Positions 1 through 64,000 of a stretch of DNA of 64,000 nt are shown piece after piece. Position numbers and translations under genes: made by a program. The stretch lies in NCBI RefSeq assembly GCF_002198115.1, contig NZ_NGNR01000002.1, positions 541,558-605,557 on the forward strand, read 5' to 3'. Every line of letters begins with the position of its first letter. The first letter of the stretch is position 1. This DNA is from Robiginitalea sediminis. GTDB taxonomy: Bacteria; Bacteroidota; Bacteroidia; Flavobacteriales; Flavobacteriaceae. The notes under the pieces were generated by a model that did not search any database, was not told the DNA's origin, and saw only the letters and a program-made list of their open reading frames with translations.

Positions 1-524
1 TCGGGGATTGAATCGTTAAAGTCGTATGTTAACCGGACATCCCTTGAACTGAGGATGGGGCGGACCAGGTCTGCAGCTTCCTGGAGCACCTCCCGGGGTC
101 GGAACGCGGTCCGAGCATAGGGTTCAATCCCCCCGTTGAGACGCGAAAACGCCAGAAACTGGTTGATAAGATCCAGCAGGGATTTTGAAGCGGAACGGAT
201 AGAACGAATACTTGAGGTTTGCTGATCATCCAGTTCGGATTCCAGCAACAGGTCTGCAAACCCCATAATCCCGTGCAAAGGTGTCCTGAAATCATGACTG
301 ACAGAGGTGATGAGCTTTTGGGCCTCTACCCAGGATGCATTCTCACCTTGTTGATCCGAAGTTGCGCCCCCCCAGTACCTACTGTCCAATTCACTGCAGA
401 ACGTCTCGAAGCGATTTTTGAGACGCCGCGCTTCTTCGGCAGATAATTCCTCGAATGAATACGCGTCCAGTGCTTCTTTGAGGCCATGTACACGTTGCTG
501 GAGGTCCTTGGATTTTGTTGGCAT
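1..524 (-). CDS. Sensor histidine kinase, 5' part (runs off the window)
   Basis: Reading the minus strand from the ATG at 524 gives an open frame of 174 codons that continues past base 1. Residues 1-50 form a charged helical stretch. The motif SVSHDFRTPLHG at about residues 75-84 is the H-box of a HisKA dimerisation domain, with His77 as the expected phospho-acceptor. The second helix of the dimerisation domain follows, and then the start of the ATPase region. No membrane segment or PAS domain precedes the H-box, so this looks like a soluble kinase, or one whose sensor part is elsewhere. The frame stays open for a short way upstream of the ATG, so an earlier GTG start cannot be excluded. The target regulator is not visible. 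Confidence 0.8.
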   Translation of the reverse strand, partial: MPTKSKDLQQRVHGLKEALDAYSFEELSAEEARRLKNRFETFCSELDSRYWGGATSDQQGENASWVEAQKLITSVSHDFRTPLHGIMGFADLLLESELDDQQTSSIRSIRSASKSLLDLINQFLAFSRLNGGIEPYARTAFRPREVLQEAADLVRPILSSRDVRLTYDFNDSIP

Positions 525-662
525 GGGTTGGTGTTGGTAGGATTTCCCACCGATTTTCGTGATCAGGTGCGCTAAAAATCCCCAAAACACGGCCCTGGTA
601 CAAGTAAATGTTCCCTATCTTTCCAATTCTGTTGTCAAACCCGCATAAACGTTGGTTAACCT

Positions 663-1961
663 ATGAAGAAATACGCCTCTCCCCTGTCCTTTTTGTGGTG
701 CGCAGTGCTTCTCGTATCCTGTGTCGAAAATAAAAGCCCGGAACCACCGGATCCCACGCAGGAGGCCATGCGCATTCACCAGGCAGTCATGACTGTGGAT
801 ACGCATGTGGATATCAATGTCCGGAACTTCACGGATTCGGTCAATTATACCCAGCGCCTGGAAACCCAGGTAAACCTCCCCAAAATGGAAGAGGGAGGGC
901 TGGATTTGGCCTGGCTCATCGTCTATACCGGGCAGGACACACTCAGTCCGGAGGGCTATAGCGCGGCGGCGGAAAATGCCATGGCGAAGTTCGATGCCAT
1001 CCACCGGCTTTGCGAGGAAATCGCCCCGGACCGGATCGGATTGGCCCTAACGGCTGCAGAAGCCCGGGAAATACACGCTTCCGGGCGGAAGGTTGCCATG
1101 ATTGGGGTGGAGAATGCCTATCCTATTGGAGAAGACCTCGGGAACTTTGAAGTGTACCACCAGAAAGGTGCGCGCTACGTTTCCCTGGCCCACAACGGCC
1201 ATAGCCAGTTCTCGGACTCCAACACAGGGGAAGCCGATAGTGTTTGGTTATATAATGGTTTAAGTGAAATAGGCAAAGAAGCTGTAAAAGAAATGAATAG
1301 ACTGGGGATTATGATAGATATTTCCCACCCTTCCCGCGAAGCGGTAATGCAGATGCTAGAGCTTTCCAAGGCCCCTATTATTGCTTCGCATTCCTCTGCC
1401 CGGGCGCTTTGCAACCACAGCCGTAACCTGGATGACCAGCAGTTACTCAAGCTTAAGGAAAATGGCGGGGTCGTTCAAACCGTAGCCTTTCCCGCCTACC
1501 TGAATACCGAGAAAAGCGAAGCGCGGGCCGCTTATATGCGCGGACTCCGGGAAGCTGTGGCAGATTCCCTCGGCCTGGAGTGGTACGACCGCTCTCAGTT
1601 TGCCTCTCTTTCCCAGGAGCAACGGGAAACCCTTATGGAAAACTATCCGAAAGTGCGCCAAATGGCTGATAGCCTTGCCACGAAACGCGGAGACGCCCCA
1701 CCGGCGGTGAACGTTTCGGACTTTGCTGACCATATAGACTACATGGTAAACCTAATCGGGATTGATCATGTAGGGATCAGTTCGGATTTCGACGGGGGTG
1801 GTGGCATAGAAGGCTGGTCCGATGCCTCCGAAACCTTCAATGTAACCCTGGAATTGGTGCGCCGGGGGTATTCCGAGGAGGACATCCGGAAGCTTTGGGG
1901 CGGGAATCTGCTGAGGGTATTGGATGAGGTACAGGCCATAGCTGAGGCCTGGGAGGACTAG
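663..1961 (+). CDS. Membrane dipeptidase (peptidase family M19), lipoprotein
   Basis: A 432-residue zinc dipeptidase of the renal dipeptidase family, which hydrolyses dipeptides outside the cytoplasm. The N-terminus is a type II signal peptide ending LLVSC, so Cys20 should carry the lipid anchor. Metal-binding features of family M19 are visible: DTHVD at 46-50, the bridging glutamate in IGVENAYPIG (about Glu150), the IDISH motif, and ASHSSARALCNHSRN near residue 245. The length is normal for a bacterial M19 enzyme with a signal peptide. The gene stands alone on the plus strand and its TAG stop shares the tetranucleotide CTAG with the convergent thioesterase gene. The family assignment is firm; the natural substrate is not known. 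Confidence 0.9.
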   Translation: MKKYASPLSFLWCAVLLVSCVENKSPEPPDPTQEAMRIHQAVMTVDTHVDINVRNFTDSVNYTQRLETQVNLPKMEEGGLDLAWLIVYTGQDTLSPEGYSAAAENAMAKFDAIHRLCEEIAPDRIGLALTAAEAREIHASGRKVAMIGVENAYPIGEDLGNFEVYHQKGARYVSLAHNGHSQFSDSNTGEADSVWLYNGLSEIGKEAVKEMNRLGIMIDISHPSREAVMQMLELSKAPIIASHSSARALCNHSRNLDDQQLLKLKENGGVVQTVAFPAYLNTEKSEARAAYMRGLREAVADSLGLEWYDRSQFASLSQEQRETLMENYPKVRQMADSLATKRGDAPPAVNVSDFADHIDYMVNLIGIDHVGISSDFDGGGGIEGWSDASETFNVTLELVRRGYSEEDIRKLWGGNLLRVLDEVQAIAEAWED

Positions 1962-2350
1962 GCCTTTTCCAACCGGTCCTTTACAAATTCTACCCTCGTT
2001 TTCCCATGAGGTGTGGGCTTGCCGTCGGCATCGAGGTTTACCACGATAACTTGGTCTACCGTAACTATGGTTTCCCGCGTCATTTTATTGCGTGCCTCGC
2101 ACCGCAGGGTCAGGGAGGACGTCCCGAATTTCACCACCTCTATCCCGATTTCAACGATATCGCCACTGTGGGCCGTACTCATAAAGTTGATTTCGGAAAT
2201 ATATTTGGTTACGACCTTCTTGTTTTCCAACTGGATGATGCTATACAGGATGGCCTCTTCGTCTATCCATGACAGGAGCCTCCCACCGAACAAGGTGCCG
2301 CTGGAGTTCAGGTCTTCCGATTTCACCCATTTTCTAGTATGGAACCTCAT
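1958..2350 (-). CDS. Acyl-CoA thioesterase, hotdog fold (YciA/BFIT type)
   Basis: A 130-residue single hotdog domain. The N-terminal stretch NSSGTLFGGRLLSWIDEEA fits the active-site helix of cytosolic acyl-CoA hydrolases: the family pattern N-x3-G-x2-FGG-x2-L-x-W-x-D/E is present with the catalytic acidic residue. These enzymes release free fatty acid and CoA, usually as hexamers of hotdog dimers. The start ATG lies 19 bases after a perfect -7 element (2369-2376). The gene ends in a 4-base tail-to-tail overlap with the dipeptidase gene. Chain-length preference cannot be read from the sequence. Confidence 0.88.
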   Translation of the reverse strand: MRFHTRKWVKSEDLNSSGTLFGGRLLSWIDEEAILYSIIQLENKKVVTKYISEINFMSTAHSGDIVEIGIEVVKFGTSSLTLRCEARNKMTRETIVTVDQVIVVNLDADGKPTPHGKTRVEFVKDRLEKA

Positions 2351-2368
2351 AATCTGTAATTAGCTTAC

Positions 2369-2376
2369 CAAAGATA
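2369..2376 (-). promoter_or_regulatory. -7 promoter element of the thioesterase gene
   Basis: The minus strand reads TATCTTTG, an exact match to the flavobacterial -7 consensus TAnnTTTG, about 19 bases before the thioesterase ATG. No TTG is found at -33 spacing, so the promoter call rests on the -7 box alone. Confidence 0.5.
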
Positions 2377-2529
2377 CGTTGCTGCCGTGCTATCCGGACT
2401 ACATAAGAAGACTTGCCCGACGCTTTTATTAAATCATAAATTATGTTAAGCCGGGGATAAAGTTTTGCTAATTGGACCGCGGTTAATTCGCGGATTCAGT
2501 ACTTTCCCAATGCCAAAAACCGACACGCC

Positions 2530-2592
2530 ATGTATACCTTCGTCAAATTCCTGCTGATCCTTGCCCTGACCTTGCTTACAAACCTGCTCTAA
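2530..2592 (+). CDS. Possible very small hydrophobic peptide (20 aa)
   Basis: An ATG-started frame of 20 codons encodes MYTFVKFLLILALTLLTNLL and ends in TAA. After Lys6 it is almost entirely Leu/Ile/Ala/Thr, so the product would be a single membrane-spanning peptide. It lies in an otherwise empty gap and no convincing promoter was found upstream. A frame this short can occur by chance; the even hydrophobicity is the only argument for it. Confidence 0.2.
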   Translation: MYTFVKFLLILALTLLTNLL

Positions 2593-2646
2593 TCCCGGAG
2601 AACCCAAAAAAGGATTTATTTCAAGCAATACTACTCTTTGTAAATC

Positions 2647-2685
2647 ATATTATATTATATATCAATATTATATTATAATATATCA
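2647..2685. repeat. AT-rich imperfect tandem repeat (18 + 21 bases)
   Basis: Two adjacent units, 2647-2664 and 2665-2685, both begin ATATTATATTAT and end ATATCA; the second has three extra bases. The last three bases of unit two form the TGA stop codon of the aldehyde dehydrogenase gene on the minus strand. The tract contains only one C per unit and no G. Confidence 0.75.
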
Positions 2686-4035
2686 AGAGTAATAAACGGT
2701 CTTACAATTGGTGAATTCCCGAATCCCCTCTTCAGACAACTCTCTTCCGTAACCCGATTGCCCCACCCCTCCGAAAGGTAGTCTTGGGTCGCTTTTCACC
2801 AGGGCATTGATAAAAACAGCTCCTTCGTTCAGTTTCGGGATCAAGCGTCGTGCGCGATCCATGGAGGATGTAAAAACAGACACTCCAAGGCCAAATAGGG
2901 TATTATTGCTAAGGGCCGCCGCCTCTTCTTCCGTATCGAATAGGGTTACCGCCAGAAGGGGGCCAAAAGTCTCCTCCTGGAACAACGGCATCTCCGGACT
3001 GACATTCCCCACCAGGGTGGGTTCAAAAAAAGCGCCCTCAGACCCACCTCCACGGAGGAGCTCGGCTCCCATATCAAGTGATTTTTCCAGTTGCAGGGCC
3101 AATTCCTTCGCTCCGGACGCCCGTGCCAGAACGCCAATAAAGGTTTCAGGATCCAACGGATCGCCGCACCTAAGGGCCTCAATGCGCTTTTGCAACTTGC
3201 TTAGAAAGGTTTCGGACACGGATCGTTGCAGCAACAGCCTTTTCCCTGCAATGCAACTTTGTCCGGTATTCTGAAACCGCGCCTGGATACAGGTTTCCAG
3301 GGTCTGTTCCAGGTCGGCATCCTCAAAAACGATCAGGGCATTGCTCCCGCCCAGCTCCAGTACCGATTTTTTGATATGTTTCCCTGCCAGGGCACCCACT
3401 GCACTCCCGGCCGCAGTACTTCCTGTAAGGCTTACGGCCCGCACTTCCCGGTGCGACAAAACGATTTCCACCTCGGGGCTTCCGATCTTCAGGTTCTGGA
3501 AAACCCCTTTTGGAAAACCGGCCTCCAGAAAAGCTTCTTCAATTAACTCCGCACACTTCCAAACATTGGACGCGTGTTTTAGAAGGCCTGTGTTACCAGC
3601 CATTAGCGTGGGTGCTGCAAAACGCATTACCTGCCAGAACGGGTAATTCCAGGGCATAACGGCCAGTACCGGCCCCAGAGGCTCATAAGACACATAACTC
3701 CTGCTGGCATCGGTTTGCACTTCCCTGCCAGCCAGATGCGCCCCTGCCATGTTTGCATAATACCGGCATACCCAGGCACATTTATCGATTTCGGCCAGGG
3801 ACTGGGATATCGGTTTGCCTACCTCCATGGTTATGTTCCGGGCATAGAGCTCCCTATTGGCCTGGAGTACGTCTGCCACCCGTTCCATATGTGCCCTTCT
3901 GTCCTTTAATGGCCTTACGGCCCAATCCCTGAAGGATACGGCGGATGTTTCAATGCAACGACGTATCGCCCCGGGTTTCAGCGGCTCGAATTCGTAGAGC
4001 ACTTCGGAGGTATAGGGATTTATAGATTGGACCAT
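2683..4035 (-). CDS. NAD(P)-dependent aldehyde dehydrogenase, succinate-semialdehyde dehydrogenase type
   Basis: A 450-residue ALDH-superfamily enzyme that oxidises an aldehyde to an acid. Key residues are in place: MPWNYPFWQ with the oxyanion Asn130, the general-base Glu227 in LELGG, and the nucleophile Cys261 in NTGQSCIAGKR. The short length and the MPWNYPFWQ signature fit the bacterial GabD/YneI-like group. I start at the ATG at 4035 (MVQSINPYTSE), because the longer frame to 4080 adds 15 atypical residues and a -7-like box, TATCTTTA at 4062-4069, lies between the two candidates. The aldehyde substrate is an inference from family resemblance. Confidence 0.88.
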   Translation of the reverse strand: MVQSINPYTSEVLYEFEPLKPGAIRRCIETSAVSFRDWAVRPLKDRRAHMERVADVLQANRELYARNITMEVGKPISQSLAEIDKCAWVCRYYANMAGAHLAGREVQTDASRSYVSYEPLGPVLAVMPWNYPFWQVMRFAAPTLMAGNTGLLKHASNVWKCAELIEEAFLEAGFPKGVFQNLKIGSPEVEIVLSHREVRAVSLTGSTAAGSAVGALAGKHIKKSVLELGGSNALIVFEDADLEQTLETCIQARFQNTGQSCIAGKRLLLQRSVSETFLSKLQKRIEALRCGDPLDPETFIGVLARASGAKELALQLEKSLDMGAELLRGGGSEGAFFEPTLVGNVSPEMPLFQEETFGPLLAVTLFDTEEEAAALSNNTLFGLGVSVFTSSMDRARRLIPKLNEGAVFINALVKSDPRLPFGGVGQSGYGRELSEEGIREFTNCKTVYYS

Positions 4036-4061
4036 GGTAAATGCCTTTGGTTTGGATACCC

Positions 4062-4069
4062 TAAAGATA
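4062..4069 (-). promoter_or_regulatory. -7-like element of the aldehyde dehydrogenase gene
   Basis: The minus strand reads TATCTTTA, one base from TAnnTTTG, 27 bases before the ATG at 4035. Its position argues against the longer reading frame that begins at 4080. Confidence 0.4.
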
Positions 4070-4181
4070 CGCATCGGCAAATCGCCCGGGAAGATGCATT
4101 GTTTATAAAGGCGTTAAAAACTCCTATCCGCCACCCCCCTGCCCGGATTATTAATCGTTACTTTTATAAAAACGCTGCGCC

Positions 4182-4592
4182 ATGAGCCACAGATCGGCAG
4201 ACCTGCTTCGCATCAGGCCCACCCTAAGCGGGGCAAGCATTACCGCCCAGACTTCCGAGGACGAACGTTTTCAAAACCACACCCTGAGGCCGGTAATTAA
4301 GCTACAGAATGACTTGTTGATAGCTGCGTTCCGCAACTATTCCATGAAACACAAAGGGGTGTTCTTCGAACTGGGGCCGGATCGGAAAGCCCGGTATATA
4401 GAAAACGCCATCCAGAAGGACATTAAGTTCCGCAATGCCCTAAAAGGCATGATTATCGGGCAGTTTACCCTGGAAGAATACCAGTGCTACACCCGGAACT
4501 CATCTGCCTTAAATAAGCGGATGATGCATATGGTCATCGAGCGCCTGAAAGACCAGATGCAACTCATAGACCTTCCTTCACTGGTCCAGTAA
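4182..4592 (+). CDS. Conserved Bacteroidota protein of unknown function
   Basis: A 136-residue soluble protein without signal peptide or membrane segment. The centre (RFQNHTLRPVIKLQNDLL, then AIQKDIKFRNALKGMIIGQF) is the kind of block I recall from a widespread Bacteroidota family often labelled 'glyoxalase' by annotation transfer. I see no glyoxalase metal-ligand pattern and do not support that name. The C-terminal third is helical and charged. The gene ends in a 15-base tail-to-tail overlap with the DUF2461 gene. Function unknown. Confidence 0.75.
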   Translation: MSHRSADLLRIRPTLSGASITAQTSEDERFQNHTLRPVIKLQNDLLIAAFRNYSMKHKGVFFELGPDRKARYIENAIQKDIKFRNALKGMIIGQFTLEEYQCYTRNSSALNKRMMHMVIERLKDQMQLIDLPSLVQ

Positions 4593-5255
4593 AGACCGGC
4601 CATCCAGGTCGGTAGTCAGGATTTCGCTCATCAGATTAAACCAGGGCCGTGCGGCCAGGAACAAAGCTCCCACCCTTTGCGGAAATTCGGGGTGCAATAC
4701 CTCAGAATCTGTGAATTCCCTGACGAATATGAATTGTTTGTGCCGGATCAGGTCGATGTTGTCGGTATCCCGGGTAAAGCCTTTGGGAGCAGTTTTGACT
4801 TTATCCCCCTTAAGGTGGCCCCAGGCCGCTGCAAATTCACGATCCTGGATTACCTCCCTGAATTCCTCCCCTTCGTATTGGAGCGCTTTTCGGATGCGCA
4901 TCAAATCGCGCGGGTTGGGCTGCCAGAACCCAATGGCGGCAAAGGATTCCCCGGGCCTGACCCTCAGGTAGTACCCACCGCGCCTTTCTGCCCCGGCCCG
5001 TGAAAAAGAGCAGGCAAAATGAGGGTTAAACGGGGTCTTGTCATTGGAAAACCGAATGTCCCTGTATATACGGAACAATTTTGCTTTCTCTATCGAATCG
5101 TGGGTGTTGAGGTCCTCTTCTATCCCTTTGAAGAAATCCTTTGCCTGCTGCTGGCAGGCTTTGAATTCCGATTTATGCGGATGGAACCACTCCCGGGAAT
5201 TGTTGGCTTTTAGGAGTTTGAGGAAATCGAGAGCTTCTGGGGTGAAAGATTTCAA
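4578..5255 (-). CDS. DUF2461 / TIGR02453 family protein
   Basis: A 225-residue protein matching the DUF2461 family: N-terminal FLKLLKANNSREWF, then the RIYRDIRFSNDKTPF block and GGYYLRVRPGESF in the middle. The biochemical role of this widespread family is not established. The only start that includes the conserved N-terminus is a TTG at 5255; an in-frame TAA lies two codons upstream, so no ATG is possible there. The 3' end overlaps the plus-strand gene before it by 15 bases. The gene is divergent from cysE, with 113 bases between. Confidence 0.85.
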   Translation of the reverse strand: MKSFTPEALDFLKLLKANNSREWFHPHKSEFKACQQQAKDFFKGIEEDLNTHDSIEKAKLFRIYRDIRFSNDKTPFNPHFACSFSRAGAERRGGYYLRVRPGESFAAIGFWQPNPRDLMRIRKALQYEGEEFREVIQDREFAAAWGHLKGDKVKTAPKGFTRDTDNIDLIRHKQFIFVREFTDSEVLHPEFPQRVGALFLAARPWFNLMSEILTTDLDGRSLLDQ

Positions 5256-5342
5256 TGGTAATTACGATTAGGAGTAATACAATCCATAGGTTAGGAATGC
5301 TAAAGTTACGCAAAACCAAAAACGGCGGTCCTATTTTATAGT

Positions 5343-5350
5343 TACTTTTG
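5343..5350 (+). promoter_or_regulatory. -7 promoter element upstream of cysE
   Basis: TACTTTTG matches TAnnTTTG and lies 18 bases before the cysE ATG. No TTG was found at -33 spacing. Confidence 0.45.
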
Positions 5351-5368
5351 GAAGCAAGCCCATAGGAT

Positions 5369-6160
5369 ATGAAAACCCAGGACATCATTTCCCTGATCGA
5401 ATCCCGAAAAAACAACCCCTGCCTTAAATTCCGGCTAAAGAAGCAAACAGAAGCTTTTACAGACCTGTTGTTCCTGACCCTGTTCGACCAGGAAACCGAG
5501 GTAGGCACCAACCTCACTGTGCTTGAAACGCGGTTCCAGGAATTGGTTTCCCTGGCCTGCTGGCACCCCGACAAGCCATGCCGGGAGGTATGGGGCAAAT
5601 ATGTAAAGCTCCTTCCGGAAATCCTGGACAAACTCAACCTGGATGCCAAGGCAATTGCGGACTGCGACCCCGCCTCCCTTTCCCTGGAGGAGGTCTACAT
5701 GGCTTACCCGGGCTTTTACGCCATTGCTATCTACAGGCTGGCACACGAACTGCATCAAATGGGGTTCCCGCTGGTTCCGCGCCTGATGACCGAATATGCC
5801 CACCGTCAGACCGGAGTGGACATAAACCCGGGGGCAACCATTGGGAAGTCCTTTTTTATAGACCATGCCACAGGGGTGGTCATAGGGGAAACCGCCATTA
5901 TCCGGGACAATGTGAAGATCTACCAGGGGGTCACCCTCGGAGCCCTCTACGTGGCCAAACAACTCGAAAACACCAAGCGACACCCGACCATAGAGGATAA
6001 TGTGACCATCTATGCGAATGCTACCATCCTCGGAGGCGAAACTGTGGTGGGGGCCAATTCCATAATTGGGGGTAATGCCTGGCTGACTACCTCGGTCCCT
6101 CCGAATTCCAAGGTATTTCACACCCCGGAAATCAAAATCAAGACCCAACATGCCCGCTGA
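5369..6160 (+). CDS. cysE: Serine O-acetyltransferase
   Basis: A 263-residue enzyme that makes O-acetylserine from serine and acetyl-CoA, the first step of cysteine synthesis. It has the helical N-terminal domain (about 1-125) and a C-terminal left-handed beta-helix of hexapeptide repeats (about 145-255). The motif [21 protein letters not shown] holds the conserved histidine, followed by [20 protein letters not shown]. The order and size resemble the plant-like/EpsC branch. Its last 11 bases overlap the start of cysM, so the two pathway enzymes are translationally linked. The C-terminus (KIKTQHAR) may include the tail that docks in the cysteine synthase active site, but this is not certain. 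Confidence 0.93.
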
Positions 6161-7037
6161 TCTCGCTTCCCTGATCGGGAATACCCCCTTGGTACAGAGC
6201 CGCAGCCTTGTACAAAAGTCAGGGGTAAAACTCTATTTTAAGCTGGAAGGGCAAAACCCCGGAGGCAGTGTCAAGGACCGACCGGCCCTGAACATGATCC
6301 GCAGCGGTCTTGAACGTGGTGAAATTCATCCTGGCTCAAAACTCATTGAAGCCACCAGTGGAAACACCGGGATCGCCCTGGCTATGATTGCCAGGCTTTA
6401 CAATCTCCATATCGAATTGGTCATGCCCGAGAATGCCACACGGGAACGGGTACAGACCATGAGGGCCTATGGTGCCAGCGTGGTACTTACCCCAGCGGAA
6501 GCCGGCATTGAAGGGAGTCGGGACTACGCTGAAAAGAAAGTCCGGGAATCCGGGTACCAGATGCTTAACCAGTTTGGAAACCCGGACAACTGGAAGGCCC
6601 ACTACTTTTCCACGGGGCCTGAAATCTGGGCCGATACCCAAGGGCAGGTTACCCATTTTATAAGCTCTATGGGCACCACGGGAACCATAATGGGGACCAG
6701 CGCCTTCCTGAAGGAAATGGATCCCAATATCCAGATAATCGGCGTTCAGCCGGATGACCACTCGAGTATTCCTGGTATCCGGAAATGGCCCGAAGCCTAC
6801 CTGCCCAAAATTTACGATCCTACCCGTGTAGACCGCATCCTGGAGGTGACCCAGGACGAGGCTGTGGCCATGAGCCGCAGACTTGCCTCCGAAGAAGGGA
6901 TATTTGCCGGGATGAGTAGCGGGGGCGCTGCCGCGGCCGCAGAACGGCTGGCGCAAGAATTGGACGAGGGGGTACTGGTATCCATCGTCTGCGACCGGGG
7001 AGATCGGTACTTGTCTTCCGACCTGTTTGAACAGTAG
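6150..7037 (+). CDS. cysM: Cysteine synthase B
   Basis: A 295-residue fold-type II PLP enzyme that combines O-acetylserine with sulfide or thiosulfate. The PLP lysine is Lys42 in [11 protein letters not shown]; the substrate loop is TSGNTGIA and the phosphate-binding loop is [11 protein letters not shown]. The length and the [20 protein letters not shown] segment point to CysM rather than the longer CysK. It starts inside the 3' end of cysE in another frame, giving an acetyltransferase-synthase operon of two genes. Confidence 0.93.
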
Positions 7038-7064
7038 GACCTGTTTCGTAAGGGAGTCAGAGGT

Positions 7065-8159
<1,095 letters not shown>

Positions 8160-8161
8160 GT

Positions 8162-8977
8162 TTACAATTTAGGGTTTTTGGTGATGGGGTCAAACCGGGT
8201 TTCACACAAATGCAGGCCGGAAGCGGGGGTGATATGGGTGGGTTTCCAGTCCGATTTCCCTTCCAATACCCCAGAGAGGACTTCCCGGCCAATGACCCCG
8301 CGCCCCACATCTACAAGGGCGGCCATCATCAGGCGCACCTGATGTCTGCCAAAACCGGAAGCGGTTATTTCAAACGCATAGGTTTTTGGGGGCATAAAGG
8401 ATGCCTTAATAAAGGTATTGGGCAGGATGCGACTTTTCTCAACAGTCCTCGTAAGCTTTCGCTTGGCGTTGGCCTCCCCGGCTGTAAAGGCTTCAAAACA
8501 GTGCGTCCCTTCGAACAAGGGGGCAGCCTCCTGCATAGATACCAGGTCCAGCTCCTCCCTGAAAAAACCCAGAAAAGGGGAACAGTAAGGATGACAGGGT
8601 GCTCCGTAGGCAAACAAATAGCGGTAGGTCTTTTGGCGGCAATCCCGGATGACATTGAACGACTGAGCAACCGGGTATATTTCCACCAGACGGATATCCG
8701 GGGGAAGGTTCTTGGTCAGGTCTTCCCGCAGGAGATCCAGGTCGGGCTCGGGACCATCCTTTATCATTAGTTGTAAGGCGAAATCTTCGCTGGATACCCG
8801 GGCATCGGTCCTGCCTGCCCCCAATATTCTGAAGGTGCGCCCGGGAAGGATAAAACGCACGGTTTTCCGAAGCATACCCTCCACTGTCTGAACCCCTGGC
8901 TGGTGTTGCCAACCATGGTAGCGGAAGCCCAGGAACTGGATGCGCATTACATAATAATGGAGAGGGGGTGGGTCCAT
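8162..8977 (-). CDS. TruA-like tRNA pseudouridine synthase (divergent paralog)
   Basis: A 271-residue protein of the TruA family. The N-terminal FRYHGWQ block, the catalytic-loop motif GAGRTDARVSS and the C-terminal GFGRHQVRLMMAALVDVGRG block are all recognisable, and the catalytic Asp of RTD is kept. In ordinary TruA the loop reads RTDAGVHA; here Gly and His are replaced by Arg and Ser. I recall a second, divergent TruA-like family in flavobacteria with this kind of loop, so this is probably a paralog rather than the enzyme for positions 38-40. Residues 8-10 (HYY) look homologous to that family, which supports the ATG at 8977 over the one at 8947. Confidence 0.8.
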   Translation of the reverse strand: MDPPPLHYYVMRIQFLGFRYHGWQHQPGVQTVEGMLRKTVRFILPGRTFRILGAGRTDARVSSEDFALQLMIKDGPEPDLDLLREDLTKNLPPDIRLVEIYPVAQSFNVIRDCRQKTYRYLFAYGAPCHPYCSPFLGFFREELDLVSMQEAAPLFEGTHCFEAFTAGEANAKRKLTRTVEKSRILPNTFIKASFMPPKTYAFEITASGFGRHQVRLMMAALVDVGRGVIGREVLSGVLEGKSDWKPTHITPASGLHLCETRFDPITKNPKL

Positions 8978-8997
8978 GGCATTCTTCCTTTCTCACT

Positions 8998-9005
8998 CAA
9001 AGGTA
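8998..9005 (-). promoter_or_regulatory. -7 promoter element of the truA-like/corA operon
   Basis: The minus strand reads TACCTTTG, a perfect TAnnTTTG, 21 bases before the ATG at 8977. No -33 TTG was found. Confidence 0.45.
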
Positions 9006-9241
9006 CTTAAAACATGACTGGCTCTCCCCGCATGAAACAGCATTGTTCCCCTCTTGGGGACGCATTTGTTCCGGTAAGTGTACCTGGACATAGGTGTCTA
9101 CAAGTGGGAAGGAAAACCTGCCCTAGCAGATTCCTCACCACAGGATAAAGACCGTTTACAACATTCGCTGCCGTTCGTCGAATCGTCTGAAATATTCAAA
9201 ATGGGGAGGCGTTCTGGTATTGAAACAAAAGTTCCCAAACG

Positions 9242-9742
9242 GTGCGACCCCACACACGACCTTCATTCCTGACCGCATTGGTGCCCTGGAAAGCCTGTTT
9301 TTATCTCAGTGCGATCCTGCTGCCTGTACTGATTGTCTTTGGCTTTTACGGATTGTATTCCAACCAGTTTTACCTGCTGAAGATAGATAATTATATTTTC
9401 CCGGTACTTACCGTACTGCACTATGTGTACCTGTATGCCATTTCCTTTAAGATCCGGGAGGGAGAGTATCCGGACCTGCCGCTTCGCAATGTGGAATACG
9501 GCATGTATGCCCTGCTGATTATCTATGTGTTCAAGTGTGCAGACACGGCCTATATCCTGTCGAGCTATGCCGATTACAGTGCCCATATTATCCCGGACAC
9601 TTTTTTGCCCGTAGGAAGCCTGATCCTGGCGCTCCAAATCCTGTTGGTACTCCTTACCCTAACCACATTCCAGCACCGGAAGGAACGGGTTGGCATCTAC
9701 GATTTCGACCAGATTAATGAAAATATTGATTCCTGGCCTTAA
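9242..9742 (+). CDS. Four-helix membrane protein of unknown function
   Basis: A 166-residue protein with about four hydrophobic segments (roughly 15-38, 50-68, 83-105 and 122-140) and a short charged cytoplasmic tail. I recognise no domain. The only available start is GTG at 9242, with an in-frame TGA eight codons upstream. It is followed by a strong hairpin terminator and is convergent with the AAA ATPase gene. The 264-base region upstream holds the truA-like promoter on the other strand and nothing else I recognise. Confidence 0.65.
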   Translation: MRPHTRPSFLTALVPWKACFYLSAILLPVLIVFGFYGLYSNQFYLLKIDNYIFPVLTVLHYVYLYAISFKIREGEYPDLPLRNVEYGMYALLIIYVFKCADTAYILSSYADYSAHIIPDTFLPVGSLILALQILLVLLTLTTFQHRKERVGIYDFDQINENIDSWP

Positions 9743-9773
9743 GCGGCCCGGAATCCATTTGTTGTGGCGAGAA

Positions 9774-9802
9774 AACCCCCGAACACCCCCGGGGGTTTTT
9801 CT
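9774..9802. terminator. Bidirectional intrinsic terminator
   Basis: AACCCCC and GGGGGTT form a stem around a ten-base loop. It is flanked by A residues on one side and a T run on the other, so it can end transcription from both the membrane protein gene and the convergent ATPase gene. Confidence 0.8.
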
Positions 9803-9805
9803 TTT

Positions 9806-11284
9806 TCAAAGCCCCCGGATGTAGTTCCCGTACAAGTCCTTGAACTGATACCCGTCCGAGAACCTTCGCTTACTTAGTTTTTCGTGTGCTACCAACCCCC
9901 AGAGCAGCAATTCCATAAGGAAGTAACGCGTCTGGGAATCGGCCTCAGGCTGGTGGGCATCCATCAACTTTCCTAAGGGTGCTACACTGTCCAGCAGGTC
10001 CCGGTAGGCCGAATCGCTTAAGTCGTCGTGCAATTCCAGGCCTTCACCTTCGAAAAACCAATGCACCAGATCGTCGTAGGGAGAAGGCACATCTTTGTGC
10101 TCCAACTTCCGGATTTCGGGAAAATACTCAGTGAAACTGGACTTTACCGCCTCTTCAATCAGGTGCTGCGCAACCGCGTCGGCACCTTCCTGCTCCCCTT
10201 CGTATACCAATTCGATTTTACCTGTAACGGCAGGGATAACACCCATAAAATCTCCCAGTCTGACCCAGGTCTCCGACTCCCCGTTGCGGAGCATACGCCG
10301 CTCGGCCGTGCTCACCAGGTTTTCCAGGGCCGTAATACTGGTGCGGGCGCTAACCCCGCTTTTGCGGTCCACAAAGTCGCTTTCCCGTGCCTCAAAACTG
10401 ATTTGCTCCAACAAGTCGCGGGCGGGATCCGCAAGGTGGATCCCCCTGGCCTGGCTCTCCGTAAGCCCCGCTTCCTGCTCGGTAATGCGGCGGGCTGTTG
10501 CAATATCCTCCGGATAATGCGTGAGAATCTGAGAGCCGATCCGGTCCTTCAGCGGGGTTACAATACTACCCCTGTTTGTGTAGTCTTCCGGGTTGGCGGT
10601 AAAGACAAATTGCAGGTCCAGGGGCAGGCGGACCTTAAAGCCGCGTATCTGGACATCGCCCTCTTCCAGGATATTGAAGAGCGCCACCTGTATGCGCGAT
10701 TGCAAATCCGGGAGTTCATTGATACAGAAGATACAGCGGTTGGCCCTGGGAATCATCCCAAAGTGGATGACCCGGTCATCGGCGTAGGAAAGTTTCAGGT
10801 TGGCAGCCTTAATCGGGTCTACATCGCCTATGAGATCGGCAACGGTAACATCCGGCGTCGCCAGCTTTTCATAGAAGCGCTCGCTGCGGTGTACCCAGGC
10901 TACAGGGGTTTTATCTCCCAGCTCGGCCACGGTTTCCCGGGCAAACCGGGATAAAGGGCGAAAGGGGTCGTCGTGGATTTCAGACCCTTCCACTTCCGGC
11001 ATCCACTCATCGAGCAACCCTACCATGAGGCGGGCCATACGGGTTTTGGCCTGTCCGCGCAACCCCAGCAGGTTGATGTGATGGCGCGAAAGCAAGGCTT
11101 GTTCCAGTTGGGGGATCACCGTATTTTCATACCCCCAGACCCCTTCAAAGGCGGGCTGGTTTGCCTGGATCCGGGCAATCAGGTTTTCACGGATTTCGTC
11201 CCGGATAGGGCGAGGAGTATACCCCGAAGCTATAAGCTCCCCCAGGGTTTTGATTTTTGGCGGTTCCGAATGTCTTTCGTTCAT
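9806..11284 (-). CDS. MoxR/magnesium-chelatase-type AAA+ ATPase
   Basis: A 492-residue AAA+ protein of the type that works with a von Willebrand A partner, which is encoded directly upstream. The P-loop reads GLRGQAKT (residues 74-81), with Ala where the usual Gly stands, and the Walker B segment reads CIFCINE (about 184-190), with Asn before the Glu in place of Asp. Sensor-like VFTANPEDYTNRG and the later PLKDRIGSQI fit the family. I start at the ATG at 11284 (MNERHSEP), ten bases after the VWA stop codon; the longer frame overlaps that gene by 44 bases. Such pairs act as chaperone-like remodelling machines, but the target here is unknown. Confidence 0.85.
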   Translation of the reverse strand: MNERHSEPPKIKTLGELIASGYTPRPIRDEIRENLIARIQANQPAFEGVWGYENTVIPQLEQALLSRHHINLLGLRGQAKTRMARLMVGLLDEWMPEVEGSEIHDDPFRPLSRFARETVAELGDKTPVAWVHRSERFYEKLATPDVTVADLIGDVDPIKAANLKLSYADDRVIHFGMIPRANRCIFCINELPDLQSRIQVALFNILEEGDVQIRGFKVRLPLDLQFVFTANPEDYTNRGSIVTPLKDRIGSQILTHYPEDIATARRITEQEAGLTESQARGIHLADPARDLLEQISFEARESDFVDRKSGVSARTSITALENLVSTAERRMLRNGESETWVRLGDFMGVIPAVTGKIELVYEGEQEGADAVAQHLIEEAVKSSFTEYFPEIRKLEHKDVPSPYDDLVHWFFEGEGLELHDDLSDSAYRDLLDSVAPLGKLMDAHQPEADSQTRYFLMELLLWGLVAHEKLSKRRFSDGYQFKDLYGNYIRGL

Positions 11285-11294
11285 AGCGTAAATA

Positions 11295-12437
11295 TTATCC
11301 CCGCAAGCGTTTTTTGCGGTTGGTCTCATAGTCTTCAAAAATCATTTCCCCTAACCCCTTAAGCCCTGTAAAGAGGGCCTTGCCTTTGTTGGCCTCGGTA
11401 AAATGCCGGACGAACTGCATGAGGTAGGGGTCGCGGGCAATCATAAAAGTAGTGATGGGGATATGGAGTTTACGGGCCTGACTGGCCATGTTGTAGCACT
11501 TCTCCACGATAAACTCATCCAGGCCTACACTGTTCTTATAATAGCTGCCATCCGGCAAGCGCAGACAGGAAGGCTTGCCGTCTGTAATCATAAAAATCTG
11601 TTTATTGGTGTTGCGCTTACGACGCAACAGGTCCATGGCGAGCTGAAGGCCCGCCACCGTATTGGTGTGGTAGGGCCCTACGGTAAGGTACGGCAATTCC
11701 TTTACGCTAATGGGCCAGGCATCATTGCCAAAAACCAGGATGTCGAGGGTATCCTTGGGGTAGCGGGTGGTGATGAGTTCGGCCAGGGCCATGGCTACTT
11801 TTTTGGCCGGGGTTATGCGGTCTTCCCCATAGAGGATCATGCTGTGGCTGATATCGATCATCAGCACTGTACTCATCTGTGCCTTAAAGTGGGTGTCTTC
11901 CACTACCAGGTCACTTTCATCGAGCCTGAAACTATCCATCCCATGATTGACCTGTGCATTGCGCAGGCTCTCAGTCATGGAGATACTTTCCAGACTATCC
12001 CCGAAACGGTAAGCCCTGAAATCGCCCGTATGCTCATCCCCTGGTCCTGCCTTGCCAGTGCGGTGGTCGCCACTGCCGCGGCGCTTGAGTTTGCCGAAAA
12101 TCTGGTCCAAGGCGCGTTGGCGGAGCATCCGCTCTAGTTTTGGGGTCATACTGAGGTCCCGGTCTGTGGGTTCCCCTTCCCCCTCACCTTCGGGGCCGAA
12201 CCGGGGTTCTTCCCGCAAAAAGCCCTTGGCTTTGAGGTCCTCTATGAAGTCTTCTATGGTGTAGGATTCGTCGGTGAGGCTGTACTCCTCGTCCAGTTGC
12301 CGCAACCAATCCAGGGCCTCGTCCACATCGCCCGAAGTATGGGTAATCAGTTCCTGGAAGATATCGAATAGCTTATCGAAGGGGCTCTTTTCCGGAGCCT
12401 CGTAAGCCGTAAAGCGGAATCCTGTTCTTCTCTCCAT
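11295..12437 (-). CDS. von Willebrand factor A domain protein, partner of the AAA ATPase
   Basis: A 380-residue cytoplasmic protein. The N-terminal half (about 1-175) is charged and rich in Glu, Gly and Arg. The C-terminal half is a VWA domain with an intact MIDAS site: MIDISHSM (Asp-x-Ser-x-Ser), the threonine in GPYHTNTVAGL, and MITDGKPS. No signal peptide or membrane helix is present. The gene begins 57 bases after hisIE on the same strand, so read-through from the his operon is possible. Its product probably recruits substrates to the ATPase encoded next to it. Confidence 0.85.
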   Translation of the reverse strand: MERRTGFRFTAYEAPEKSPFDKLFDIFQELITHTSGDVDEALDWLRQLDEEYSLTDESYTIEDFIEDLKAKGFLREEPRFGPEGEGEGEPTDRDLSMTPKLERMLRQRALDQIFGKLKRRGSGDHRTGKAGPGDEHTGDFRAYRFGDSLESISMTESLRNAQVNHGMDSFRLDESDLVVEDTHFKAQMSTVLMIDISHSMILYGEDRITPAKKVAMALAELITTRYPKDTLDILVFGNDAWPISVKELPYLTVGPYHTNTVAGLQLAMDLLRRKRNTNKQIFMITDGKPSCLRLPDGSYYKNSVGLDEFIVEKCYNMASQARKLHIPITTFMIARDPYLMQFVRHFTEANKGKALFTGLKGLGEMIFEDYETNRKKRLRG

Positions 12438-12494
12438 AGCCTGATCCTAAAAATACGACAATTGGAGGCCAGTGCGAAAACCGTTTGCGAAATC

Positions 12495-13106
12495 TTAACG
12501 ACTTTCCCGGTGCCGGGCTTCCAGCACCCCGAGGACGTCTTTCAGGGTAAAACCTTTGGCTTGCAGCAGCACGAGCAGATGGAATACCAGGTCGGCACTT
12601 TCTCCCAGGAAATGATCCGGGTTATTATCCATGGCCTCAATAACCGTTTCCACAGCCTCCTCCCCTACTTTTTGGGCTATTTTGGGGACCCCTTTTTCAA
12701 AAAGGGAGGCTACATAACTGTTGGACTCCGTTCCCAGGGATGCTTTTCGTTGGGCAATAACCGCTTCAAGTTGTGCCAGGAAGGCATGGCCGCTATGGTT
12801 TGGCTGGGACCAGCAGGTGTCTGTACCGGTGTGGCATACCGGCCCCTGAGGGCGGGCCTTTACCAGGAGGGCATCCCCATCGCAGTCTATGAGGTATTCC
12901 ACAAATTCCAGGTAGTTGCCACTGCTTTCCCCTTTTGTCCAGAGCCGCTGCTTGCTGCGGCTGTAAAAAGTGACACGTCCTGATTCCCGGGTTTTCTCCA
13001 GGGCTTCCCGGTTCATGTATCCCAGCATCAGTACAGTGCCCGTGTCTGCATCCTGTATAATGGCGGGGACGAGTCCCCCGGATTTATCATAATCAATCGC
13101 TCTCAT
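12495..13106 (-). CDS. hisIE: Bifunctional phosphoribosyl-AMP cyclohydrolase / phosphoribosyl-ATP pyrophosphatase
   Basis: A 203-residue fusion that carries out steps 2 and 3 of histidine synthesis. The HisI domain (about 1-110) shows GYMNREAL, FYSRSKQRLW, the metal site DCDGDALL and the cysteines of CHTGTDTCW. The HisE domain (about 115-203) shows the helical nucleotide-pyrophosphatase pattern with KVGEEAVETVIEA. It is the last his gene, 10 bases after hisF. The fusion is normal for this phylum. Confidence 0.95.
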   Translation of the reverse strand: MRAIDYDKSGGLVPAIIQDADTGTVLMLGYMNREALEKTRESGRVTFYSRSKQRLWTKGESSGNYLEFVEYLIDCDGDALLVKARPQGPVCHTGTDTCWSQPNHSGHAFLAQLEAVIAQRKASLGTESNSYVASLFEKGVPKIAQKVGEEAVETVIEAMDNNPDHFLGESADLVFHLLVLLQAKGFTLKDVLGVLEARHRESR

Positions 13107-13116
13107 AGGTTCTTTT

Positions 13117-13872
13117 TTAAAGCCTGACCGGAATCCCCTTTTGGCTCAGGTACTGTTTTAGGTCTGGTATGGGGATTTCATTAAAATGGAATACGCTGGC
13201 AGCAAGGGCGGCATCGGCCTTGCCCTCCAGAAACGCATCGGCAAAATGCGCCCGGGTACCGGCTCCTCCCGAGGCGATTACAGGGACCGTGACCTCTTCC
13301 GACATCCGGGCCAGGGCTTCATTGGCAAAGCCATTTTTGGTCCCGTCGTGGTCCATGCTTGTGAAAAGCAGCTCCCCGGCACCCCGGTCTACCACTTCCC
13401 GTGCCCAGGAGAACAGTTCCACTTCGGTCGGTACTTTTCCGCCTACCAGGTGGATCAACCATTGCCCCTCCACCCACTTCGCGTCCAGGGCCACCACAAT
13501 ACACTGGGATCCGTATTTTTTGGCAAGGCTGTCTATCAGGTCCGGGTTGCGCACGGCAGCAGAATTAAGTGAAACTTTGTCTGCTCCGTTGTGTAAAAGG
13601 GTTTCCACATGGCTTTCGGAGGATATACCACCCCCAACCGTAAAGGGTATATCGATTTGCTCTGCTACATGCCGTACCAGTTCTGCAAGGGTTCCACGGT
13701 TTTCCTCAGTGGCGGCGATATCCAGGAATACGAGCTCATCTGCTCCCTGTCGGGCATAGGCTGCTGCCAGTTCTACCGGGTCGCCGGCATCCCTCAGGTC
13801 TACGAAATTGATCCCCTTTACCGTCCTGCCATCTTTGATATCGAGGCAGGGGATGATTCGCTTGGTTAGCAT
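13117..13872 (-). CDS. hisF: Imidazole glycerol phosphate synthase subunit HisF
   Basis: A 251-residue (beta-alpha)8 barrel that closes the imidazole ring with ammonia delivered by HisH. The catalytic aspartates are Asp11 (IPCLDIKDG) and Asp130 (VVALDAKW), at the standard numbering. The phosphate loops VGGGIS and ASGGAG are present. Its start overlaps the end of the DinB gene by seven bases. Confidence 0.96.
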
Positions 13873-14402
13873 GTCTCCTCATTTTTTTGCTCCAGGTCTA
13901 CCCCCTGATAAAAGCCGAGGTCCTGGTCCTGTTTGGCTTTAACCGCATAGGCTATCTGCCCGGTGTGGTAACTCAGGTGCTCCACAGCGTGCAGGACCAT
14001 CCCGATCCCACTCATCCGGAACCCCTGTACGGTGCGTTCTTTCAGGTAGGCTTCTTCCCTGGAGTCACGGATCGTTTCCGTCACCGAGGCCACGGTTTCC
14101 AGGTACCTTTGCCAGGTTTCTTCCGGGGTCGGTTGTGCCTCCGGTTCAAATTCCAAATTCCTTTCCCGTACATCGGGCGCACCTCCCAACCCGCTTACCA
14201 CATACTGCCGCATGTTCCCGCATAGGTGGAGTATTAGGTGACCCACAGCGTTGGAGGCCGGATTGGGTCGCCACCAAAAGGCGTTATCCGGCAGGTGTTC
14301 CAGGGCCTTTCGGATCATCCGGGTGGACTCCTCAATCCGGTATATGGCGTTCGACTTGAAATCGGCCAGCCATAGCTCTTCGGGTATTGCCTGGTTACTC
14401 AT
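13866..14402 (-). CDS. DinB-family protein embedded in the his operon
   Basis: A 178-residue DinB/YfiT-like four-helix protein. The three-histidine metal site is suggested by [10 protein letters not shown] (about residues 54-63) and [13 protein letters not shown] (about 138-150). Members use a divalent metal and often act on small thiols or are of unknown role. It overlaps hisA by eight bases at its start and hisF by seven bases at its end, so it is transcribed and probably translated together with both. I know of no place for such a protein in histidine synthesis, so its role here is open. Confidence 0.85.
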
Positions 14403-15123
14403 TGTTCCAGTTTAAAAGTTCTTTTAAAGGGATTCTACCCTCGTAGATGGCCTTCCCCACTATGGCTCCCTCGCAGCCTATAGCGGCCAGTTCACGGAGG
14501 TCTTCCGTGCTGCGGATTCCCCCGCTGGCAATCAGCCGGAGATCTTTCCCCGAGGCTGCAGCCAGGAGATCCCTGTAAAGCCCGGCAGCAGGGCCTTCCA
14601 GCATTCCGTCCTTGCTGATATCCGTACAGACCACATAGGAGAGGCCTTTGTCCAGGTATCCCATAACAAATGGCTCCAGGGCCAGGGAGCTGGATTCCTG
14701 CCAACCCGAAACCGCTATTTTGCCATTATGGGCATCCGCCCCGAGGATGATGCGCTCCCCTCCATGCCTGTTTACCCAACCCAGGAACGTCTCCGGGTCC
14801 TTTACGGCAATACTGCCGCCGGTAACCTGTGCAGCCCCGCATTCGAAGGCAATGCGGAGGTCATCTTCGGATTTAAGGCCGCCACCAAAATCGATTTTCA
14901 GCGAGGTATGGGCCGCGATCCGTTCCAGGACACGATGGTTTACCACGTGTGCCTGCCGGGCGCCATCGAGGTCTACCAGGTGCAGGTAAGCTACCCCGTG
15001 GTCTTCAAAGGCTTTTGCCATTTCCAGCGGATCCTCAGAATATGTTTTCTGGGTGGCATAGTCCCCTTTGGTAAGCCTCACGCATTTACCTCCAATGATA
15101 TCAATAGCTGGGATGATCCTCAT
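14395..15123 (-). CDS. hisA: ProFAR isomerase
   Basis: A 242-residue half-barrel-duplicated TIM barrel that isomerises ProFAR to PRFAR. Catalytic Asp8 is in [15 protein letters not shown]; a second candidate is Asp130 (LGADAHNG), and TDISKDGML carries the later conserved aspartate. The first four bases overlap the end of hisH. Confidence 0.95.
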
Positions 15124-15701
15124 AGTTCAATAAAATTCTGAAGGATTTTGGCTCCTACCCTGCTGCTTTTCTCCGGATGGAATTGCACGCCGTAAAAGTT
15201 CTCCCGGGCAAGGGCTGCACTATACGCCAGCCCGTAATCGCTTTCTGCAACGGTTTCCGGGCAAAGGGGGGCATAGTAGCTATGGACCAGGTAGATATAA
15301 GAACCTTCCTCTACTCCTTTAAATAATGGGGATTTGAGGTTTGAAATGTTGTTCCATCCGATCTGGGGGACTTTGAGGCCAGGGGTAAACCGCCGCACGA
15401 CTGTGTCGAATATACCAAGGCCGGGGGTATCCCCTTCCTCCGAATACCGGCACATAAGCTGCATGCCCAGGCAGATCCCCAAGACGGGTTGCTGTAATTC
15501 CGGAAGCAAAGTATCCAAACCTGAACGTTGGAGTTTAGCCATGGCGCTGGCAGCTTCCCCTACCCCCGGGAAAATAACCCGGTCTGCCCGGGAAATCCGC
15601 TCCGCACTGTCACTGAGTTCCGGGTGGATTCCCATGCGCTCGAAGGCAAAGCGAATACTCTGGATGTTTCCGGCTCCGTAATCAATTATTACTACGTCCA
15701 T
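15120..15701 (-). CDS. hisH: Imidazole glycerol phosphate synthase subunit HisH (glutaminase)
   Basis: A 193-residue class I glutamine amidotransferase that supplies ammonia to HisF. The triad is visible: Cys77 in GICLGMQLM, and His and Glu in GVQFHPEKS near the C-terminus. It starts seven bases after hisB and overlaps hisA by four bases. Confidence 0.96.
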
Positions 15702-15708
15702 ATTGCAG

Positions 15709-16848
15709 TTATAACAATCCCTTGGTAGAAGGCAGGACCATGCGGTCCGGATCCCGTTTTACCGCCATTTTAACCGCCTTGGCAAAAGCTTTGAAAATGG
15801 CTTCAATCTTATGGTGTTCATTCTGGCCTTCGGCCTGGATATTCAGGTTGGCCCTGGCACTGTCTGCAAAGGACTTGAAGAAGTGCATAAACATCTCCGT
15901 TGGCATGTCCCCTATTTTCTCGCGGCGGAAATCGGTGTCCCAGACCAACCAGCTGCGCCCACCGAAATCGAGGGCGACCTGGGCCAGGCAGTCGTCCATA
16001 GGCAGGGTAAACCCATAGCGTTCCATCCCCACCTTGGAACCTATTGCCCGGTCAAAAGCCTGGCCCAGGGCAATGGCCGTATCCTCTATGGTATGGTGTT
16101 CGTCTACGTGCAGGTCACCTTTCACCCGGATTCGCAGGTCCATCTGACCGTGACGTGCCAACTGATCCAACATATGGTCAAAAAAGGCCAGTCCGGTCTG
16201 GATATCACTCCTGCCGCTGCCATCGAGGTTCAGGTCTATCAGGATATCGGTTTCAGCGGTCTTGCGCTTCACTTCGGCTTTTCGGCTCCCAAGCTTCAGG
16301 AATTGGTAGATACCTTCCCAGTGAGCACCTTCCCAGGCAATGCTCGATTGGAGCTCATCCCCGGAAATCTGAACCTCCCCTGCCCCGAGCTGGGGGTGGC
16401 TGTTCAGGAACAGACCTTTAGCCCCTAGATTGCGGGCAAGTTCCATATCCGTAAGCCGGTCCCCAATCACATAGCTGCCTGCCAGGTCGTACTCGGGCCC
16501 GAAGTATTCCGTTAAAAGTCCTGTCCCGGGTTTACGGGTATCTGCACGGTCCGCCGGGAAGGTACGGTCTATATGGACCCCTTTGAAAAAGATCCCTTCT
16601 GCTTCAAATGCCTTTACCATAAAATCCTGGACCGGCCAGAAGGCCTCCTCTGGAAACGCCTGGGTACCCAAGCCGTCCTGGTTGGTGACCATAACCAGGT
16701 CATAATCGAGTTCCCGGACTAGACGACCCAGGTACCGGAAGACCCCCGGAAGGAAGTCGAGTTTCTCAAAGGAATCGATTTGTTCATCTTCCGGCTCGCG
16801 GATCAGGGTACCGTCCCGGTCGATAAACAGGATTTTACGCTTTTTCAT
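15709..16848 (-). CDS. hisB: Bifunctional histidinol-phosphatase / imidazoleglycerol-phosphate dehydratase
   Basis: A 379-residue fusion. The N-terminal HAD phosphatase (about 1-170) has the nucleophile motif FIDRDGTLI (Asp10, Asp12). The C-terminal dehydratase (about 185-379) has the manganese-site repeats [25 protein letters not shown] and [13 protein letters not shown]. It thus covers steps 6 and 8 of the pathway. It overlaps hisC by 14 bases, the largest overlap in the operon. Confidence 0.96.
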
Positions 16849-17905
16849 TTTCGATGGATTTCAAACGATCAACTACAGCCATTAGGCGATTGTTTTCTTC
16901 AGGTGTACCTACTGTAATGCGAAGGGTGTTTTCACAACGTAACTGCCCGGAGCGGTTGCGAACCACAATGCCGGCATCCACAAGTTGGCGGTATCTCAGG
17001 GCGGCATCATCTACACGCACCAGGAGGAAATTGGCCTCAGACGGGAAGACTTTCTCCACTATAGGGCAGCGCTCAAAATAAGCAGCCAACCTGTTGCGCT
17101 CGGAGAGGATCACCTCCACATTGTGTTGGAATTGTGCCTTATCGCGAAGGGCTTCCAGGGCCCGGCGCTGGGTCAGTTCATTTACGTTGTAGGGGAGTTT
17201 AATCCGGTTCATATACCCTATGACCTCCGGGTGGGCCAGACACATCCCCAACCGGATACCAGCCATACCATAGGCCTTGGAAAGGGTCCTGGTAATAATC
17301 AGGTTGTCGTATTGTTCCAACCAACGTTCCAGACCAGGACCGGAAGCAAACTGTATGTAGGCCTCATCTACTACCACCAGCCCGGGAAAAGCATCCAGCA
17401 ATTGCCGTACGCGGTCGGGTTCTGCTACATTTCCCGTAGGGTTGTTGGGGGAACACAGGAACAGGACCTTGGTCCGGGGGCCCGAAGCCTCCAGGATGGC
17501 CGGAACATCCGGTTGGAAGTCCGGGTCCAGGGGAACTTCAATATTCGTTATGGCATTGATGCCAGCCAACACCTTAAACATCCCGAAAGTGGGTGGCAGG
17601 GTTATAACAGCATCGGTATTGGGTTCACAAAATACCCGGAAAACCAGGTCGAGGACTTCATCGCTTCCGTTCCCAAGGAGCATATGCCCGGGGTCCACCC
17701 CCATTTGCGCCGCCAGGAGTGCTTTTAACTGGCGTTGTAAAGGGTCCGGGTACCGGTTGATCCCATTTTCGAACGGGCTCTCATTGGCGTCCAGCAGCAC
17801 TACAGATTCCCCAGTCTCGCTGAATTCGCTTCGTGCGGAGGCATATGGGCTCAGCCCCTGAACCGTCTTTCGGACCCATCCCGAAATTCTACTGCTTTGC
17901 TTCAT
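16835..17905 (-). CDS. hisC: Histidinol-phosphate aminotransferase
   Basis: A 356-residue fold-type I PLP enzyme. The Schiff-base lysine is Lys210 in [25 protein letters not shown] and [10 protein letters not shown] give the cofactor contacts. The product converts imidazole-acetol phosphate to histidinol phosphate. ATG overlaps the hisD stop by four bases. Confidence 0.95.
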
Positions 17906-19203
17906 TGTCCTTTTCCTTTGTTTTCGAGGTACTGTAAGCGGAGGGTAACCGCATTGCGGTGGGCCTCCAGGCCTTCGGCTGCAGCCATGGTTTCAATGGC
18001 CGGTCCCAGTCCGCGAATCCCTTCCGCGCTAATGCGCTGGTAGGTAATGGCTTTTGTGAAATGATCCAGGTTTACCCCGCTGTACTGCCGGGCATAGCCA
18101 TTAGTGGGCAGGGTATGGTTGGTGCCCGAGGCATAGTCCCCTGCACTCTCCGGTGTGTAATTCCCCAGGAATACGGAACCGGCGTGGCGCAGCCCCTCCA
18201 GGAGGTAGTCTTCTTCCCTGTGGGCGATAATCAGGTGTTCCGGGGCATAGGCGTTGACCATATCGCAAAGTTGTTCCCGGTTGCGCAGGAGGATGGCTCT
18301 GCTATTACCCAGGGCTTTGGACGCAATTTCCCGCCTGGGAAGTTCCGGTAGTTGCCGCGCAATGGCCTGGTTCACCAGTTCCGGCAATGTCTCGTTGTCT
18401 GTAAGTAATAGTACCTGGCTGTCCGGGCCGTGTTCCGCCTGGCTGAGCAGGTCTGCCGCTATGAATTCCGGTTGGGCTGTGGCGTCGGCAACCACGAGTA
18501 ACTCGCTGGGGCCTGCCGGCATATCGATGGCAACACCCAACCGGGTAGCCCACTGTTTGGCCTGGGTTACATATTGATTCCCGGGACCGAAAATTTTATG
18601 AACGGCGGGGATGGATTCCGTGCCCAGGGTAAGGGCTGCAACGGCCTGGATCCCTCCTGCTGTACACACGGTAGTTACGCCGCATTTAAGGGCGGCATAG
18701 CAAATGGCAGGGTGCAGGGTGCCATCGGCCCCGGGAGGCGAACAAAGCACTATTTCAGGACAGCCCGCAATCCGGGCCGGAAGGGCCAGCATAAGGACTG
18801 TGGAAAACAAGGGGGCACTCCCCCCGGGGATGTAGATCCCCACTTTTTCCAGGGGTTTCTTTTCCTGCCAGCACATGACCCCCGGACAGGTTTCCACCGA
18901 CACCCTATCCGTACGCTGGGCCAGGTGGAAGGCCTCAATATTTCCGTAAGCCGTATCGATGGCTTCCTTCAACTCCGGATCCAACTCGTCGGCCCTAGCC
19001 TGAAGGGCAGGCCTCTCGAGCCGCAGGGATTCCAAAGCGACCTTATCATACAAACGGGTGTACTCCAGTACAGCCGAATCTCCCTTTTGCCTTACATTTT
19101 CAAAAACCTCCTGCACCAGGGCATCCATGGAGCTCTGGTCTTCCTTGGGGCGTTCCAAAAGCGCTGGCCAGGAGTCTTTTAAAGGGTACTTGATTATGTT
19201 CAT
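17902..19203 (-). CDS. hisD: Histidinol dehydrogenase
   Basis: A zinc enzyme that carries out the last two oxidations to histidine. Visible are GIYIPGGSAPL, the NAD-side KIFGPGNQYVT, the zinc ligand region SQAEHGPDSQ, and APEHLII and SGTNHTLPT near the C-terminus. I start at 19203 (MNIIKYPLKDSW, 433 residues), which fits the family's usual beginning and leaves 11 bases after hisG. An ATG at 19212 in the same frame is also possible; a longer frame to 19242 would overlap hisG. Confidence 0.95.
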   Translation of the reverse strand: MNIIKYPLKDSWPALLERPKEDQSSMDALVQEVFENVRQKGDSAVLEYTRLYDKVALESLRLERPALQARADELDPELKEAIDTAYGNIEAFHLAQRTDRVSVETCPGVMCWQEKKPLEKVGIYIPGGSAPLFSTVLMLALPARIAGCPEIVLCSPPGADGTLHPAICYAALKCGVTTVCTAGGIQAVAALTLGTESIPAVHKIFGPGNQYVTQAKQWATRLGVAIDMPAGPSELLVVADATAQPEFIAADLLSQAEHGPDSQVLLLTDNETLPELVNQAIARQLPELPRREIASKALGNSRAILLRNREQLCDMVNAYAPEHLIIAHREEDYLLEGLRHAGSVFLGNYTPESAGDYASGTNHTLPTNGYARQYSGVNLDHFTKAITYQRISAEGIRGLGPAIETMAAAEGLEAHRNAVTLRLQYLENKGKGQ

Positions 19204-19214
19204 CCTCCCCATAG

Positions 19215-20072
19215 CTAGACCACCATTTTTTCGATGGGACATACCAGGATCCCTTCTGCCCCCGCCTGTTTAACCTGGTCCAGGACTTCCCAAAAGCGCT
19301 CCTGCGGAATTACCGTATGTACGGAGCTCCACCCCTCTTCTGCCAGAGGAAGTACCGTGGGGCTTCGCATACCCGGAAGCAGCCGGATAATTTCCTGTAG
19401 TTTGCCATCCGGCACGTTCATCAGGACATACCGGTTGTCCCGGGCGCGCAGGACAGACCTGATCCTGAAACGGAGTTGCTCCAGGATGGCAGCCTGCTTT
19501 TCCCCTATGTGGGGGGAAACGGCCAGTACGGCTTCGCTTCGCATAATGACATCCACTTCCTTCAAGTTGTTTTTAAACAGGGTGCTACCGCTGGAGACGA
19601 TATCGCAAATCGCATCGGCCAGCCCGATATTCGGGGCTATTTCCACGGACCCGTTAATGATGTGCATCTCTGCTTTAACCCCATTAGCATCTAGGAAATG
19701 GGACAGGGTATTGGGGTAAGAGGTCGCGATCCGTTTGCCTTGAAGGTCGGCGGGGCTTTTGTACCCGGAACCCTTGGGAACGGCAACGGAAACTTTGCAT
19801 TTGGAAAAGCCCAGTTTCTCGGCAACTTCCAGGTCCTGCCCTTTTTCAAAGAGGACGTTTTCCCCGATAATGGCAATATCTACGACCCCATCCCGCAGGT
19901 ATTGGGGAATATCCCCGTTGCGCAGGTAGAATACTTCCAGGGGGAAATTGCGGGCGGAAGCCCTGAGCTGGTCCTTCCCGTTATCTATGGGGACTCCGCA
20001 GTCCTTCAGAATCCGAAGGGAATCTTCATTGAGCCTGCCACTTTTCTGTACTGCTATTTTAATGGTATCCAT
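19215..20072 (-). CDS. hisG: ATP phosphoribosyltransferase, long form
   Basis: A 285-residue first enzyme of the pathway. The catalytic part includes KIAVQKSGRLNEDS and DAICDIVSSGSTLFKNNL, and the C-terminal region (about 205-285) is the ACT-like regulatory domain of the long, HisZ-independent form. Histidine feedback is therefore expected at the enzyme as well as at the attenuator upstream. It is the first structural gene of the operon, 81 bases after the leader-peptide stop codon. Confidence 0.96.
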   Translation of the reverse strand: MDTIKIAVQKSGRLNEDSLRILKDCGVPIDNGKDQLRASARNFPLEVFYLRNGDIPQYLRDGVVDIAIIGENVLFEKGQDLEVAEKLGFSKCKVSVAVPKGSGYKSPADLQGKRIATSYPNTLSHFLDANGVKAEMHIINGSVEIAPNIGLADAICDIVSSGSTLFKNNLKEVDVIMRSEAVLAVSPHIGEKQAAILEQLRFRIRSVLRARDNRYVLMNVPDGKLQEIIRLLPGMRSPTVLPLAEEGWSSVHTVIPQERFWEVLDQVKQAGAEGILVCPIEKMVV

Positions 20073-20089
20073 CAGGTGAATTAAGTTGA

Positions 20090-20124
20090 AATAAAAAAAC
20101 CCGCTTGATCGCTCAAACGGGTTT
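20090..20124 (-). terminator. Attenuator terminator of the his operon
   Basis: On the minus strand AAACCCGTTTGA and TCAAGCGGGTTT (20097-20124) form a 12-bp stem with one G-U pair, closed by the loop GCGA, and are followed by a T run (20090-20096). It lies between the leader peptide and hisG. The segment GTTTGAGCG (20110-20118), which covers the 3' part of the 5' arm plus the loop, can instead pair with CGCTCAGGC in the leader reading frame. Confidence 0.9.
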
Positions 20125-20153
20125 GGAATATGGTGGAATCACAGCATAGTTCG

Positions 20154-20207
20154 CTACCTCGCCTGAGCGTGGGAGTCGTGGTGGTGATGTGATTTTTTAT
20201 TAAGCAT
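20154..20207 (-). CDS. hisL: His operon leader peptide
   Basis: A 17-codon frame, MLNKKSHHHHDSHAQAR, with five histidines: four in a row at positions 7-10 and one at 13. It ends in TAG, and 29 bases later the attenuator hairpin begins. Stalling at the His codons would leave CGCTCAGGC (20161-20169, codons 13-16) free to pair with the terminator's 5' arm. A second complementarity, AATCACA in codons 4-7 (20188-20194) with TGTGATT after the stop (20137-20143), could form the competing 5' hairpin. The peptide itself probably has no function beyond sensing charged tRNA-His. Confidence 0.9.
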   Translation of the reverse strand: MLNKKSHHHHDSHAQAR

Positions 20208-20215
20208 AACGGGTG

Positions 20216-20244
20216 TAAAAATAAGGCAAAGTTTTGAAAACAAA
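20216..20244 (-). promoter_or_regulatory. Promoter of the his operon
   Basis: The minus strand shows TTTG (20241-20244), a 17-base spacer and TATTTTTA (20216-20223), one base off the -7 consensus. Transcription would begin only a few bases before the leader ATG at 20207, so the leader message may be almost leaderless. Confidence 0.6.
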
Positions 20245-20256
20245 AACAGGAAATGC

Positions 20257-21072
20257 TTAATTATTCCCAAGGATAATTGGTAATCCACTTTCCCCACCGC
20301 CTACCACTATCACCTTGGAATTGGGCGACTCGGAGAGTTTCAATGTAGCTTCTATACCCTTGTCTGTCAGGATTTTATCAGTAAGCGAAGCGCTGAGGAT
20401 CCTGTTGGCATCCGCTTTCCCCTGGGCTTCGATCCGCTGCCGCTCGGCTTCCTTTTCGGCACTAACCAGCCTGAATTCATATTCCAGAGACTGTTGTTCC
20501 TGGCGGAGTTTGCGCTCAATGGCCTCTTTGATGGTTTCCGGGAGGGTTACATCCCGTACTAGGACTTCATTGAGTTGGATGTACTGGTCCTCCACGATCT
20601 TCCGGGTTTCTTCAAAGATTTCAGCCTGGATGGCATCCCTCTTGGTGGAATAAAGCTGTTCCGGGGTGTAGCGCCCTACCACGGAACGGGCGGCAGAGCG
20701 TATGGCTGGCAACAGGATACGATCCTTGTATTCCTCGCTTTTCTCCTTGTGGAGTTTCCCCAAATCGTTGTACTTCGGTTGGAACCAGGCCGAGGCATCC
20801 AATTGGATATCCAGGCCATTGCTGGAGAGCACTTTCATCTTTTCGTATACCTCCTGCTGGCGCACCTCATAAATATAGACTTTGTTCCAGGGGGCCACCA
20901 GGTGGAAGCCTTCCCCCAACGGCGGTTGGTCGGTCACCACCCCGTCGCCAAAGGTGCGGTACAGTACACCGGCTTCTCCGGAACCGACCGTTATGGCCGA
21001 TTTGGATACCAGGATAATCAGGAAAATAAAGGCCAGGATGGCCGGGAGGGCTATTTTAGGTAATCTGTCCAT
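20257..21072 (-). CDS. SPFH/prohibitin-family membrane protein
   Basis: A 271-residue protein with one N-terminal membrane helix (about 8-26), an SPFH/band 7 domain (about 28-190, with GEGFHLVAPW and ARSVVGRYTPEQLY) and a coiled, Glu/Arg-rich C-terminal part (about 180-235) before a Gly-rich end. Prohibitins form large membrane rings that act as scaffolds, often for membrane proteases. It follows the VWA membrane protein gene by 13 bases, so the two are probably co-transcribed. Its transcript would run toward the his promoter. Confidence 0.88.
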   Translation of the reverse strand: MDRLPKIALPAILAFIFLIILVSKSAITVGSGEAGVLYRTFGDGVVTDQPPLGEGFHLVAPWNKVYIYEVRQQEVYEKMKVLSSNGLDIQLDASAWFQPKYNDLGKLHKEKSEEYKDRILLPAIRSAARSVVGRYTPEQLYSTKRDAIQAEIFEETRKIVEDQYIQLNEVLVRDVTLPETIKEAIERKLRQEQQSLEYEFRLVSAEKEAERQRIEAQGKADANRILSASLTDKILTDKGIEATLKLSESPNSKVIVVGGGESGLPIILGNN

Positions 21073-21085
21073 AGGATTTTAAGTT

Positions 21086-23113
21086 TTATAAGTTTCCGTT
21101 GTATTTGCGCAGGAACCACTCCAGTCCCAGGCTGATCACTACCAGGGCAAGCAACCATTTGTAGTCGATTAAAGATACGACAATCCGCTGGTTCTCCTGA
21201 GTGGGCCTGTAACGGGGGTTGGCCAGCAGACTATCCCGTAGCACCGGCAACTGGTCCGGGAAGTAGGCGCTTCCGCCTGTAGATTCGGCCAATTGAAACA
21301 ACCTTCCCGAATCTGCCCCTGGTTGCAGGGTCTCCGGATCCGTATCGGTAATGGTGAAACGCCCACTTCGCTCAATGCCACTGTCCTTTTCCCTGACGGT
21401 AAAGGAATATTCCCCTGCAGGCCATTCCCCCAGCAGGGCCTCATAATAGCCGGTACGCAGGCCCATGGGCACGGTTTGGGGTGTTCGGCTGCCTTCGGGG
21501 CGTATCTCCAGGGTAAGGGAGGCATTGGGCTCGAAGGCAAAGGTCTGGTCATAAAACCGCGCCCTCACATAAGCGACACCCATGCCTTCATAAAGCGGTT
21601 CATAATCGAGGGAGAGGCGGCTGCCGGTTTCTCCGGAAGTCAGAAAGCGTATGAGTTTACTGGTGAGGGCATCAAATGCATCGAAATCCCCGTTGAGGCG
21701 ATAGGAAGCCAGGCGCCATTTCCAATACCCCGTTCCCATCCAAAGGATGCCTGGGGTGTCCCCTTTTATAAGTGCTACCAAGGGTTCACCCAGCTCAAGA
21801 CCTCTAACCCGTTGCCCCAGAAGGGTCTGATGTTCCGGGCTGATGGTAACGCTTCCCAGGATCCCCTCCAGGGGTGGGTACTGCCCTACTTCCCAGGGCC
21901 CCGGGTCAAAATAGGAAAACCCGGCATCCGGGGAAGGAAAAAGGGCTTCATCGGGCCCTGGGTCCTCCAGGGCAAAGCGGATCTGAGCCCGATTAAGCCA
22001 GCCCCAGTCCGTGCCCGGGCCTGTTACCATCCAGGTAGGGATCCGGCTATTGTTCAGCGTTTCCATGAGGGGCGCAAATCCCCGGTCGGGAAGGAACAGG
22101 ATCAACAGGTCGGCACCGTCGAGTGTTGCCAAGGTTTCCCCTGGGGTTTGTATGCGAAAGGACCGCTGCTGGTTTGAAGCGATACTTCTTCGCAATGCCC
22201 CGAAATCCGGATGGTTTTTAGTAGCGACCAACCGGATGTCTATCCGCTCGTCTACCACTTCAAACCCACGCTGTACCTGATTGTTGGCGACATTGCGTTC
22301 GCCATCCACGGGAAGGAGTAGTGCCCGAAGCCTGTGGGAACCTACCTCCCGGGCCTGGAGCTGTATTTCTGTACGGATGCTTCCCCTACCGGCATCCAGG
22401 GTGATGGTCTCCTCAAATACCAGTTTGTCATTGTCGTAGACGCGCAGGTGCGATTCGCCCGGTGCTTTCCCTTTGTAGGACCAAAGGATTTCAACCGGAT
22501 ACCGGTTGTCCAAAAAAACATAGCGGTTCACATTAAGAGCATCAATCCTCAAATCCCGGTATTGGGTAGTGTCCCCTACGATTATCGGATACACCGAAAC
22601 CGGGTTCCGCCCGGCATATTCATACCCTGCCGCGCCGGCACTCTGGTTCCCGTCCGTAGCCAGGATCACACTTGATGCCCGGGAAACAGCGGCCTGGTTT
22701 ATCTGCCTGAGTGCGCCCGATATTTCGCTTCTGGAATCCTCAAAGGTAAGGCTGTCTGCCTCCCGCAAGTCGCTTCCAAAGCTCATGACCCTGATCTCGA
22801 ACCGATCCTGTAGCCGGGCATCCGCCTCGAAGAAATCCCGAACGGCTGCAACGGCCTCCTGGCCAAATCCGGGAGCAATGGACTTACTGTTATCCAGAAG
22901 CACGAAAAGCTGGTGTTTCCGCGTACTGGACTGGTTTTTGACTACTTCCGGGTTAGCCAGTAACAAGAGTAAACCAAAAACAGAAAGGAAGCGAAGGAGG
23001 GCCAATACATGCCTGTGGGGTTGCCTTGGGCCCCCATTGTAATAGAGAAACCATACCCACCCCAGGCTAAGCGCCACACAAATCAAAATCCAGAAGAGCG
23101 GGGTATCGGGCAT
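21086..23113 (-). CDS. Large membrane-anchored von Willebrand A-like protein
   Basis: A 675-residue protein. Two N-terminal membrane helices (about 6-24 and 36-56) are followed by a VWA-like domain (about 65-200) with a MIDAS-like DNSKS and ATDGNQS. A long beta-rich extracytoplasmic region follows, and a single C-terminal membrane helix ends in a basic tail (FLRKYNGNL). This layout resembles the large BatA-like/DUF4159-type membrane proteins of Bacteroidota, but I cannot place it in a named family. It lies upstream of the SPFH gene in the same unit. Confidence 0.75.
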   Translation of the reverse strand: MPDTPLFWILICVALSLGWVWFLYYNGGPRQPHRHVLALLRFLSVFGLLLLLANPEVVKNQSSTRKHQLFVLLDNSKSIAPGFGQEAVAAVRDFFEADARLQDRFEIRVMSFGSDLREADSLTFEDSRSEISGALRQINQAAVSRASSVILATDGNQSAGAAGYEYAGRNPVSVYPIIVGDTTQYRDLRIDALNVNRYVFLDNRYPVEILWSYKGKAPGESHLRVYDNDKLVFEETITLDAGRGSIRTEIQLQAREVGSHRLRALLLPVDGERNVANNQVQRGFEVVDERIDIRLVATKNHPDFGALRRSIASNQQRSFRIQTPGETLATLDGADLLILFLPDRGFAPLMETLNNSRIPTWMVTGPGTDWGWLNRAQIRFALEDPGPDEALFPSPDAGFSYFDPGPWEVGQYPPLEGILGSVTISPEHQTLLGQRVRGLELGEPLVALIKGDTPGILWMGTGYWKWRLASYRLNGDFDAFDALTSKLIRFLTSGETGSRLSLDYEPLYEGMGVAYVRARFYDQTFAFEPNASLTLEIRPEGSRTPQTVPMGLRTGYYEALLGEWPAGEYSFTVREKDSGIERSGRFTITDTDPETLQPGADSGRLFQLAESTGGSAYFPDQLPVLRDSLLANPRYRPTQENQRIVVSLIDYKWLLALVVISLGLEWFLRKYNGNL

Positions 23114-23128
23114 TCCCTCGTGTTTCTT

Positions 23129-23227
23129 TTATAAGGGTTGCAGATGCCGGTCTACCTGCCGGTCTACGAACAGAACCAGCAAACAGGCTAGCAACACAAT
23201 CCCTACATAGCCCAAGAGCATATACAT
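23129..23227 (-). CDS. Possible small single-span membrane protein (32 aa)
   Basis: An ATG at 23227 gives MYMLLGYVGIVLLACLLVLF followed by the charged tail VDRQVDRHLQPL. The first 20 residues are a clear membrane helix, and the tail is charged. It sits 67 bases after fabG and 15 bases before the VWA gene on the same strand, where a gene would otherwise be missing. Support is the composition and spacing only; there is no homolog I can name. Confidence 0.4.
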   Translation of the reverse strand: MYMLLGYVGIVLLACLLVLFVDRQVDRHLQPL

Positions 23228-23294
23228 CAGATTAACGTTTCGCTTGGTAACTCGCCCAGATTCCACCGGCAAACCGGCAGGGCCCGGGTAACCG

Positions 23295-24041
23295 TCAGGT
23301 GAGCATGCCCCCATCCACATGGAGAACCTGCCCGGTAACATAAGCCGACAGATCCGAAGCCAGGAATAGGCACGCATTGGCCACGTCCTCGGGTGTCCCA
23401 CCACGTTTAAGCGGGATGGCATCCCTCCAGCCCTGCACGGTTTTCTCGTCGAGCTTGTCGGTCATTTCTGTTTCGATAAAGCCAGGGGCAATGGCGTTGC
23501 ACCGGATATTGCGGGAGCCGAGTTCCAGGGCTACACTCTTGGTAAACCCAATCATCCCTGCCTTAGAGGCAGCGTAATTGGCCTGTCCCGCATTCCCCTT
23601 GACCCCTACCACACTGCTCATATTCACAATTGAGCCACTGCGTTGTTTCAGGAACGTTCTCTGGATGGCCTTGGTCATATTGAAGATGGACTTCAGGTTT
23701 ACTTCTATAACCTGGTCGAAATCTGCCTCGCTCATCCGCATCAGCAGGTTGTCCTTGGTAATCCCCGCATTGTTCACGAGAATATCCACACCGCCGAAAT
23801 CCTCCAGAACCTGGTTTACCAGGGCCTCTGCCTGCTCAAAACTGGCGGCATCGGATTTGTATGCCTTGGCTTTTACGCCATAACCCTCCAGTTCCTTTTG
23901 TAGTTCCAGGGCAGGCCCTTCACTGCTGCTGTAGGTAAAGGCAACATCGGCACCGTGGCCGGCAAAGACAACGGCTATTCCCTTTCCGATTCCCCGGCTT
24001 GCACCGGTTATAATGGCTTTTTTTCCTTCGAGGATTTTCAT
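23295..24041 (-). CDS. fabG: 3-oxoacyl-[acyl-carrier-protein] reductase
   Basis: A 248-residue short-chain dehydrogenase. The cofactor loop TGASRGIGKG, NNAGITKDNLLMRM, and the catalytic Ser-Tyr-Lys of NMSSVVG and NYAASKAGM are present, with the FabG end VTGQVLHVDGG. It reduces beta-ketoacyl-ACP in fatty acid elongation. I start at 24041 (MKILEGKK); the longer frame to 24101 reads through the promoter. A close match to the flavobacterial promoter consensus precedes it. Confidence 0.94.
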   Translation of the reverse strand: MKILEGKKAIITGASRGIGKGIAVVFAGHGADVAFTYSSSEGPALELQKELEGYGVKAKAYKSDAASFEQAEALVNQVLEDFGGVDILVNNAGITKDNLLMRMSEADFDQVIEVNLKSIFNMTKAIQRTFLKQRSGSIVNMSSVVGVKGNAGQANYAASKAGMIGFTKSVALELGSRNIRCNAIAPGFIETEMTDKLDEKTVQGWRDAIPLKRGGTPEDVANACLFLASDLSAYVTGQVLHVDGGMLT

Positions 24042-24070
24042 CGATTCTGTCGTTTTGGTTGGATGTATAT

Positions 24071-24101
24071 CAAAGATAGCGCGGATTGTACCGCTGCGCA
24101 A
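24071..24101 (-). promoter_or_regulatory. fabG promoter
   Basis: The minus strand shows TTG (24099-24101), a 20-base spacer and TATCTTTG (24071-24078), an exact match to both boxes. The -33 box lies next to the T run of the sucD terminator. Confidence 0.8.
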
Positions 24102-24102
24102 T

Positions 24103-24125
24103 AAAAAATCCCGCCAGGGGCGGGA
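24103..24125 (-). terminator. Terminator after sucD
   Basis: The stem TCCCGCC/GGCGGGA (24109-24125) with a three-base loop is followed on the minus strand by a six-T run. It stands 23 bases after the sucD stop codon. Confidence 0.85.
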
Positions 24126-24147
24126 CTTTATTAATCTTTTAACGGGC

Positions 24148-25020
24148 TCAGGAAAGCACTTCCTTCACCTTAATACCGATTTCCGCAGGCGAATCCACCA
24201 CATGGATGCCGCACTCGCGCATAATCCGTTTTTTGGCCTGGGCTGTGTCGTCCGAGCCGCCTACAATGGCACCGGCGTGGCCCATAGTCCTGCCGGCAGG
24301 AGCCGTTTCTCCGGCGATAAAGCCAACCACGGGCTTCGCACTGCCGCTCTCCTTATACCAACGGGCTGCCTCGGCTTCGAGTTGCCCTCCAATTTCTCCG
24401 ATCATGACTACACATTCGGTTTCCGGATCCCCAATGAGCAATTCCAGCGCCTCCCGGGTGGTAGTGCCGATAATGGGGTCGCCACCAATCCCAATAGCTG
24501 TTGTGATGCCCAGACCCTGGCGTACCACCTGATCTGCGGCTTCATAAGTAAGCGTTCCGGATTTTGAGACGATACCCACGGCACCTTTCTCAAAAACAAA
24601 GCCAGGCATGATGCCCACCTTGGCTTCCCCGGGGGTGATGACACCCGGGCAGTTGGGGCCCACCAGACGGGCACCTCTCTTCTTCACATAGTCATACGCC
24701 TTGATCATATCGGCAACAGGGATACCCTCGGTGATGGTAATGATAACCCCAATCCCCGCATTGGCAGCCTCCATGATCGCATCGGCGGCAAAGGCCGGGG
24801 GGACGAAGATAATGGCAGTATCTGCTCCTGTTTCCTTAACCGCGTCCTCTACCGTATTGAAAACCGGCTTCCCCAGGTGTTGCTGCCCTCCCTTTCCAGG
24901 GGTTACACCTCCTACAATATTGGTTCCGTATTCGATCATTTGCTCGGCATGGAAAGTACCTTCACTGCCGGTAAAACCCTGCACGATAATCCTGGAATCC
25001 TTATTGACTAATACGCTCAT
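24148..25020 (-). CDS. sucD: Succinate-CoA ligase, alpha subunit
   Basis: A 290-residue subunit of the citric-acid-cycle enzyme that forms ATP or GTP from succinyl-CoA. The CoA-binding [23 protein letters not shown] and GGDPIIGTT motifs are present, and the phosphorylated histidine is in [11 protein letters not shown]. The ATG at 25020 (MSVLVNKDS) is preferred over an in-frame start at 25044. No beta-subunit gene is next to it; separate sucC and sucD loci are common in this phylum. Confidence 0.95.
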
Positions 25021-25079
25021 TCGCTTTCGATTTGGTTTGCACAAAAATAGGCCTTCTTATGGGAAAGGCCCTGAGTGAT

Positions 25080-26015
25080 TTACTGTTTTTTCAATTGCTG
25101 CATCAGGGAAGGCAGTTGGCGCACGGCGGCCAGCTCCTTCAGGCGCTCCCGTGCCTCCTCCACAGGGCTCCCGAAATACGTCTTCCCCCCTTGCAGCGAT
25201 TTGGAGATGCCGGTCTGTGCGAGGACAATTGCGCCTTTTCCGATGGTGATGGCGCTGGTAACCCCCACCTGACCCCAGAGGGTAACCTGGTCTTCGATAA
25301 CGACGCATCCCGCAATCCCCGTTTGGGAGGCTATCAGACAATCCTTGCCGATAACCGTATCATGGCCTACATGCACCTGGTTATCCAGCTTGCTGCCCTT
25401 GCCGATGGTCGTATCTCCTGTCACACCGCGGTCAATCGTACATAGGGCGCCCAATTCCACGTCGTCTTCCAGTACCACGCGACCCCCGGAACGGAGTCGG
25501 TCGTACCCATCAGGTCGCTTCTTGTAGTAGAAGGCATCTGAGCCAACAATGGTACCGGATTGGACCACCACCCGATCTCCCAGCACACAATGAGCGCCGA
25601 TAACCGCATTGGGGTGGATCACACAATCCTTCCCGATTACGGCGTGTTCCCCGACCACTACCTGCGGGCCCAGGGAGGTACCGGAACCAATCTTTGCCGT
25701 AGGGGCAATGGCAGCTGCGGCCTGGCGGAAAGGCCGGAAGTGCATAGTCAGCGCATTAAAATCTCGAAAAGGGTCGTCGGACAAAAGCAAGGCCTTGCCT
25801 TCCGGACACGCAACCTCTTTGTTGATGAGTATAACCGTGGCTTTGGAAGAAAGGGCTTTGTCGTAGTATTTGGGGTGGTCCACAAAAACGATGTCGCCCG
25901 GTTCCACTACATGAATTTCATTCATGCCAGTTATCGGGAATTCTGCGGGCCCGTCGTACCGGGCACCGATCAGATCCGCTATTTCGGAAAGGGTATGCGG
26001 CCTGGGAAATCGCAT
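25080..26015 (-). CDS. LpxD-like acyltransferase paralog
   Basis: A 311-residue protein with an LpxD N-terminal domain (about 1-95), a left-handed beta-helix of hexapeptide repeats (about 100-265) and a helical C-terminus. The first LpxD histidine is kept (VGHDTVIG), but where LpxD has GIVGH this protein reads GVTSA, so the second conserved histidine is missing. The true lpxD gene is at 28778-29797. This copy may therefore have a changed acyl substrate or a structural role. It follows efp by two bases. Confidence 0.8.
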   Translation of the reverse strand: MRFPRPHTLSEIADLIGARYDGPAEFPITGMNEIHVVEPGDIVFVDHPKYYDKALSSKATVILINKEVACPEGKALLLSDDPFRDFNALTMHFRPFRQAAAAIAPTAKIGSGTSLGPQVVVGEHAVIGKDCVIHPNAVIGAHCVLGDRVVVQSGTIVGSDAFYYKKRPDGYDRLRSGGRVVLEDDVELGALCTIDRGVTGDTTIGKGSKLDNQVHVGHDTVIGKDCLIASQTGIAGCVVIEDQVTLWGQVGVTSAITIGKGAIVLAQTGISKSLQGGKTYFGSPVEEARERLKELAAVRQLPSLMQQLKKQ

Positions 26016-26017
26016 GG

Positions 26018-26584
26018 CTACTCCTTGGCGCGTTCCATGTAGGAACCGTTGGAAGTGTCTATCTTGATCCGGTCCCCTTCATTGATAAACAGGGGCACAT
26101 TGATGCGCGCACCTGTTTCCACTGTCGCGGGTTTGGTAGCGTTCGTTGCCGTATTGCCCTTAACCCCGGGTTCGGCATGTATGACCTCCAGGATCACACT
26201 GGCCGGCATATCTACGGAAAGGGGCATGCTGTCCTCCGTATTAAACATGATGGTAACTACTTCCCCTTCCTTCATCAGTTCCGGTGCATCCAGGACGCCC
26301 CGTTGCAGGGCTATCTGGTTGTAGTCATCGGTATTCATAAAGTGGAAGGTATCCCCCTCGCTGTAGAGGAACTGGTAGGAGCGCGTTTCAACGCGGACGT
26401 CCTCTATTTTGTGCCCTGCCGAAAACGTATTGTCAATGACCTTTCCTGTGGTTAGGCTCTTGAGTTTGGTGCGTACAAAGGCCGGGCCTTTCCCGGGCTT
26501 GACGTGCAGGAATTCGATTATCTTAAAGATATCGTTGTTATAACGGATGCAGAGACCCTTGCGAATATCGGATGTACTTGCCAT
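26018..26584 (-). CDS. efp: Elongation factor P
   Basis: A 188-residue, three-domain protein that relieves ribosome stalling at proline runs. The tip loop of the first domain reads VKPGKGPAF with Lys32, the site usually modified. The C-terminal OB domain ends in DRIKIDTSNGSYMERAKE. It sits within the lipid A cluster, three bases after lpxA and two bases before the LpxD-like gene. Confidence 0.96.
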   Translation of the reverse strand: MASTSDIRKGLCIRYNNDIFKIIEFLHVKPGKGPAFVRTKLKSLTTGKVIDNTFSAGHKIEDVRVETRSYQFLYSEGDTFHFMNTDDYNQIALQRGVLDAPELMKEGEVVTIMFNTEDSMPLSVDMPASVILEVIHAEPGVKGNTATNATKPATVETGARINVPLFINEGDRIKIDTSNGSYMERAKE

Positions 26585-26587
26585 AAG

Positions 26588-27373
26588 TTAGTTGTTACTG
26601 AAATATCCCTTCATAATACCGCGTTGGGAATCGCGGATAAATTGTAAAATTTCGTCCCTTTCGGGTGTCGCTTCCATTTCCGCCTCAATGATCTGGACGG
26701 CCTGGGTATTGTTGTAATTCCGCTGGTACAGGATGCGATAAATGTTCTGGATCTCCCGTATTTTCTCGGTGGTAAACCCACGCCTTCTGAGGCCCACGGA
26801 ATTGATACCCACATAGGACATGGGTTCCCGGGCACCTTTAACAAAGGGAGGGACGTCCTTGCGCACCAGCGAACCGCCGGTTACAAAGGCATGGCTGCCT
26901 ACAGAGACAAACTGCTGCACGGCCACCATCCCGGCCAGAACCACGTAATTCCCTATGGTAACATGCCCCGCCAGGGTTGTATTGTTTGAAAAAATGCAGT
27001 TATTGCCTACTACACAATCGTGGGCAACATGGCAATAGGCCATAACGAGGCAGTTTTTGCCAATAACGGTTTTCATCCGGTCTGAAGTGCCCTTGTTGAT
27101 GGTAGCACATTCCCGTATGGTCACGTTATTTCCGATCTCTACCGTGGTGTCCTCACCATTGTATTTGAGATCCTGGGGCGGGGCCGATATCACGGCACCT
27201 GGGAAAATATTGCAGTTCTTGCCTATACGCGCCCCTTCCATAATGGTCACATTAGACCCAATCCAGGTCCCCTCCCCTATGGTTACGTTATTGTGGATCG
27301 TTGCAAAAGGCTCGATAACCACGTTTTTGGCAATTTTGGCACCGGGGTGCACATAGGCCAGTGGCTGGTTCAT
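26588..27373 (-). CDS. lpxA: Acyl-[ACP]--UDP-N-acetylglucosamine O-acyltransferase
   Basis: A 261-residue trimeric beta-helix enzyme for the first step of lipid A synthesis. The hexapeptide repeats run to about residue 190. The catalytic His is in CHVAHDCVVG and NNTTLAGHVTIGNYV follows; the helical C-terminal domain has SVGLRRRGFTTEKI. I use the ATG at 27373 (MNQPLAYVHPGA), one base after the lpxC-fabZ stop; the longer frame would overlap that gene. Confidence 0.95.
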   Translation of the reverse strand: MNQPLAYVHPGAKIAKNVVIEPFATIHNNVTIGEGTWIGSNVTIMEGARIGKNCNIFPGAVISAPPQDLKYNGEDTTVEIGNNVTIRECATINKGTSDRMKTVIGKNCLVMAYCHVAHDCVVGNNCIFSNNTTLAGHVTIGNYVVLAGMVAVQQFVSVGSHAFVTGGSLVRKDVPPFVKGAREPMSYVGINSVGLRRRGFTTEKIREIQNIYRILYQRNYNNTQAVQIIEAEMEATPERDEILQFIRDSQRGIMKGYFSNN

Positions 27374-27374
27374 A

Positions 27375-28769
27375 CTAATCGTTTTTGGTTTTGACGATCT
27401 GGGCCATGAGTTCCGCCTCTGAAACCAACTTTCCGTTGGCATAGGCATAGGCCTGCATGTGGCAGATGCCGCGACGTATGGGCGACATCAGATCGCATTT
27501 GAAAATAAGGGTATCCCCCGGCACCACCTGCTGCTTAAACTTCACATTGTCTATCTTCATAAAGTAGGTGAGGTAGTTCTCGGGATCGGGGACCGTACTC
27601 AAAACGAGAATCCCCCCGGTTTGTGCCATGGCTTCGACCTGCAGTACCCCGGGCATTACCGGGGCACCCGGAAAGTGGCCGACGAAAAAGGGCTCGTTCA
27701 TGGTGACGTTCTTAACCCCTACCACGTGCTTGTCGGACAGCTCCAGGATTTTGTCCACCAACAGGAAAGGTGGCCGGTGTGGCAGCATGCCCATAATTTG
27801 GGTAACATCCATCAGCGGCGCCTTGTTCAGATCGTATTTAGGTACCTTGTTGCGCTTCTCCAACTTGATGATCTTCGCCAGTTTCTTGGCAAACTGGGTG
27901 TTGACGTAGTGGCCGGGCTTATTGGCGATGACTTTTCCCTGGATCCGGCTGCCGATCAGGGCCAGGTCCCCGATCACGTCCAGCAACTTGTGCCGGGCGG
28001 CTTCATTGGGGTGGTGAAGGGTCAGGTTATCCAGGATGCCGTTGGGCTTAACCGATAACTTTTCTTTTTTAAATGCCTTTTGCAGCTTCACCATGGTGGC
28101 CTCGGAAATTTCCTTGTCGACGTAGACGATGGCATTGTTCAGGTCCCCGCCTTTGATGAGGCCGTGTTCGAGCAACATCTCCAACTCGTGCAGGAAACTG
28201 AAAGTCCTGGAATCTGAGATTTCGGCCTTAAAATCGGAAAGGCGCTCGAGGGTGGCGTTCTGCGTACCCAGTACTTTGGTGCCAAAATCGACCATGGTGG
28301 TGACCTGGTATTCTTCCGAGGGGATTACGGTGATCTCACTTCCTGTGGCTTCATCCCGGTAGGTTATGACATCCTTTACCACATACACCTCGCGTTCGGC
28401 TTCCTGTTCCACGATCCCCGCTTTTTCGAGGGCTTCCACAAAATATTTGGAAGAACCGTCCATGATAGGGGGTTCCGGGGCGTCTAGCTCGATCATCACG
28501 TTATCGATCTCCAGGCCAACAAGGGCTGCCAGCACATGTTCGGAGGTCTGGATCTTTACCCCGCGCTTTTCCAGGTTGGTACCGCGTTGGGTATTAATGA
28601 CATAATTGGCATCCGCCTCAATGATAGGCTCCCCTTCCAGGTCTACCCGTTTAAAGGCATACCCGTGGTTTTCAGGGGCAGGGACAAACTTCATGGTCAC
28701 GTTCTCACCGGTGTGGAGCCCCACCCCGGTCAGCGTAATTTCCTTTGCAATGGTCCTTTGCTTGGTCAT
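27375..28769 (-). CDS. lpxC/fabZ: Fused UDP-3-O-acyl-GlcNAc deacetylase / 3-hydroxyacyl-ACP dehydratase
   Basis: A 464-residue fusion. Residues about 1-305 are LpxC, with TSEHVLAALVGLEIDN and ARHKLLDVIGDLAL giving the zinc ligands. Residues about 315-464 are FabZ, with MLPHRPPFLLVDKI (catalytic His) and GHFPGAPVMPGVLQVEAMAQ (catalytic Glu). Deacetylation commits to lipid A while FabZ feeds fatty acid elongation, so both branches draw on hydroxymyristoyl-type ACP. The fusion is typical of Bacteroidota. Confidence 0.96.
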   Translation of the reverse strand: MTKQRTIAKEITLTGVGLHTGENVTMKFVPAPENHGYAFKRVDLEGEPIIEADANYVINTQRGTNLEKRGVKIQTSEHVLAALVGLEIDNVMIELDAPEPPIMDGSSKYFVEALEKAGIVEQEAEREVYVVKDVITYRDEATGSEITVIPSEEYQVTTMVDFGTKVLGTQNATLERLSDFKAEISDSRTFSFLHELEMLLEHGLIKGGDLNNAIVYVDKEISEATMVKLQKAFKKEKLSVKPNGILDNLTLHHPNEAARHKLLDVIGDLALIGSRIQGKVIANKPGHYVNTQFAKKLAKIIKLEKRNKVPKYDLNKAPLMDVTQIMGMLPHRPPFLLVDKILELSDKHVVGVKNVTMNEPFFVGHFPGAPVMPGVLQVEAMAQTGGILVLSTVPDPENYLTYFMKIDNVKFKQQVVPGDTLIFKCDLMSPIRRGICHMQAYAYANGKLVSEAELMAQIVKTKND

Positions 28770-28777
28770 AGTCCTGC

Positions 28778-29797
28778 TTACGATTTCGGTTTTTCAAGAT
28801 CCGAGATGCGGTTTACCAGCTTCGGCAGATTCTTGAAATGGACATAAGATTTATTGTAGTCGGCGTATCCGAGGGCAGGAGACCCCTGCAACACTTCGTC
28901 TGCCTTAACATTTCGGGTAATTCCGGACTGGGCCTGGATCTTTACACGGTCCCCTATCACGATATGGCCCACGATCCCAACCTGCCCGCCAATCATACAG
29001 TGCTTTCCTATTTTGGTAGACCCGGCAACCCCTGTTTGGGCGGCGATGGCAGTATGTTCGCCAATTTCAACGTTATGGGCAATCTGGATCTGGTTGTCCA
29101 GCTTAACTCCCCTTCTCAGAATCGTAGACCCCAGGGTAGCCCGGTCTATGGTTGTACCGGCACCAACGTCCACAAAATCTTCCAGAATCACATTCCCCGT
29201 TTGGGGTACGCGGGCTAATTCCCCGTTTTCGTCCGGGGCAAACCCAAAACCGTCTGCGCCAATGACCGCACCGCTATGGATAACACAGCCCTTCCCGATT
29301 ACGGTTTCCGAGTAAATCTTGGCTCCCGCAAAGACCACGGTGTCGTCCCCAATGGTGACGTTGTCGCCGATATAGACATTGGGATAGACCTTAACATTGT
29401 CCCCAATGGTAACGTTATTCCCTAAATAGGCAAAGGCCCCGAGGTAAAAGTCGACCCCGTAGGCAGCTGTATCGGAAACGTAAACCGGCGATTCTATGCC
29501 GAGTTTGTTGTTTTTTACCTGGTTGTAGTACGAGAGTAACTTGGAGAAGGATTTATAGGCGTCGTCTACCTTAATGAGGGTGGACTGCACCCTTTGCTCC
29601 GGTACAAAATCCTTGTTTACAATAATTACCGAAGCCCTGGTGCTGTACACATAGGGCGTGTATTTGGGGTTGGCCAGGAAGGTGAGCGAACCGGCGGTGC
29701 CCTCCTCTATTTTTGCCAATTTATGGACAGCAATTTCGGGGTTGCCCTCCACTTCGCCTTCAAGGATGCCCGCGATCTGACTGGCCGTGAATTCCAA
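28778..29797 (-). CDS. lpxD: UDP-3-O-(3-hydroxyacyl)glucosamine N-acyltransferase
   Basis: A 339-residue LpxD for the third step of lipid A synthesis. The N-terminal uridine-binding domain (about 1-100) is followed by the beta-helix. Both conserved histidines are present: IAHNVEIG and GIVGHIVIG. The only possible start is the TTG at 29797 (LEFTASQIAGILEGE); a TAA lies two codons upstream. It is the first lpx gene of the run lpxD-lpxC/fabZ-lpxA-efp. Confidence 0.94.
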   Translation of the reverse strand: MEFTASQIAGILEGEVEGNPEIAVHKLAKIEEGTAGSLTFLANPKYTPYVYSTRASVIIVNKDFVPEQRVQSTLIKVDDAYKSFSKLLSYYNQVKNNKLGIESPVYVSDTAAYGVDFYLGAFAYLGNNVTIGDNVKVYPNVYIGDNVTIGDDTVVFAGAKIYSETVIGKGCVIHSGAVIGADGFGFAPDENGELARVPQTGNVILEDFVDVGAGTTIDRATLGSTILRRGVKLDNQIQIAHNVEIGEHTAIAAQTGVAGSTKIGKHCMIGGQVGIVGHIVIGDRVKIQAQSGITRNVKADEVLQGSPALGYADYNKSYVHFKNLPKLVNRISDLEKPKS

Positions 29798-29845
29798 AGG
29801 TTAAGGAGCTTTGTGTTTAAAGTGAAGCAAAAGTAAGAAAAATTG

Positions 29846-31075
29846 TTATATGCCTTTCTTCGGATAACAGATATAATGCTTAACCACGGGCTCTGAGAGC
29901 ACCTCGAGGTTAAGCCTGTCCGTAAGGCTTGCCACATCCATAACCCTCCCTTTTGGCAGCAGGATGTTGATGTTTTGCCGCTTGGTGTCGTAGGCCCGGT
30001 TTTCAACCTTCCCGTCGAACACAAAATACGAGGCCTCTTCAGGGGACATCCCCCAAGCCTCCTGGACCTGCCTGCGTTTTTTCTCCAGGCGGCCCTTTTT
30101 AATGGGGTCCGGTTTTATCTTGATAGAAAGCAGACGGCGCTCCAGCAGCATTTCGCAAATCCGGGATAGTACAGTGTCAGGGTGTTGGCGCCAGCGCTTC
30201 AGGGCATAGAGGATGTCCACGTCATCCAGTCCCGCAAAATCCGAAAGCCATTCCGGATCCCTCTGCGCCGGGGTACCCGTGGCTTCTATAAACCGGCCCA
30301 GGGCTCCCTGCGGGAGGTCCAGTTTTTTCGAGGCATGAAGGAACCTCGCCCGATCTACGGCACGAACCAACAGCTGCTCGGCCACCAGCCCCGTTTTGTG
30401 TAAATAGACCTGCCAGTACATAAACCGCCGTGCCATCAGGAATTTCTCAACGGAGTATACCCCTTTCTCCTCCACGGCCAACTGCCCGTCGTGAACGGTA
30501 AGCATGGCGATAAGGCGTTCGGAATTGATATTGCCCTCCGCCACCCCGGTGTAAAAACTATCCCGCTTCAGGTAGTCCAGGCGGTCCATATCCAGTTGGC
30601 TGGATACCAGTTGGTTTAAGAATTTGCGCGGGTAGGTGCCCTTGAAAATGGCAATAGCCGTTTCGAGCCTGCCCCCAAATTCCCGGTTAAGGGCCTCCAT
30701 AAACAGAAGCGAGATATGTTCGTGCCCTGCCCCTTCGATCCATTCGTGTTCCAGCGCATGGGAAAACGGGCCGTGGCCAATATCGTGCAGCAGGATGGCA
30801 GCCAATAGCCCTTCCTCTTCCTCCGGGGAAATATCAAACCCCTTGTATCGCAGCATGGTAATGGCCTCCTGCATCAGGTGCATGGCCCCGAGGGCGTGGT
30901 GAAAGCGGGTGTGGTGCGCTCCCGGATAGACCAGGTAACTCATCCCCATCTGGGAAATGCGCCTGAGCCTCTGGAAATAAGGATGGTTGATCAAATCGAA
31001 GATCAGCGCATTGGGTATGCGTATAAATCCGTAAATTGGATCGTTGAATATCTTTAGCTTGGGCCGTGGCTTCAA
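29846..31075 (-). CDS. HD-domain phosphohydrolase
   Basis: An HD-superfamily protein of the dGTPase-like type. Metal ligands are visible in HHTRFHHALGAMHL, LLHDIGHGPFSHALEH and LDMDRLDYL. The family's usual beginning, KIFNDPIYGFI, falls at residue 8 if translation starts at the TTG at 31075. A -7 box (TACCTTTG) lies between this TTG and an upstream ATG at 31150, so I prefer the TTG (409 residues). The substrate may be a deoxynucleotide or another phosphate ester. The gene is divergent from porX and lies upstream of lpxD. Confidence 0.85.
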   Translation of the reverse strand: MKPRPKLKIFNDPIYGFIRIPNALIFDLINHPYFQRLRRISQMGMSYLVYPGAHHTRFHHALGAMHLMQEAITMLRYKGFDISPEEEEGLLAAILLHDIGHGPFSHALEHEWIEGAGHEHISLLFMEALNREFGGRLETAIAIFKGTYPRKFLNQLVSSQLDMDRLDYLKRDSFYTGVAEGNINSERLIAMLTVHDGQLAVEEKGVYSVEKFLMARRFMYWQVYLHKTGLVAEQLLVRAVDRARFLHASKKLDLPQGALGRFIEATGTPAQRDPEWLSDFAGLDDVDILYALKRWRQHPDTVLSRICEMLLERRLLSIKIKPDPIKKGRLEKKRRQVQEAWGMSPEEASYFVFDGKVENRAYDTKRQNINILLPKGRVMDVASLTDRLNLEVLSEPVVKHYICYPKKGI

Positions 31076-31095
31076 AGCGGGAGCTTTTAAGAGTC

Positions 31096-31103
31096 CAAAG
31101 GTA
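31096..31103 (-). promoter_or_regulatory. -7 promoter element of the HD-domain gene
   Basis: The minus strand reads TACCTTTG, an exact TAnnTTTG, 20 bases before the TTG start at 31075. Confidence 0.5.
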
Positions 31104-31175
31104 GCAAAATGCCCGAAGTTATGGGCATTTATACGATGTGTCCAGGCCATTTTACCCCTTGAAACCTACTGTGCC

Positions 31176-32720
31176 ATGAAGCGCTTTTCCGTTTTATGGG
31201 TCGATGATGAAATTGACCTGCTTAAATCCCACCTGATGTTCCTCGAAGACCGGAACTACCGGGTGGAAACCTGCAACAGCGGGCAGGACGCACTGGAAGC
31301 TGTGCGCGAACAGCCTTTCGACATTGTCTTCCTGGACGAAAATATGCCCGGATTATCGGGCCTGGAAACCCTTACCGAACTCAAGCGAATAGACGCTTCC
31401 CTTCCGGTGGTGATGATTACCAAAAATGAGGAGGAATCTATTATGGAGGAGGCCATAGGCTCCAAGATTGCAGACTACCTCATAAAGCCGGTAAACCCGA
31501 ACCAGATTTTGCTTTCCCTGAAGAAAAACCTGGACCACAGCCGCCTGGTCTCGGAAAAGACTACGGCCGGGTACCAGCAGGAGTTCCGGAAAATTGCCAT
31601 GGACCTCTCCATGGTCCGCACCCACGAGGAATGGGCCGAATTATACCGGAAGCTCATTTTTTGGGAATTGCAGCTGGAGTCTATAGAGGATCGCAGTATG
31701 TTCGAGATTCTGGAATCCCAGAAATCCGAGGCCAATCAGCAATTCGGGAAATTCATCGAGCGGGAATACCCGGACTGGATTAGCGGAGAGTATGGGCCGG
31801 TGATGTCCCATACTCTTTTCCGCCAATGGGTAGCCCCGGTCCTGGAGCAGGGCCCTACCCTGTTGTTGGTTATCGACAACCTGCGGTACGACCAGTGGTT
31901 TGCCTTCGAAGATGTCCTGTCTCCCTATTACCGCAAGACTTCGGAAAGGTCCTATTATAGCATTCTGCCCACGGCCACCCAGTATGCCCGAAATGCCATT
32001 TTTTCCGGCCTGATGCCGCTTGACATGGAAAAGCGCCACCCTGAGTGGTGGAAAAACGACACGGACCAAGGAGGCAAGAACCTGCATGAAGCAGATTTTC
32101 TGAAAGCCCAAATTGGCCGCCTCGGGCTGGATCTTGACTGGGAATACCATAAAATAAGCTCCCTTAAGCAGGGCCGCAACCTGGCGCAGCAATTCCGGAC
32201 CCTGAAGGGTAAGGACTTGGTTGCCGTGGTTTATAATTTCGTGGATATGCTCTCGCATGCCCGCACCGAGATGGATGTCATCAAGGAACTGGCTTCCGAT
32301 GACAAGGCTTACCGGTCCCTGGCTCTGAGCTGGTTCAAGAACTCCCCCCTGCTGGCTATTATCCAGGAAGCGCAAGCCCTGGGCTTCCGTTTGGTCATTA
32401 CCACAGACCACGGCACAATCAATGTTAAACAGCCTTCCAAGGTAATAGGAGACCGGGACACCAGCCTTAACCTGCGCTACAAAACAGGCCGCAGCCTTAC
32501 CTACGAGGACAAGGAAGTACTGGCTGCCACCCGTCCGGAGGAATTACGCTTGCCCAGCATTACCATGAGCAGCTCGTTTATTTTTGCCAAGAACGACTTT
32601 TTCTTTGCCTATCCCAATAATTACAACCACTATGTGAGCTATTACCGGAATACCTACCAACACGGCGGTATTTCCCTAGAAGAAATGGTAGTGCCTTTTA
32701 TCGTTCTGGATCCGCGCTAG
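31176..32720 (+). CDS. porX: PorX-type response regulator with PglZ domain
   Basis: A 514-residue two-domain protein. The N-terminal CheY-like receiver (about 1-120) has the acidic pair in VLWVDDE, the phospho-acceptor Asp54 (VFLDENMPG) and Lys104 (LIKPVNP). A helical linker leads to a PglZ/alkaline-phosphatase-type domain (about 225-514) with LLLVIDNLRYDQW and VITTDHGTI as metal-site segments. This architecture is that of PorX, which with the kinase PorY controls type IX secretion genes in Porphyromonas. I start at the ATG at 31176 (MKRFSVLWVDDE). Its stop overlaps the HTH gene by four bases. Confidence 0.92.
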   Translation: MKRFSVLWVDDEIDLLKSHLMFLEDRNYRVETCNSGQDALEAVREQPFDIVFLDENMPGLSGLETLTELKRIDASLPVVMITKNEEESIMEEAIGSKIADYLIKPVNPNQILLSLKKNLDHSRLVSEKTTAGYQQEFRKIAMDLSMVRTHEEWAELYRKLIFWELQLESIEDRSMFEILESQKSEANQQFGKFIEREYPDWISGEYGPVMSHTLFRQWVAPVLEQGPTLLLVIDNLRYDQWFAFEDVLSPYYRKTSERSYYSILPTATQYARNAIFSGLMPLDMEKRHPEWWKNDTDQGGKNLHEADFLKAQIGRLGLDLDWEYHKISSLKQGRNLAQQFRTLKGKDLVAVVYNFVDMLSHARTEMDVIKELASDDKAYRSLALSWFKNSPLLAIIQEAQALGFRLVITTDHGTINVKQPSKVIGDRDTSLNLRYKTGRSLTYEDKEVLAATRPEELRLPSITMSSSFIFAKNDFFFAYPNNYNHYVSYYRNTYQHGGISLEEMVVPFIVLDPR

Positions 32721-33028
32721 GACTCTGGGGGTGAGGTCCTTTTCCCTTTGAGGTAACTGCCCTCCAGGATTTCGGTGACTTCGTCCAGCGCACCGATACA
32801 AATCGAGAAATTGACCTCAAGAATAAACTCCTCCTCGTAGAAATAGGTTCGCCTGCTGCGATCGTACTTGATCTGTGCCCCATAATCCCGTAACTGATCC
32901 AGGAGATAGTAAACCGTACGATCGCTGACTTCGAGTCTTTCTGCGATTTCACCGGGTGTACCCGTGAATTCCATTCTAATGAGGTGATGCAGCCGGGTAA
33001 TCCGTTCGATGTGTGTGAGGTTTTTCAT
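32717..33028 (-). CDS. Small winged-helix (HTH_11/DeoR-like) regulator
   Basis: A 103-residue protein. Residues about 5-65 form an HTH domain (RITRLHHLIRMEFTGTPGEI, then AERLEVSDRTVYYLLDQLRD) like those of DeoR/HTH_11 proteins. The C-terminal 40 residues (EEEFILEVNFSICIG...) have no effector domain I recognise. It converges with porX and is divergent from the XRE gene at 33193, with 164 AT-rich bases between them. Its targets are unknown; the inverted repeat in the shared promoter region is a candidate site. Confidence 0.7.
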   Translation of the reverse strand: MKNLTHIERITRLHHLIRMEFTGTPGEIAERLEVSDRTVYYLLDQLRDYGAQIKYDRSRRTYFYEEEFILEVNFSICIGALDEVTEILEGSYLKGKRTSPPES

Positions 33029-33101
33029 GGTAGTGTTATTTGTGATTTAACCCATATAGAGCTGAACAATATATAGTATATTTTCTGCATATACAAACTA
33101 T

Positions 33102-33120
33102 TTTCTATTTTTTATAGAAA
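33102..33120. promoter_or_regulatory. Inverted repeat between two divergent regulator genes
   Basis: TTTCTAT and ATAGAAA form a perfect 7-bp inverted repeat around five T residues. It lies about 75 bases from each of the two divergent start codons. A 12-base stretch that overlaps its right half, TATTTTTTATAG (33106-33117), also occurs upstream of the other XRE gene at 43098-43109. Confidence 0.35.
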
Positions 33121-33192
33121 TACAACATTTAACATCGATTATTTTCTTTTTGTAAGTAAAACCCCTATCTTAGTGCAAATCAATCTCAGGAA

Positions 33193-33567
33193 ATGCTTAA
33201 AACCATAGATCGATTACTGGAATTCATTAAGGAAACCGGGCTTAGCGCCCGTCAATTCGACATCTCCATTGGGGCGAGTAACGGTTATACCCTTAGGATG
33301 CATAAGAACAGGGCTTCTATCGGGAGTGATGTGATTGAAAGTATTATACGCACCTATCCGGATCTCAATGTTGTGTGGCTGCTCACTGGCGAAGGGAAAA
33401 TGCTCAAGAGCCAGGAAGAAGAAGAAATTCTGGACTTTGACTCTCTTCCGGAATCCAAACAAAAGGAGATCGAGCGAATCATCGATGCCAAGATCCAGGA
33501 GCGCAAGCGGGAAGAACTAAAAAATCTGCTTAAAGAAGTAACTCAGGAGATGGGGAGGTCTGTTTAG
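33193..33567 (+). CDS. XRE-family helix-turn-helix protein A
   Basis: A 124-residue protein. Residues about 1-70 resemble the DNA-binding part of CI-like phage repressors (LLEFIKETGLSARQFDISIG, then VIESIIRTYPDLNVVWLLTG). The C-terminal half is a charged coiled coil (KQKEIERIIDAKIQERKREE) instead of a peptidase domain. It shares the P-[DE]-hydrophobic-x-x-x-WLL-x-G pattern with the protein at 43231. Such proteins are usually auto-regulated. A -7-like box TATCTTAG (33166-33173) precedes it. Confidence 0.75.
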   Translation: MLKTIDRLLEFIKETGLSARQFDISIGASNGYTLRMHKNRASIGSDVIESIIRTYPDLNVVWLLTGEGKMLKSQEEEEILDFDSLPESKQKEIERIIDAKIQERKREELKNLLKEVTQEMGRSV

Positions 33568-33602
33568 ACACTTGAATTTTAGGGAAGTTTTCCTGAATAA
33601 GA

Positions 33603-34691
33603 TTACTGAATTTTGCTCAATTTTGAAATGTTGACATCCAATTGATTTCCCAACACCTCAATATAATCCAGGGATTTATAGGCATTTTTGGCGGCAATAC
33701 TAGCGTAAAATGCTAGTATAGTAAAAAGCAGTATAATTGGAATTATCGGCAAGTCACTTTCCGCCTCTATATTAGTCTTTGGTAAAAATGCTCTATAGAA
33801 TTGATAAGAGTATAAGGTGATTGGAACTATCAATGAATATTTCCACCAATGTCTTGATATTGACAGCAATACCAAAAGGGTAATAATTATAGATGCTTTT
33901 CCTAGGATATACCAAATGAACAACTTGGAGGAAACAAAACCATTACTTCCTATCTCTAATGAGCCTATAGATATCTTACCACCATCCGGTATAAAATTCC
34001 AAATAAACAAAAGCAAAAAGGAAAAGGAAAGGATAGCAATCCGCGAAGTCCTTATGGGAGTGTCCTTCCCAAAATTATTCTTGACTTGCAAAGGCGCATG
34101 ACAAGCTAATACTTCAAGGGATCTATAAATAGTATATGTTCTTTTGAGTAAGGCCCCATCTTTTTCTCTAGCTAGAACATCTTCAATACAGTTATTTAGC
34201 TTTCTTAGTTTTCTATTAAGAAATTCTTGAACCAATAGTTTGAAGGTAATTAATCTGTCGTACCTGTCCGTTTCTTTATTTCCTCCTCCTTGAAAGATCG
34301 TTAGGAATAAAATCAAAATCATCAAAATTATAATGGTTTCGATTTTGAAAAGAGTTACACTAATACTACTCCAGAGAAAGACGGAAATAATATCTAAGCT
34401 ATAATATAAGATAAATGGATATAACGCGTATTTGTATTTATTACGCATAGCCACAAACATGGTCATGAGAATACTTAAAGGTCCAAGGTCGTTCAGAATC
34501 AACCATACAAAGGACTGGTTATTTAAAGCATTATGTGTCCAATCAAAACCCATAATACTTACCGTTGTAGCTTTATCTTTGGAGAATAGCAAGTGTAAGT
34601 AAATTGAAAAGGGCAGTATGGAAATTAGGATACATGAAAGGGATCCATTAAGCAGCGGCTTTCTAAGTCCGTATTTTATCCTTTTGCTCAT
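33603..34691 (-). CDS. Membrane protein with an internally repeated module, unknown function
   Basis: A 362-residue protein from a visibly AT-rich stretch. It has about eight hydrophobic segments. Two parts look related: about 42-100 (VSIMGFDWTHNALNNQSFVW) and about 239-300 (ISIGSLEIGSNGFVSSKLFI), each with a hydrophobic segment, a charged turn and Pro/Tyr near the end. The second part is also related to the protein at 35677-36318 (shared LGKA, HWW and P-I pattern). Between them, about 140-210, lies a Lys/Arg-rich cytoplasmic loop with CIEDVLAREKDGALLKRTY. I recognise no known family, and no catalytic motif is apparent. Confidence 0.65.
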   Translation of the reverse strand: MSKRIKYGLRKPLLNGSLSCILISILPFSIYLHLLFSKDKATTVSIMGFDWTHNALNNQSFVWLILNDLGPLSILMTMFVAMRNKYKYALYPFILYYSLDIISVFLWSSISVTLFKIETIIILMILILFLTIFQGGGNKETDRYDRLITFKLLVQEFLNRKLRKLNNCIEDVLAREKDGALLKRTYTIYRSLEVLACHAPLQVKNNFGKDTPIRTSRIAILSFSFLLLFIWNFIPDGGKISIGSLEIGSNGFVSSKLFIWYILGKASIIITLLVLLSISRHWWKYSLIVPITLYSYQFYRAFLPKTNIEAESDLPIIPIILLFTILAFYASIAAKNAYKSLDYIEVLGNQLDVNISKLSKIQ

Positions 34692-34754
34692 GATTTCATG
34701 TTAATAGAATAAGTTGACTTAGAACCAGATGAGACGGAAAAAATCAAACTTATA

Positions 34755-35162
34755 ATGAATATAATCTACAATATAGAGGATTTAGACGATATCGCCAAAC
34801 TTTTAGTTTCACAGGCAAAAAGCAACTTAATACTATTCCATGGCGATATGGGTGTAGGAAAAACGACCCTAATAAAAGCTATTCTAAAACACCTTGGGTG
34901 CAATGCCGACTCTAAAAGCCCAACCTTTTCTATTGTGGAAGAATATAATTGCCAAGCAGGATCATTAGTCTATCACATGGATTGCTACCGATTGGAAAAT
35001 GAAGAAGAAGCCTATGAAATGGGGCTTTATGAGTATTTCGATGAAGAGCACCTGACCCTTATAGAATGGCCTTCCAGGATTTCCGCTATGCTTCCCGATA
35101 GCGGCCTGAATGTTTACCTGGAATTTGTTGATCCGGATACCCGGAAAATAAGTCTGAAGTAG
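34755..35162 (+). CDS. tsaE: tRNA threonylcarbamoyladenosine biosynthesis ATPase
   Basis: A 135-residue P-loop ATPase that drives turnover of the TsaD-TsaB complex in making t6A in tRNA. The Walker A motif is GDMGVGKTTLIK (about residues 31-42), with KSPTFSIVEEYN and HMDCYRLENEEE as family signatures and LIEWPSRI near the end. The first two thirds are AT-rich like the neighbouring membrane protein genes, while the last third has the higher GC of the core genome. The gene is essential in many bacteria, so its presence in an otherwise accessory patch suggests neighbours inserted around it. Confidence 0.92.
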   Translation: MNIIYNIEDLDDIAKLLVSQAKSNLILFHGDMGVGKTTLIKAILKHLGCNADSKSPTFSIVEEYNCQAGSLVYHMDCYRLENEEEAYEMGLYEYFDEEHLTLIEWPSRISAMLPDSGLNVYLEFVDPDTRKISLK

Positions 35163-35206
35163 TCTTTTCGTGTAGGTGAACTCCTATTTTCCTTAGGGGA
35201 AGCTTA

Positions 35207-35279
35207 TTGTACAGAAATCGATGAAATGCATATTTTTCGTTTAACTGTTTGGTTTTATCGATGAAATACACTATTTTTG
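35207..35279 (+). promoter_or_regulatory. Tandem duplicated promoters upstream of the repeat lipoprotein gene
   Basis: Two similar blocks start at 35217 and 35257 (shared ATCGATGAAAT...TATTTTT). The first has TTG (35207-35209), 21 bases and TATTTTTC (35231-35238). The second has TTTG (35248-35251), 20 bases and TATTTTTG (35272-35279), an exact match to the consensus. The second box lies 79 bases before the lipoprotein ATG. Confidence 0.7.
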
Positions 35280-35357
35280 AAATTCGCTTGCAGTTGTGGG
35301 AAACTTTAATTCCTACATTTGTTAATGAAAATGAAATAAATAAATCCTCCGACTACG

Positions 35358-35567
35358 ATGAACACTACCAAAAAGTTTATTTACGGCTTATTTGCTATGT
35401 CCGTACTTGTTTTAGCATCGTGCACAGCAAATTCATCAGATGATGTATATGATAGCGTTGATAAGCGCTATGTGACTAAAGACAATGATAAACAGGGTGT
35501 GGATAAACGATATGTTACCAAAGGTACAGATGGCGTAGACAAACGTTACGTGACTACTGGAAATTAA
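35358..35567 (+). CDS. Small lipoprotein with three VDKRYVT repeats
   Basis: A 69-residue precursor. The signal peptide ends LVLASC, so Cys22 is the probable lipidated residue, and SSDD follows within the first eight mature positions, which may favour surface export in this phylum. The mature part is almost only repeats: SVDKRYVTKDND, GVDKRYVTKGTD and GVDKRYVTTGN. The three copies use different codons (for example GTTGATAAGCGC, GTGGATAAACGA, GTAGACAAACGT), so the amino acids are kept under selection while the DNA has diverged. The gene has its own tandem promoters and terminator, as for an abundant short transcript. I know no function. Confidence 0.75.
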   Translation: MNTTKKFIYGLFAMSVLVLASCTANSSDDVYDSVDKRYVTKDNDKQGVDKRYVTKGTDGVDKRYVTTGN

Positions 35568-35573
35568 TCGTTG

Positions 35574-35596
35574 ACGTCGTTAATCGACGTTTTTTT
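35574..35596 (+). terminator. Terminator of the repeat lipoprotein gene
   Basis: The stem ACGTCG/CGACGT with the loop TTAAT is followed by six T residues. It begins seven bases after the TAA stop. Confidence 0.8.
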
Positions 35597-35676
35597 CCCT
35601 TAATCGAATTATAAATGGGTCAAGTCAATATCTTGGCCCTTTTTTCGTTCATGCTTTACCCCAAATCTTGGAAAGT

Positions 35677-36318
35677 ATGAGCAATTTATCTTCTAGTCGA
35701 ACCAAGGCGCGTAAAAGATTCTATGTTGAATCGCTGCTCCTTTTACTCATCATAGGCTCCCCTTTCATTTTCAAAATACACGAATATTTACCAACAGATC
35801 CTGAGGCCACAATAAGTGTTTTAGGGATTGAAATCACTAACAATGGCTTTCATGATGTGAGTATTTACATTTGGTTCTTGCTAGGTAAAGCCATTCCCCT
35901 ATATCTGCTTACTATTTGGTTTTTTACATGCAAGCACTGGTGGTATCATATCTTGTTGATTCCTATTTGTATGTATGCTTTTCAAATTTTTGAGGTCATT
36001 TATACTGAGGACACTTGGGTAGATACAGATAACGTTCTTTGGCTCCTTCCAGTTTGTATGCTCGTTATACCCTTTGTGTACTTTATTCGTCTAAAACTAT
36101 TTGACAAGTATGTCCACGGAATTGATTTAGAAGCCATGAATGCTGAACTGGAATACTATAAAAATAAGGAACAAGAAGCCCTGAACAAGGTTGGGATTAA
36201 ATTCAACTCATCCGCGCCTTTTCAAGATAAAGAGACAGATCTTTCAGATCAAGTTCCTAAAAGAGCCTTAAATCGAATATTCCACACCCTCCAACACAGT
36301 TTTAAAAGCTTGTTCTAG
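35677..36318 (+). CDS. Membrane protein related to the module of the 33.6-kb protein
   Basis: A 213-residue protein with about four hydrophobic segments (about 18-33, 63-82, 90-108 and 118-138) and a long charged C-terminal tail (about 140-213), with a helical stretch AMNAELEYYKNKEQEALNK. The segment TISVLGIEITNNGF, then IWFLLGKA and CKHWWYHILLIPI, matches the repeated module of the protein encoded at 33603-34691. I start at the ATG at 35677 (MSNLSSSRT); an in-frame TTG at 35668 is less likely. Function unknown. The gene lies between the lipoprotein and ald, with a terminator after it. Confidence 0.7.
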   Translation: MSNLSSSRTKARKRFYVESLLLLLIIGSPFIFKIHEYLPTDPEATISVLGIEITNNGFHDVSIYIWFLLGKAIPLYLLTIWFFTCKHWWYHILLIPICMYAFQIFEVIYTEDTWVDTDNVLWLLPVCMLVIPFVYFIRLKLFDKYVHGIDLEAMNAELEYYKNKEQEALNKVGIKFNSSAPFQDKETDLSDQVPKRALNRIFHTLQHSFKSLF

Positions 36319-36351
36319 CCAGGATCGTACGTATATTTTGGCAGATGGATG

Positions 36352-36381
36352 GAGAGGGCTCTTGGCCCTCTCTTTCTTTTT
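36352..36381 (+). terminator. Terminator before ald
   Basis: GAGAGGGC and GCCCTCTC form an 8-bp stem with the loop TCTTG, followed by a T-rich run. It ends just before the ald promoter. Confidence 0.8.
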
Positions 36382-36384
36382 AGG

Positions 36385-36412
36385 TTGAAAAGCGGTATTT
36401 ATTGTACATTTG
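36385..36412 (+). promoter_or_regulatory. ald promoter
   Basis: TTG (36385-36387), a 17-base spacer and TACATTTG (36405-36412) give a full match to the flavobacterial consensus, 37 bases before the ATG at 36450. Confidence 0.75.
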
Positions 36413-36449
36413 GAAAAGACCCGGTGCTGCGGTGTCTCACCTTCAACCT

Positions 36450-37646
36450 ATGAGCCAACCATCTTCTCCATTCAGCAAGCAGCAACTGCTCCCACAGGAA
36501 GAAAAACTGGAAGTTTTACGCCAGAAAGGCGAGCTTTTTATCGGGATACCCAAGGAAAGTCAATACCAGGAAAAACGGATTTGTCTGACCCCGGATGCCG
36601 TGGGGGCCATTACGGCTCACGGCCATAGGGTCCTGATAGAATCAGGTGCTGGGGAAGGTGCCGGATTTGCCGACCTGGATTACACCAATGCCGGAGCCGA
36701 AATTACACGGGACGCCAAAAAGGTTTTTGGCTGCCCCATCCTGCTGAAAGTAGAACCCCCTACCCTCAGGGAAATTGAAATGATCAACCCTCAAAGTACC
36801 TTGATTTCTGCCCTCCAGATCAAAATGCAGAACAAGGAGTACTTTGAGACCCTTGCCCGGAAACGGATCACGGCGATCGCCTTCGAATATATCCGGGATG
36901 AGGAGGGCGCCTACCCGGCGGTTCGTTCCTTAAGTGAAATTGCAGGGATTTCCTCTGTGCTAATCGCCTCGGAAATTATGGCCACCGAACAGGGCAACGG
37001 GCTTATGTTCGGGAGTATCAGTGGGGTCCCCCCAGTGGAGGTCGTGATCCTGGGCGCCGGCACCGTCGGGGAATTTGCCGCACGGTCCGCCTTGGGGCTG
37101 GGCGCCAATGTCAAAATATTTGACAATTCCATCACCAAATTGCGCAAAATACAGGCGCACCTTGGCAGAACCCTCTACACCTCTACCCTGCAGCCGAAAA
37201 ACCTGTCCAAGGCCCTGCGGCGTTGCGATGTGGCTATCGGGGCGGTCCGGGGAAAGGACAGGGCACCGGTCCTGGTAGACCAGACCATGGTGGAAAATAT
37301 GAAAAACGGCGCCGTCATCATTGACGTGAGTATCGATATGGGTGGGTGTTTCGAAACCAGTGAGATCACGTCCCACAGCAAGCCTACCTATACCAAATTC
37401 GGGGTCATCCATTACGCAGTTCCTAATATCCCAGCTCGGTACCCGAAAACCGCTTCGGTTTCCATCAGCAACATCTTTACGCCATACCTCCTTAAAATTG
37501 GCGATGACGGCGGGCTGGAAAATGCCTTGCGATACGATAAGGGCCTGCGCAACGGGCTCTATATGTATCACGGTATCCTTTCCAATGCCACGGTTGGCGA
37601 ATGGTTCGGGATGAAATCCAGTGATATCAATTTCCTGATTTTTTAA
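36450..37646 (+). CDS. ald: Alanine dehydrogenase
   Basis: A 398-residue NAD-dependent enzyme that interconverts L-alanine and pyruvate plus ammonia. Visible are GIPKESQYQEKRICLTP (N-terminal catalytic half), the Rossmann motif VVILGAGTVGEFAAR, and VDQTMVENMKNGAVIID. The C-terminus (AVPNIPARYPKTAS) carries the second substrate-side block. I start at 36450 (MSQPSSPFSK), since the longer frame from 36402 would begin upstream of the promoter's -7 box at 36405. The length is a little above the classic 370, as in other Bacteroidota homologs. Confidence 0.92.
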   Translation: MSQPSSPFSKQQLLPQEEKLEVLRQKGELFIGIPKESQYQEKRICLTPDAVGAITAHGHRVLIESGAGEGAGFADLDYTNAGAEITRDAKKVFGCPILLKVEPPTLREIEMINPQSTLISALQIKMQNKEYFETLARKRITAIAFEYIRDEEGAYPAVRSLSEIAGISSVLIASEIMATEQGNGLMFGSISGVPPVEVVILGAGTVGEFAARSALGLGANVKIFDNSITKLRKIQAHLGRTLYTSTLQPKNLSKALRRCDVAIGAVRGKDRAPVLVDQTMVENMKNGAVIIDVSIDMGGCFETSEITSHSKPTYTKFGVIHYAVPNIPARYPKTASVSISNIFTPYLLKIGDDGGLENALRYDKGLRNGLYMYHGILSNATVGEWFGMKSSDINFLIF

Positions 37647-37649
37647 GTT

Positions 37650-38027
37650 ATGGGCTTTTTGAAGCGCTTCGGGTGGTATCTTCTCGGCTTTTCCATTGGC
37701 CTTATCTTCCTTGCGGTTTTCCTGCGTAAAAAGACCGAGGGAACCGGTACGGAATTCTGCTATCTCCCCAATTGCAGGGTATTGAAGGCTCTGCGCACCC
37801 AACCCCTTGAGCTGGCACCAGGGCTGGAACAAGACTATGACTCCCTGGCGGTAGCCTACTTGTTTCGGGAAGGGGATGTGAAATTTGACGAAAGCGACCC
37901 CAGGGCCGAGCCCTGCGGCATCTATGTGGTGGAAGGCGCCTACCAGGACAAAGCCCTGCGCCTCACCCTTGAAAATTGCGACTCCCTGACCCGACTGACG
38001 GCCATAGAACCGCTCCGCCTCGATTAA
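37650..38027 (+). CDS. Membrane-anchored conserved protein, DUF4258-like
   Basis: A 125-residue protein with one N-terminal membrane helix (about 7-25). The rest is extracytoplasmic and has three conserved-looking cysteines (FCYLPNCRVLKALRT and AEPCGIYVVEG). It resembles small Bacteroidota proteins annotated with DUF4258, which often stand near ald; I am only fairly sure of that name. It starts three bases after ald, so the two are co-transcribed. Its TAA shares TTAA with the proline dehydrogenase stop on the other strand. Confidence 0.65.
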   Translation: MGFLKRFGWYLLGFSIGLIFLAVFLRKKTEGTGTEFCYLPNCRVLKALRTQPLELAPGLEQDYDSLAVAYLFREGDVKFDESDPRAEPCGIYVVEGAYQDKALRLTLENCDSLTRLTAIEPLRLD

Positions 38028-39190
38028 ATTTTCCTGCGCTTGCGCTCTTTGCGCAAGAGTTCCAGTTCCCGGTTGGTCTGCCCGGCCACCGAGGTGTTTT
38101 CCTCCGCCCTTCGGATCAGGTACGGCATAACATCACGCACCGGCCCGAAAGGGAGGTACTTCGCCACATTATAACCTTCTGCCCCAAGGTTAAAGCTGAT
38201 ATGGTCACTCATGCCGTATAGCTGCCCGAACCAGATGCGGGGGTCATTTTTGGCCAGGCCACGGCGCTCCATTTCCTCCATAAGGGCATAGGAACTGTTT
38301 TCATTATGGGTCCCGGAAAACAGGGATACAGTATCGAGGTTATCCAGGCCAAAACGGATGGCTGCATCGAAGTTGGCATCCGTTTCTTCCTTGCTGCCGC
38401 ACATGGGGGTTGGGTACCCTTTCTCTTCCGCCCGGTCGTTCTCCTTTTCCAGGTAGGCCCCCCGCACGATTTTCATGCCAACTTGAAACCCTTCTGCACG
38501 CGCCTTTTCATGGACTTCACGGAAATAGTCCATCCGGTCCTTGCGGTACATTTGCAAGGTGTTATACACGATGCGGTCCTTCTTGTTGTATTCGCGCATC
38601 ATGGCTTCCACAAGGTCGTCTGCCGCCTTTTGCATCCAACTCTCCTCAGCATCGATAAGCAATGATACCCCAAGGTCGTAGGCTTTCTTGCAGGAAAGGT
38701 CATAACGACGGACTACCCGCTCCCATTCGGCAGTTTCGGCCGGGGTCAGAGTTTTCCCTTCACTTATTTTCTGGTAAAGGGCAAACCGACCATACCCTGT
38801 AGGCTTAAAGACCGCGAAAGGCATGGCATCCTTTTTCTTGACAAAATCCAGGATTTCGAGGGTTTTAGCCAGGGCATCGTCCAAGGGGTCCTCTGTGTCC
38901 TTGCCTTCTACGGAATAATCCAGGACGGTACAAACGCCCTTTTCCCACATCCGCTCTACCACAGGCATACAATCCTCTTCGTTTACCCCACCGCAGAAAT
39001 GGTCAAAAACCGTGGTGCGGATCAGGCCTTCCACCGGAAGATTGGCCTTTATGGCGAAATGGGTGAGGCTGGTGCCTATTTTAACCAGGGGTTCGTTGGA
39101 AATCATCCGAAACAAGTAGAAAGCGCGCTCCAGCTCGGCATCGGACTTCAGGGCAAAGGCCGTTGCAGTATTCTCAAAAATCCGGGTCAT
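38024..39190 (-). CDS. Proline dehydrogenase
   Basis: A 388-residue FAD enzyme that oxidises proline to pyrroline-5-carboxylate. Recognisable are VKIVRGAYLEKE-type residues in GMKIVRGAYLEKENDRAEEK, the SLLIDAEESWMQ segment, LFSGTHNENSS, and GQLYGMSDHISFNLG. It is the stand-alone enzyme, not the fused PutA. I start at 39190 (MTRIFENTATAF), since the longer frame to 39295 overlaps aroB. A -7 box TATATTTG (39213-39220) lies 23 bases upstream. Confidence 0.92.
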   Translation of the reverse strand: MTRIFENTATAFALKSDAELERAFYLFRMISNEPLVKIGTSLTHFAIKANLPVEGLIRTTVFDHFCGGVNEEDCMPVVERMWEKGVCTVLDYSVEGKDTEDPLDDALAKTLEILDFVKKKDAMPFAVFKPTGYGRFALYQKISEGKTLTPAETAEWERVVRRYDLSCKKAYDLGVSLLIDAEESWMQKAADDLVEAMMREYNKKDRIVYNTLQMYRKDRMDYFREVHEKARAEGFQVGMKIVRGAYLEKENDRAEEKGYPTPMCGSKEETDANFDAAIRFGLDNLDTVSLFSGTHNENSSYALMEEMERRGLAKNDPRIWFGQLYGMSDHISFNLGAEGYNVAKYLPFGPVRDVMPYLIRRAEENTSVAGQTNRELELLRKERKRRKI

Positions 39191-39212
39191 TTTTGTAAAA
39201 TTCTCAATATGG

Positions 39213-39220
39213 CAAATATA
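39213..39220 (-). promoter_or_regulatory. -7 promoter element of the proline dehydrogenase gene
   Basis: The minus strand reads TATATTTG, an exact TAnnTTTG, 23 bases before the ATG at 39190. No TTG is at -33 spacing. Confidence 0.5.
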
Positions 39221-39284
39221 CTGCGCCCCGCCTTGAGCACATATAAAATTTTGGGTAATTTGCATCCTTCTCAAAGCCAGTCTC

Positions 39285-40340
39285 ATGTCTGCCATTAAAA
39301 CCCCGGATTATGCCGTTCACTTTGGATCCGACGGCGTACGGGCCCTGCGGGAAGTGCTGCAAAAAGGAAAATTTTCCAGTGTCTTTCTGATTGTGGATTC
39401 CAATACCGCCAGGGATTGCCTTCCCGTACTTTTAAAGGAGGTGCCCGAGGCTGCCGGATGGGAGGTTGTAACTATCCCTGCCGGCGAATCCCACAAGCAG
39501 ATTGAAACCTGTATGGACGTCTGGAAGGCCTTGTCGGCCAAAGGGGCGGACCGCAGCAGCCTTGTGGTAAACCTGGGCGGGGGTGTGGTTACAGACCTGG
39601 GTGGTTTTGTGGCCTCCACCTATATGCGCGGGATATCCTTTGTGAATATCCCCACCTCCCTCCTGGCCATGGTAGATGCCTCAGTTGGGGGGAAAACCGG
39701 TGTGGATCTGGGCACTTTGAAAAACCAGGTAGGGGTCATCAACCAACCGGAGTTGGTCTGGGTATTCCCGGATTTCCTGGACACCCTTTCCGCCCGGGAA
39801 ACCCGCAGTGGGTTTGCTGAGATGCTCAAACACGGTCTTATCCGAGATGCCGCATACTGGGAACGCCTTAGTGCCTTAAGCGAACCAGACCGGTCCGAGG
39901 AGAGCATCCGCCATTCCGTAGCCCTCAAAAACGAGGTAGTCCTGGCAGACCCTACCGAAAAAAACCTCAGGAAAATTCTGAATTTCGGGCATACCCTGGG
40001 GCATGCCATAGAATCCCATTTCCTGGAAGGGCCCAATGCCCTTCTCCACGGGGAGGCGATCGCCATGGGGATGATCCTGGAAGCTTATCTCAGCACCAGA
40101 TCCCTGGGGCTGGACCCGGCAGCCTGCGACCATATTAAGCAAACCCTGGTCAATGTTTTTGGCAAACCCGCCATATCAGAGGAAGACATCCCCCCTATCC
40201 TGGCCTTACTGGTGCACGACAAGAAAAACACCCATGGCAAGGTTTTGTTTACCCTGATTGAGAGCCCTGGCAAGGCCGTCTTTAATTGCGAAGTGCCCGC
40301 CAAGGACCTGCAGCACGCCTTTGCATACTACACAGAATAA
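39285..40340 (+). CDS. aroB: 3-dehydroquinate synthase
   Basis: A 351-residue enzyme of the shikimate pathway that converts DAHP to 3-dehydroquinate with NAD and a metal. Visible are NLGGGVVTDLGGFVAS, PTSLLAMVDASVGGKT, and the metal ligands in FAEMLKHGLI, LNFGHTLGHAIE and LLHGEAIAMGM. It is divergent from proline dehydrogenase, with a 94-base gap. Confidence 0.95.
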   Translation: MSAIKTPDYAVHFGSDGVRALREVLQKGKFSSVFLIVDSNTARDCLPVLLKEVPEAAGWEVVTIPAGESHKQIETCMDVWKALSAKGADRSSLVVNLGGGVVTDLGGFVASTYMRGISFVNIPTSLLAMVDASVGGKTGVDLGTLKNQVGVINQPELVWVFPDFLDTLSARETRSGFAEMLKHGLIRDAAYWERLSALSEPDRSEESIRHSVALKNEVVLADPTEKNLRKILNFGHTLGHAIESHFLEGPNALLHGEAIAMGMILEAYLSTRSLGLDPAACDHIKQTLVNVFGKPAISEEDIPPILALLVHDKKNTHGKVLFTLIESPGKAVFNCEVPAKDLQHAFAYYTE

Positions 40341-40416
40341 GGATTTTACATACAGTTTTAATCCCGTTTACAACTCTTTTATACGGCCCTTGGGCAAATG
40401 GTTTAGATTCGGAAAG

Positions 40417-40434
40417 AGGAATCAGATTCCTTTT
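40417..40434 (+). terminator. Weak hairpin after aroB
   Basis: AGGAAT and ATTCCT pair around CAG and are followed by TTT. The stem is short and AT-rich, so it may not terminate strongly. It lies 25 bases before the next ATG. Confidence 0.25.
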
Positions 40435-40457
40435 GAATAACAACCAACCCGAACCGT

Positions 40458-40769
40458 ATGAGAAGAGTCATTATCGATTTTAAAAAGCTAACCCCCGAAC
40501 TGGCGGGAGCCCTTCTGGATGCCTATCCCCAGGGATATGGAGACGAAGACATCATCTCGTTTAAGAACGCCAGCGGACAGTGGATCGAAGCTGTAGAATT
40601 ACGGGCTGAGGATACGCTCTATCTGGTAAAAATCGGGAAGAACCTGAATTACCTGATGGCCCATTTCGAGGGAATGGACGCGGATTCCGAAACGGAACGC
40701 GAACCCATGCAATCCCTGGAAAAGGAATACGACGGGTCCCTGGAGATGGAACTGGACCCGGACTTTTAG
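40458..40769 (+). CDS. Small conserved acidic protein of unknown function
   Basis: A 103-residue soluble protein. The N-terminal two thirds (VIIDFKKLTPELAGALLDAY, SFKNASGQWIEAVELRAEDT) form a compact-looking fold, and the last third is strongly acidic (DADSETEREPMQSLEKEYDG). I recall similar small Bacteroidota proteins near aroB, without a known role. It ends three bases from the end of the convergent DinB gene. Confidence 0.65.
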   Translation: MRRVIIDFKKLTPELAGALLDAYPQGYGDEDIISFKNASGQWIEAVELRAEDTLYLVKIGKNLNYLMAHFEGMDADSETEREPMQSLEKEYDGSLEMELDPDF

Positions 40770-40772
40770 GAC

Positions 40773-41294
40773 TTACCTCTCCAGGTAGCGTTCCCGAAGG
40801 ATGTTGCGGTGGTGACGCTGGTGGGCACACATAATAAACCCTAGTGTCCCCAGGGGCATCGGAACACCACTTGCCGTACCCTGCCATTGCAAATCTTCTT
40901 CCGAGAAAGTCCGGAACAAGGCCAAACCAGACCCCCGAACCAACTGATATTCTTCGAGCACATCCGAGAGAGTGCGCTGGTTGGCGCGGCTTTGCGAAAC
41001 GTAGGCATCCTGGTCGAAACCAGGCAGGGGTGTCGTGTCTTTACGACCAAAGCAAAGCGCCCGGTACTGGAAGACCCGCTCGGTATCCAGCACATGGACC
41101 AGGGCCTCGGCAACACTCCACTTCCCGGGGGCATAGGCATACTCCCACTTGTCCTGTGGGATACTCTGTAGAAACCGGGGGAAATTCACCAATTGACGCT
41201 CCATAAGCGGCAGGAGCTCCATTTCGGGTTCCAGGGTATCCAGGTAAGGCCTGTAATAGGCCGGGCAAGTCCCCAGGGCGTCGCGCAATTTCAT
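40773..41294 (-). CDS. DinB-family protein (second copy)
   Basis: A 173-residue DinB-superfamily protein (DinB_2 type). The metal-site histidines are likely in AEALVHVLDTERVFQYRAL and ICAHQRHHRNILR-like HQRHHRNILRERYL near the C-terminus. The sequence is not close to the DinB protein at 13866-14402, so the two are different members. It lies four bases after the Lrp gene on the same strand, so it is probably co-transcribed with it. Confidence 0.8.
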   Translation of the reverse strand: MKLRDALGTCPAYYRPYLDTLEPEMELLPLMERQLVNFPRFLQSIPQDKWEYAYAPGKWSVAEALVHVLDTERVFQYRALCFGRKDTTPLPGFDQDAYVSQSRANQRTLSDVLEEYQLVRGSGLALFRTFSEEDLQWQGTASGVPMPLGTLGFIMCAHQRHHRNILRERYLER

Positions 41295-41298
41295 ATTC

Positions 41299-41778
41299 CT
41301 AAAGTTCGTTGAAGATGGTGTGCATCAAGCGCTTCTTGTCGTTGATGCTCTCCTCCAGGGAAATCATGGTTTCCGTCCTGCTGATCCCATCAATATCGTC
41401 TATGCGGAAGATGATGTTCTTGGCATGGTTGGTGTCTTTTGCCCGTATTTTGCAAAAGATATTGAACTTTCCTGTCGTGATATGGGCCACTGTCACGTTC
41501 GGGATTTCATTGAGCCGTTCCAGTACAAACTTCGTCTGGTGGGTTTTCTCCAGGAAGATCCCGACGTAGGCGATAAAAGAATACCCCAGTTTTACATAAT
41601 CCAGGGTGAGCGAGCTGCCTTTGATAATACCCGCTTCTTCCATTTTCTTGACCCTGACATGGACCGTACCTGCAGAAATCAACAATTTCTTGGCAATGTC
41701 CGTAAAGGGGGTCCGCGTATTGTCGATCAGCATATCGAGGATCTGGTGATCGATTTCATCCAATTTTACCTTGGCCAT
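41299..41778 (-). CDS. Lrp/AsnC-family transcriptional regulator
   Basis: A 159-residue regulator. The N-terminal HTH (DEIDHQILDMLIDNTRTPFTD, then IAKKLLISAGTVHVRVKKME) is followed by a RAM effector domain (about 70-150) that senses amino acids and forms octamers. It precedes the DinB gene and has a full promoter upstream. Which amino acid it senses cannot be told; proline, alanine and aromatic pathways are nearby. Confidence 0.9.
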   Translation of the reverse strand: MAKVKLDEIDHQILDMLIDNTRTPFTDIAKKLLISAGTVHVRVKKMEEAGIIKGSSLTLDYVKLGYSFIAYVGIFLEKTHQTKFVLERLNEIPNVTVAHITTGKFNIFCKIRAKDTNHAKNIIFRIDDIDGISRTETMISLEESINDKKRLMHTIFNEL

Positions 41779-41795
41779 TTCAATAAAATTTTAGG

Positions 41796-41830
41796 CAAAA
41801 ATAAGGAATTAACACATAATATATAACAAA
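41796..41830 (-). promoter_or_regulatory. Promoter of the Lrp gene
   Basis: The minus strand shows TTTG (41827-41830), a 23-base spacer and TATTTTTG (41796-41803), at the upper limit of the usual spacing. The ATG at 41778 lies 17 bases downstream. A further TATATTTG (41855-41862) may be an extra start. Confidence 0.65.
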
Positions 41831-41868
41831 TGCGTGTTTTTCTTGAATATAACGCAAATATACCGGGG

Positions 41869-42975
41869 CTATTCCGAAAGTAAGAAGTGGTAAAGCGCTT
41901 CCCGGGAGCGCACGGCCTGCATCCCTGCAGGGGTTGAAAGATCCAGGCATTCATGGGCGTAAGTACAGCTGCCAAGGCCTTCCTCCGGCCATTGGGGCTG
42001 GAAGAAAATGCGACCCTTCCTCAGGACTTCCCGGTACTGGATAGCCAGGGGCAGCTCCCCGGAATAGCGGGGATCCAGCAAATGGGCGCTGAGCACGTGT
42101 AAATCCGTAAAGTCCTTTCCATTCTCGGGTATCTGAAGGTAGCCTTCGGGCTGGACCTTTCGATGGGACCCTCTGGCGATATGTTGCAAGGCGCTCAGGA
42201 GTGCCTTGAAGACGAAGGCTCGTGTTTCCTCCCGTTGGTAGTCTCCGGGGAAGTGCCCGGCTTCAAATAGAACCGTGGGGGTACCTGCCATCTGAAACTG
42301 ATCTCCCGTACAGTCCGCGTTGAAGGAGTCGTCGTACCGGCCAATCCCCCCTGGTAGCTCGGCTTGCAGGTCCGAAGCGATACAGGCGATGAGTTGCATG
42401 GCTTCCTTACGGTTCGATGTCAGTGTTCGTTCCGGATCCTGAGCCGGGGAAAGGAAGGACAGGGTTGCTGGCACCGGAGTGTTCCCGACATTATATATCG
42501 TCCTCTGATCATGCAGGTTAAAACAAAAGCGGGGCCGAAATTCCAGGTACTGCTCCCGCAAAACCTTGCTCTCTGGTTGGGTAAGCAAGCGGGCGTCCCG
42601 ATTCAGGTCCACCCCGGCCGCATTCTCCCGGGTATAACTCTTGGCGCCGTCCGGGTTGAGCTGAGGCAGGATTCTGATAGTTAATGCCTGCCTGAGGTCC
42701 TGGGAGATCGGGTCATTGCCCATTAGCAGGTGCAAAAGGTCAGCGACTGCCCGGGTGGTGGTAGCCTCATTTCCATGCATCTGGGACCACATAAGTACAC
42801 GAATGGGGCCAGACCCCAGTTCGGTAACCAGGATGGGCCTGCCTTCCACGGAGGTACCACAAGGGTGTACTTCCAGACCCGGGATGGTTTCCAAAGTCCG
42901 GGAGAGGTGGGCTGGCGGAAGGTAGCGTTTTCCCAACCCGGGCAGACAATATTTACTATGGTACTCCGAAAGCAT
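41869..42975 (-). CDS. M14-family zinc carboxypeptidase
   Basis: A 368-residue cytoplasmic-looking metallopeptidase. Zinc ligands stand in the MHGNE motif (about residue 75) and in NLHDQ (about 153); the substrate-side VDLNRD and the glutamate in VLFEAGHFP complete the site. There is no signal peptide. I start at 42975 (MLSEYHSKYC): the longer frame begins with a TTG inside the -7 box (42994-43001). Substrate preference, perhaps peptidoglycan or a peptide, is unknown. Confidence 0.85.
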   Translation of the reverse strand: MLSEYHSKYCLPGLGKRYLPPAHLSRTLETIPGLEVHPCGTSVEGRPILVTELGSGPIRVLMWSQMHGNEATTTRAVADLLHLLMGNDPISQDLRQALTIRILPQLNPDGAKSYTRENAAGVDLNRDARLLTQPESKVLREQYLEFRPRFCFNLHDQRTIYNVGNTPVPATLSFLSPAQDPERTLTSNRKEAMQLIACIASDLQAELPGGIGRYDDSFNADCTGDQFQMAGTPTVLFEAGHFPGDYQREETRAFVFKALLSALQHIARGSHRKVQPEGYLQIPENGKDFTDLHVLSAHLLDPRYSGELPLAIQYREVLRKGRIFFQPQWPEEGLGSCTYAHECLDLSTPAGMQAVRSREALYHFLLSE

Positions 42976-42993
42976 TTGTAAGCGATTCAAATA

Positions 42994-43001
42994 CAAAGGT
43001 A
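42994..43001 (-). promoter_or_regulatory. -7 promoter element of the carboxypeptidase gene
   Basis: The minus strand reads TACCTTTG, an exact TAnnTTTG, 19 bases before the ATG at 42975. Confidence 0.5.
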
Positions 43002-43215
43002 ACGCCTCAATTGGTCACAGATGTAATGAAAATGGTTACATTAATATACCATAACAACACAGTGAAAGCGGTTGAATTTACAAAAGTAAACATCATTTAT
43101 TTTTTATAGTTATATTATTGTATATTAGTGTTTTATATATCATTACCTAAACATGTATTTTCCCTTATAAATAAATATGTTCAGTCTTTATAGCTATTGA
43201 TATATCCTTCAAGCG

Positions 43216-43223
43216 TATCTTTG
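43216..43223 (+). promoter_or_regulatory. -7 promoter element of XRE gene B
   Basis: TATCTTTG ends only seven bases before the ATG at 43231, and a TTG lies 16 bases upstream of the box. Transcription would begin at or next to the start codon, so the message is likely leaderless. Confidence 0.6.
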
Positions 43224-43230
43224 TTTTACA

Positions 43231-43596
43231 ATGGTAAACAGTGAAGCCTTCGCCAAGCGGATCGAAGAAATCTGTGCGCATTTCGACCTGAGTGCTGCAG
43301 CCTTTGCTCAGGAAATCGGCGTACAGCGTTCGAGCATCTCCCACTTGCTAAGCGGGAGGAACAAGCCCAGCCTGGATTTTATCCTGAAGGTAACCCAACG
43401 CTTCCCGGAAGTAGATTTATACTGGCTGCTCAATGGCAAGGGCCGCTTCCCCTTCTCCCCCGGAACAATAGAAGAGCCATCAGAGGAACCCATAGATAAA
43501 TTGGCCGGGGTGGGAGACAAGGAAATCCAGAAGGTTTTGGTTTTTTACAAGGACGGCACATTTGATACGCACTACCCTTCCCGAAAGGAAGGGTAA
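43231..43596 (+). CDS. XRE-family helix-turn-helix protein B
   Basis: A 121-residue regulator. Residues about 5-68 are a classic XRE HTH (LSAAAFAQEIGVQRSSISHL, then LSGRNKPSLDFILKVTQRFP). The rest is a short tail with EIQKVLVFYKDGTFDTHYP, which has no ligand domain I know. The 228 bases before it are very AT-rich and contain the shared TATTTTTTATAG (43098-43109). Its closeness to the -7 box suggests a leaderless message. Confidence 0.8.
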   Translation: MVNSEAFAKRIEEICAHFDLSAAAFAQEIGVQRSSISHLLSGRNKPSLDFILKVTQRFPEVDLYWLLNGKGRFPFSPGTIEEPSEEPIDKLAGVGDKEIQKVLVFYKDGTFDTHYPSRKEG

Positions 43597-43622
43597 CCTA
43601 TACCTCTGACCCCTGGAAATCG

Positions 43623-43630
43623 TATCTTTG
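43623..43630 (+). promoter_or_regulatory. -7 promoter element before the lipoprotein-terC pair
   Basis: TATCTTTG ends four bases before the ATG at 43635, so the transcript would begin at about the start codon. No TTG is at -33 spacing. Confidence 0.5.
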
Positions 43631-43634
43631 GCTT

Positions 43635-44006
43635 ATGAAACGACTCTGGATTCTCCTGCTCACCCTGCCCGTTTTGTCCTGCAACCCGCCACAGCGCAAC
43701 TGCGAACTTTTCCGGGACGGAACTTTTACCTTTACCGCCACCGTAGACGGACAGGAGGTGACTACCACCTTTACACGCAGGGACTCGCTTGAAACCTCCA
43801 CGTATAATGGCCAGACCGATTCCGCAAGGGTCCGATGGATAAACGATTGCGAATACATCCTAACAGACCTGAACCCGGACTCACGGGCGGAGGCACGCCC
43901 CATCCACATGAAAATATTGTCTACCACCGAGAATTCGTATACTTTTGAGTACAAACTGGTGGGCACCTCCCAGGCTTCCAGAGGCACCGCCTACAAAGCG
44001 CAATAA
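43635..44006 (+). CDS. Small lipoprotein, conserved in Bacteroidota
   Basis: A 123-residue lipoprotein: signal peptide ending LPVLSC (Cys16). The mature domain is beta-rich, with CELFRDGTFTFTATVDG and SVRWINDCEYIL-type residues (RVRWINDCEYILTDL). Relatives are sometimes labelled 'DNA topoisomerase IV' by annotation transfer from the neighbouring parC/parE genes, which I do not accept. It ends two bases before terC and is probably co-transcribed. Confidence 0.75.
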   Translation: MKRLWILLLTLPVLSCNPPQRNCELFRDGTFTFTATVDGQEVTTTFTRRDSLETSTYNGQTDSARVRWINDCEYILTDLNPDSRAEARPIHMKILSTTENSYTFEYKLVGTSQASRGTAYKAQ

Positions 44007-44008
44007 GC

Positions 44009-44815
44009 ATGTTTGAAATCTTCACCAGCCCCGATGCCTGGATTGCCTTGGTTACCCTCACATTCCTGGAGATCATTCTGGGGATAGACAATATTATTTT
44101 TATCTCGATTGCTGCCGGGAAACTGGAGGAGAAACAGCGTAAAAAAGCAACAAACCTGGGGCTTGTATTGGCCATGGGCATGCGGATCCTCCTGCTCTTT
44201 GGTATAACCTGGCTAACCCAACTCAAAAAACCCCTGTTCCTTTTAAATGAATCGTGGTTTCACGGTTCCATAAGCGGGCAGGCCTTAATCCTCTTCGGGG
44301 GAGGCTTATTCCTGCTTTACAAGAGCACTAAAGAAATCCACGAAAAGGTAGAAGACCGGGGGCACGACGAACGGGAGGTCAAAAAAGGGCAATCCTCCTC
44401 CCTAATGAATGCCATCATTCAGATTACGGTGATCAATATCGTATTCTCCTTTGACTCCATCCTTACGGCAATCGGGATGACCAATGGCATTTCCCCAAAT
44501 CCTGCGGACGCCCTGATATTGATGATCGTAGCGGTGGTCATCTCGGTGGTAATCATGATGCTATTCGCCAACCCTGTAGGCGATTTTGTAAACCGCCACC
44601 CCTCCATCCAGATCCTGGGGCTTTCTTTCCTGATCCTGATCGGCTTTATGCTGATTGCGGAAGCGGCCCACCTCTCCCACCTGGTGGTCTTCGACAATGA
44701 GATAGGAAGTATTCCGAAAGGCTACCTGTATTTCGCTATCGCCTTCTCTCTCATGGTGGAATTCCTGGACCTGAGAAGGCTTACCAACCGGAAAAAGAAC
44801 GGTAAAGGCGAATAA
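44009..44815 (+). CDS. TerC-family integral membrane protein
   Basis: A 268-residue protein with about seven membrane segments. The TerC signature is clear: FLEIILGIDNIIFIS near residue 20 and the repeat INIVFSFDSILTAIGM near 145, whose aspartates form a likely metal site. TerC proteins handle manganese or other metal ions, or add metals to exported enzymes. A charged loop at about 110-135 (EDRGHDEREVKKGQ) is cytoplasmic. Confidence 0.92.
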   Translation: MFEIFTSPDAWIALVTLTFLEIILGIDNIIFISIAAGKLEEKQRKKATNLGLVLAMGMRILLLFGITWLTQLKKPLFLLNESWFHGSISGQALILFGGGLFLLYKSTKEIHEKVEDRGHDEREVKKGQSSSLMNAIIQITVINIVFSFDSILTAIGMTNGISPNPADALILMIVAVVISVVIMMLFANPVGDFVNRHPSIQILGLSFLILIGFMLIAEAAHLSHLVVFDNEIGSIPKGYLYFAIAFSLMVEFLDLRRLTNRKKNGKGE

Positions 44816-44828
44816 AACCGCCTTGGAC

Positions 44829-45773
44829 TTACCCTGCAGGTTTTCGCTCCAGGGATTGCTGCTGAAGTATCTGTTGCTGTTCCTTAACCGTAAGGGTACT
44901 TTTGTCCGGGCTCCATCCGGGAGGCCCGAACAAATACATCAGCCCTTCCCGCAGGGATCTCGCAGAACGCAGGTCCTGCCAGATGGATCGGTATTCGTGG
45001 GTAAGGATCACCATAGGGTTATAGGAATCCGGGGAATGGATTACCCCGTAATCGATCTCAATAGAATCGTCATAAGCCTTCCAGGTACCAAACATCTTGT
45101 CGAAGAAGTTGAAGAAGCCCCCATGGTTTTTATCCAGGTATTCCAGGTTACGCGCATGGTGGACCTGGTGCATGCTGTGGGTGTTGACCCATTTCTCTAA
45201 AATGCCGAGGCGCGGGAGGTAGACCGTATGCAACTGAAACTGCCAGAGCGCCTCTAAACCGAGGCAGAAAAGTACCATTTCCGGAGGAAAGCCAATGGCT
45301 GGCATCCAGGCATAGAACAAGGGCTTGTACAGGAGGGTGAACCATCCGTTTCGGATTGCGGTACCCAGGTTAAAGTGCTCGGAGGAATGGTGGACGATAT
45401 GAGCCGCCCACAACACGCGGACCTCGTGGTTGGCCCTGTGGAACCAATAATAGGTAAAATCGTCTGCCAAAAAACACAGGGGCCATACGTACCAGGCATA
45501 GCCGAAGGACTCATACCCCATGAGGTTTATCCGCACGCCATCGGGAGAGAGGGGATTGAAATAGGCATAGACCGCCTCGAACATCACTATGGAGAACGCC
45601 ACCTTGAGGAAGGCCCCCAGGATTGCCGAACCCACACCCATAAATCCGCTGGCGAACAGGTCCTTCCAATGATAATTCTCCTCGTCGCCATGCGCCCGGC
45701 TATACGCCAGCTCGAGGATGATAAATGCAATAAAACAGGGGACGCCGTAAACCAGAGGGTCGCTTACAGACAT
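44829..45773 (-). CDS. Sterol desaturase / fatty acid hydroxylase family protein
   Basis: A 314-residue membrane enzyme. The di-iron histidine clusters of the family are present: WFHRANHE, AAHIVHHSSEH and HSMHQVHHARN, among about five membrane segments. Members insert oxygen or a double bond into lipids; the substrate here is unknown. It lies downstream of parC on the same strand after an 80-base gap and converges with terC. Confidence 0.88.
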   Translation of the reverse strand: MSVSDPLVYGVPCFIAFIILELAYSRAHGDEENYHWKDLFASGFMGVGSAILGAFLKVAFSIVMFEAVYAYFNPLSPDGVRINLMGYESFGYAWYVWPLCFLADDFTYYWFHRANHEVRVLWAAHIVHHSSEHFNLGTAIRNGWFTLLYKPLFYAWMPAIGFPPEMVLFCLGLEALWQFQLHTVYLPRLGILEKWVNTHSMHQVHHARNLEYLDKNHGGFFNFFDKMFGTWKAYDDSIEIDYGVIHSPDSYNPMVILTHEYRSIWQDLRSARSLREGLMYLFGPPGWSPDKSTLTVKEQQQILQQQSLERKPAG

Positions 45774-45853
45774 ATCAGGGATTGAATCATATTGGGGGTT
45801 CTTAAAAAGGGCAGTTTACGCATAAATACTCGTTTTCCGAAATGAGGTTTGCA

Positions 45854-48514
45854 TTAATCGAAAAGTTTTCCCTGGTTCTCATCTGCCTTTCCAGGTGTCT
45901 TCCCTTTCGAATTCCTGGCAGGCGGTTCGGGTTGGGGCGCAGCGCCGACATCTTCTTCATCTACCACCTCCATCTCGGCAGCCTCCATTTTTTTGGGCTC
46001 CTCATAGGGCAAAGGATCCATGGCGTTTATTTCCAATACTTTTTCCTTTGTTAGCTGATTACCCATGGCGGAAATGCCCTTTACCGAAATGAACTCCTCT
46101 AGGTTAACCTGCAGGTTGGGTTTGCGTTCCTGGCCCCTCTTTTTGGCAAAAACCACTTCGGCCATAGGGCGGTAATCGGTAAAGACCCGCTCCAGGTAGG
46201 ATTTAGGGTGTTCGGTTATGATCGTCTCTTCCCGGTCCGGGTTATCCACCTGGAAACGCTTTACATAGAACAATTCCCGTTCCCCTTCCCAGTATATCGC
46301 CGTTATGGGTTTGGCAGGGTTCCATTTCTCCAGGACAATCATGTCCTCGTTGAAATGCATGTTCAGGTCGGGGATTACCGTTTTAAGGATACCTTTCTGG
46401 GAAATGATAAGCAAGCGGTCCTCGGAGGTGAATTCCCCCAGGAGTTCCCCGCGCTCGTCTACATTGAGGCGCAATACTGTATCGTCGAACCAGATTTTCC
46501 GGGGCTTCAGGGTGGAAAGGCCTTTTTCCTTCAGTTCTATGCGCTTAACCGCATATTTAGTGACGATGTTCCCCTTGGCATTTCGCCCTTTTATCAGCAC
46601 ATCGGCAAAATCCAGGTCCCATTTCAGCTTTTTGATACTCCCGACCTGCCGCAGGTGGATGGTGACCACCTCGGCCTCTCCATTTGGATTGGCCGTAAAA
46701 TAAAGGATCTGGGACGAAGCCTTGTCTCCGGCCAGGTCGTAAAGCTTATCGCGGGTAATGGAGGTCACATTAAACCGCTTTACATAGGTGGCGCCCCCCC
46801 TGCCCTCTTTGTAGACCATGTTGTAAATTGTGCGCTTGTCTTTCTTCTTGAAGACAGCTACGTGGATAATACCCTTTCCTACAAAAATCTTGCTGTCTAC
46901 CTTGGTCACCATCATCTGGCCGGATTGGGTAAAGACAATAATATCGTCTATGTCGCTGCAATCCGTGACGTATTCGTCCTTCCGAAGGCTGGTGCCCACA
47001 AAACCTTCCTCCCGGTTGACGTAGAGCTTGGTGTTCCGGATGACCACCTTGGTTGCCTCGATGTCGTCGAAGACCCGGATCTCGGATTTCCGTCCTCTGT
47101 CCTTGCCGTATTTGGCTTTCAGGTCCTTGAAATAAGTAATAGCGTATTCGGTAAGGTGGGCCAGGTGGTGTTTGGTCTCCGCGATTCGGGATTCCAGTTG
47201 GTCCAGGTGCTCCTGCGCCTTGTCCAGGTCGAACCGGGAAATCCGCTTAATCCGGATCTCGGTAAGGCGGGTGATGTCTTCTCGGGTAACCTCGCGCTTC
47301 AGGTTTTTGGTATGGGGTTTCAGCCCTTTATCGATAGCTTCCAGGACTCCCTCCCAGGTTTCCTCTTCCTCGATATCCCGGTAAATTCGCTGTTCGATGA
47401 AAATACGCTCCAGGGAAGCGAAATGCCACTGCTCTTCCAGTTCCGAAAGCTGGATTTCCAGCTCTGCGCGCAGCATTTCCACGGTATGGTCCGTAGAGCG
47501 CGTAAGCATCTCGCTGACGCCCATAAAAATGGGCTTGTTATCCTCTATTATACAGCCCAGGGGAGATATGGAGGTCTCGCAGGCCGTAAAGGCATAGAGG
47601 GCGTCTATGGTCTTGTCTGGCGATATCCCCGGGGGTAGGTGCACCAGAATCTCTACCTCGGCCGCCGTATTGTCTTCAATCCGCTTGATTTTGATTTTCC
47701 CCTTGTCGTTTGCCTTCAGGATGGAATCTATAAGGGAAGAGGTGTTGGTGCCGTAAGGGATCTCGGTAATGATCAGGGTGTTCTTGTCCTTCTGGGAAAT
47801 ACGCGCCCGGGTGCGGACCTTACCGCCCCTAAGACCATCGTTGTAATTTGTGACGTCTATGATACCCCCGGTGGGGAAATCCGGGTACAGGGTAAAGCGT
47901 TTGCCTTCCAGGTGGCGGACAGAAGCGTCTATGAGTTCATTGAAATTGTGGGGCAGGATCTTTGTGGAAAGGCCCACGGCTATACCCTCGGCTCCCTGAG
48001 CCAGCAATAAGGGGAATTTTACCGGCAGGTTTACCGGCTCCTTTTTCCGCCCGTCATAACTGAGTTGCCACTCCGTGATTTTCGGGCTGAAGACCACTTC
48101 GAGGCCGAATTTGGACAGCCGGGCCTCTATGTACCTCGGGGCGGCGGCCCCATCTCCCGTAAGGATGTTGCCCCAGTTCCCCTGGGTATCTATAAGTAAT
48201 TCCTTCTGGCCCAACTGGACCATGGCATCGGCAATACTGGCATCCCCGTGCGGGTGGTACTGCATGGTGTGCCCCACCACATTGGCCACCTTATTATAGC
48301 GCCCGTCATCCATTTCCTTCAGGGCATGCATGATACGCCGCTGGACAGGCTTAAAACCATCTTCAATGGCCGGGACGGCCCGCTCCAGGATCACATAGGA
48401 GGCGTAATCCAGGAACCAGTCCTTATACATCCCCGTAACACGGGTGAGGGCTTCCTGCCCCTGTTCATCAGGCGATTCCTGCCCAGCCCCGTTTACCTCT
48501 TCATGCTCTTCCAT
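45854..48514 (-). CDS. parC: DNA topoisomerase IV subunit A
   Basis: An 886-residue type IIA topoisomerase subunit that breaks and rejoins DNA to separate sister chromosomes. The catalytic Tyr is in GAAAPRYIEARLS, within the winged-helix domain; HYHPHGDASI-type QYHPHGDASIADAM precedes it. The C-terminal beta-pinwheel (about 510-800) ends in a charged, Glu- and Gln-rich tail (PEPPARNSKGKTPGKADENQ). It starts 20 bases after parE. Confidence 0.94.
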   Translation of the reverse strand: MEEHEEVNGAGQESPDEQGQEALTRVTGMYKDWFLDYASYVILERAVPAIEDGFKPVQRRIMHALKEMDDGRYNKVANVVGHTMQYHPHGDASIADAMVQLGQKELLIDTQGNWGNILTGDGAAAPRYIEARLSKFGLEVVFSPKITEWQLSYDGRKKEPVNLPVKFPLLLAQGAEGIAVGLSTKILPHNFNELIDASVRHLEGKRFTLYPDFPTGGIIDVTNYNDGLRGGKVRTRARISQKDKNTLIITEIPYGTNTSSLIDSILKANDKGKIKIKRIEDNTAAEVEILVHLPPGISPDKTIDALYAFTACETSISPLGCIIEDNKPIFMGVSEMLTRSTDHTVEMLRAELEIQLSELEEQWHFASLERIFIEQRIYRDIEEEETWEGVLEAIDKGLKPHTKNLKREVTREDITRLTEIRIKRISRFDLDKAQEHLDQLESRIAETKHHLAHLTEYAITYFKDLKAKYGKDRGRKSEIRVFDDIEATKVVIRNTKLYVNREEGFVGTSLRKDEYVTDCSDIDDIIVFTQSGQMMVTKVDSKIFVGKGIIHVAVFKKKDKRTIYNMVYKEGRGGATYVKRFNVTSITRDKLYDLAGDKASSQILYFTANPNGEAEVVTIHLRQVGSIKKLKWDLDFADVLIKGRNAKGNIVTKYAVKRIELKEKGLSTLKPRKIWFDDTVLRLNVDERGELLGEFTSEDRLLIISQKGILKTVIPDLNMHFNEDMIVLEKWNPAKPITAIYWEGERELFYVKRFQVDNPDREETIITEHPKSYLERVFTDYRPMAEVVFAKKRGQERKPNLQVNLEEFISVKGISAMGNQLTKEKVLEINAMDPLPYEEPKKMEAAEMEVVDEEDVGAAPQPEPPARNSKGKTPGKADENQGKLFD

Positions 48515-48534
48515 TCGCAGTATAAAATACCTGA

Positions 48535-50394
48535 TTACAGTGCATTGTCCTCAACCAGATCTACTTCTACTTTAAGATTATCAATTATAAATTCCTGACG
48601 GTCCGGGGTATTTTTGCCCATATAGAATTTCAGGAGTTCCTCTATGGACATGGCCTTATCCAGCATCACGGGTTCCAACCGGATGTCGTCCCCAATAAAG
48701 TGCTGGAACTCGTCCGGGGAAATCTCCCCAAGTCCTTTAAACCGGGTGATTTCGGGCTTGCCTTTCAATTTCCCGATGGCCTCGCGCCTTTCTTCCTCGT
48801 TGTAGCAGTATATGGTCTGCTTCTTGTCCCTAACCCTGAATAATGGCGTCTGCAGAATATACAAATGCCCCTCCTTGATGAGTTCCGGGAAGAACTGCAG
48901 GAAGAAGGTGATAAGCAGCAAACGAATGTGCATCCCATCCACATCGGCATCTGTGGCAATGACGATATTGTTGTACCGCAGGTCCTCCATGGAGTCCTCG
49001 ATATTCAGCGCCGCCTGCAGCAGGTTGAATTCTTCGTTTTCGTAAACGATTTTCTTGGACATCCCGTAGGAGTTCAACGGCTTCCCCCTAAGGCTGAACA
49101 CCGCCTGGGTATTCACATCTCTAGACTTGGTAATGGAGCCGGACGCGGAATCGCCCTCGGTAATAAAGAGTGTGGATTCCAGTCGCCTGTCATGCTTCAT
49201 GTCCCCAAGATGCACGCGACAGTCCCGTAGTTTTTTATTGTGCAGGCTGGCCTTTTTAGCCCGCTCCCGGGCTAGTTTACGGATGCCCGAAAGTTCCTTG
49301 CGCTCTTTCTCGGCCTGTATAATTTTCTTTTGGATCTTGGCGGCGGTTTCCTGATTCTTGTGCAGGTAATTGTCCAGCTCGCGCCCGATAAAGTCGTTGA
49401 TATAGGTCCTTACGGTAGGAAGGTCCCCGCCCATGTCCGTAGAGCCCAGCTTGGTTTTGGTCTGGCTTTCGAAAACCGGTTCCATGACCTTGATGGAAAT
49501 GGCCGCAATAACCGATTTGCGTACATCCGAGGCGTCGTAGTTTTTCCCGAAGAAATCCCGGATGGTCTTCACCAGCGCTTCCCGGAAGGCAGATTGGTGG
49601 GTCCCGCCCTGGGTGGTGTGCTGCCCGTTCACAAAAGAGTGGTATTCCTCGCTGTACTGGGTTTTGCTGTGGGTGATGGCTACCTCAATGTCGTCCCCTT
49701 TCAGATGGATAATGGGGTAGAGCATATCCTCCGCATTGGTGTAATCTTCCAACAAGTCCCGAAGACCGTTCTCGGAATAGAATTTTTCCCCGTTGAACAT
49801 GATGGTAAGCCCGGGGTTCAGGTATACGTAATTGCGCAACATGCGCTCTACGTATTCGTTGCGGTAGCGGTATTTCTTGAAAATCCCCTCATCCGGGGTA
49901 AAGGTGACCTTGGTACCCCTCCGACGGGAGGATTCCTCCAGGAACTCCTCTTCCACCAACTCCCCCATGGTAAACTCGGCAGATTTGGATTGACCGTCCC
50001 GGGTGGACTCCACGCGGAAATAAGTAGAGAGGGCATTTACCGCCTTGGTCCCTACCCCATTGAGCCCTACGGACTTTTTGAAGGCACGGGTATCGTATTT
50101 ACCCCCGGTATTCATCTTGGATACGACATCGACCACTTTCCCAAGCGGGATACCCCGCCCGTAGTCGCGCACGGTCACTTTGTCTTCGCGGATACTGACC
50201 TCTATGGTCTTGCCCGCCCCCATGACGAATTCGTCAATACAGTTGTCTATGACCTCTTTAAGCAGGATGTAAATCCCGTCATCGGCAGAAGACCCGTCGC
50301 CCAGCTTTCCGATGTACATCCCCGGGCGCATGCGGATATGCTCCTTCCAGTCAAGGGAGCGGATGTTGTCCTCGGTATATTGGGATTGCGCCAT
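48535..50394 (-). CDS. parE: DNA topoisomerase IV subunit B
   Basis: A 619-residue GHKL ATPase subunit. Visible are [11 protein letters not shown], the ATP-site Asn in [34 protein letters not shown], the Toprim block [11 protein letters not shown] and [12 protein letters not shown]. The tail KGLGEIS, then [19 protein letters not shown], fits ParE/GyrB. The missing GyrB-specific insertion and the parC neighbour make ParE the better name. Confidence 0.94.
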
Positions 50395-50412
50395 GATTCG
50401 GGGTTTAACCCG

Positions 50413-50442
50413 CTAATATATAATTCTGGCGAAGAAATCAAA
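50413..50442 (-). promoter_or_regulatory. Promoter of parE-parC
   Basis: The minus strand shows TTTG (50439-50442), an 18-base spacer and TATATTAG (50413-50420), one base off the consensus, 18 bases before the parE ATG. Confidence 0.6.
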
Positions 50443-50460
50443 ATCGGGAAGCGGCAAAGT

Positions 50461-50490
50461 AATTAACAATACCGCGGAGGACTGTTAATT
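50461..50490. repeat. Inverted repeat between ychF and parE
   Basis: AATTAACA (50461-50468) and TGTTAATT (50483-50490) are a perfect 8-bp inverted repeat around 14 bases. It has no T run, so it is a weak terminator at best for ychF, and it stands about 19 bases upstream of the parE -33 box. Confidence 0.4.
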
Positions 50491-50513
50491 AGCAACCAAT
50501 AGATAATGCCGGA

Positions 50514-51608
50514 TTACACGTTAAACCGGAAATGCATCACATCCCCGTCCTTCACGATGTATTCCTTGCCTTCTACCCGCATTTTTCCGGCTTCCTTCAC
50601 TTTGGCTTCTGAACCAAAATTAACGTAGTCCGAGAAAGCGATCACCTCGGCACGAATAAAGCCCTTTTCAAAGTCCGTATGGATCACGCCTGCGGCCTGG
50701 GGCGCGGTAGCCCCAACCGGGATGGTCCAGGCCCGTACCTCCTTCTCCCCTGCAGTGAAATAGGTCTGCAGATCCAGGAGTCGGTATGCGGCGCGTATGA
50801 GCTTGGAAGCTCCGGGTTCGTCCAGGCCGAGGTCTTCCAGGAAGAGCGTCCTCTCCTCATAGGTTTCCAATTCGGCTATGTCCGCCTCTGTGGCCACTGC
50901 CAAAACCAGCACCTCGGCGTTTTCACCGGCCACAGCCTCCCGTACCCGGTCTACATGGGCATTCCCTGTGGTAGCGGCCTGTTCGTCCACATTACAGACG
51001 TAAAGCACCGGTTTGTCCGTAATAAGCTGCAGGGGCTTAACAAAGGCCTCATAGACCTCTTCCTCCAGGGCTACTGCCCGCACGGAGGTCCCTGACTCCA
51101 GGGCTTTCTTAACCGCCTCCAGGGCCTGGGCTTCCTTCTGGGCGTCCTTGTTGCCCGTCCGTGCGGCACGACCAGCCTTTTCCAAACGCTTCTCAACGGT
51201 TTCTAGGTCTTTCAGCTGCAACTCCATGTCTATGGTCTCCTTATCCCGGATAGGATCCACGCTCCCGTCTACGTGCACCACGTTGTCGTTATCAAAACAC
51301 CGCAACACATGGAGTATAGCATCGGTTTCCCGGATGTTGCCGAGGAATTGGTTGCCCAGCCCCTCCCCTTTGCTCGCCCCCTTTACGAGGCCGGCTATAT
51401 CTACGATCTCGACTGTTGCAGGAACAACACGCTGGGGTTTTACCAGTGCCTCCAGCTGCGGCAGACGGGGGTCCGGGACATTTACGACCCCTATATTGGG
51501 TTCTATGGTGCAAAATGGAAAATTGGCACTCTGCGCTTTGGCATTGGAAAGGCAGTTGAAAAGTGTGGATTTCCCTACGTTGGGCAGGCCTACGATTCCG
51601 GCTTTCAT
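50514..51608 (-). CDS. ychF: YchF/OLA1-family ATPase
   Basis: A 364-residue Obg-related P-loop protein that prefers ATP. The G1 motif is [29 protein letters not shown] is the switch II block; the C-terminal TGS-like domain has [18 protein letters not shown]. It takes part in stress and translation control, ribosome-bound. I start at 51608 ([10 protein letters not shown]). The longer frame to 51695 runs through the promoter region. A -7 box (TATATTTG) lies at 51629-51636. Confidence 0.94.
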
Positions 51609-51628
51609 ACTGGGTTTTTTATCGGCTG

Positions 51629-51636
51629 CAAATATA
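51629..51636 (-). promoter_or_regulatory. -7 promoter element of ychF
   Basis: The minus strand reads TATATTTG, 20 bases before the ATG, with a TTG (51653-51655) 16 bases upstream of the box. Confidence 0.6.
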
Positions 51637-51753
51637 GGCCTATTTCCAGTAGCAAAACCCCCGGCAAAAGTCCAATCTTCACGGTATTTTAACACCCCAT
51701 GGCGTAACAGGACCAGATTTGGGACGTCTTACCCTGAAAACACCACCATTATT

Positions 51754-53229
51754 ATGCGCATTTCCTTAATGGCGTTCCTGCTTTTTACCGTTCAACTGGT
51801 TAGTGCACAGGCCAGGACCTTCACCCTCCAGGACGCTGAAAACGCCAAGCCTATTCCTTTCGCCACGGTAGTGACCGGCCCGGGATCGGGTACCATTACC
51901 AATGAAGAAGGCATCTTCACCATAGACCTCAGTTCTGTTAGTGGAGACCTCAAAATTTCGTGCCTGGGCTACAGGTCTTTGGCGGTTGCGCCTTCCGATA
52001 TGCCCCCGGGCCAAAACATCCTGCAGCTGCAACCGGCCGCCATCAACCTCAATGAGGTCCGCGTTGGCGGCGCCATTCCTTCGGCCGATGCCATTGTTCG
52101 GCAGGTCCGGGAGCGACTCGATGAAAACCACCCAAGTTCAGGACCCGGCTACACCATTTTTTACCGGGAATCCGACCATATGAAATTCGACGACCTGGTC
52201 CTCGAACTCGAAAAGGCATCGGACCTGAACCGGGAGGAACTGCGCGAAGCGGATGCCCGTCTGCGCCAGCTCGGTGCCGATATAGTGAAGGCCAATGTAC
52301 GGGAGTACCTGGATTTTGGAGGGGTTTGGAAGGCTGTATCGGACACCAGTTCTATATTACAGGTAGACCAGGCCATTGAGTTGGTAGACCACAGCCGGGA
52401 TTTTTCCATGGACAATATCCAGAAGCGCGCACAGGCCATTATCCTGGACCACCTGGACACGACTCAGACTTACAAAATGAAGACGGGACTTTTCAAAATT
52501 GAGGACAGTATCTCCCCGGGGCAGGAATTCGCCGAGGGGTCCGAACGGGAAGACAGCATTGGCACCGGATACCTAAAAGAAAAGGTATCCCGCTTAATGG
52601 CCATGGGCGGATGGAAGGACGGTACCCGCCTGCGCAGCTTCCTGGACCCGGATGCCTACGAGTATCGATTTCTGGATGCCACGTATTTCGATGGCTATTA
52701 CGTGTATGCCATTGGGTTTGAACCCGGAAAACGGAAATCCAAATACAGCGGAGTCCTGTATGTGGAGGCCAACTCTTTTGCGGTGCTGAAGGCGGATTAC
52801 CGCTATGCCCGTGGAAAAGGGGGAGATAAGGTTAACCTCAAGCTGCTTTTGGGGATCAAGTACGAAGAAAACCTAAGCCGGGGCACCGTGATATTCAAAC
52901 GCAATGAAGACAATACTTTCTTTCCCTATTATATTGAAATAGATAGTGGTAACTACGTTTATCTCCATCGGGAATTAAAGTTTATCGAAAACAGCCCTGC
53001 CCGAAAAAAGGTCCGGTTCGATTTCTTGTTGGAGGGTCGTGCCCGGGAACGGGAGTCCATGCTGGTCCAGCCTGTGGCAGCAGGAAGCGGTGCGTCCCTG
53101 ACCGCTGCAGAAGAAATAGAGAAAATACCGCTCCTGCGCCCGGGTAGGTTCGAGCGGTCCGTATGGCAGGATGCCACCATAATCGAACCCCTGGAGGATA
53201 TGAAGAACTTCCGGGTGGAAGAGCGTTAA
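51754..53229 (+). CDS. Exported carboxypeptidase-like regulatory domain protein
   Basis: A 491-residue exported protein. A signal peptide ends at about residue 19 (LVSAQA). A carboxypeptidase-regulatory-like beta domain follows (about 25-95, with [14 protein letters not shown] and [10 protein letters not shown]). The rest (about 110-491) is a mixed region with FIYRES-like [13 protein letters not shown] and many aromatic beta strands ([20 protein letters not shown]). Such proteins are common in Bacteroidota and are often outer-membrane associated; no enzyme motif is visible. A longer plus-strand frame upstream to 51148 is antisense to ychF and not real. It overlaps the ferredoxin gene by four bases at its end. 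Confidence 0.78.
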
Positions 53230-53576
53230 TCAGGGTGCATGAACCGCTGTTTGCCCAGTAGTTCTTCCTCGGATTCCACACGGTCCTCATCCGGAACACA
53301 ACAGTCTACCGGACACACGGCGGCACACTGCGGCTCCTCGTGGAAGCCCATACACTCGGTACACTTATCCGGGGCAATGTAGTATACTTCGTCGCTGATG
53401 GGCTCCTGAACCGCATCTGCGTCCACTTCTTTCCCATCCGGCAACACAACCTTTCCTTTCAGAGAAGTGCCATCGCTGTAACGCCATTGATCGGCTCCCT
53501 CATAAATGGCAGTATTGGGGCATTCCGGTTCGCAAGCCCCGCAATTGATGCATTCGTCTGTGATAATTATAGCCAT
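53226..53576 (-). CDS. Ferredoxin with two [4Fe-4S] clusters
   Basis: A 116-residue electron carrier. The first cluster motif is [13 protein letters not shown] (residues about 9-21). The second is in [18 protein letters not shown] near residue 74-91, with a longer spacing between its second and third cysteines, as in Alvin-type ferredoxins. Between them is an insertion of about 45 residues. The C-terminal tail ([18 protein letters not shown]) is charged. It is divergent from the acyl-CoA reductase gene. Confidence 0.92.
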
Positions 53577-53613
53577 AATCCCTCTTGCATTTTCAGAAAC
53601 CAGGCGCCCGAAG

Positions 53614-53644
53614 TTGGCTGGGGCTGCCGGTATCTCTATTTTTG
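53614..53644 (+). promoter_or_regulatory. Promoter of the LuxC-like reductase gene
   Basis: TTG (53614-53616), a 20-base spacer and TATTTTTG (53637-53644) match the consensus exactly, 39 bases before the ATG at 53683. Confidence 0.75.
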
Positions 53645-53682
53645 CACAAATTTAATCGCAAAAGCATTAGAGCACAAGCCGG

Positions 53683-54738
53683 ATGCAAATAGATAAAAAC
53701 ATTGTGAAGGCCATTGTGACCCTGGGGGACGAATTGCAGCGGTACCTGGCCCCCGACCGGGGACCGCAACCCCTGGAAAACGCCTTGCAATGGGATGTCC
53801 TGCTGGAAGAAGTCCGGATCAAAAACCCCTGGTTTACCCCGGAGCAGGTCCAGTTCGCACTGGGGAAATGGGCGGCCCACTTTTCAGAGGAGGCTCTTGC
53901 ATATTGGCTCGCCCCCTATCCGGAGGCAACCGGAAAGCGACTCCGGGTTGGGCTGATTTCTGCTGGCAATATTCCGCTGGTTGGCCTGCACGACCTGCTC
54001 TGCATCCTGGCTACCGGTCATACCGCTATTGTTAAATGCGCTTCCACAGACACGCTCTTATTGCCCTTTTTGGTGCGTCGCCTGGCTGCTACAGCGCCGG
54101 AAATAGATCATCAGGTATCATTTACACAGGGCACTCTCGGGGATTTTGACGCCGTAATCGCCACCGGCAGCAATAATACCTCCCGTTACTTTGAGCATTA
54201 TTTCAGCAGCAAGCCGCATATCATCCGTAAAAACAGAAATAGTCTTGCGGTTTTAGACGGCAGCGAATCCCAGGATCAACTGGACAGCCTTGCCGATGAC
54301 GTGTTCCGTTATTTTGGGATGGGCTGCCGGAGTGTTTCCAAGCTCATGGTACCCAAGGGGTATGACTTCAAAGAGGTCTTCCAGGCCTTCTACCGGTTCC
54401 GATCGGTAACCGATCACCAGAAATACGCCAATAACTACGATTACAATAAAGCCGTGTACCTGATGAGCGGGGCGCCCATGCTAGACAATGGTTTTCTGCT
54501 GCTAAAGGAAGATAATGGGTTGGGCTCCCCCATCGGCACCTTATTTTATCAGGAATACGAAAGCCGTGAAGCCCTTTTGGCGTATTTGGAACACCACACG
54601 GAGGACCTGCAGTGCGTGGTAGGTCCTTCCTGGGTATCCGCCTCCATCCCCTTTGGCAGCAGCCAGGAGCCCGGTTTAGCCGATTACGCCGACGGGGTGG
54701 ACACGGTTGACTTCCTGTTGAAAATAAAGCAAAATTAA
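53683..54738 (+). CDS. Acyl-CoA reductase, LuxC family
   Basis: A 351-residue aldehyde-dehydrogenase-fold protein of the LuxC/acyl-CoA reductase family. Visible are VGLISAGNIPLVGLHDLL, the IVKCASTDTLLLPFL segment and the nucleophile candidate Cys in FGMGCRSVSKL. LuxC reduces a fatty acyl group to an aldehyde; in Bacteroidota without lux genes its role is not known. It is 63 bases before serC on the same strand and divergent from the ferredoxin gene. Confidence 0.85.
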   Translation: MQIDKNIVKAIVTLGDELQRYLAPDRGPQPLENALQWDVLLEEVRIKNPWFTPEQVQFALGKWAAHFSEEALAYWLAPYPEATGKRLRVGLISAGNIPLVGLHDLLCILATGHTAIVKCASTDTLLLPFLVRRLAATAPEIDHQVSFTQGTLGDFDAVIATGSNNTSRYFEHYFSSKPHIIRKNRNSLAVLDGSESQDQLDSLADDVFRYFGMGCRSVSKLMVPKGYDFKEVFQAFYRFRSVTDHQKYANNYDYNKAVYLMSGAPMLDNGFLLLKEDNGLGSPIGTLFYQEYESREALLAYLEHHTEDLQCVVGPSWVSASIPFGSSQEPGLADYADGVDTVDFLLKIKQN

Positions 54739-54801
54739 GAGGCTGCCGTAGGGGAGGTTTCCTACAGAATTAAGACCTTTACGCCTTTGAATCCCAAACC
54801 C

Positions 54802-55866
54802 ATGAAAAAACACAATTTCAGCCCGGGCCCCTGCATCCTTCCGCAGGAGGTGATGCAAAAGGCCGCCGACGCCGTTCGGGAATTGGACGGCACCGGGCTT
54901 TCCCTAATTGAAATATCACACAGAAGCCCCGAATTCGTGGCAATTATGGAAAACGCCCGGAATCTGGCACTGGAGCTTTTGGGCCTTGAAGACAAGGGCT
55001 ATGAAGCCCTGTACCTGCAGGGCGGGGCCAGCACTCAGTTTCTGGCTACAGCCTACAACCTGCTGGAAAAACGTGCTGGTTACATCAATACGGGGACTTG
55101 GAGTGCCAAGGCCATCAAGGAGGCCAAGCTTTTTGGCGAGGTGGTGGAAGTAGCCTCCTCCCAGGATGAAAACTACAGGTACATCCCCAAGGATTTTGCA
55201 ATTCCCGAAGGGTTGGATTACCTCCACCTGACAACCAATAATACCATTTTCGGGACCCAATTTAAAGAGATTCCACAGGCGGACACCACCCTGGTGGCCG
55301 ATATGAGTTCCGATATTTTTTCCCGGGAAATGGATTTCTCCCGCTTCGGCCTGATCTATGCGGGCGCGCAGAAAAATCTGGGGCCTGCTGGCGCTACCCT
55401 TGTCATCGTGCGGGAGGATATCCTGGGTAAGGTGAGCCGTCAGATACCATCCATGCTGGACTACCGGATGCATATTTCCAAAGACAGCATGTACAATACC
55501 CCGCCGGTTTTTGCCGTCTACACTGCTATGCTAAACCTGCAGTGGCTGAAGGCACAGGGGGGCATCCCGGCCATAGCTGAAATCAATGAAAAAAAGGCAA
55601 AACTCCTGTATTCGGAAATTGACCTTAACCCCCTGTTCCAAGGAGTTGCAGCCTCTGAGGACCGTTCCCATATGAACGCGACATTTACCCTGACCGAGCC
55701 GGAACTCAAGGAGCGCTTCGACGCCATGTGGAAGGAAGCGGGCATCAATGGCTTAAACGGCCACCGTTCCGTGGGCGGGTATCGCGCCTCCATGTATAAT
55801 GCACTTTCCCTGGAAAGCGTGGGGGTTCTGGTAGATGTCATGAGCGACCTGGAACGCAAAGCCTGA
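54802..55866 (+). CDS. serC: Phosphoserine aminotransferase
   Basis: A 354-residue PLP enzyme that transaminates 3-phosphohydroxypyruvate. Visible are HNFSPGPCILP at the start, LYLQGGASTQFLATAYNLL, and the Schiff-base lysine in YAGAQKNLGPAG. I start at the ATG at 54802; the in-frame TTG at 54787 is less likely. It is followed 26 bases later by serA, its pathway predecessor. Confidence 0.95.
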   Translation: MKKHNFSPGPCILPQEVMQKAADAVRELDGTGLSLIEISHRSPEFVAIMENARNLALELLGLEDKGYEALYLQGGASTQFLATAYNLLEKRAGYINTGTWSAKAIKEAKLFGEVVEVASSQDENYRYIPKDFAIPEGLDYLHLTTNNTIFGTQFKEIPQADTTLVADMSSDIFSREMDFSRFGLIYAGAQKNLGPAGATLVIVREDILGKVSRQIPSMLDYRMHISKDSMYNTPPVFAVYTAMLNLQWLKAQGGIPAIAEINEKKAKLLYSEIDLNPLFQGVAASEDRSHMNATFTLTEPELKERFDAMWKEAGINGLNGHRSVGGYRASMYNALSLESVGVLVDVMSDLERKA

Positions 55867-55892
55867 TCCCCAAGAATAAAAACCACACCCAT

Positions 55893-56852
55893 ATGTTTCG
55901 TATACTGGCCAATGACGGCATTTCTGAGGCGGGGAAAGCGCGCCTTGAATCGGAAGGGTTCGAACTGATAACCACCCGGGTGGCCCAGGAGCAACTGGGC
56001 AAATTCCTGGAGCGGGAGGGTATTGCTGCCTTGCTGGTACGTTCGTCCACCCAGGTAACCCGGGAGGTGATTGACGCCGCCCCGGGACTCAAAATGATCG
56101 GACGCGCCGGGGTTGGCATGGACAACATAGATGTGGAGTATGCCCGCAGCAAGGGCATTCGCGTGGTCAATACCCCCGGGGCATCTGCCGATTCAGTGGC
56201 CGAACTGGTTTTTGCCCACTTGCTCGGAGGGGTGCGGTACCTACATGACTCCAACCGGCAAATGCCCCTGGAAGGGGACCAGACGTTCAAGGCCCTCAAG
56301 AAGTACTATTCAGGAGGCATTGAAGTGAAGGGGAAAACCCTTGGCATTGTTGGGTTTGGTCGTATCGGAAGGGCTGTTGCCCAGCGCGCCCTGGGCCTGG
56401 GCATGCAGGTCCTTTATTCTGACCCTGGCGTGGAAAAAGCCCGGGTTACCCTCAGTTTTGCGGACGGACAGGAAGTCCACTTTGAGCTTCAGGGCTCGTC
56501 CTTCGAAACCGTCCTGGCCAACGCCGATTTCCTGACCCTTCATGTGCCATCACAAGATAAGCCCCTCATTGGAGAAAAGGAACTGAAAGCCATGAAACCC
56601 GGGGCCGCCCTGATCAATACGGCCCGTGGCGGGGTTATAGACGAACCCGCCCTATTGCAGGCCCTGGAAACGGATCATATCCGCTTTGCAGCCCTGGATG
56701 TTTTTGCTTCGGAACCCAACCCCGAAATCCAATTGCTGATGCACCCGCAACTCTCGCTGAGCCCCCATATCGGCGCATCTACCCTGGAAGCCCAGGACCG
56801 GATTGGCCTGGAGCTGGCCGCCCAGGTTATCCAGGGGTTAAAAAACAACTAG
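55893..56852 (+). CDS. serA: D-3-phosphoglycerate dehydrogenase, short form
   Basis: A 319-residue NAD enzyme for the first step of serine synthesis. The cofactor motif is LGIVGFGRIGRAVA; catalytic residues are in NTARGGVIDE and LSPHIGAST. It has no C-terminal ACT domain, so serine feedback by the usual ACT mode is not expected. It pairs with serC upstream in one unit. Confidence 0.92.
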   Translation: MFRILANDGISEAGKARLESEGFELITTRVAQEQLGKFLEREGIAALLVRSSTQVTREVIDAAPGLKMIGRAGVGMDNIDVEYARSKGIRVVNTPGASADSVAELVFAHLLGGVRYLHDSNRQMPLEGDQTFKALKKYYSGGIEVKGKTLGIVGFGRIGRAVAQRALGLGMQVLYSDPGVEKARVTLSFADGQEVHFELQGSSFETVLANADFLTLHVPSQDKPLIGEKELKAMKPGAALINTARGGVIDEPALLQALETDHIRFAALDVFASEPNPEIQLLMHPQLSLSPHIGASTLEAQDRIGLELAAQVIQGLKNN

Positions 56853-56914
56853 GTTAGGCCGGATCGGGTAAACTTTATTACCTTACCCGGAGAATACTAA
56901 ACACTACTATTATT

Positions 56915-57550
56915 ATGTCTGGACTTTTAGACCTTTTAAGCAGCCCCATGGGGCAACTAATGATTCAGGGTGTAAGCCGGGAAACCGGGCAACCTGAAGA
57001 TAAAACCGCGGATGTCCTTTCCATGGCGCTTCCGGTCCTGATGGGGGCCATGAAAAAGAATGCATCGACCTCACAGGGGGCCCAGGGGCTTATGAGCGCC
57101 CTGTCTTCCAAGCATAGCGGCGGGATCCTGGACGACCTGGGAGGCCTGTTCGGAGGCGGTGTAGATTCCAATGTCCTGAATGACGGGGCGGGTATCCTGG
57201 GCCACGTCCTGGGTAACCGTCAGCCTGCCGTGGAAAGCGCGCTCAGCCAAAAATCCGGGATGGACCCTTCAGCTATTGCCAACATCCTCAAGATTGCCGC
57301 ACCAATCCTGATGGGCTACCTGGGAAGGCAAACCTCCCAAAGTAATATTTCCGATTCCAATGGCCTTACCTCCCTCCTCGGGAGCATGCTCGGGGGGCAA
57401 CCCCAGTCCAACCAGAGTCTGATAACCAGCCTGATCGATGCAGACGGAGACGGAAGCGTACTGGACGATGTTGCCGATATGGTTCTGGGAAGCAAGAATA
57501 AGAAAAGTGGTGGCCTGGGCGGTATGCTCGGAGGGCTCTTCGGAAAGTAG
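56915..57550 (+). CDS. DUF937-family protein
   Basis: A 211-residue protein rich in Gly, Leu and Ser. It matches the DUF937 family: VLSMALPVLMGAMKKNAS near the start and ILKIAAPILMGYLGRQTSQS in the middle, two related helical repeats. Gly-rich linkers end in GLGGMLGGLFGK. There is no signal peptide. Function unknown. A strong terminator follows. Confidence 0.85.
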   Translation: MSGLLDLLSSPMGQLMIQGVSRETGQPEDKTADVLSMALPVLMGAMKKNASTSQGAQGLMSALSSKHSGGILDDLGGLFGGGVDSNVLNDGAGILGHVLGNRQPAVESALSQKSGMDPSAIANILKIAAPILMGYLGRQTSQSNISDSNGLTSLLGSMLGGQPQSNQSLITSLIDADGDGSVLDDVADMVLGSKNKKSGGLGGMLGGLFGK

Positions 57551-57570
57551 ACCTGAAACCACCCATCAAA

Positions 57571-57602
57571 AAAAAACCACCGGAAATCCGGTGGTTTTTT
57601 TA
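57571..57602 (+). terminator. Terminator after the DUF937 gene
   Basis: AACCACCGGA and TCCGGTGGTT form a perfect 10-bp stem with a two-base loop, flanked by A and T runs. It can act in both directions. Confidence 0.9.
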
Positions 57603-57624
57603 TTTTAAGGAAAAAGAAAAACCC

Positions 57625-58074
57625 ATGAAGCATTGGAGTTCATTTCTTTGGGTAGTGCTACTCCTCGGTCTGGCAGCCGGATGTGGGTCCCAGCAAGGCG
57701 TGGAATTATCCGAAGCAGAAAGGGCCATCTTTGCTCAGTCCGAGCCCGACAGTGTGGTTATCGCCGATGCAGAATCCAAATATGAAATCGTCATTATTGA
57801 CCCGGGCTTCTACAATTGGCTGGTAAGTGTGGCGCACCCGGAAGGGTATTACTCACAGACTTTTCTGGAGACCCGCAATGCGGTTTATGTAACCAATTGG
57901 AACAACCGGGTACTACTGCCCGGACAGTTTGACCCCAACCTCTATGAATGGCCTATAGATTATGACCCGAGGATCGACTATGGCTATGAGGTAAACTACA
58001 AATTATACAACTATTTCATTTATTTCCAGCGCAAGTACAAGCAGCGTTTGGGGCCCTACCTCCCCCGACTATAA
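57625..58074 (+). CDS. Lipoprotein, DUF6146-like
   Basis: A 149-residue lipoprotein with signal peptide ending GLAAGC (Cys20). The mature part has YEIVIIDPGFYNWL, YYSQTFLETRNAVYVTNW and DYGYEVNYKLYNYFIYFQ, a Tyr-rich C-terminal half of the kind I recall from Bacteroidota DUF6146 proteins. The role is unknown. It begins 23 bases after the terminator. Confidence 0.7.
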   Translation: MKHWSSFLWVVLLLGLAAGCGSQQGVELSEAERAIFAQSEPDSVVIADAESKYEIVIIDPGFYNWLVSVAHPEGYYSQTFLETRNAVYVTNWNNRVLLPGQFDPNLYEWPIDYDPRIDYGYEVNYKLYNYFIYFQRKYKQRLGPYLPRL

Positions 58075-58079
58075 TTTTT

Positions 58080-58087
58080 TATCTTTG
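58080..58087 (+). promoter_or_regulatory. -7 promoter element before the small membrane protein gene
   Basis: TATCTTTG lies 18 bases before the ATG at 58106 and directly after the stop codon of the previous gene. No -33 box is clear. Confidence 0.45.
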
Positions 58088-58105
58088 GTCCGCTTAATAC
58101 GGGCC

Positions 58106-58423
58106 ATGGAAAAACTCAAGAAGCGCTGGGGGATTACCTCCAATTTCCAGCTTATAGTCATCTGTGTGGTTTTCGCCATTACGGGATCCGCATCGGTTTG
58201 GGTAGCCAAACCCTTCCTGCAATGGATTGGACTGGATGCCCTGAAGGGACATGAAGCCTGGTGGGGGGGTTGGGTATACTGGACACTCCGGCTGCTGCTG
58301 ATTTTCCCCTTTTACCAAATCCTGTTGGTTGCTTTTGGGTGGCTTTTTGGGCAGTTCCGGTTTTTCTGGGCCTTTGAGAAGAAAATGCTCAAACGCCTGG
58401 GTTTGGGCTTCCTTTTTTCCTGA
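58106..58423 (+). CDS. Small membrane protein, DUF6787-like
   Basis: A 105-residue protein with two or three membrane segments (about 14-38, 45-70 and 70-88). The aromatic-rich motif RFFWAFEKKMLKRLGL near the C-terminus and KKRWGITSNFQL at the N-terminus resemble small Bacteroidota proteins filed as DUF6787; this name is from memory. The ATG at 58106 is chosen, as an in-frame TTG upstream lies inside the -7 box. Function unknown. Confidence 0.65.
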   Translation: MEKLKKRWGITSNFQLIVICVVFAITGSASVWVAKPFLQWIGLDALKGHEAWWGGWVYWTLRLLLIFPFYQILLVAFGWLFGQFRFFWAFEKKMLKRLGLGFLFS

Positions 58424-58463
58424 ATTGGGAAATTCTTAACATTCTTACTGGGTGCCCATCGGT

Positions 58464-58471
58464 TACCTTTG
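58464..58471 (+). promoter_or_regulatory. -7 promoter element of the TonB receptor module
   Basis: TACCTTTG, an exact TAnnTTTG, 18 bases before the ATG at 58490. No TTG lies at -33 spacing, which could mean that an activator is needed. Confidence 0.5.
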
Positions 58472-58489
58472 TAGGGATAGCGCAGTAAA

Positions 58490-58810
58490 ATGGTCAGAAG
58501 CTTTCTTGCATCTTTCTTCCTCCTGACCCTGGTTTTACCGGGAACTGCTCAGATGTGGCATGCCTTCTATGGGCATGTTGAGATCCACTGCCAGGCAGAT
58601 ATCCCCAACCACTTTCACCAGGCGGAATTCAACTGCGATTTTCACACCTTTTTTGCATCGCCTTCGGCGCTTCCGGTTCCGTTAACCCTGGAGGTTTTCC
58701 GTGAAAGCGTCCGGGAAGCAATGCTCCCGGCATACCGGTGTCCTGCCGAAGAACGCCCTTGGGTGCTAATGCGCCTGAGAGGTCCGCCACATGGGGTTCA
58801 GACTTCCTGA
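58490..58810 (+). CDS. Secreted His/Cys-rich small protein
   Basis: A 106-residue protein with a signal peptide to about residue 20 (VLPGTAQ). The mature first half is dense in metal-ligand residues: WHAFYGHVEIHCQ, then NHFHQAEFNCDFHTFF, i.e. six histidines and two cysteines in 30 residues. The second half is ordinary. Small proteins of this kind often precede TonB receptors in flavobacteria. A role in binding a metal such as zinc or copper is my inference. It is 33 bases before the receptor gene. Confidence 0.65.
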   Translation: MVRSFLASFFLLTLVLPGTAQMWHAFYGHVEIHCQADIPNHFHQAEFNCDFHTFFASPSALPVPLTLEVFRESVREAMLPAYRCPAEERPWVLMRLRGPPHGVQTS

Positions 58811-58843
58811 TTTATCCCCCATTTTCATTAAACTGTTATTCTC

Positions 58844-61249
58844 ATGAGATACCCTTTAGTGTCTCTTATCCTCTTTATCCTGTTAGGGACTTCCGTCTAT
58901 GGGCAGCAATGCCGCATGGTACTGAAAGGCCGGGTGGTGGACTACCACGACCAGACTCCCCTTGCCGGGGCCGTTCTGGAGCTTTTGGAACGCGGTGTGT
59001 ATACCACCACGGATTTTGACGGCACCTTCCAATTTGAGGGCCTTTGCCCGGACGTATACGAATTGCAGGTATCGCATATCGAATGCCGTCCGGTTACCCA
59101 GGTAATAGACCTTCAACAGGATACCGAGATTAAAATCACCCTGGAACACCATATCGAAGCCCTGGAGGAAGTTACCGTCCTCGGGGAGGCGAATCCCAAT
59201 GAGGTACGTTCAGGAGCGGAGGTAGTCCTGGACGAGGAAACCCTTTCCCAATACAGCAGCGGAAGTCTGGGGGATGCCCTGAAGGAAATCAGTGGTGTTT
59301 CCAGTATTAATACCGGTGCTTCCATTGTGAAACCGGTGATCCAGGGACTCTACGGGAGCAGGGTGTTGATCCTGAAAAACGAGGTGCGGCTTCAGGATAT
59401 GGAATGGGGGGAGGAACACGCCCCGAATGTGGACCTGAACAGTTCGGACAATGTCCGGGTGATTAAAGGGTCCGGAGCCCTGAGATATGGAGGGGATGCC
59501 GTAGGCGGTGTGATCGTCCTTGAAAACGACAGGACCCTCCGGCGCGACAGCCTTTGGGGTAATACCATGCTTTCGGGCCTGACTAATGGCCGCGGGGGCA
59601 GTATCTCTTCTGAACTTACACGAAGCTGGCAATCCGGGCTTTATGCCAGGGCCCAGGCCAGTTTCAGAAGACTGGGGGATACCGAAGCCCCGGACTATGT
59701 CCTTTCCAATACCGGCAACCAGCAAATCGGGGTAACCCTCGAAGTGGGAAATTCCCAGTTTGAATCCGGGTGGAGCCTCTTTTACTCCTATTACGATGCC
59801 ACCCTGGGAATTCTCCGGGCTTCCCACATCGGAAATATCGATGACCTGATCCGCAGCATTAATAACGGTACCCCGGAAGTAGTCGACCCCTTTACCTACA
59901 CCATCGCAGAACCCCGGCAGGAAGTCGCCCACCACTTGGGTAAAGCCACCTATTATAAGAGGTTCTCTGGGCTGGGTAAATGGGAGTTGCAATACGATTT
60001 CCAGCAGAACCAACGGTTCGAATTCGATGTGAACCGCACACAATCGGACGCCGGAAGGCCATCCATAGACCTGACCCTTACTACCCACAGCCTGAGTACA
60101 AACTTGTCAATAGACCGTTTTCAGGGCTTTGACCTGGAAGTGGGGCTGTTGGGGAGGTACCAGGACAACTTTGCCGACCCTGCCACAGGGGTCCGGCGGT
60201 TGATCCCGGATTATAACCGTTATGAAGTGGGCGGATATGCTACGGCCGAATGGCTTGTGGACGAGGCCTGGACGGCTGATGCCGGTGTTCGGTACGATTA
60301 CAGTCGGACCGATGCCAAAAAGTTCTACCGTACCAGCAGGTGGGAAGAACGCGGCTACGATGAGGATTTTGCGGATATCATCATCGAAGACCTCGGTACC
60401 CAGCTGCTGACTAACCCGGTGCTGGATTTCAGCAATGTCTCGGCTTCGGCAGGGGTTACCTGGCATCCGAACAGCACTTGGACGGCCGGCCTGCAGGTTT
60501 CCCGGGCAGAGCGTGCCCCAAACCCGTCTGAACTTTTCAGCGACGGGCTGCACCACTCTGCTGCCAGGATTGAGCTGGGCGATCTCCGGATTGAAAAGGA
60601 AACCTCTTATAAGGGATCGCTTAACCTGGTTTATGACAGGGGCGGGTTCCGTGCTGAGGTGACCCCTTATGTCCAAAGACTGTCCGGGTTTATCCTCCTG
60701 GAGCCTACCGGTACCGAGTTTACCATCAGAGGTGCCTTCCCCGTTTGGTCTTACCGGCAAACCGATGCCAGCCTTGCTGGGGTGGACGTAAACCTGGGGA
60801 ATACCTGGGGTGCCGGGTTTTCCAGCACCCATCAGTTTTCGCTTGTAAAGGGAAGGGATCTGGACCTGGATACCCCCCTGATCAACGTCCCAGCTGCGAG
60901 GACGCGAAATGAGCTGGTGTGGGAAAAACAGGCCTGGCACGACTTTCAGTTCGGGCTGGAAAGTCTGTATGTTTTCCGGCAAAACGAATTCCCGGAAAAT
61001 ATAGTAGTGTTTTCCCCTGAACAGGGGCAGGACGTGGAGTTGGCGATAAATACCCCTCCCCCGGCCTACCACCTGCTCAACCTGCATGCCGGGATCGGAT
61101 GGCCGAAGCTGGAGAAGGCATCGGTACGCATCACTCTGCATGCCCAAAATGTTTTGAATGTTTCCTACCGGGATTACCTGGACCGGCTGCGCTATTTCGC
61201 CGACAGCCCCGGCAGGAACCTGATCCTGAATATTCTGTTTAAATATTAA
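58844..61249 (+). CDS. TonB-dependent outer-membrane receptor
   Basis: An 801-residue receptor. A signal peptide (to about 21) is followed by a carboxypeptidase-regulatory-like domain (about 27-105) with three cysteines (QQCRM, GLCPD, HIECRP). The plug (about 118-230) has SIVKPVIQGLYGSRVLIL and VRVIKGSGALRYGGDAVGG, and the 22-strand beta barrel ends in ILNILFKY, with the C-terminal aromatic residue expected of outer-membrane proteins. It imports a bound compound across the outer membrane using TonB energy. The neighbours suggest a metal or metal complex. No SusD partner is present. Confidence 0.92.
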   Translation: MRYPLVSLILFILLGTSVYGQQCRMVLKGRVVDYHDQTPLAGAVLELLERGVYTTTDFDGTFQFEGLCPDVYELQVSHIECRPVTQVIDLQQDTEIKITLEHHIEALEEVTVLGEANPNEVRSGAEVVLDEETLSQYSSGSLGDALKEISGVSSINTGASIVKPVIQGLYGSRVLILKNEVRLQDMEWGEEHAPNVDLNSSDNVRVIKGSGALRYGGDAVGGVIVLENDRTLRRDSLWGNTMLSGLTNGRGGSISSELTRSWQSGLYARAQASFRRLGDTEAPDYVLSNTGNQQIGVTLEVGNSQFESGWSLFYSYYDATLGILRASHIGNIDDLIRSINNGTPEVVDPFTYTIAEPRQEVAHHLGKATYYKRFSGLGKWELQYDFQQNQRFEFDVNRTQSDAGRPSIDLTLTTHSLSTNLSIDRFQGFDLEVGLLGRYQDNFADPATGVRRLIPDYNRYEVGGYATAEWLVDEAWTADAGVRYDYSRTDAKKFYRTSRWEERGYDEDFADIIIEDLGTQLLTNPVLDFSNVSASAGVTWHPNSTWTAGLQVSRAERAPNPSELFSDGLHHSAARIELGDLRIEKETSYKGSLNLVYDRGGFRAEVTPYVQRLSGFILLEPTGTEFTIRGAFPVWSYRQTDASLAGVDVNLGNTWGAGFSSTHQFSLVKGRDLDLDTPLINVPAARTRNELVWEKQAWHDFQFGLESLYVFRQNEFPENIVVFSPEQGQDVELAINTPPPAYHLLNLHAGIGWPKLEKASVRITLHAQNVLNVSYRDYLDRLRYFADSPGRNLILNILFKY

Positions 61250-61261
61250 AACTAAAAATCT

Positions 61262-61834
61262 ATGATACGCAATACCTTTAACCTGATTTCTGAAAACACC
61301 ACCCGCATCCTGATCTTGCTGTTGGCCTTAGGGTTCACCGCGTGCAGCAATGACGACGACGATCCGGAGCCGGTAAATGAAGAAGAGATCATTACCACCG
61401 TGAGGGTTACCCTCCAGGCCGCTGGCGGCACTGTGACCCTGCAGTCCCAGGACCTGGACGGAGACGGGCCCAATCCGCCGGAAGTGACAGTATCTGGCCC
61501 TTTGCAGGCCAATACGACCTACACCGGATCGGTTCAGGTCCTGAACGAAACCGAAACCCCGACTGAAAATATTACGGAGGAAGTGGAGGAAGAAGCCGAA
61601 GAACACCAGTTCTTTTACGGAGTTTCCGGAAGTATTAACCAGGTCACCTATACCGACCAGGATGCCAATGGCAACCCCATCGGTCTTTCCTTTACCCTGG
61701 AAACCGGTGCGGCAGGTGCTGCAGGGCTTACCGTAACCCTGAGACACGAGCCGAAGAAACCCAACGACGGTACCCTTACCGATGCCGGAGGGGAAACCGA
61801 TGTGGCACAGAGCTTTACCCTCGCCGTACAATAG
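61262..61834 (+). CDS. Acidic surface-type lipoprotein next to the TonB receptor
   Basis: A 190-residue lipoprotein: signal peptide ending GFTAC (Cys28), followed at once by SNDDDD, a strong candidate for the acidic surface-export signal of Bacteroidota lipoproteins. The rest has TTVRVTLQAAGGTVTL and the acid-rich EEVEEEAEEHQFFYG. Similar proteins beside TonB receptors are often labelled 'type 1 periplasmic binding fold', which I cannot confirm. It follows the receptor by 12 bases, so they are co-transcribed, and it may collect the ligand at the surface. Confidence 0.75.
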   Translation: MIRNTFNLISENTTRILILLLALGFTACSNDDDDPEPVNEEEIITTVRVTLQAAGGTVTLQSQDLDGDGPNPPEVTVSGPLQANTTYTGSVQVLNETETPTENITEEVEEEAEEHQFFYGVSGSINQVTYTDQDANGNPIGLSFTLETGAAGAAGLTVTLRHEPKKPNDGTLTDAGGETDVAQSFTLAVQ

Positions 61835-61854
61835 TCTGAGGAATCCCGATGTAT

Positions 61855-61887
61855 ACCGCCCGGCTTCGCAGCCGGGCGGTTTTTTAT
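61855..61887. terminator. Terminator after the lipoprotein gene
   Basis: ACCGCCCGGCT and AGCCGGGCGGT form a perfect 11-bp stem with the loop TCGC, followed by five T residues. The stop codon of the convergent small gene (61884-61886) lies at the end of this T run, so the minus-strand transcript also enters the hairpin. Confidence 0.9.
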
Positions 61888-62174
61888 TTCGGGGCCTTGG
61901 TAAAAAGCCGGCTTACGTAATAGGTGTAGATCCACATCAGGGTAAAGGTCGGCACGACATCTGTACCCGGGAGAAGCTCTTCTGCAAAGGCGATAAAACC
62001 AGCAGCTTTCCCGGCCCTGCCCGCGTACATCCGGGTCATGAGCCACCCGGCCACCGGCGCCCAGACCAGGTCCAGGGCAGGCCCCAGCCCGGGGACCAAC
62101 AGGGACAACATCCCTACCCCGTCCAGGAGTAGCCCGAGGAGGAGCTTGCGCATTTTTCCGTCAGAATCTGCCAT
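61884..62174 (-). CDS. Small membrane protein of unknown function
   Basis: A 96-residue protein with about three hydrophobic segments (about 10-27, 30-47 and 70-87). It contains LVPGLGPALDLVWAPVAGWL, a pattern seen in small Bacteroidota membrane proteins without known role. It starts 19 bases after folE on the same strand, so it may be co-transcribed with it. Confidence 0.65.
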   Translation of the reverse strand: MADSDGKMRKLLLGLLLDGVGMLSLLVPGLGPALDLVWAPVAGWLMTRMYAGRAGKAAGFIAFAEELLPGTDVVPTFTLMWIYTYYVSRLFTKAPK

Positions 62175-62193
62175 AACTTGGGGGTTCCTCCGC

Positions 62194-62805
62194 TTAGGAG
62201 AGGTCAGAACTGATTAATTTGAGGAATTCATTGCGGGTTTCAATTTTCTCGAATTGCCCGCGAAATCCGGAAGTGGTCGTTACTGAATTCTGTTTTTGAA
62301 CCCCGCGCATCATCATGCACATGTGGGCGGCTTCGATTACCACGGCAACCCCCTTGGGTTTTAAGGTGGTGTTGATGCATTCCAGGATATCATCGGTAAG
62401 GCGTTCCTGCACCTGCAGGCGGCGGGCGAAAACATCCACCACCCTGGGGATTTTGCTAAGCCCCACAATATGCCCGTCAGGGATATAGGCCACATGGGCT
62501 TTGCCAAAAAAGGGCAGCATATGGTGTTCGCAGAGGGAGTAAACCTCTATATCCTTGATAAGGACCATCTCGCTGTAGGATTCCCGGAACATAGCACTGC
62601 GGAGGATCTCGACGGCATCCTGCCGATACCCCTGGGTGAGGAACAACATGGCCTTGGCAGCCCTTTCCGGGGTCTTTACGAGGCCTTCCCGGGCCGCATC
62701 TTCCCCGAGTTCGTCAATAATGCCTTCATACCGGCTTTTTAATTCTGTGGTAACTTCAATATTGTATTCCTCCAGATAACGGTAGGGTGCCATAAGGTTG
62801 TGCAT
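62194..62805 (-). CDS. folE: GTP cyclohydrolase I
   Basis: A 203-residue enzyme that makes 7,8-dihydroneopterin triphosphate from GTP, the first step to folate. The zinc ligands are in [11 protein letters not shown] and [31 protein letters not shown] is the substrate-side block. It is decameric in known members. It is divergent from lolD. Confidence 0.95.
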
Positions 62806-62960
62806 TTGGTTTAAAGATGCTAAAAAAATCCCATACTGCCCGGACTTGACCAGCCAAAAACAGCCTGGTGCTACTCACCCGGCGAAACGGTGTCTCAAGG
62901 TCGTTCCCATTTTGTCCTTTCTGTGCGAATGCGTACTTTCAGGCCGCAAATACTTACCCC

Positions 62961-63626
62961 ATGATCCGGGCAACCGACATCCACAAATTCTACGGCGAAC
63001 TCGAAGTCCTCAAAGGGGTAAGCCTGGAGATTGCCAAAGGCGAAATCGTCTCTGTAGTAGGGGCTTCCGGAGCAGGCAAGACTACCTTGTTACAGATCCT
63101 GGGAACCCTTGACTCCCCTTCCCCCGGATACCCCACGCAAATCGAGATAGACGGGCAGGATGTGACACGATTGGGGTCCAAACAACTGGCGCGCTTCCGC
63201 AACCGGCATGTCGGGTTTATATTTCAGTTTCACCAACTCCTCCCGGAATTTACGGCCCTGGAAAATGTCTGTATCCCCGCATACATAATGGGTGCTGGCA
63301 AGGAGGAAGCCGAAAGGGATGCGGCCGAGATCATGACCTTCCTGGGGCTGGAACACCGCCTGGGGCATAAACCGTCGGAGCTTTCCGGAGGGGAACAGCA
63401 ACGGGTGGCCGTAGCCCGTGCCCTGATCAACAAACCCGGTGTTATCCTGGCCGATGAGCCCAGCGGTAACCTGGACTCTGCCAGTGCAGACCGCCTGCAC
63501 CGCCTGTTTTTCGACCTGCGCGATTCCTATGGGCAGACCTTTGTCATTGTCACCCACAACAAGGAGCTTGCCGGGATGGCAGACCGGAAACTGACTATGG
63601 TCGATGGCAGGATTGTCTCCCAGTAG
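62961..63626 (+). CDS. lolD: LolD-type ABC transporter ATPase
   Basis: A 221-residue ABC ATPase. Walker A is [12 protein letters not shown], the signature [15 protein letters not shown], Walker [14 protein letters not shown]. The size and pattern are of the LolD/MacB-type subfamily, which energises lipoprotein release or export from the inner membrane. No permease gene is adjacent, as is common in this phylum. I start at 62961 ([12 protein letters not shown]); an upstream GTG in frame is unlikely. Confidence 0.88.
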
Positions 63627-63630
63627 TTCC

Positions 63631-64000
63631 ATGGATCCAAGCCAACTCTACGAATTCCTCGAAGCCAAGACGCTGGAATACCAGAAGCCGGAATTCCTGG
63701 AATCCGACCCCATCCAGATCCCACACAGGTATTCCAAAAAGGAAGATATCGAGATAAGCGGGTTCCTTACCGCTACCATTGCCTGGGGAAACCGGAAAAG
63801 CATTATCCAGAACGCGGCAGGGATGCTGGAGCGCATGGACCAATCCCCCCATGCTTTTGTACTATCGGCCAATGCTGCGGAACTCAAACGCCTCGGGACT
63901 TTCGTACACCGGACCTTCAATGGTTCCGACCTTAAGGCCTTTATCCTCGGGTTACGCCATATTTACAAATCCTACGGGGGATTCGAACCCCTTTTTGCCC
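63631..64000 (+). CDS. TIGR02757 family protein, 5' part (runs off the window)
   Basis: The ATG at 63631 opens a frame of 123 codons that continues past base 64000. The motifs FLESDPIQIPHRYSKKEDIE, SGFLTATIAWGNRKSI, then FVHRTFNGSDLKAFI, are those of TIGR02757 (DUF2400), a family of unknown function that is common in Bacteroidota. The gene begins four bases after lolD, so the two are probably one operon. Confidence 0.85.
   Translation, partial: MDPSQLYEFLEAKTLEYQKPEFLESDPIQIPHRYSKKEDIEISGFLTATIAWGNRKSIIQNAAGMLERMDQSPHAFVLSANAAELKRLGTFVHRTFNGSDLKAFILGLRHIYKSYGGFEPLFA

Follow-up and report, generated by a model that had tools for sequence, protein, structure and literature searches.

The genome of Robiginitalea sediminis carries a short open reading frame (ORF) rich in His codons ahead of hisG, and the question that it raises is whether translation of this ORF decides if transcription continues into the his operon. 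We examined the locus within a 64,000-nucleotide stretch of DNA, here called the window, and compared it with the region upstream of hisG in close relatives, in the class Bacteroidia and outside it. Positions below count from the first letter of the window.

A His-codon leader ORF and a terminator precede the his operon

An NCBIfam scan for six genes gave the operon order hisG-hisD-hisC-hisB-hisH-hisA, with a bifunctional hisB, and two further ORFs, hisF-like and hisIE-like by eye, follow downstream (Table 1). The short His-codon ORF sits before this operon, as is expected of a his-type attenuator. An intrinsic terminator, identified from the sequence and its folding, lies between the ORF and hisG. 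The gap from the leader ORF to the hairpin is 29 nt, and the leader stop and the hisG ATG are separated by 81 nt that include the 12-bp terminator. Upstream of the leader is an SPFH/prohibitin-like gene, assigned by eye, for which no NCBIfam match was found at 1e-10.

Table 1. Positions of the leader elements and neighboring genes in the window, with the basis of each assignment.
Feature	Position	Strand	Basis
SPFH/prohibitin-like gene upstream of leader	20260-21072, stop at 20257	minus	by eye
TTTTTG, likely −33 promoter element	20241..20246	minus	sequence; relatives
TATTTTTA, likely −7 box (TAnnTTTG type)	20216..20223	minus	relatives; box position from the F. psychrophilum account (PMC9723704)
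Leader peptide ORF, MLNKKSHHHHDSHAQAR and stop	20207-20154	minus	sequence
His codons 7-10, sensing run	20178..20189	minus	sequence, relatives, ribosome model
Segment A (AAUCACA), partner of C in the terminator state	20194-20188	minus	fold; A:C class test
Segment B (CGCUCAGGCG), antiterminator 5′ strand, within leader codons 13-16	20160..20169	minus	alignment, fold, class test
Segment C (UGUGAUU), partner of A	20143-20137	minus	fold; A:C class test
Segment D (CGUUUGAGCG), partner of B, terminator 5′ arm and loop	20110..20119	minus	alignment, fold
Small hairpin including C, inside B:D in the antiterminator state	20126..20152	minus	constrained folding, window sequence only
Intrinsic terminator, 12 pairs	arms 20124-20113 and 20108-20097, loop GCGA 20112-20109, U run to 20093	minus	sequence, fold
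hisG, operon gene 1	19215..20072	minus	NCBIfam
hisF-like and hisIE-like ORFs (operon down to 12495)	13872-13117, 13106-12495	minus	by eye

The leader RNA has two mutually exclusive pairings

For the leader RNA, the folding energy was −32.6 kcal/mol, compared with −20.1 kcal/mol for dinucleotide shuffles (z = −3.6), and the fold is more stable than 200 of 200 shuffles. Because the fold beats the shuffles and relatives share the His run, the terminator and the pairing, as described below, the leader structure is more than would be expected by chance.

An initial annotation of this DNA had placed the ORF, the terminator, a pairing of CGCTCAGGC (20169-20161) opposite GTTTGAGCG (20118-20110), and an early hairpin between AATCACA and TGTGATT, and all of these coordinates hold. 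The complementarity proposed as antiterminator is confirmed, but its length is 10 bp and not 9, with CGCTCAGGCG (20169-20160) facing CGTTTGAGCG (20119-20110). Beyond this helix there is a bulge, followed by an extra GGU:ACC. Folding indicates that the antiterminator B:D and the terminator are mutually exclusive, as in his-type attenuators.

The leader is conserved among close relatives

Close relatives, mostly Flavobacteriaceae, were sampled through a genus search, with hisG in 10 of 10 genomes (R. sediminis included), and through a scan of named genomes that contributed 80 loci. These 90 hisG loci represent 88 genomes, since Robiginitalea sp. SC105 and R. myxolifaciens appear in both searches. 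A leader is present at 89 of the 90 loci, starting with ATG at 88 and with a non-ATG codon at L054. The sole locus lacking a leader before hisG is that of a Croceivirga MAG (L034); Croceivirga lutea (L080) has one.

Typical leader peptides of these relatives are MRNKNTHHHFYTCPQAR and MKNNRTHHHHFFTCSQAS. HHH occurs in all 88 ATG-started leaders, that of R. sediminis included, and HHHH in 18, while a C-terminal QA plus one residue is shared by 85. Downstream of the leader, CCCGTTTGAG is found in 88 of 88 and is invariant across an alignment (A1) of 80 distinct leaders. The alignment comprises 80 of the 81 distinct leaders; L057 was left out, and L034 and L054 never entered. In L057, from a Maribacter, TAG replaces the Gln codon of the relatives' QAR and ends the leader early; the changed base could keep the antiterminator pairing as U-G.

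The eight-pair core of the antiterminator forms in 96.9% of alignment cells, versus 20–50% when the partner is slid by 1–3 columns. None of these eight B:D pairs changed on both sides within Flavobacteriaceae (80 sequences), the same as in shuffles, and the terminator has changes on both sides at 2 of 11 pairs. Judged from the alignment, Flavobacteriaceae alone display conservation of B:D and not covariation, with both strands nearly frozen. Covarying pairs, for which the initial annotation proposed a comparison with relatives, are thus absent for B:D within this family and appear between families of the class. Both the His run and the paired segments, on whose conservation in close relatives that annotation had made the attenuator depend, are kept.

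R1, a covariance model built from the close-relative leader alignment, had matches at E ≤ 1e-3 in 218 of 249 Flavobacteriaceae genomes (190 of the 210 good ones); E was at most 1e-6 in 209 of the 218 and above that value in nine. Weak R1 matches in Flavobacteriaceae looked like ordinary terminators.

Extra R1 matches were considered as further his-type leaders and rejected: all but one were below 45 bits (12 genomes), and of 14 extra matches, the 12 that could be read in place resembled ordinary terminators by eye. One extra match, L273 (90 bits, genome G147), lies before a hisG.

The arrangement extends across Bacteroidia

Among 198 genomes of the class Bacteroidia, R1 matched 43 at E ≤ 1e-3, just 10 of them above 50 bits. 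The class was surveyed through a HisG search, which located hisG in 87 of the 198 genomes, representing 37 families, and the upstream stretches were read for an ORF that starts with ATG, has no more than 39 residues, contains three or more His as well as an HH pair, and is followed within 140 nt by a terminator-like hairpin. Both elements, the His-run ORF and the terminator behind it, were recognized at 60 of the 87 loci and in 27 of the 37 families. Two of the 60 are doubtful by eye and were kept in the statistics, L212, at which an overlapping ORF was picked over the likely leader, and L220, which is probably a chance match.

The 27 loci that failed comprise 13 without a fitting ORF and 14 with an ORF but an unrecognized terminator. 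Among the former, L209 has a longer ORF, and among the latter, L177, L189, L191 and L199 have a terminator-like hairpin by eye. At 10 of the 87 loci (families f3, f16, f32, f41 and f50), a His-rich leader ORF is present and the terminator was recognized neither by script nor by eye. In family f41, a terminator upstream of hisG was recognized at none of the five loci (L225, L226, L227, L229 and L231), whose His-rich leaders have a strong hairpin in or beside the last codons and stop; another read-out, through Rho or translation, may be in use there. The His-rich ORFs of L192, L206, L208 and L210 (f3, f16 and f50) end in HHSS followed by the stop, a TTCCTC/GAGGAA hairpin spans the stop codon, and no terminator was recognized before hisG.

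We also read 20 hand-picked regions from 128 genomes with hisG, 19 outside the class and one from the same order; 11 contain an ORF with at least three His. Outside the class, the most convincing cases are L239, L240 and L255 (family f71), in which HHH or HHHH is followed by a GC hairpin and a T run.

A near-leaderless start is likely in close relatives

Transcription is predicted from the sequence to start at 20211, 4 nt ahead of the leader ATG. A box of the form TAnnTTTR (or TTCG) precedes the leader ATG at 87 of 88 close-relative loci and ends 7 nt (61 loci), 8 nt (24) or 6 nt (2) before it. At 81 of the 87 loci having the box, the first three letters of a TTT[TG] motif end 20–22 nt before it, the count taking the farthest match within 24 nt. 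In F. psychrophilum, the published account puts the −7 box at −12 to −5 and leaderless mRNAs at only 5.5% (PMC9723704). If the box is placed likewise in the close relatives, their messages would start 2–4 nt before the ATG.

In the wider class, a box within 25 nt before the ATG (4–25 nt) was found in 41 of 60 leaders, compared with 3.9% of 1825 other ATGs. Since the box precedes only 41 of the 60, near-leaderlessness, as judged from sequence, is a trait of close relatives and no class rule. The nearly leaderless message proposed for R. sediminis therefore agrees with its close relatives, where the box lies 6–8 nt before the ATG, and less so with the class as a whole.

Paired segments change together between families

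The paired segments differ in sequence between families. In a Flavobacteriaceae example CTCAAGCG pairs with CGTTTGAG, whereas the pairings are CTCAGGCG with CGTCTGAG in L127, CTCAGGCA with TGTCTGAG in L129, and GGCGGGCC with GGCTTGCC in L131. Across the 60 class leaders, the B:D duplex had −14.8 kcal/mol with the leader's own terminator arm, compared with −11.2 with the arms of other families and −9.8 with a shuffled leader end. With one leader per family (27), the differences gave p = 5.7e-6 against other families' arms and 3.7e-8 against shuffled ends; taken singly, 15–17 of the 27 representatives beat 95% of shuffles. These comparisons indicate that, from one family to another, changes in the antiterminator strand are matched in the terminator arm.

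The early A:C hairpin, also put forward in the initial annotation, is supported more weakly. Its mean in the class test was better than for swapped or shuffled partners (own −10.4 kcal/mol, versus −8.2 for other families and −8.1 for shuffled), with p = 6e-4 (swapped) and 5e-5 (shuffled) for one leader per family. Taken singly, just 6–9 of the 27 beat 95% of shuffles.

Modeling suggests a ribosome-dependent switch

To follow the pairing as a ribosome advances, we folded partial transcripts with an assumed 27-nt ribosome footprint. In the window, B:D had 9–10 pairs while the ribosome stood at His codons 7-10, dropped to 6 and then 3 pairs as it moved to codons 11 and 12, and had none from codon 13; with the ribosome at codon 14 onward, A:C forms and then the terminator. 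With this footprint, the antiterminator strand would already lie under a ribosome at codon 13, which leaves codons 7-10 as the likely sensor. Of the five His residues originally attributed to the leader, the fifth (codon 13) thus falls outside the sensing run.

The same behavior was modeled across the class. Segment D formed six or more pairs with upstream sequence in 59 of the 60 leaders when the ribosome stood at the first His codon and in 58 when it stood at the last; the count was 22 for a ribosome on the stop codon and 34 for ribosome-free RNA. Between the first His and the stop, leaders lost 8.3 pairs on average, compared with 1.5 when the spacers were shuffled (p = 5e-11, or 6e-6 with each family represented once). 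In these models, a ribosome at the His codons frees the antiterminator and one at the stop blocks it.

Folding with and without a ribosome, which had been proposed as a check, thus released B:D at His 7-10 and blocked it from codon 13, but the full transcript of the window did not switch at equilibrium when the ribosome stood at His 7, 8 or 10, where the terminator was slightly favored; at His 9 it was not. The switch would therefore need kinetic ordering, with B:D forming first. Without a ribosome, the partial transcript of the window too prefers the antiterminator. Given this preference, in the window and in 34 of 60 leaders, strong termination in the absence of translation is not predicted.

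Proposed mechanism and alternative explanations

The conserved His run and paired segments, together with the co-change between families, support the classical attenuation proposed at the outset. From sequence comparison and modeling, the locus is very probably a ribosome-mediated transcription attenuator of the his operon. RNA polymerase would start about 4 nt ahead of the leader ATG, and a ribosome would load almost immediately. With ample charged tRNA-His, the ribosome would reach the stop and cover B, and the terminator (D:E) would form before hisG. With charged tRNA-His scarce, it would wait at His codons 7-10, blocking A:C and leaving B free; B would then pair with D before the 3′ arm of the terminator exists, and transcription would enter hisG. 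We infer from these features where transcription starts, that the leader is translated, and that termination occurs and responds to histidine.

The hairpin could instead be merely the terminator of the SPFH-like gene and the His ORF a product of chance. This gene shares the strand of the leader, with 49 bp between its end and the leader ATG, strong terminators are common after genes, and the weak R1 matches elsewhere in Flavobacteriaceae looked like such terminators. However, the leader is kept at 89 of 90 close hisG loci, even where, by eye, the DNA preceding the promoter-like box is different, and a −7 type box stands ahead of it at 87 of 88, making this explanation very improbable. It is somewhat less improbable, yet still unlikely, that the leader controls translation of hisG, through reinitiation or occlusion of the start site, with the terminator secondary. 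The 10 of 87 class loci with a His-rich leader ORF but no recognized terminator suggest that the phylum may also have other read-outs. Against such control here, the 81 nt and 12-bp terminator between leader stop and hisG ATG are far for simple reinitiation, and the covarying pairing aims at the terminator arm.

A ligand- or tRNA-sensing RNA of the T-box or riboswitch type, with an incidental His ORF, would also place structure before hisG, and an undescribed RNA is conceivable since the leader has no Rfam match at gathering scores. Yet the window contains no T-box or riboswitch match at those scores, and the His codons persist while the paired segments differ between families; we regard this explanation as extremely improbable.

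Comparison with known systems

The his attenuator of E. coli and Salmonella (hisL) combines a run of His codons, alternative RNA pairings and an intrinsic terminator that precedes the first his gene. The R. sediminis leader is alike in all three, but differs in that it is about 120 nt long (predicted), its antiterminator strand lies within the last codons, and its ORF begins almost at the predicted 5′ end. Leaderless attenuator peptides exist elsewhere, as in peTrpL of Sinorhizobium. A 2004 study by Vitreschak et al. in FEMS Microbiol Lett reportedly predicted attenuators in Bacteroidetes/Chlorobi, the same idea in the same phylum. Among titles and abstract openings in the literature, we found no other report of a His leader peptide in Bacteroidota.

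Neither the window nor 11 leader loci drawn from several families matched any Rfam model at gathering scores. With the threshold relaxed to E = 10, the leader stretch yielded nine matches that all fell short of their gathering scores. Trp_leader, at 15.7 of 41 bits, and Phe_leader, at 13.7 of 55 bits, were among them; the gammaproteobacterial His_leader was neither among these nine nor found at gathering scores. The Bacteroid-trp leader RNA (RF01692) is described as an amino acid leader of Bacteroidota (PMC2864571); it has Trp codons, and the his leader gives no match to it. In the R. sediminis genome, a sibling leader, MKPKFHTNWWWTQTQGES, lies before trpE (L261:1316-1430); a TATATTTG box stands 6 nt ahead of the ATG of this leader, and a terminator follows. 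The Bacteroid-trp model matches this sibling at 35.9 of 49 bits, below the gathering score. No leader was recognized before two ilvD-family matches in this genome.

Attenuation presumes coupling of ribosome and polymerase, which to our knowledge has been little tested beyond a few model bacteria. The co-changing leader parts in 27 Bacteroidia families argue for selection on coupling at the his leader. We tentatively suggest a class-wide his attenuator, near-leaderless at least in Flavobacteriaceae, in which the ribosome would sit on the first bases of the message and the last codons would double as a switch strand; tight coupling at operon starts might then be ancient and general in Bacteroidia. 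The his leader could serve as a simple reporter of coupling in Bacteroidota and is a candidate family for RNA databases. Shine-Dalgarno sequences have been described as lacking in these bacteria (PMC9723704).

The closest precedent is in F. psychrophilum, for which a 2021 study noted that hisG is preceded by a structured 5′ element, conserved in other Flavobacteriaceae genera and without an Rfam match, and reported strong hints that leader-peptide attenuation operates ahead of amino acid operons (PMC9723704). That element concerns the same gene and the same family; the peptide, the pairings and the spread beyond the family are absent from its main-text section, and the overlap with our findings may be larger. 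The his leader of R. sediminis is thus very probably a known type of attenuator, here in a compact and near-leaderless form, at a hisG element flagged earlier in F. psychrophilum.
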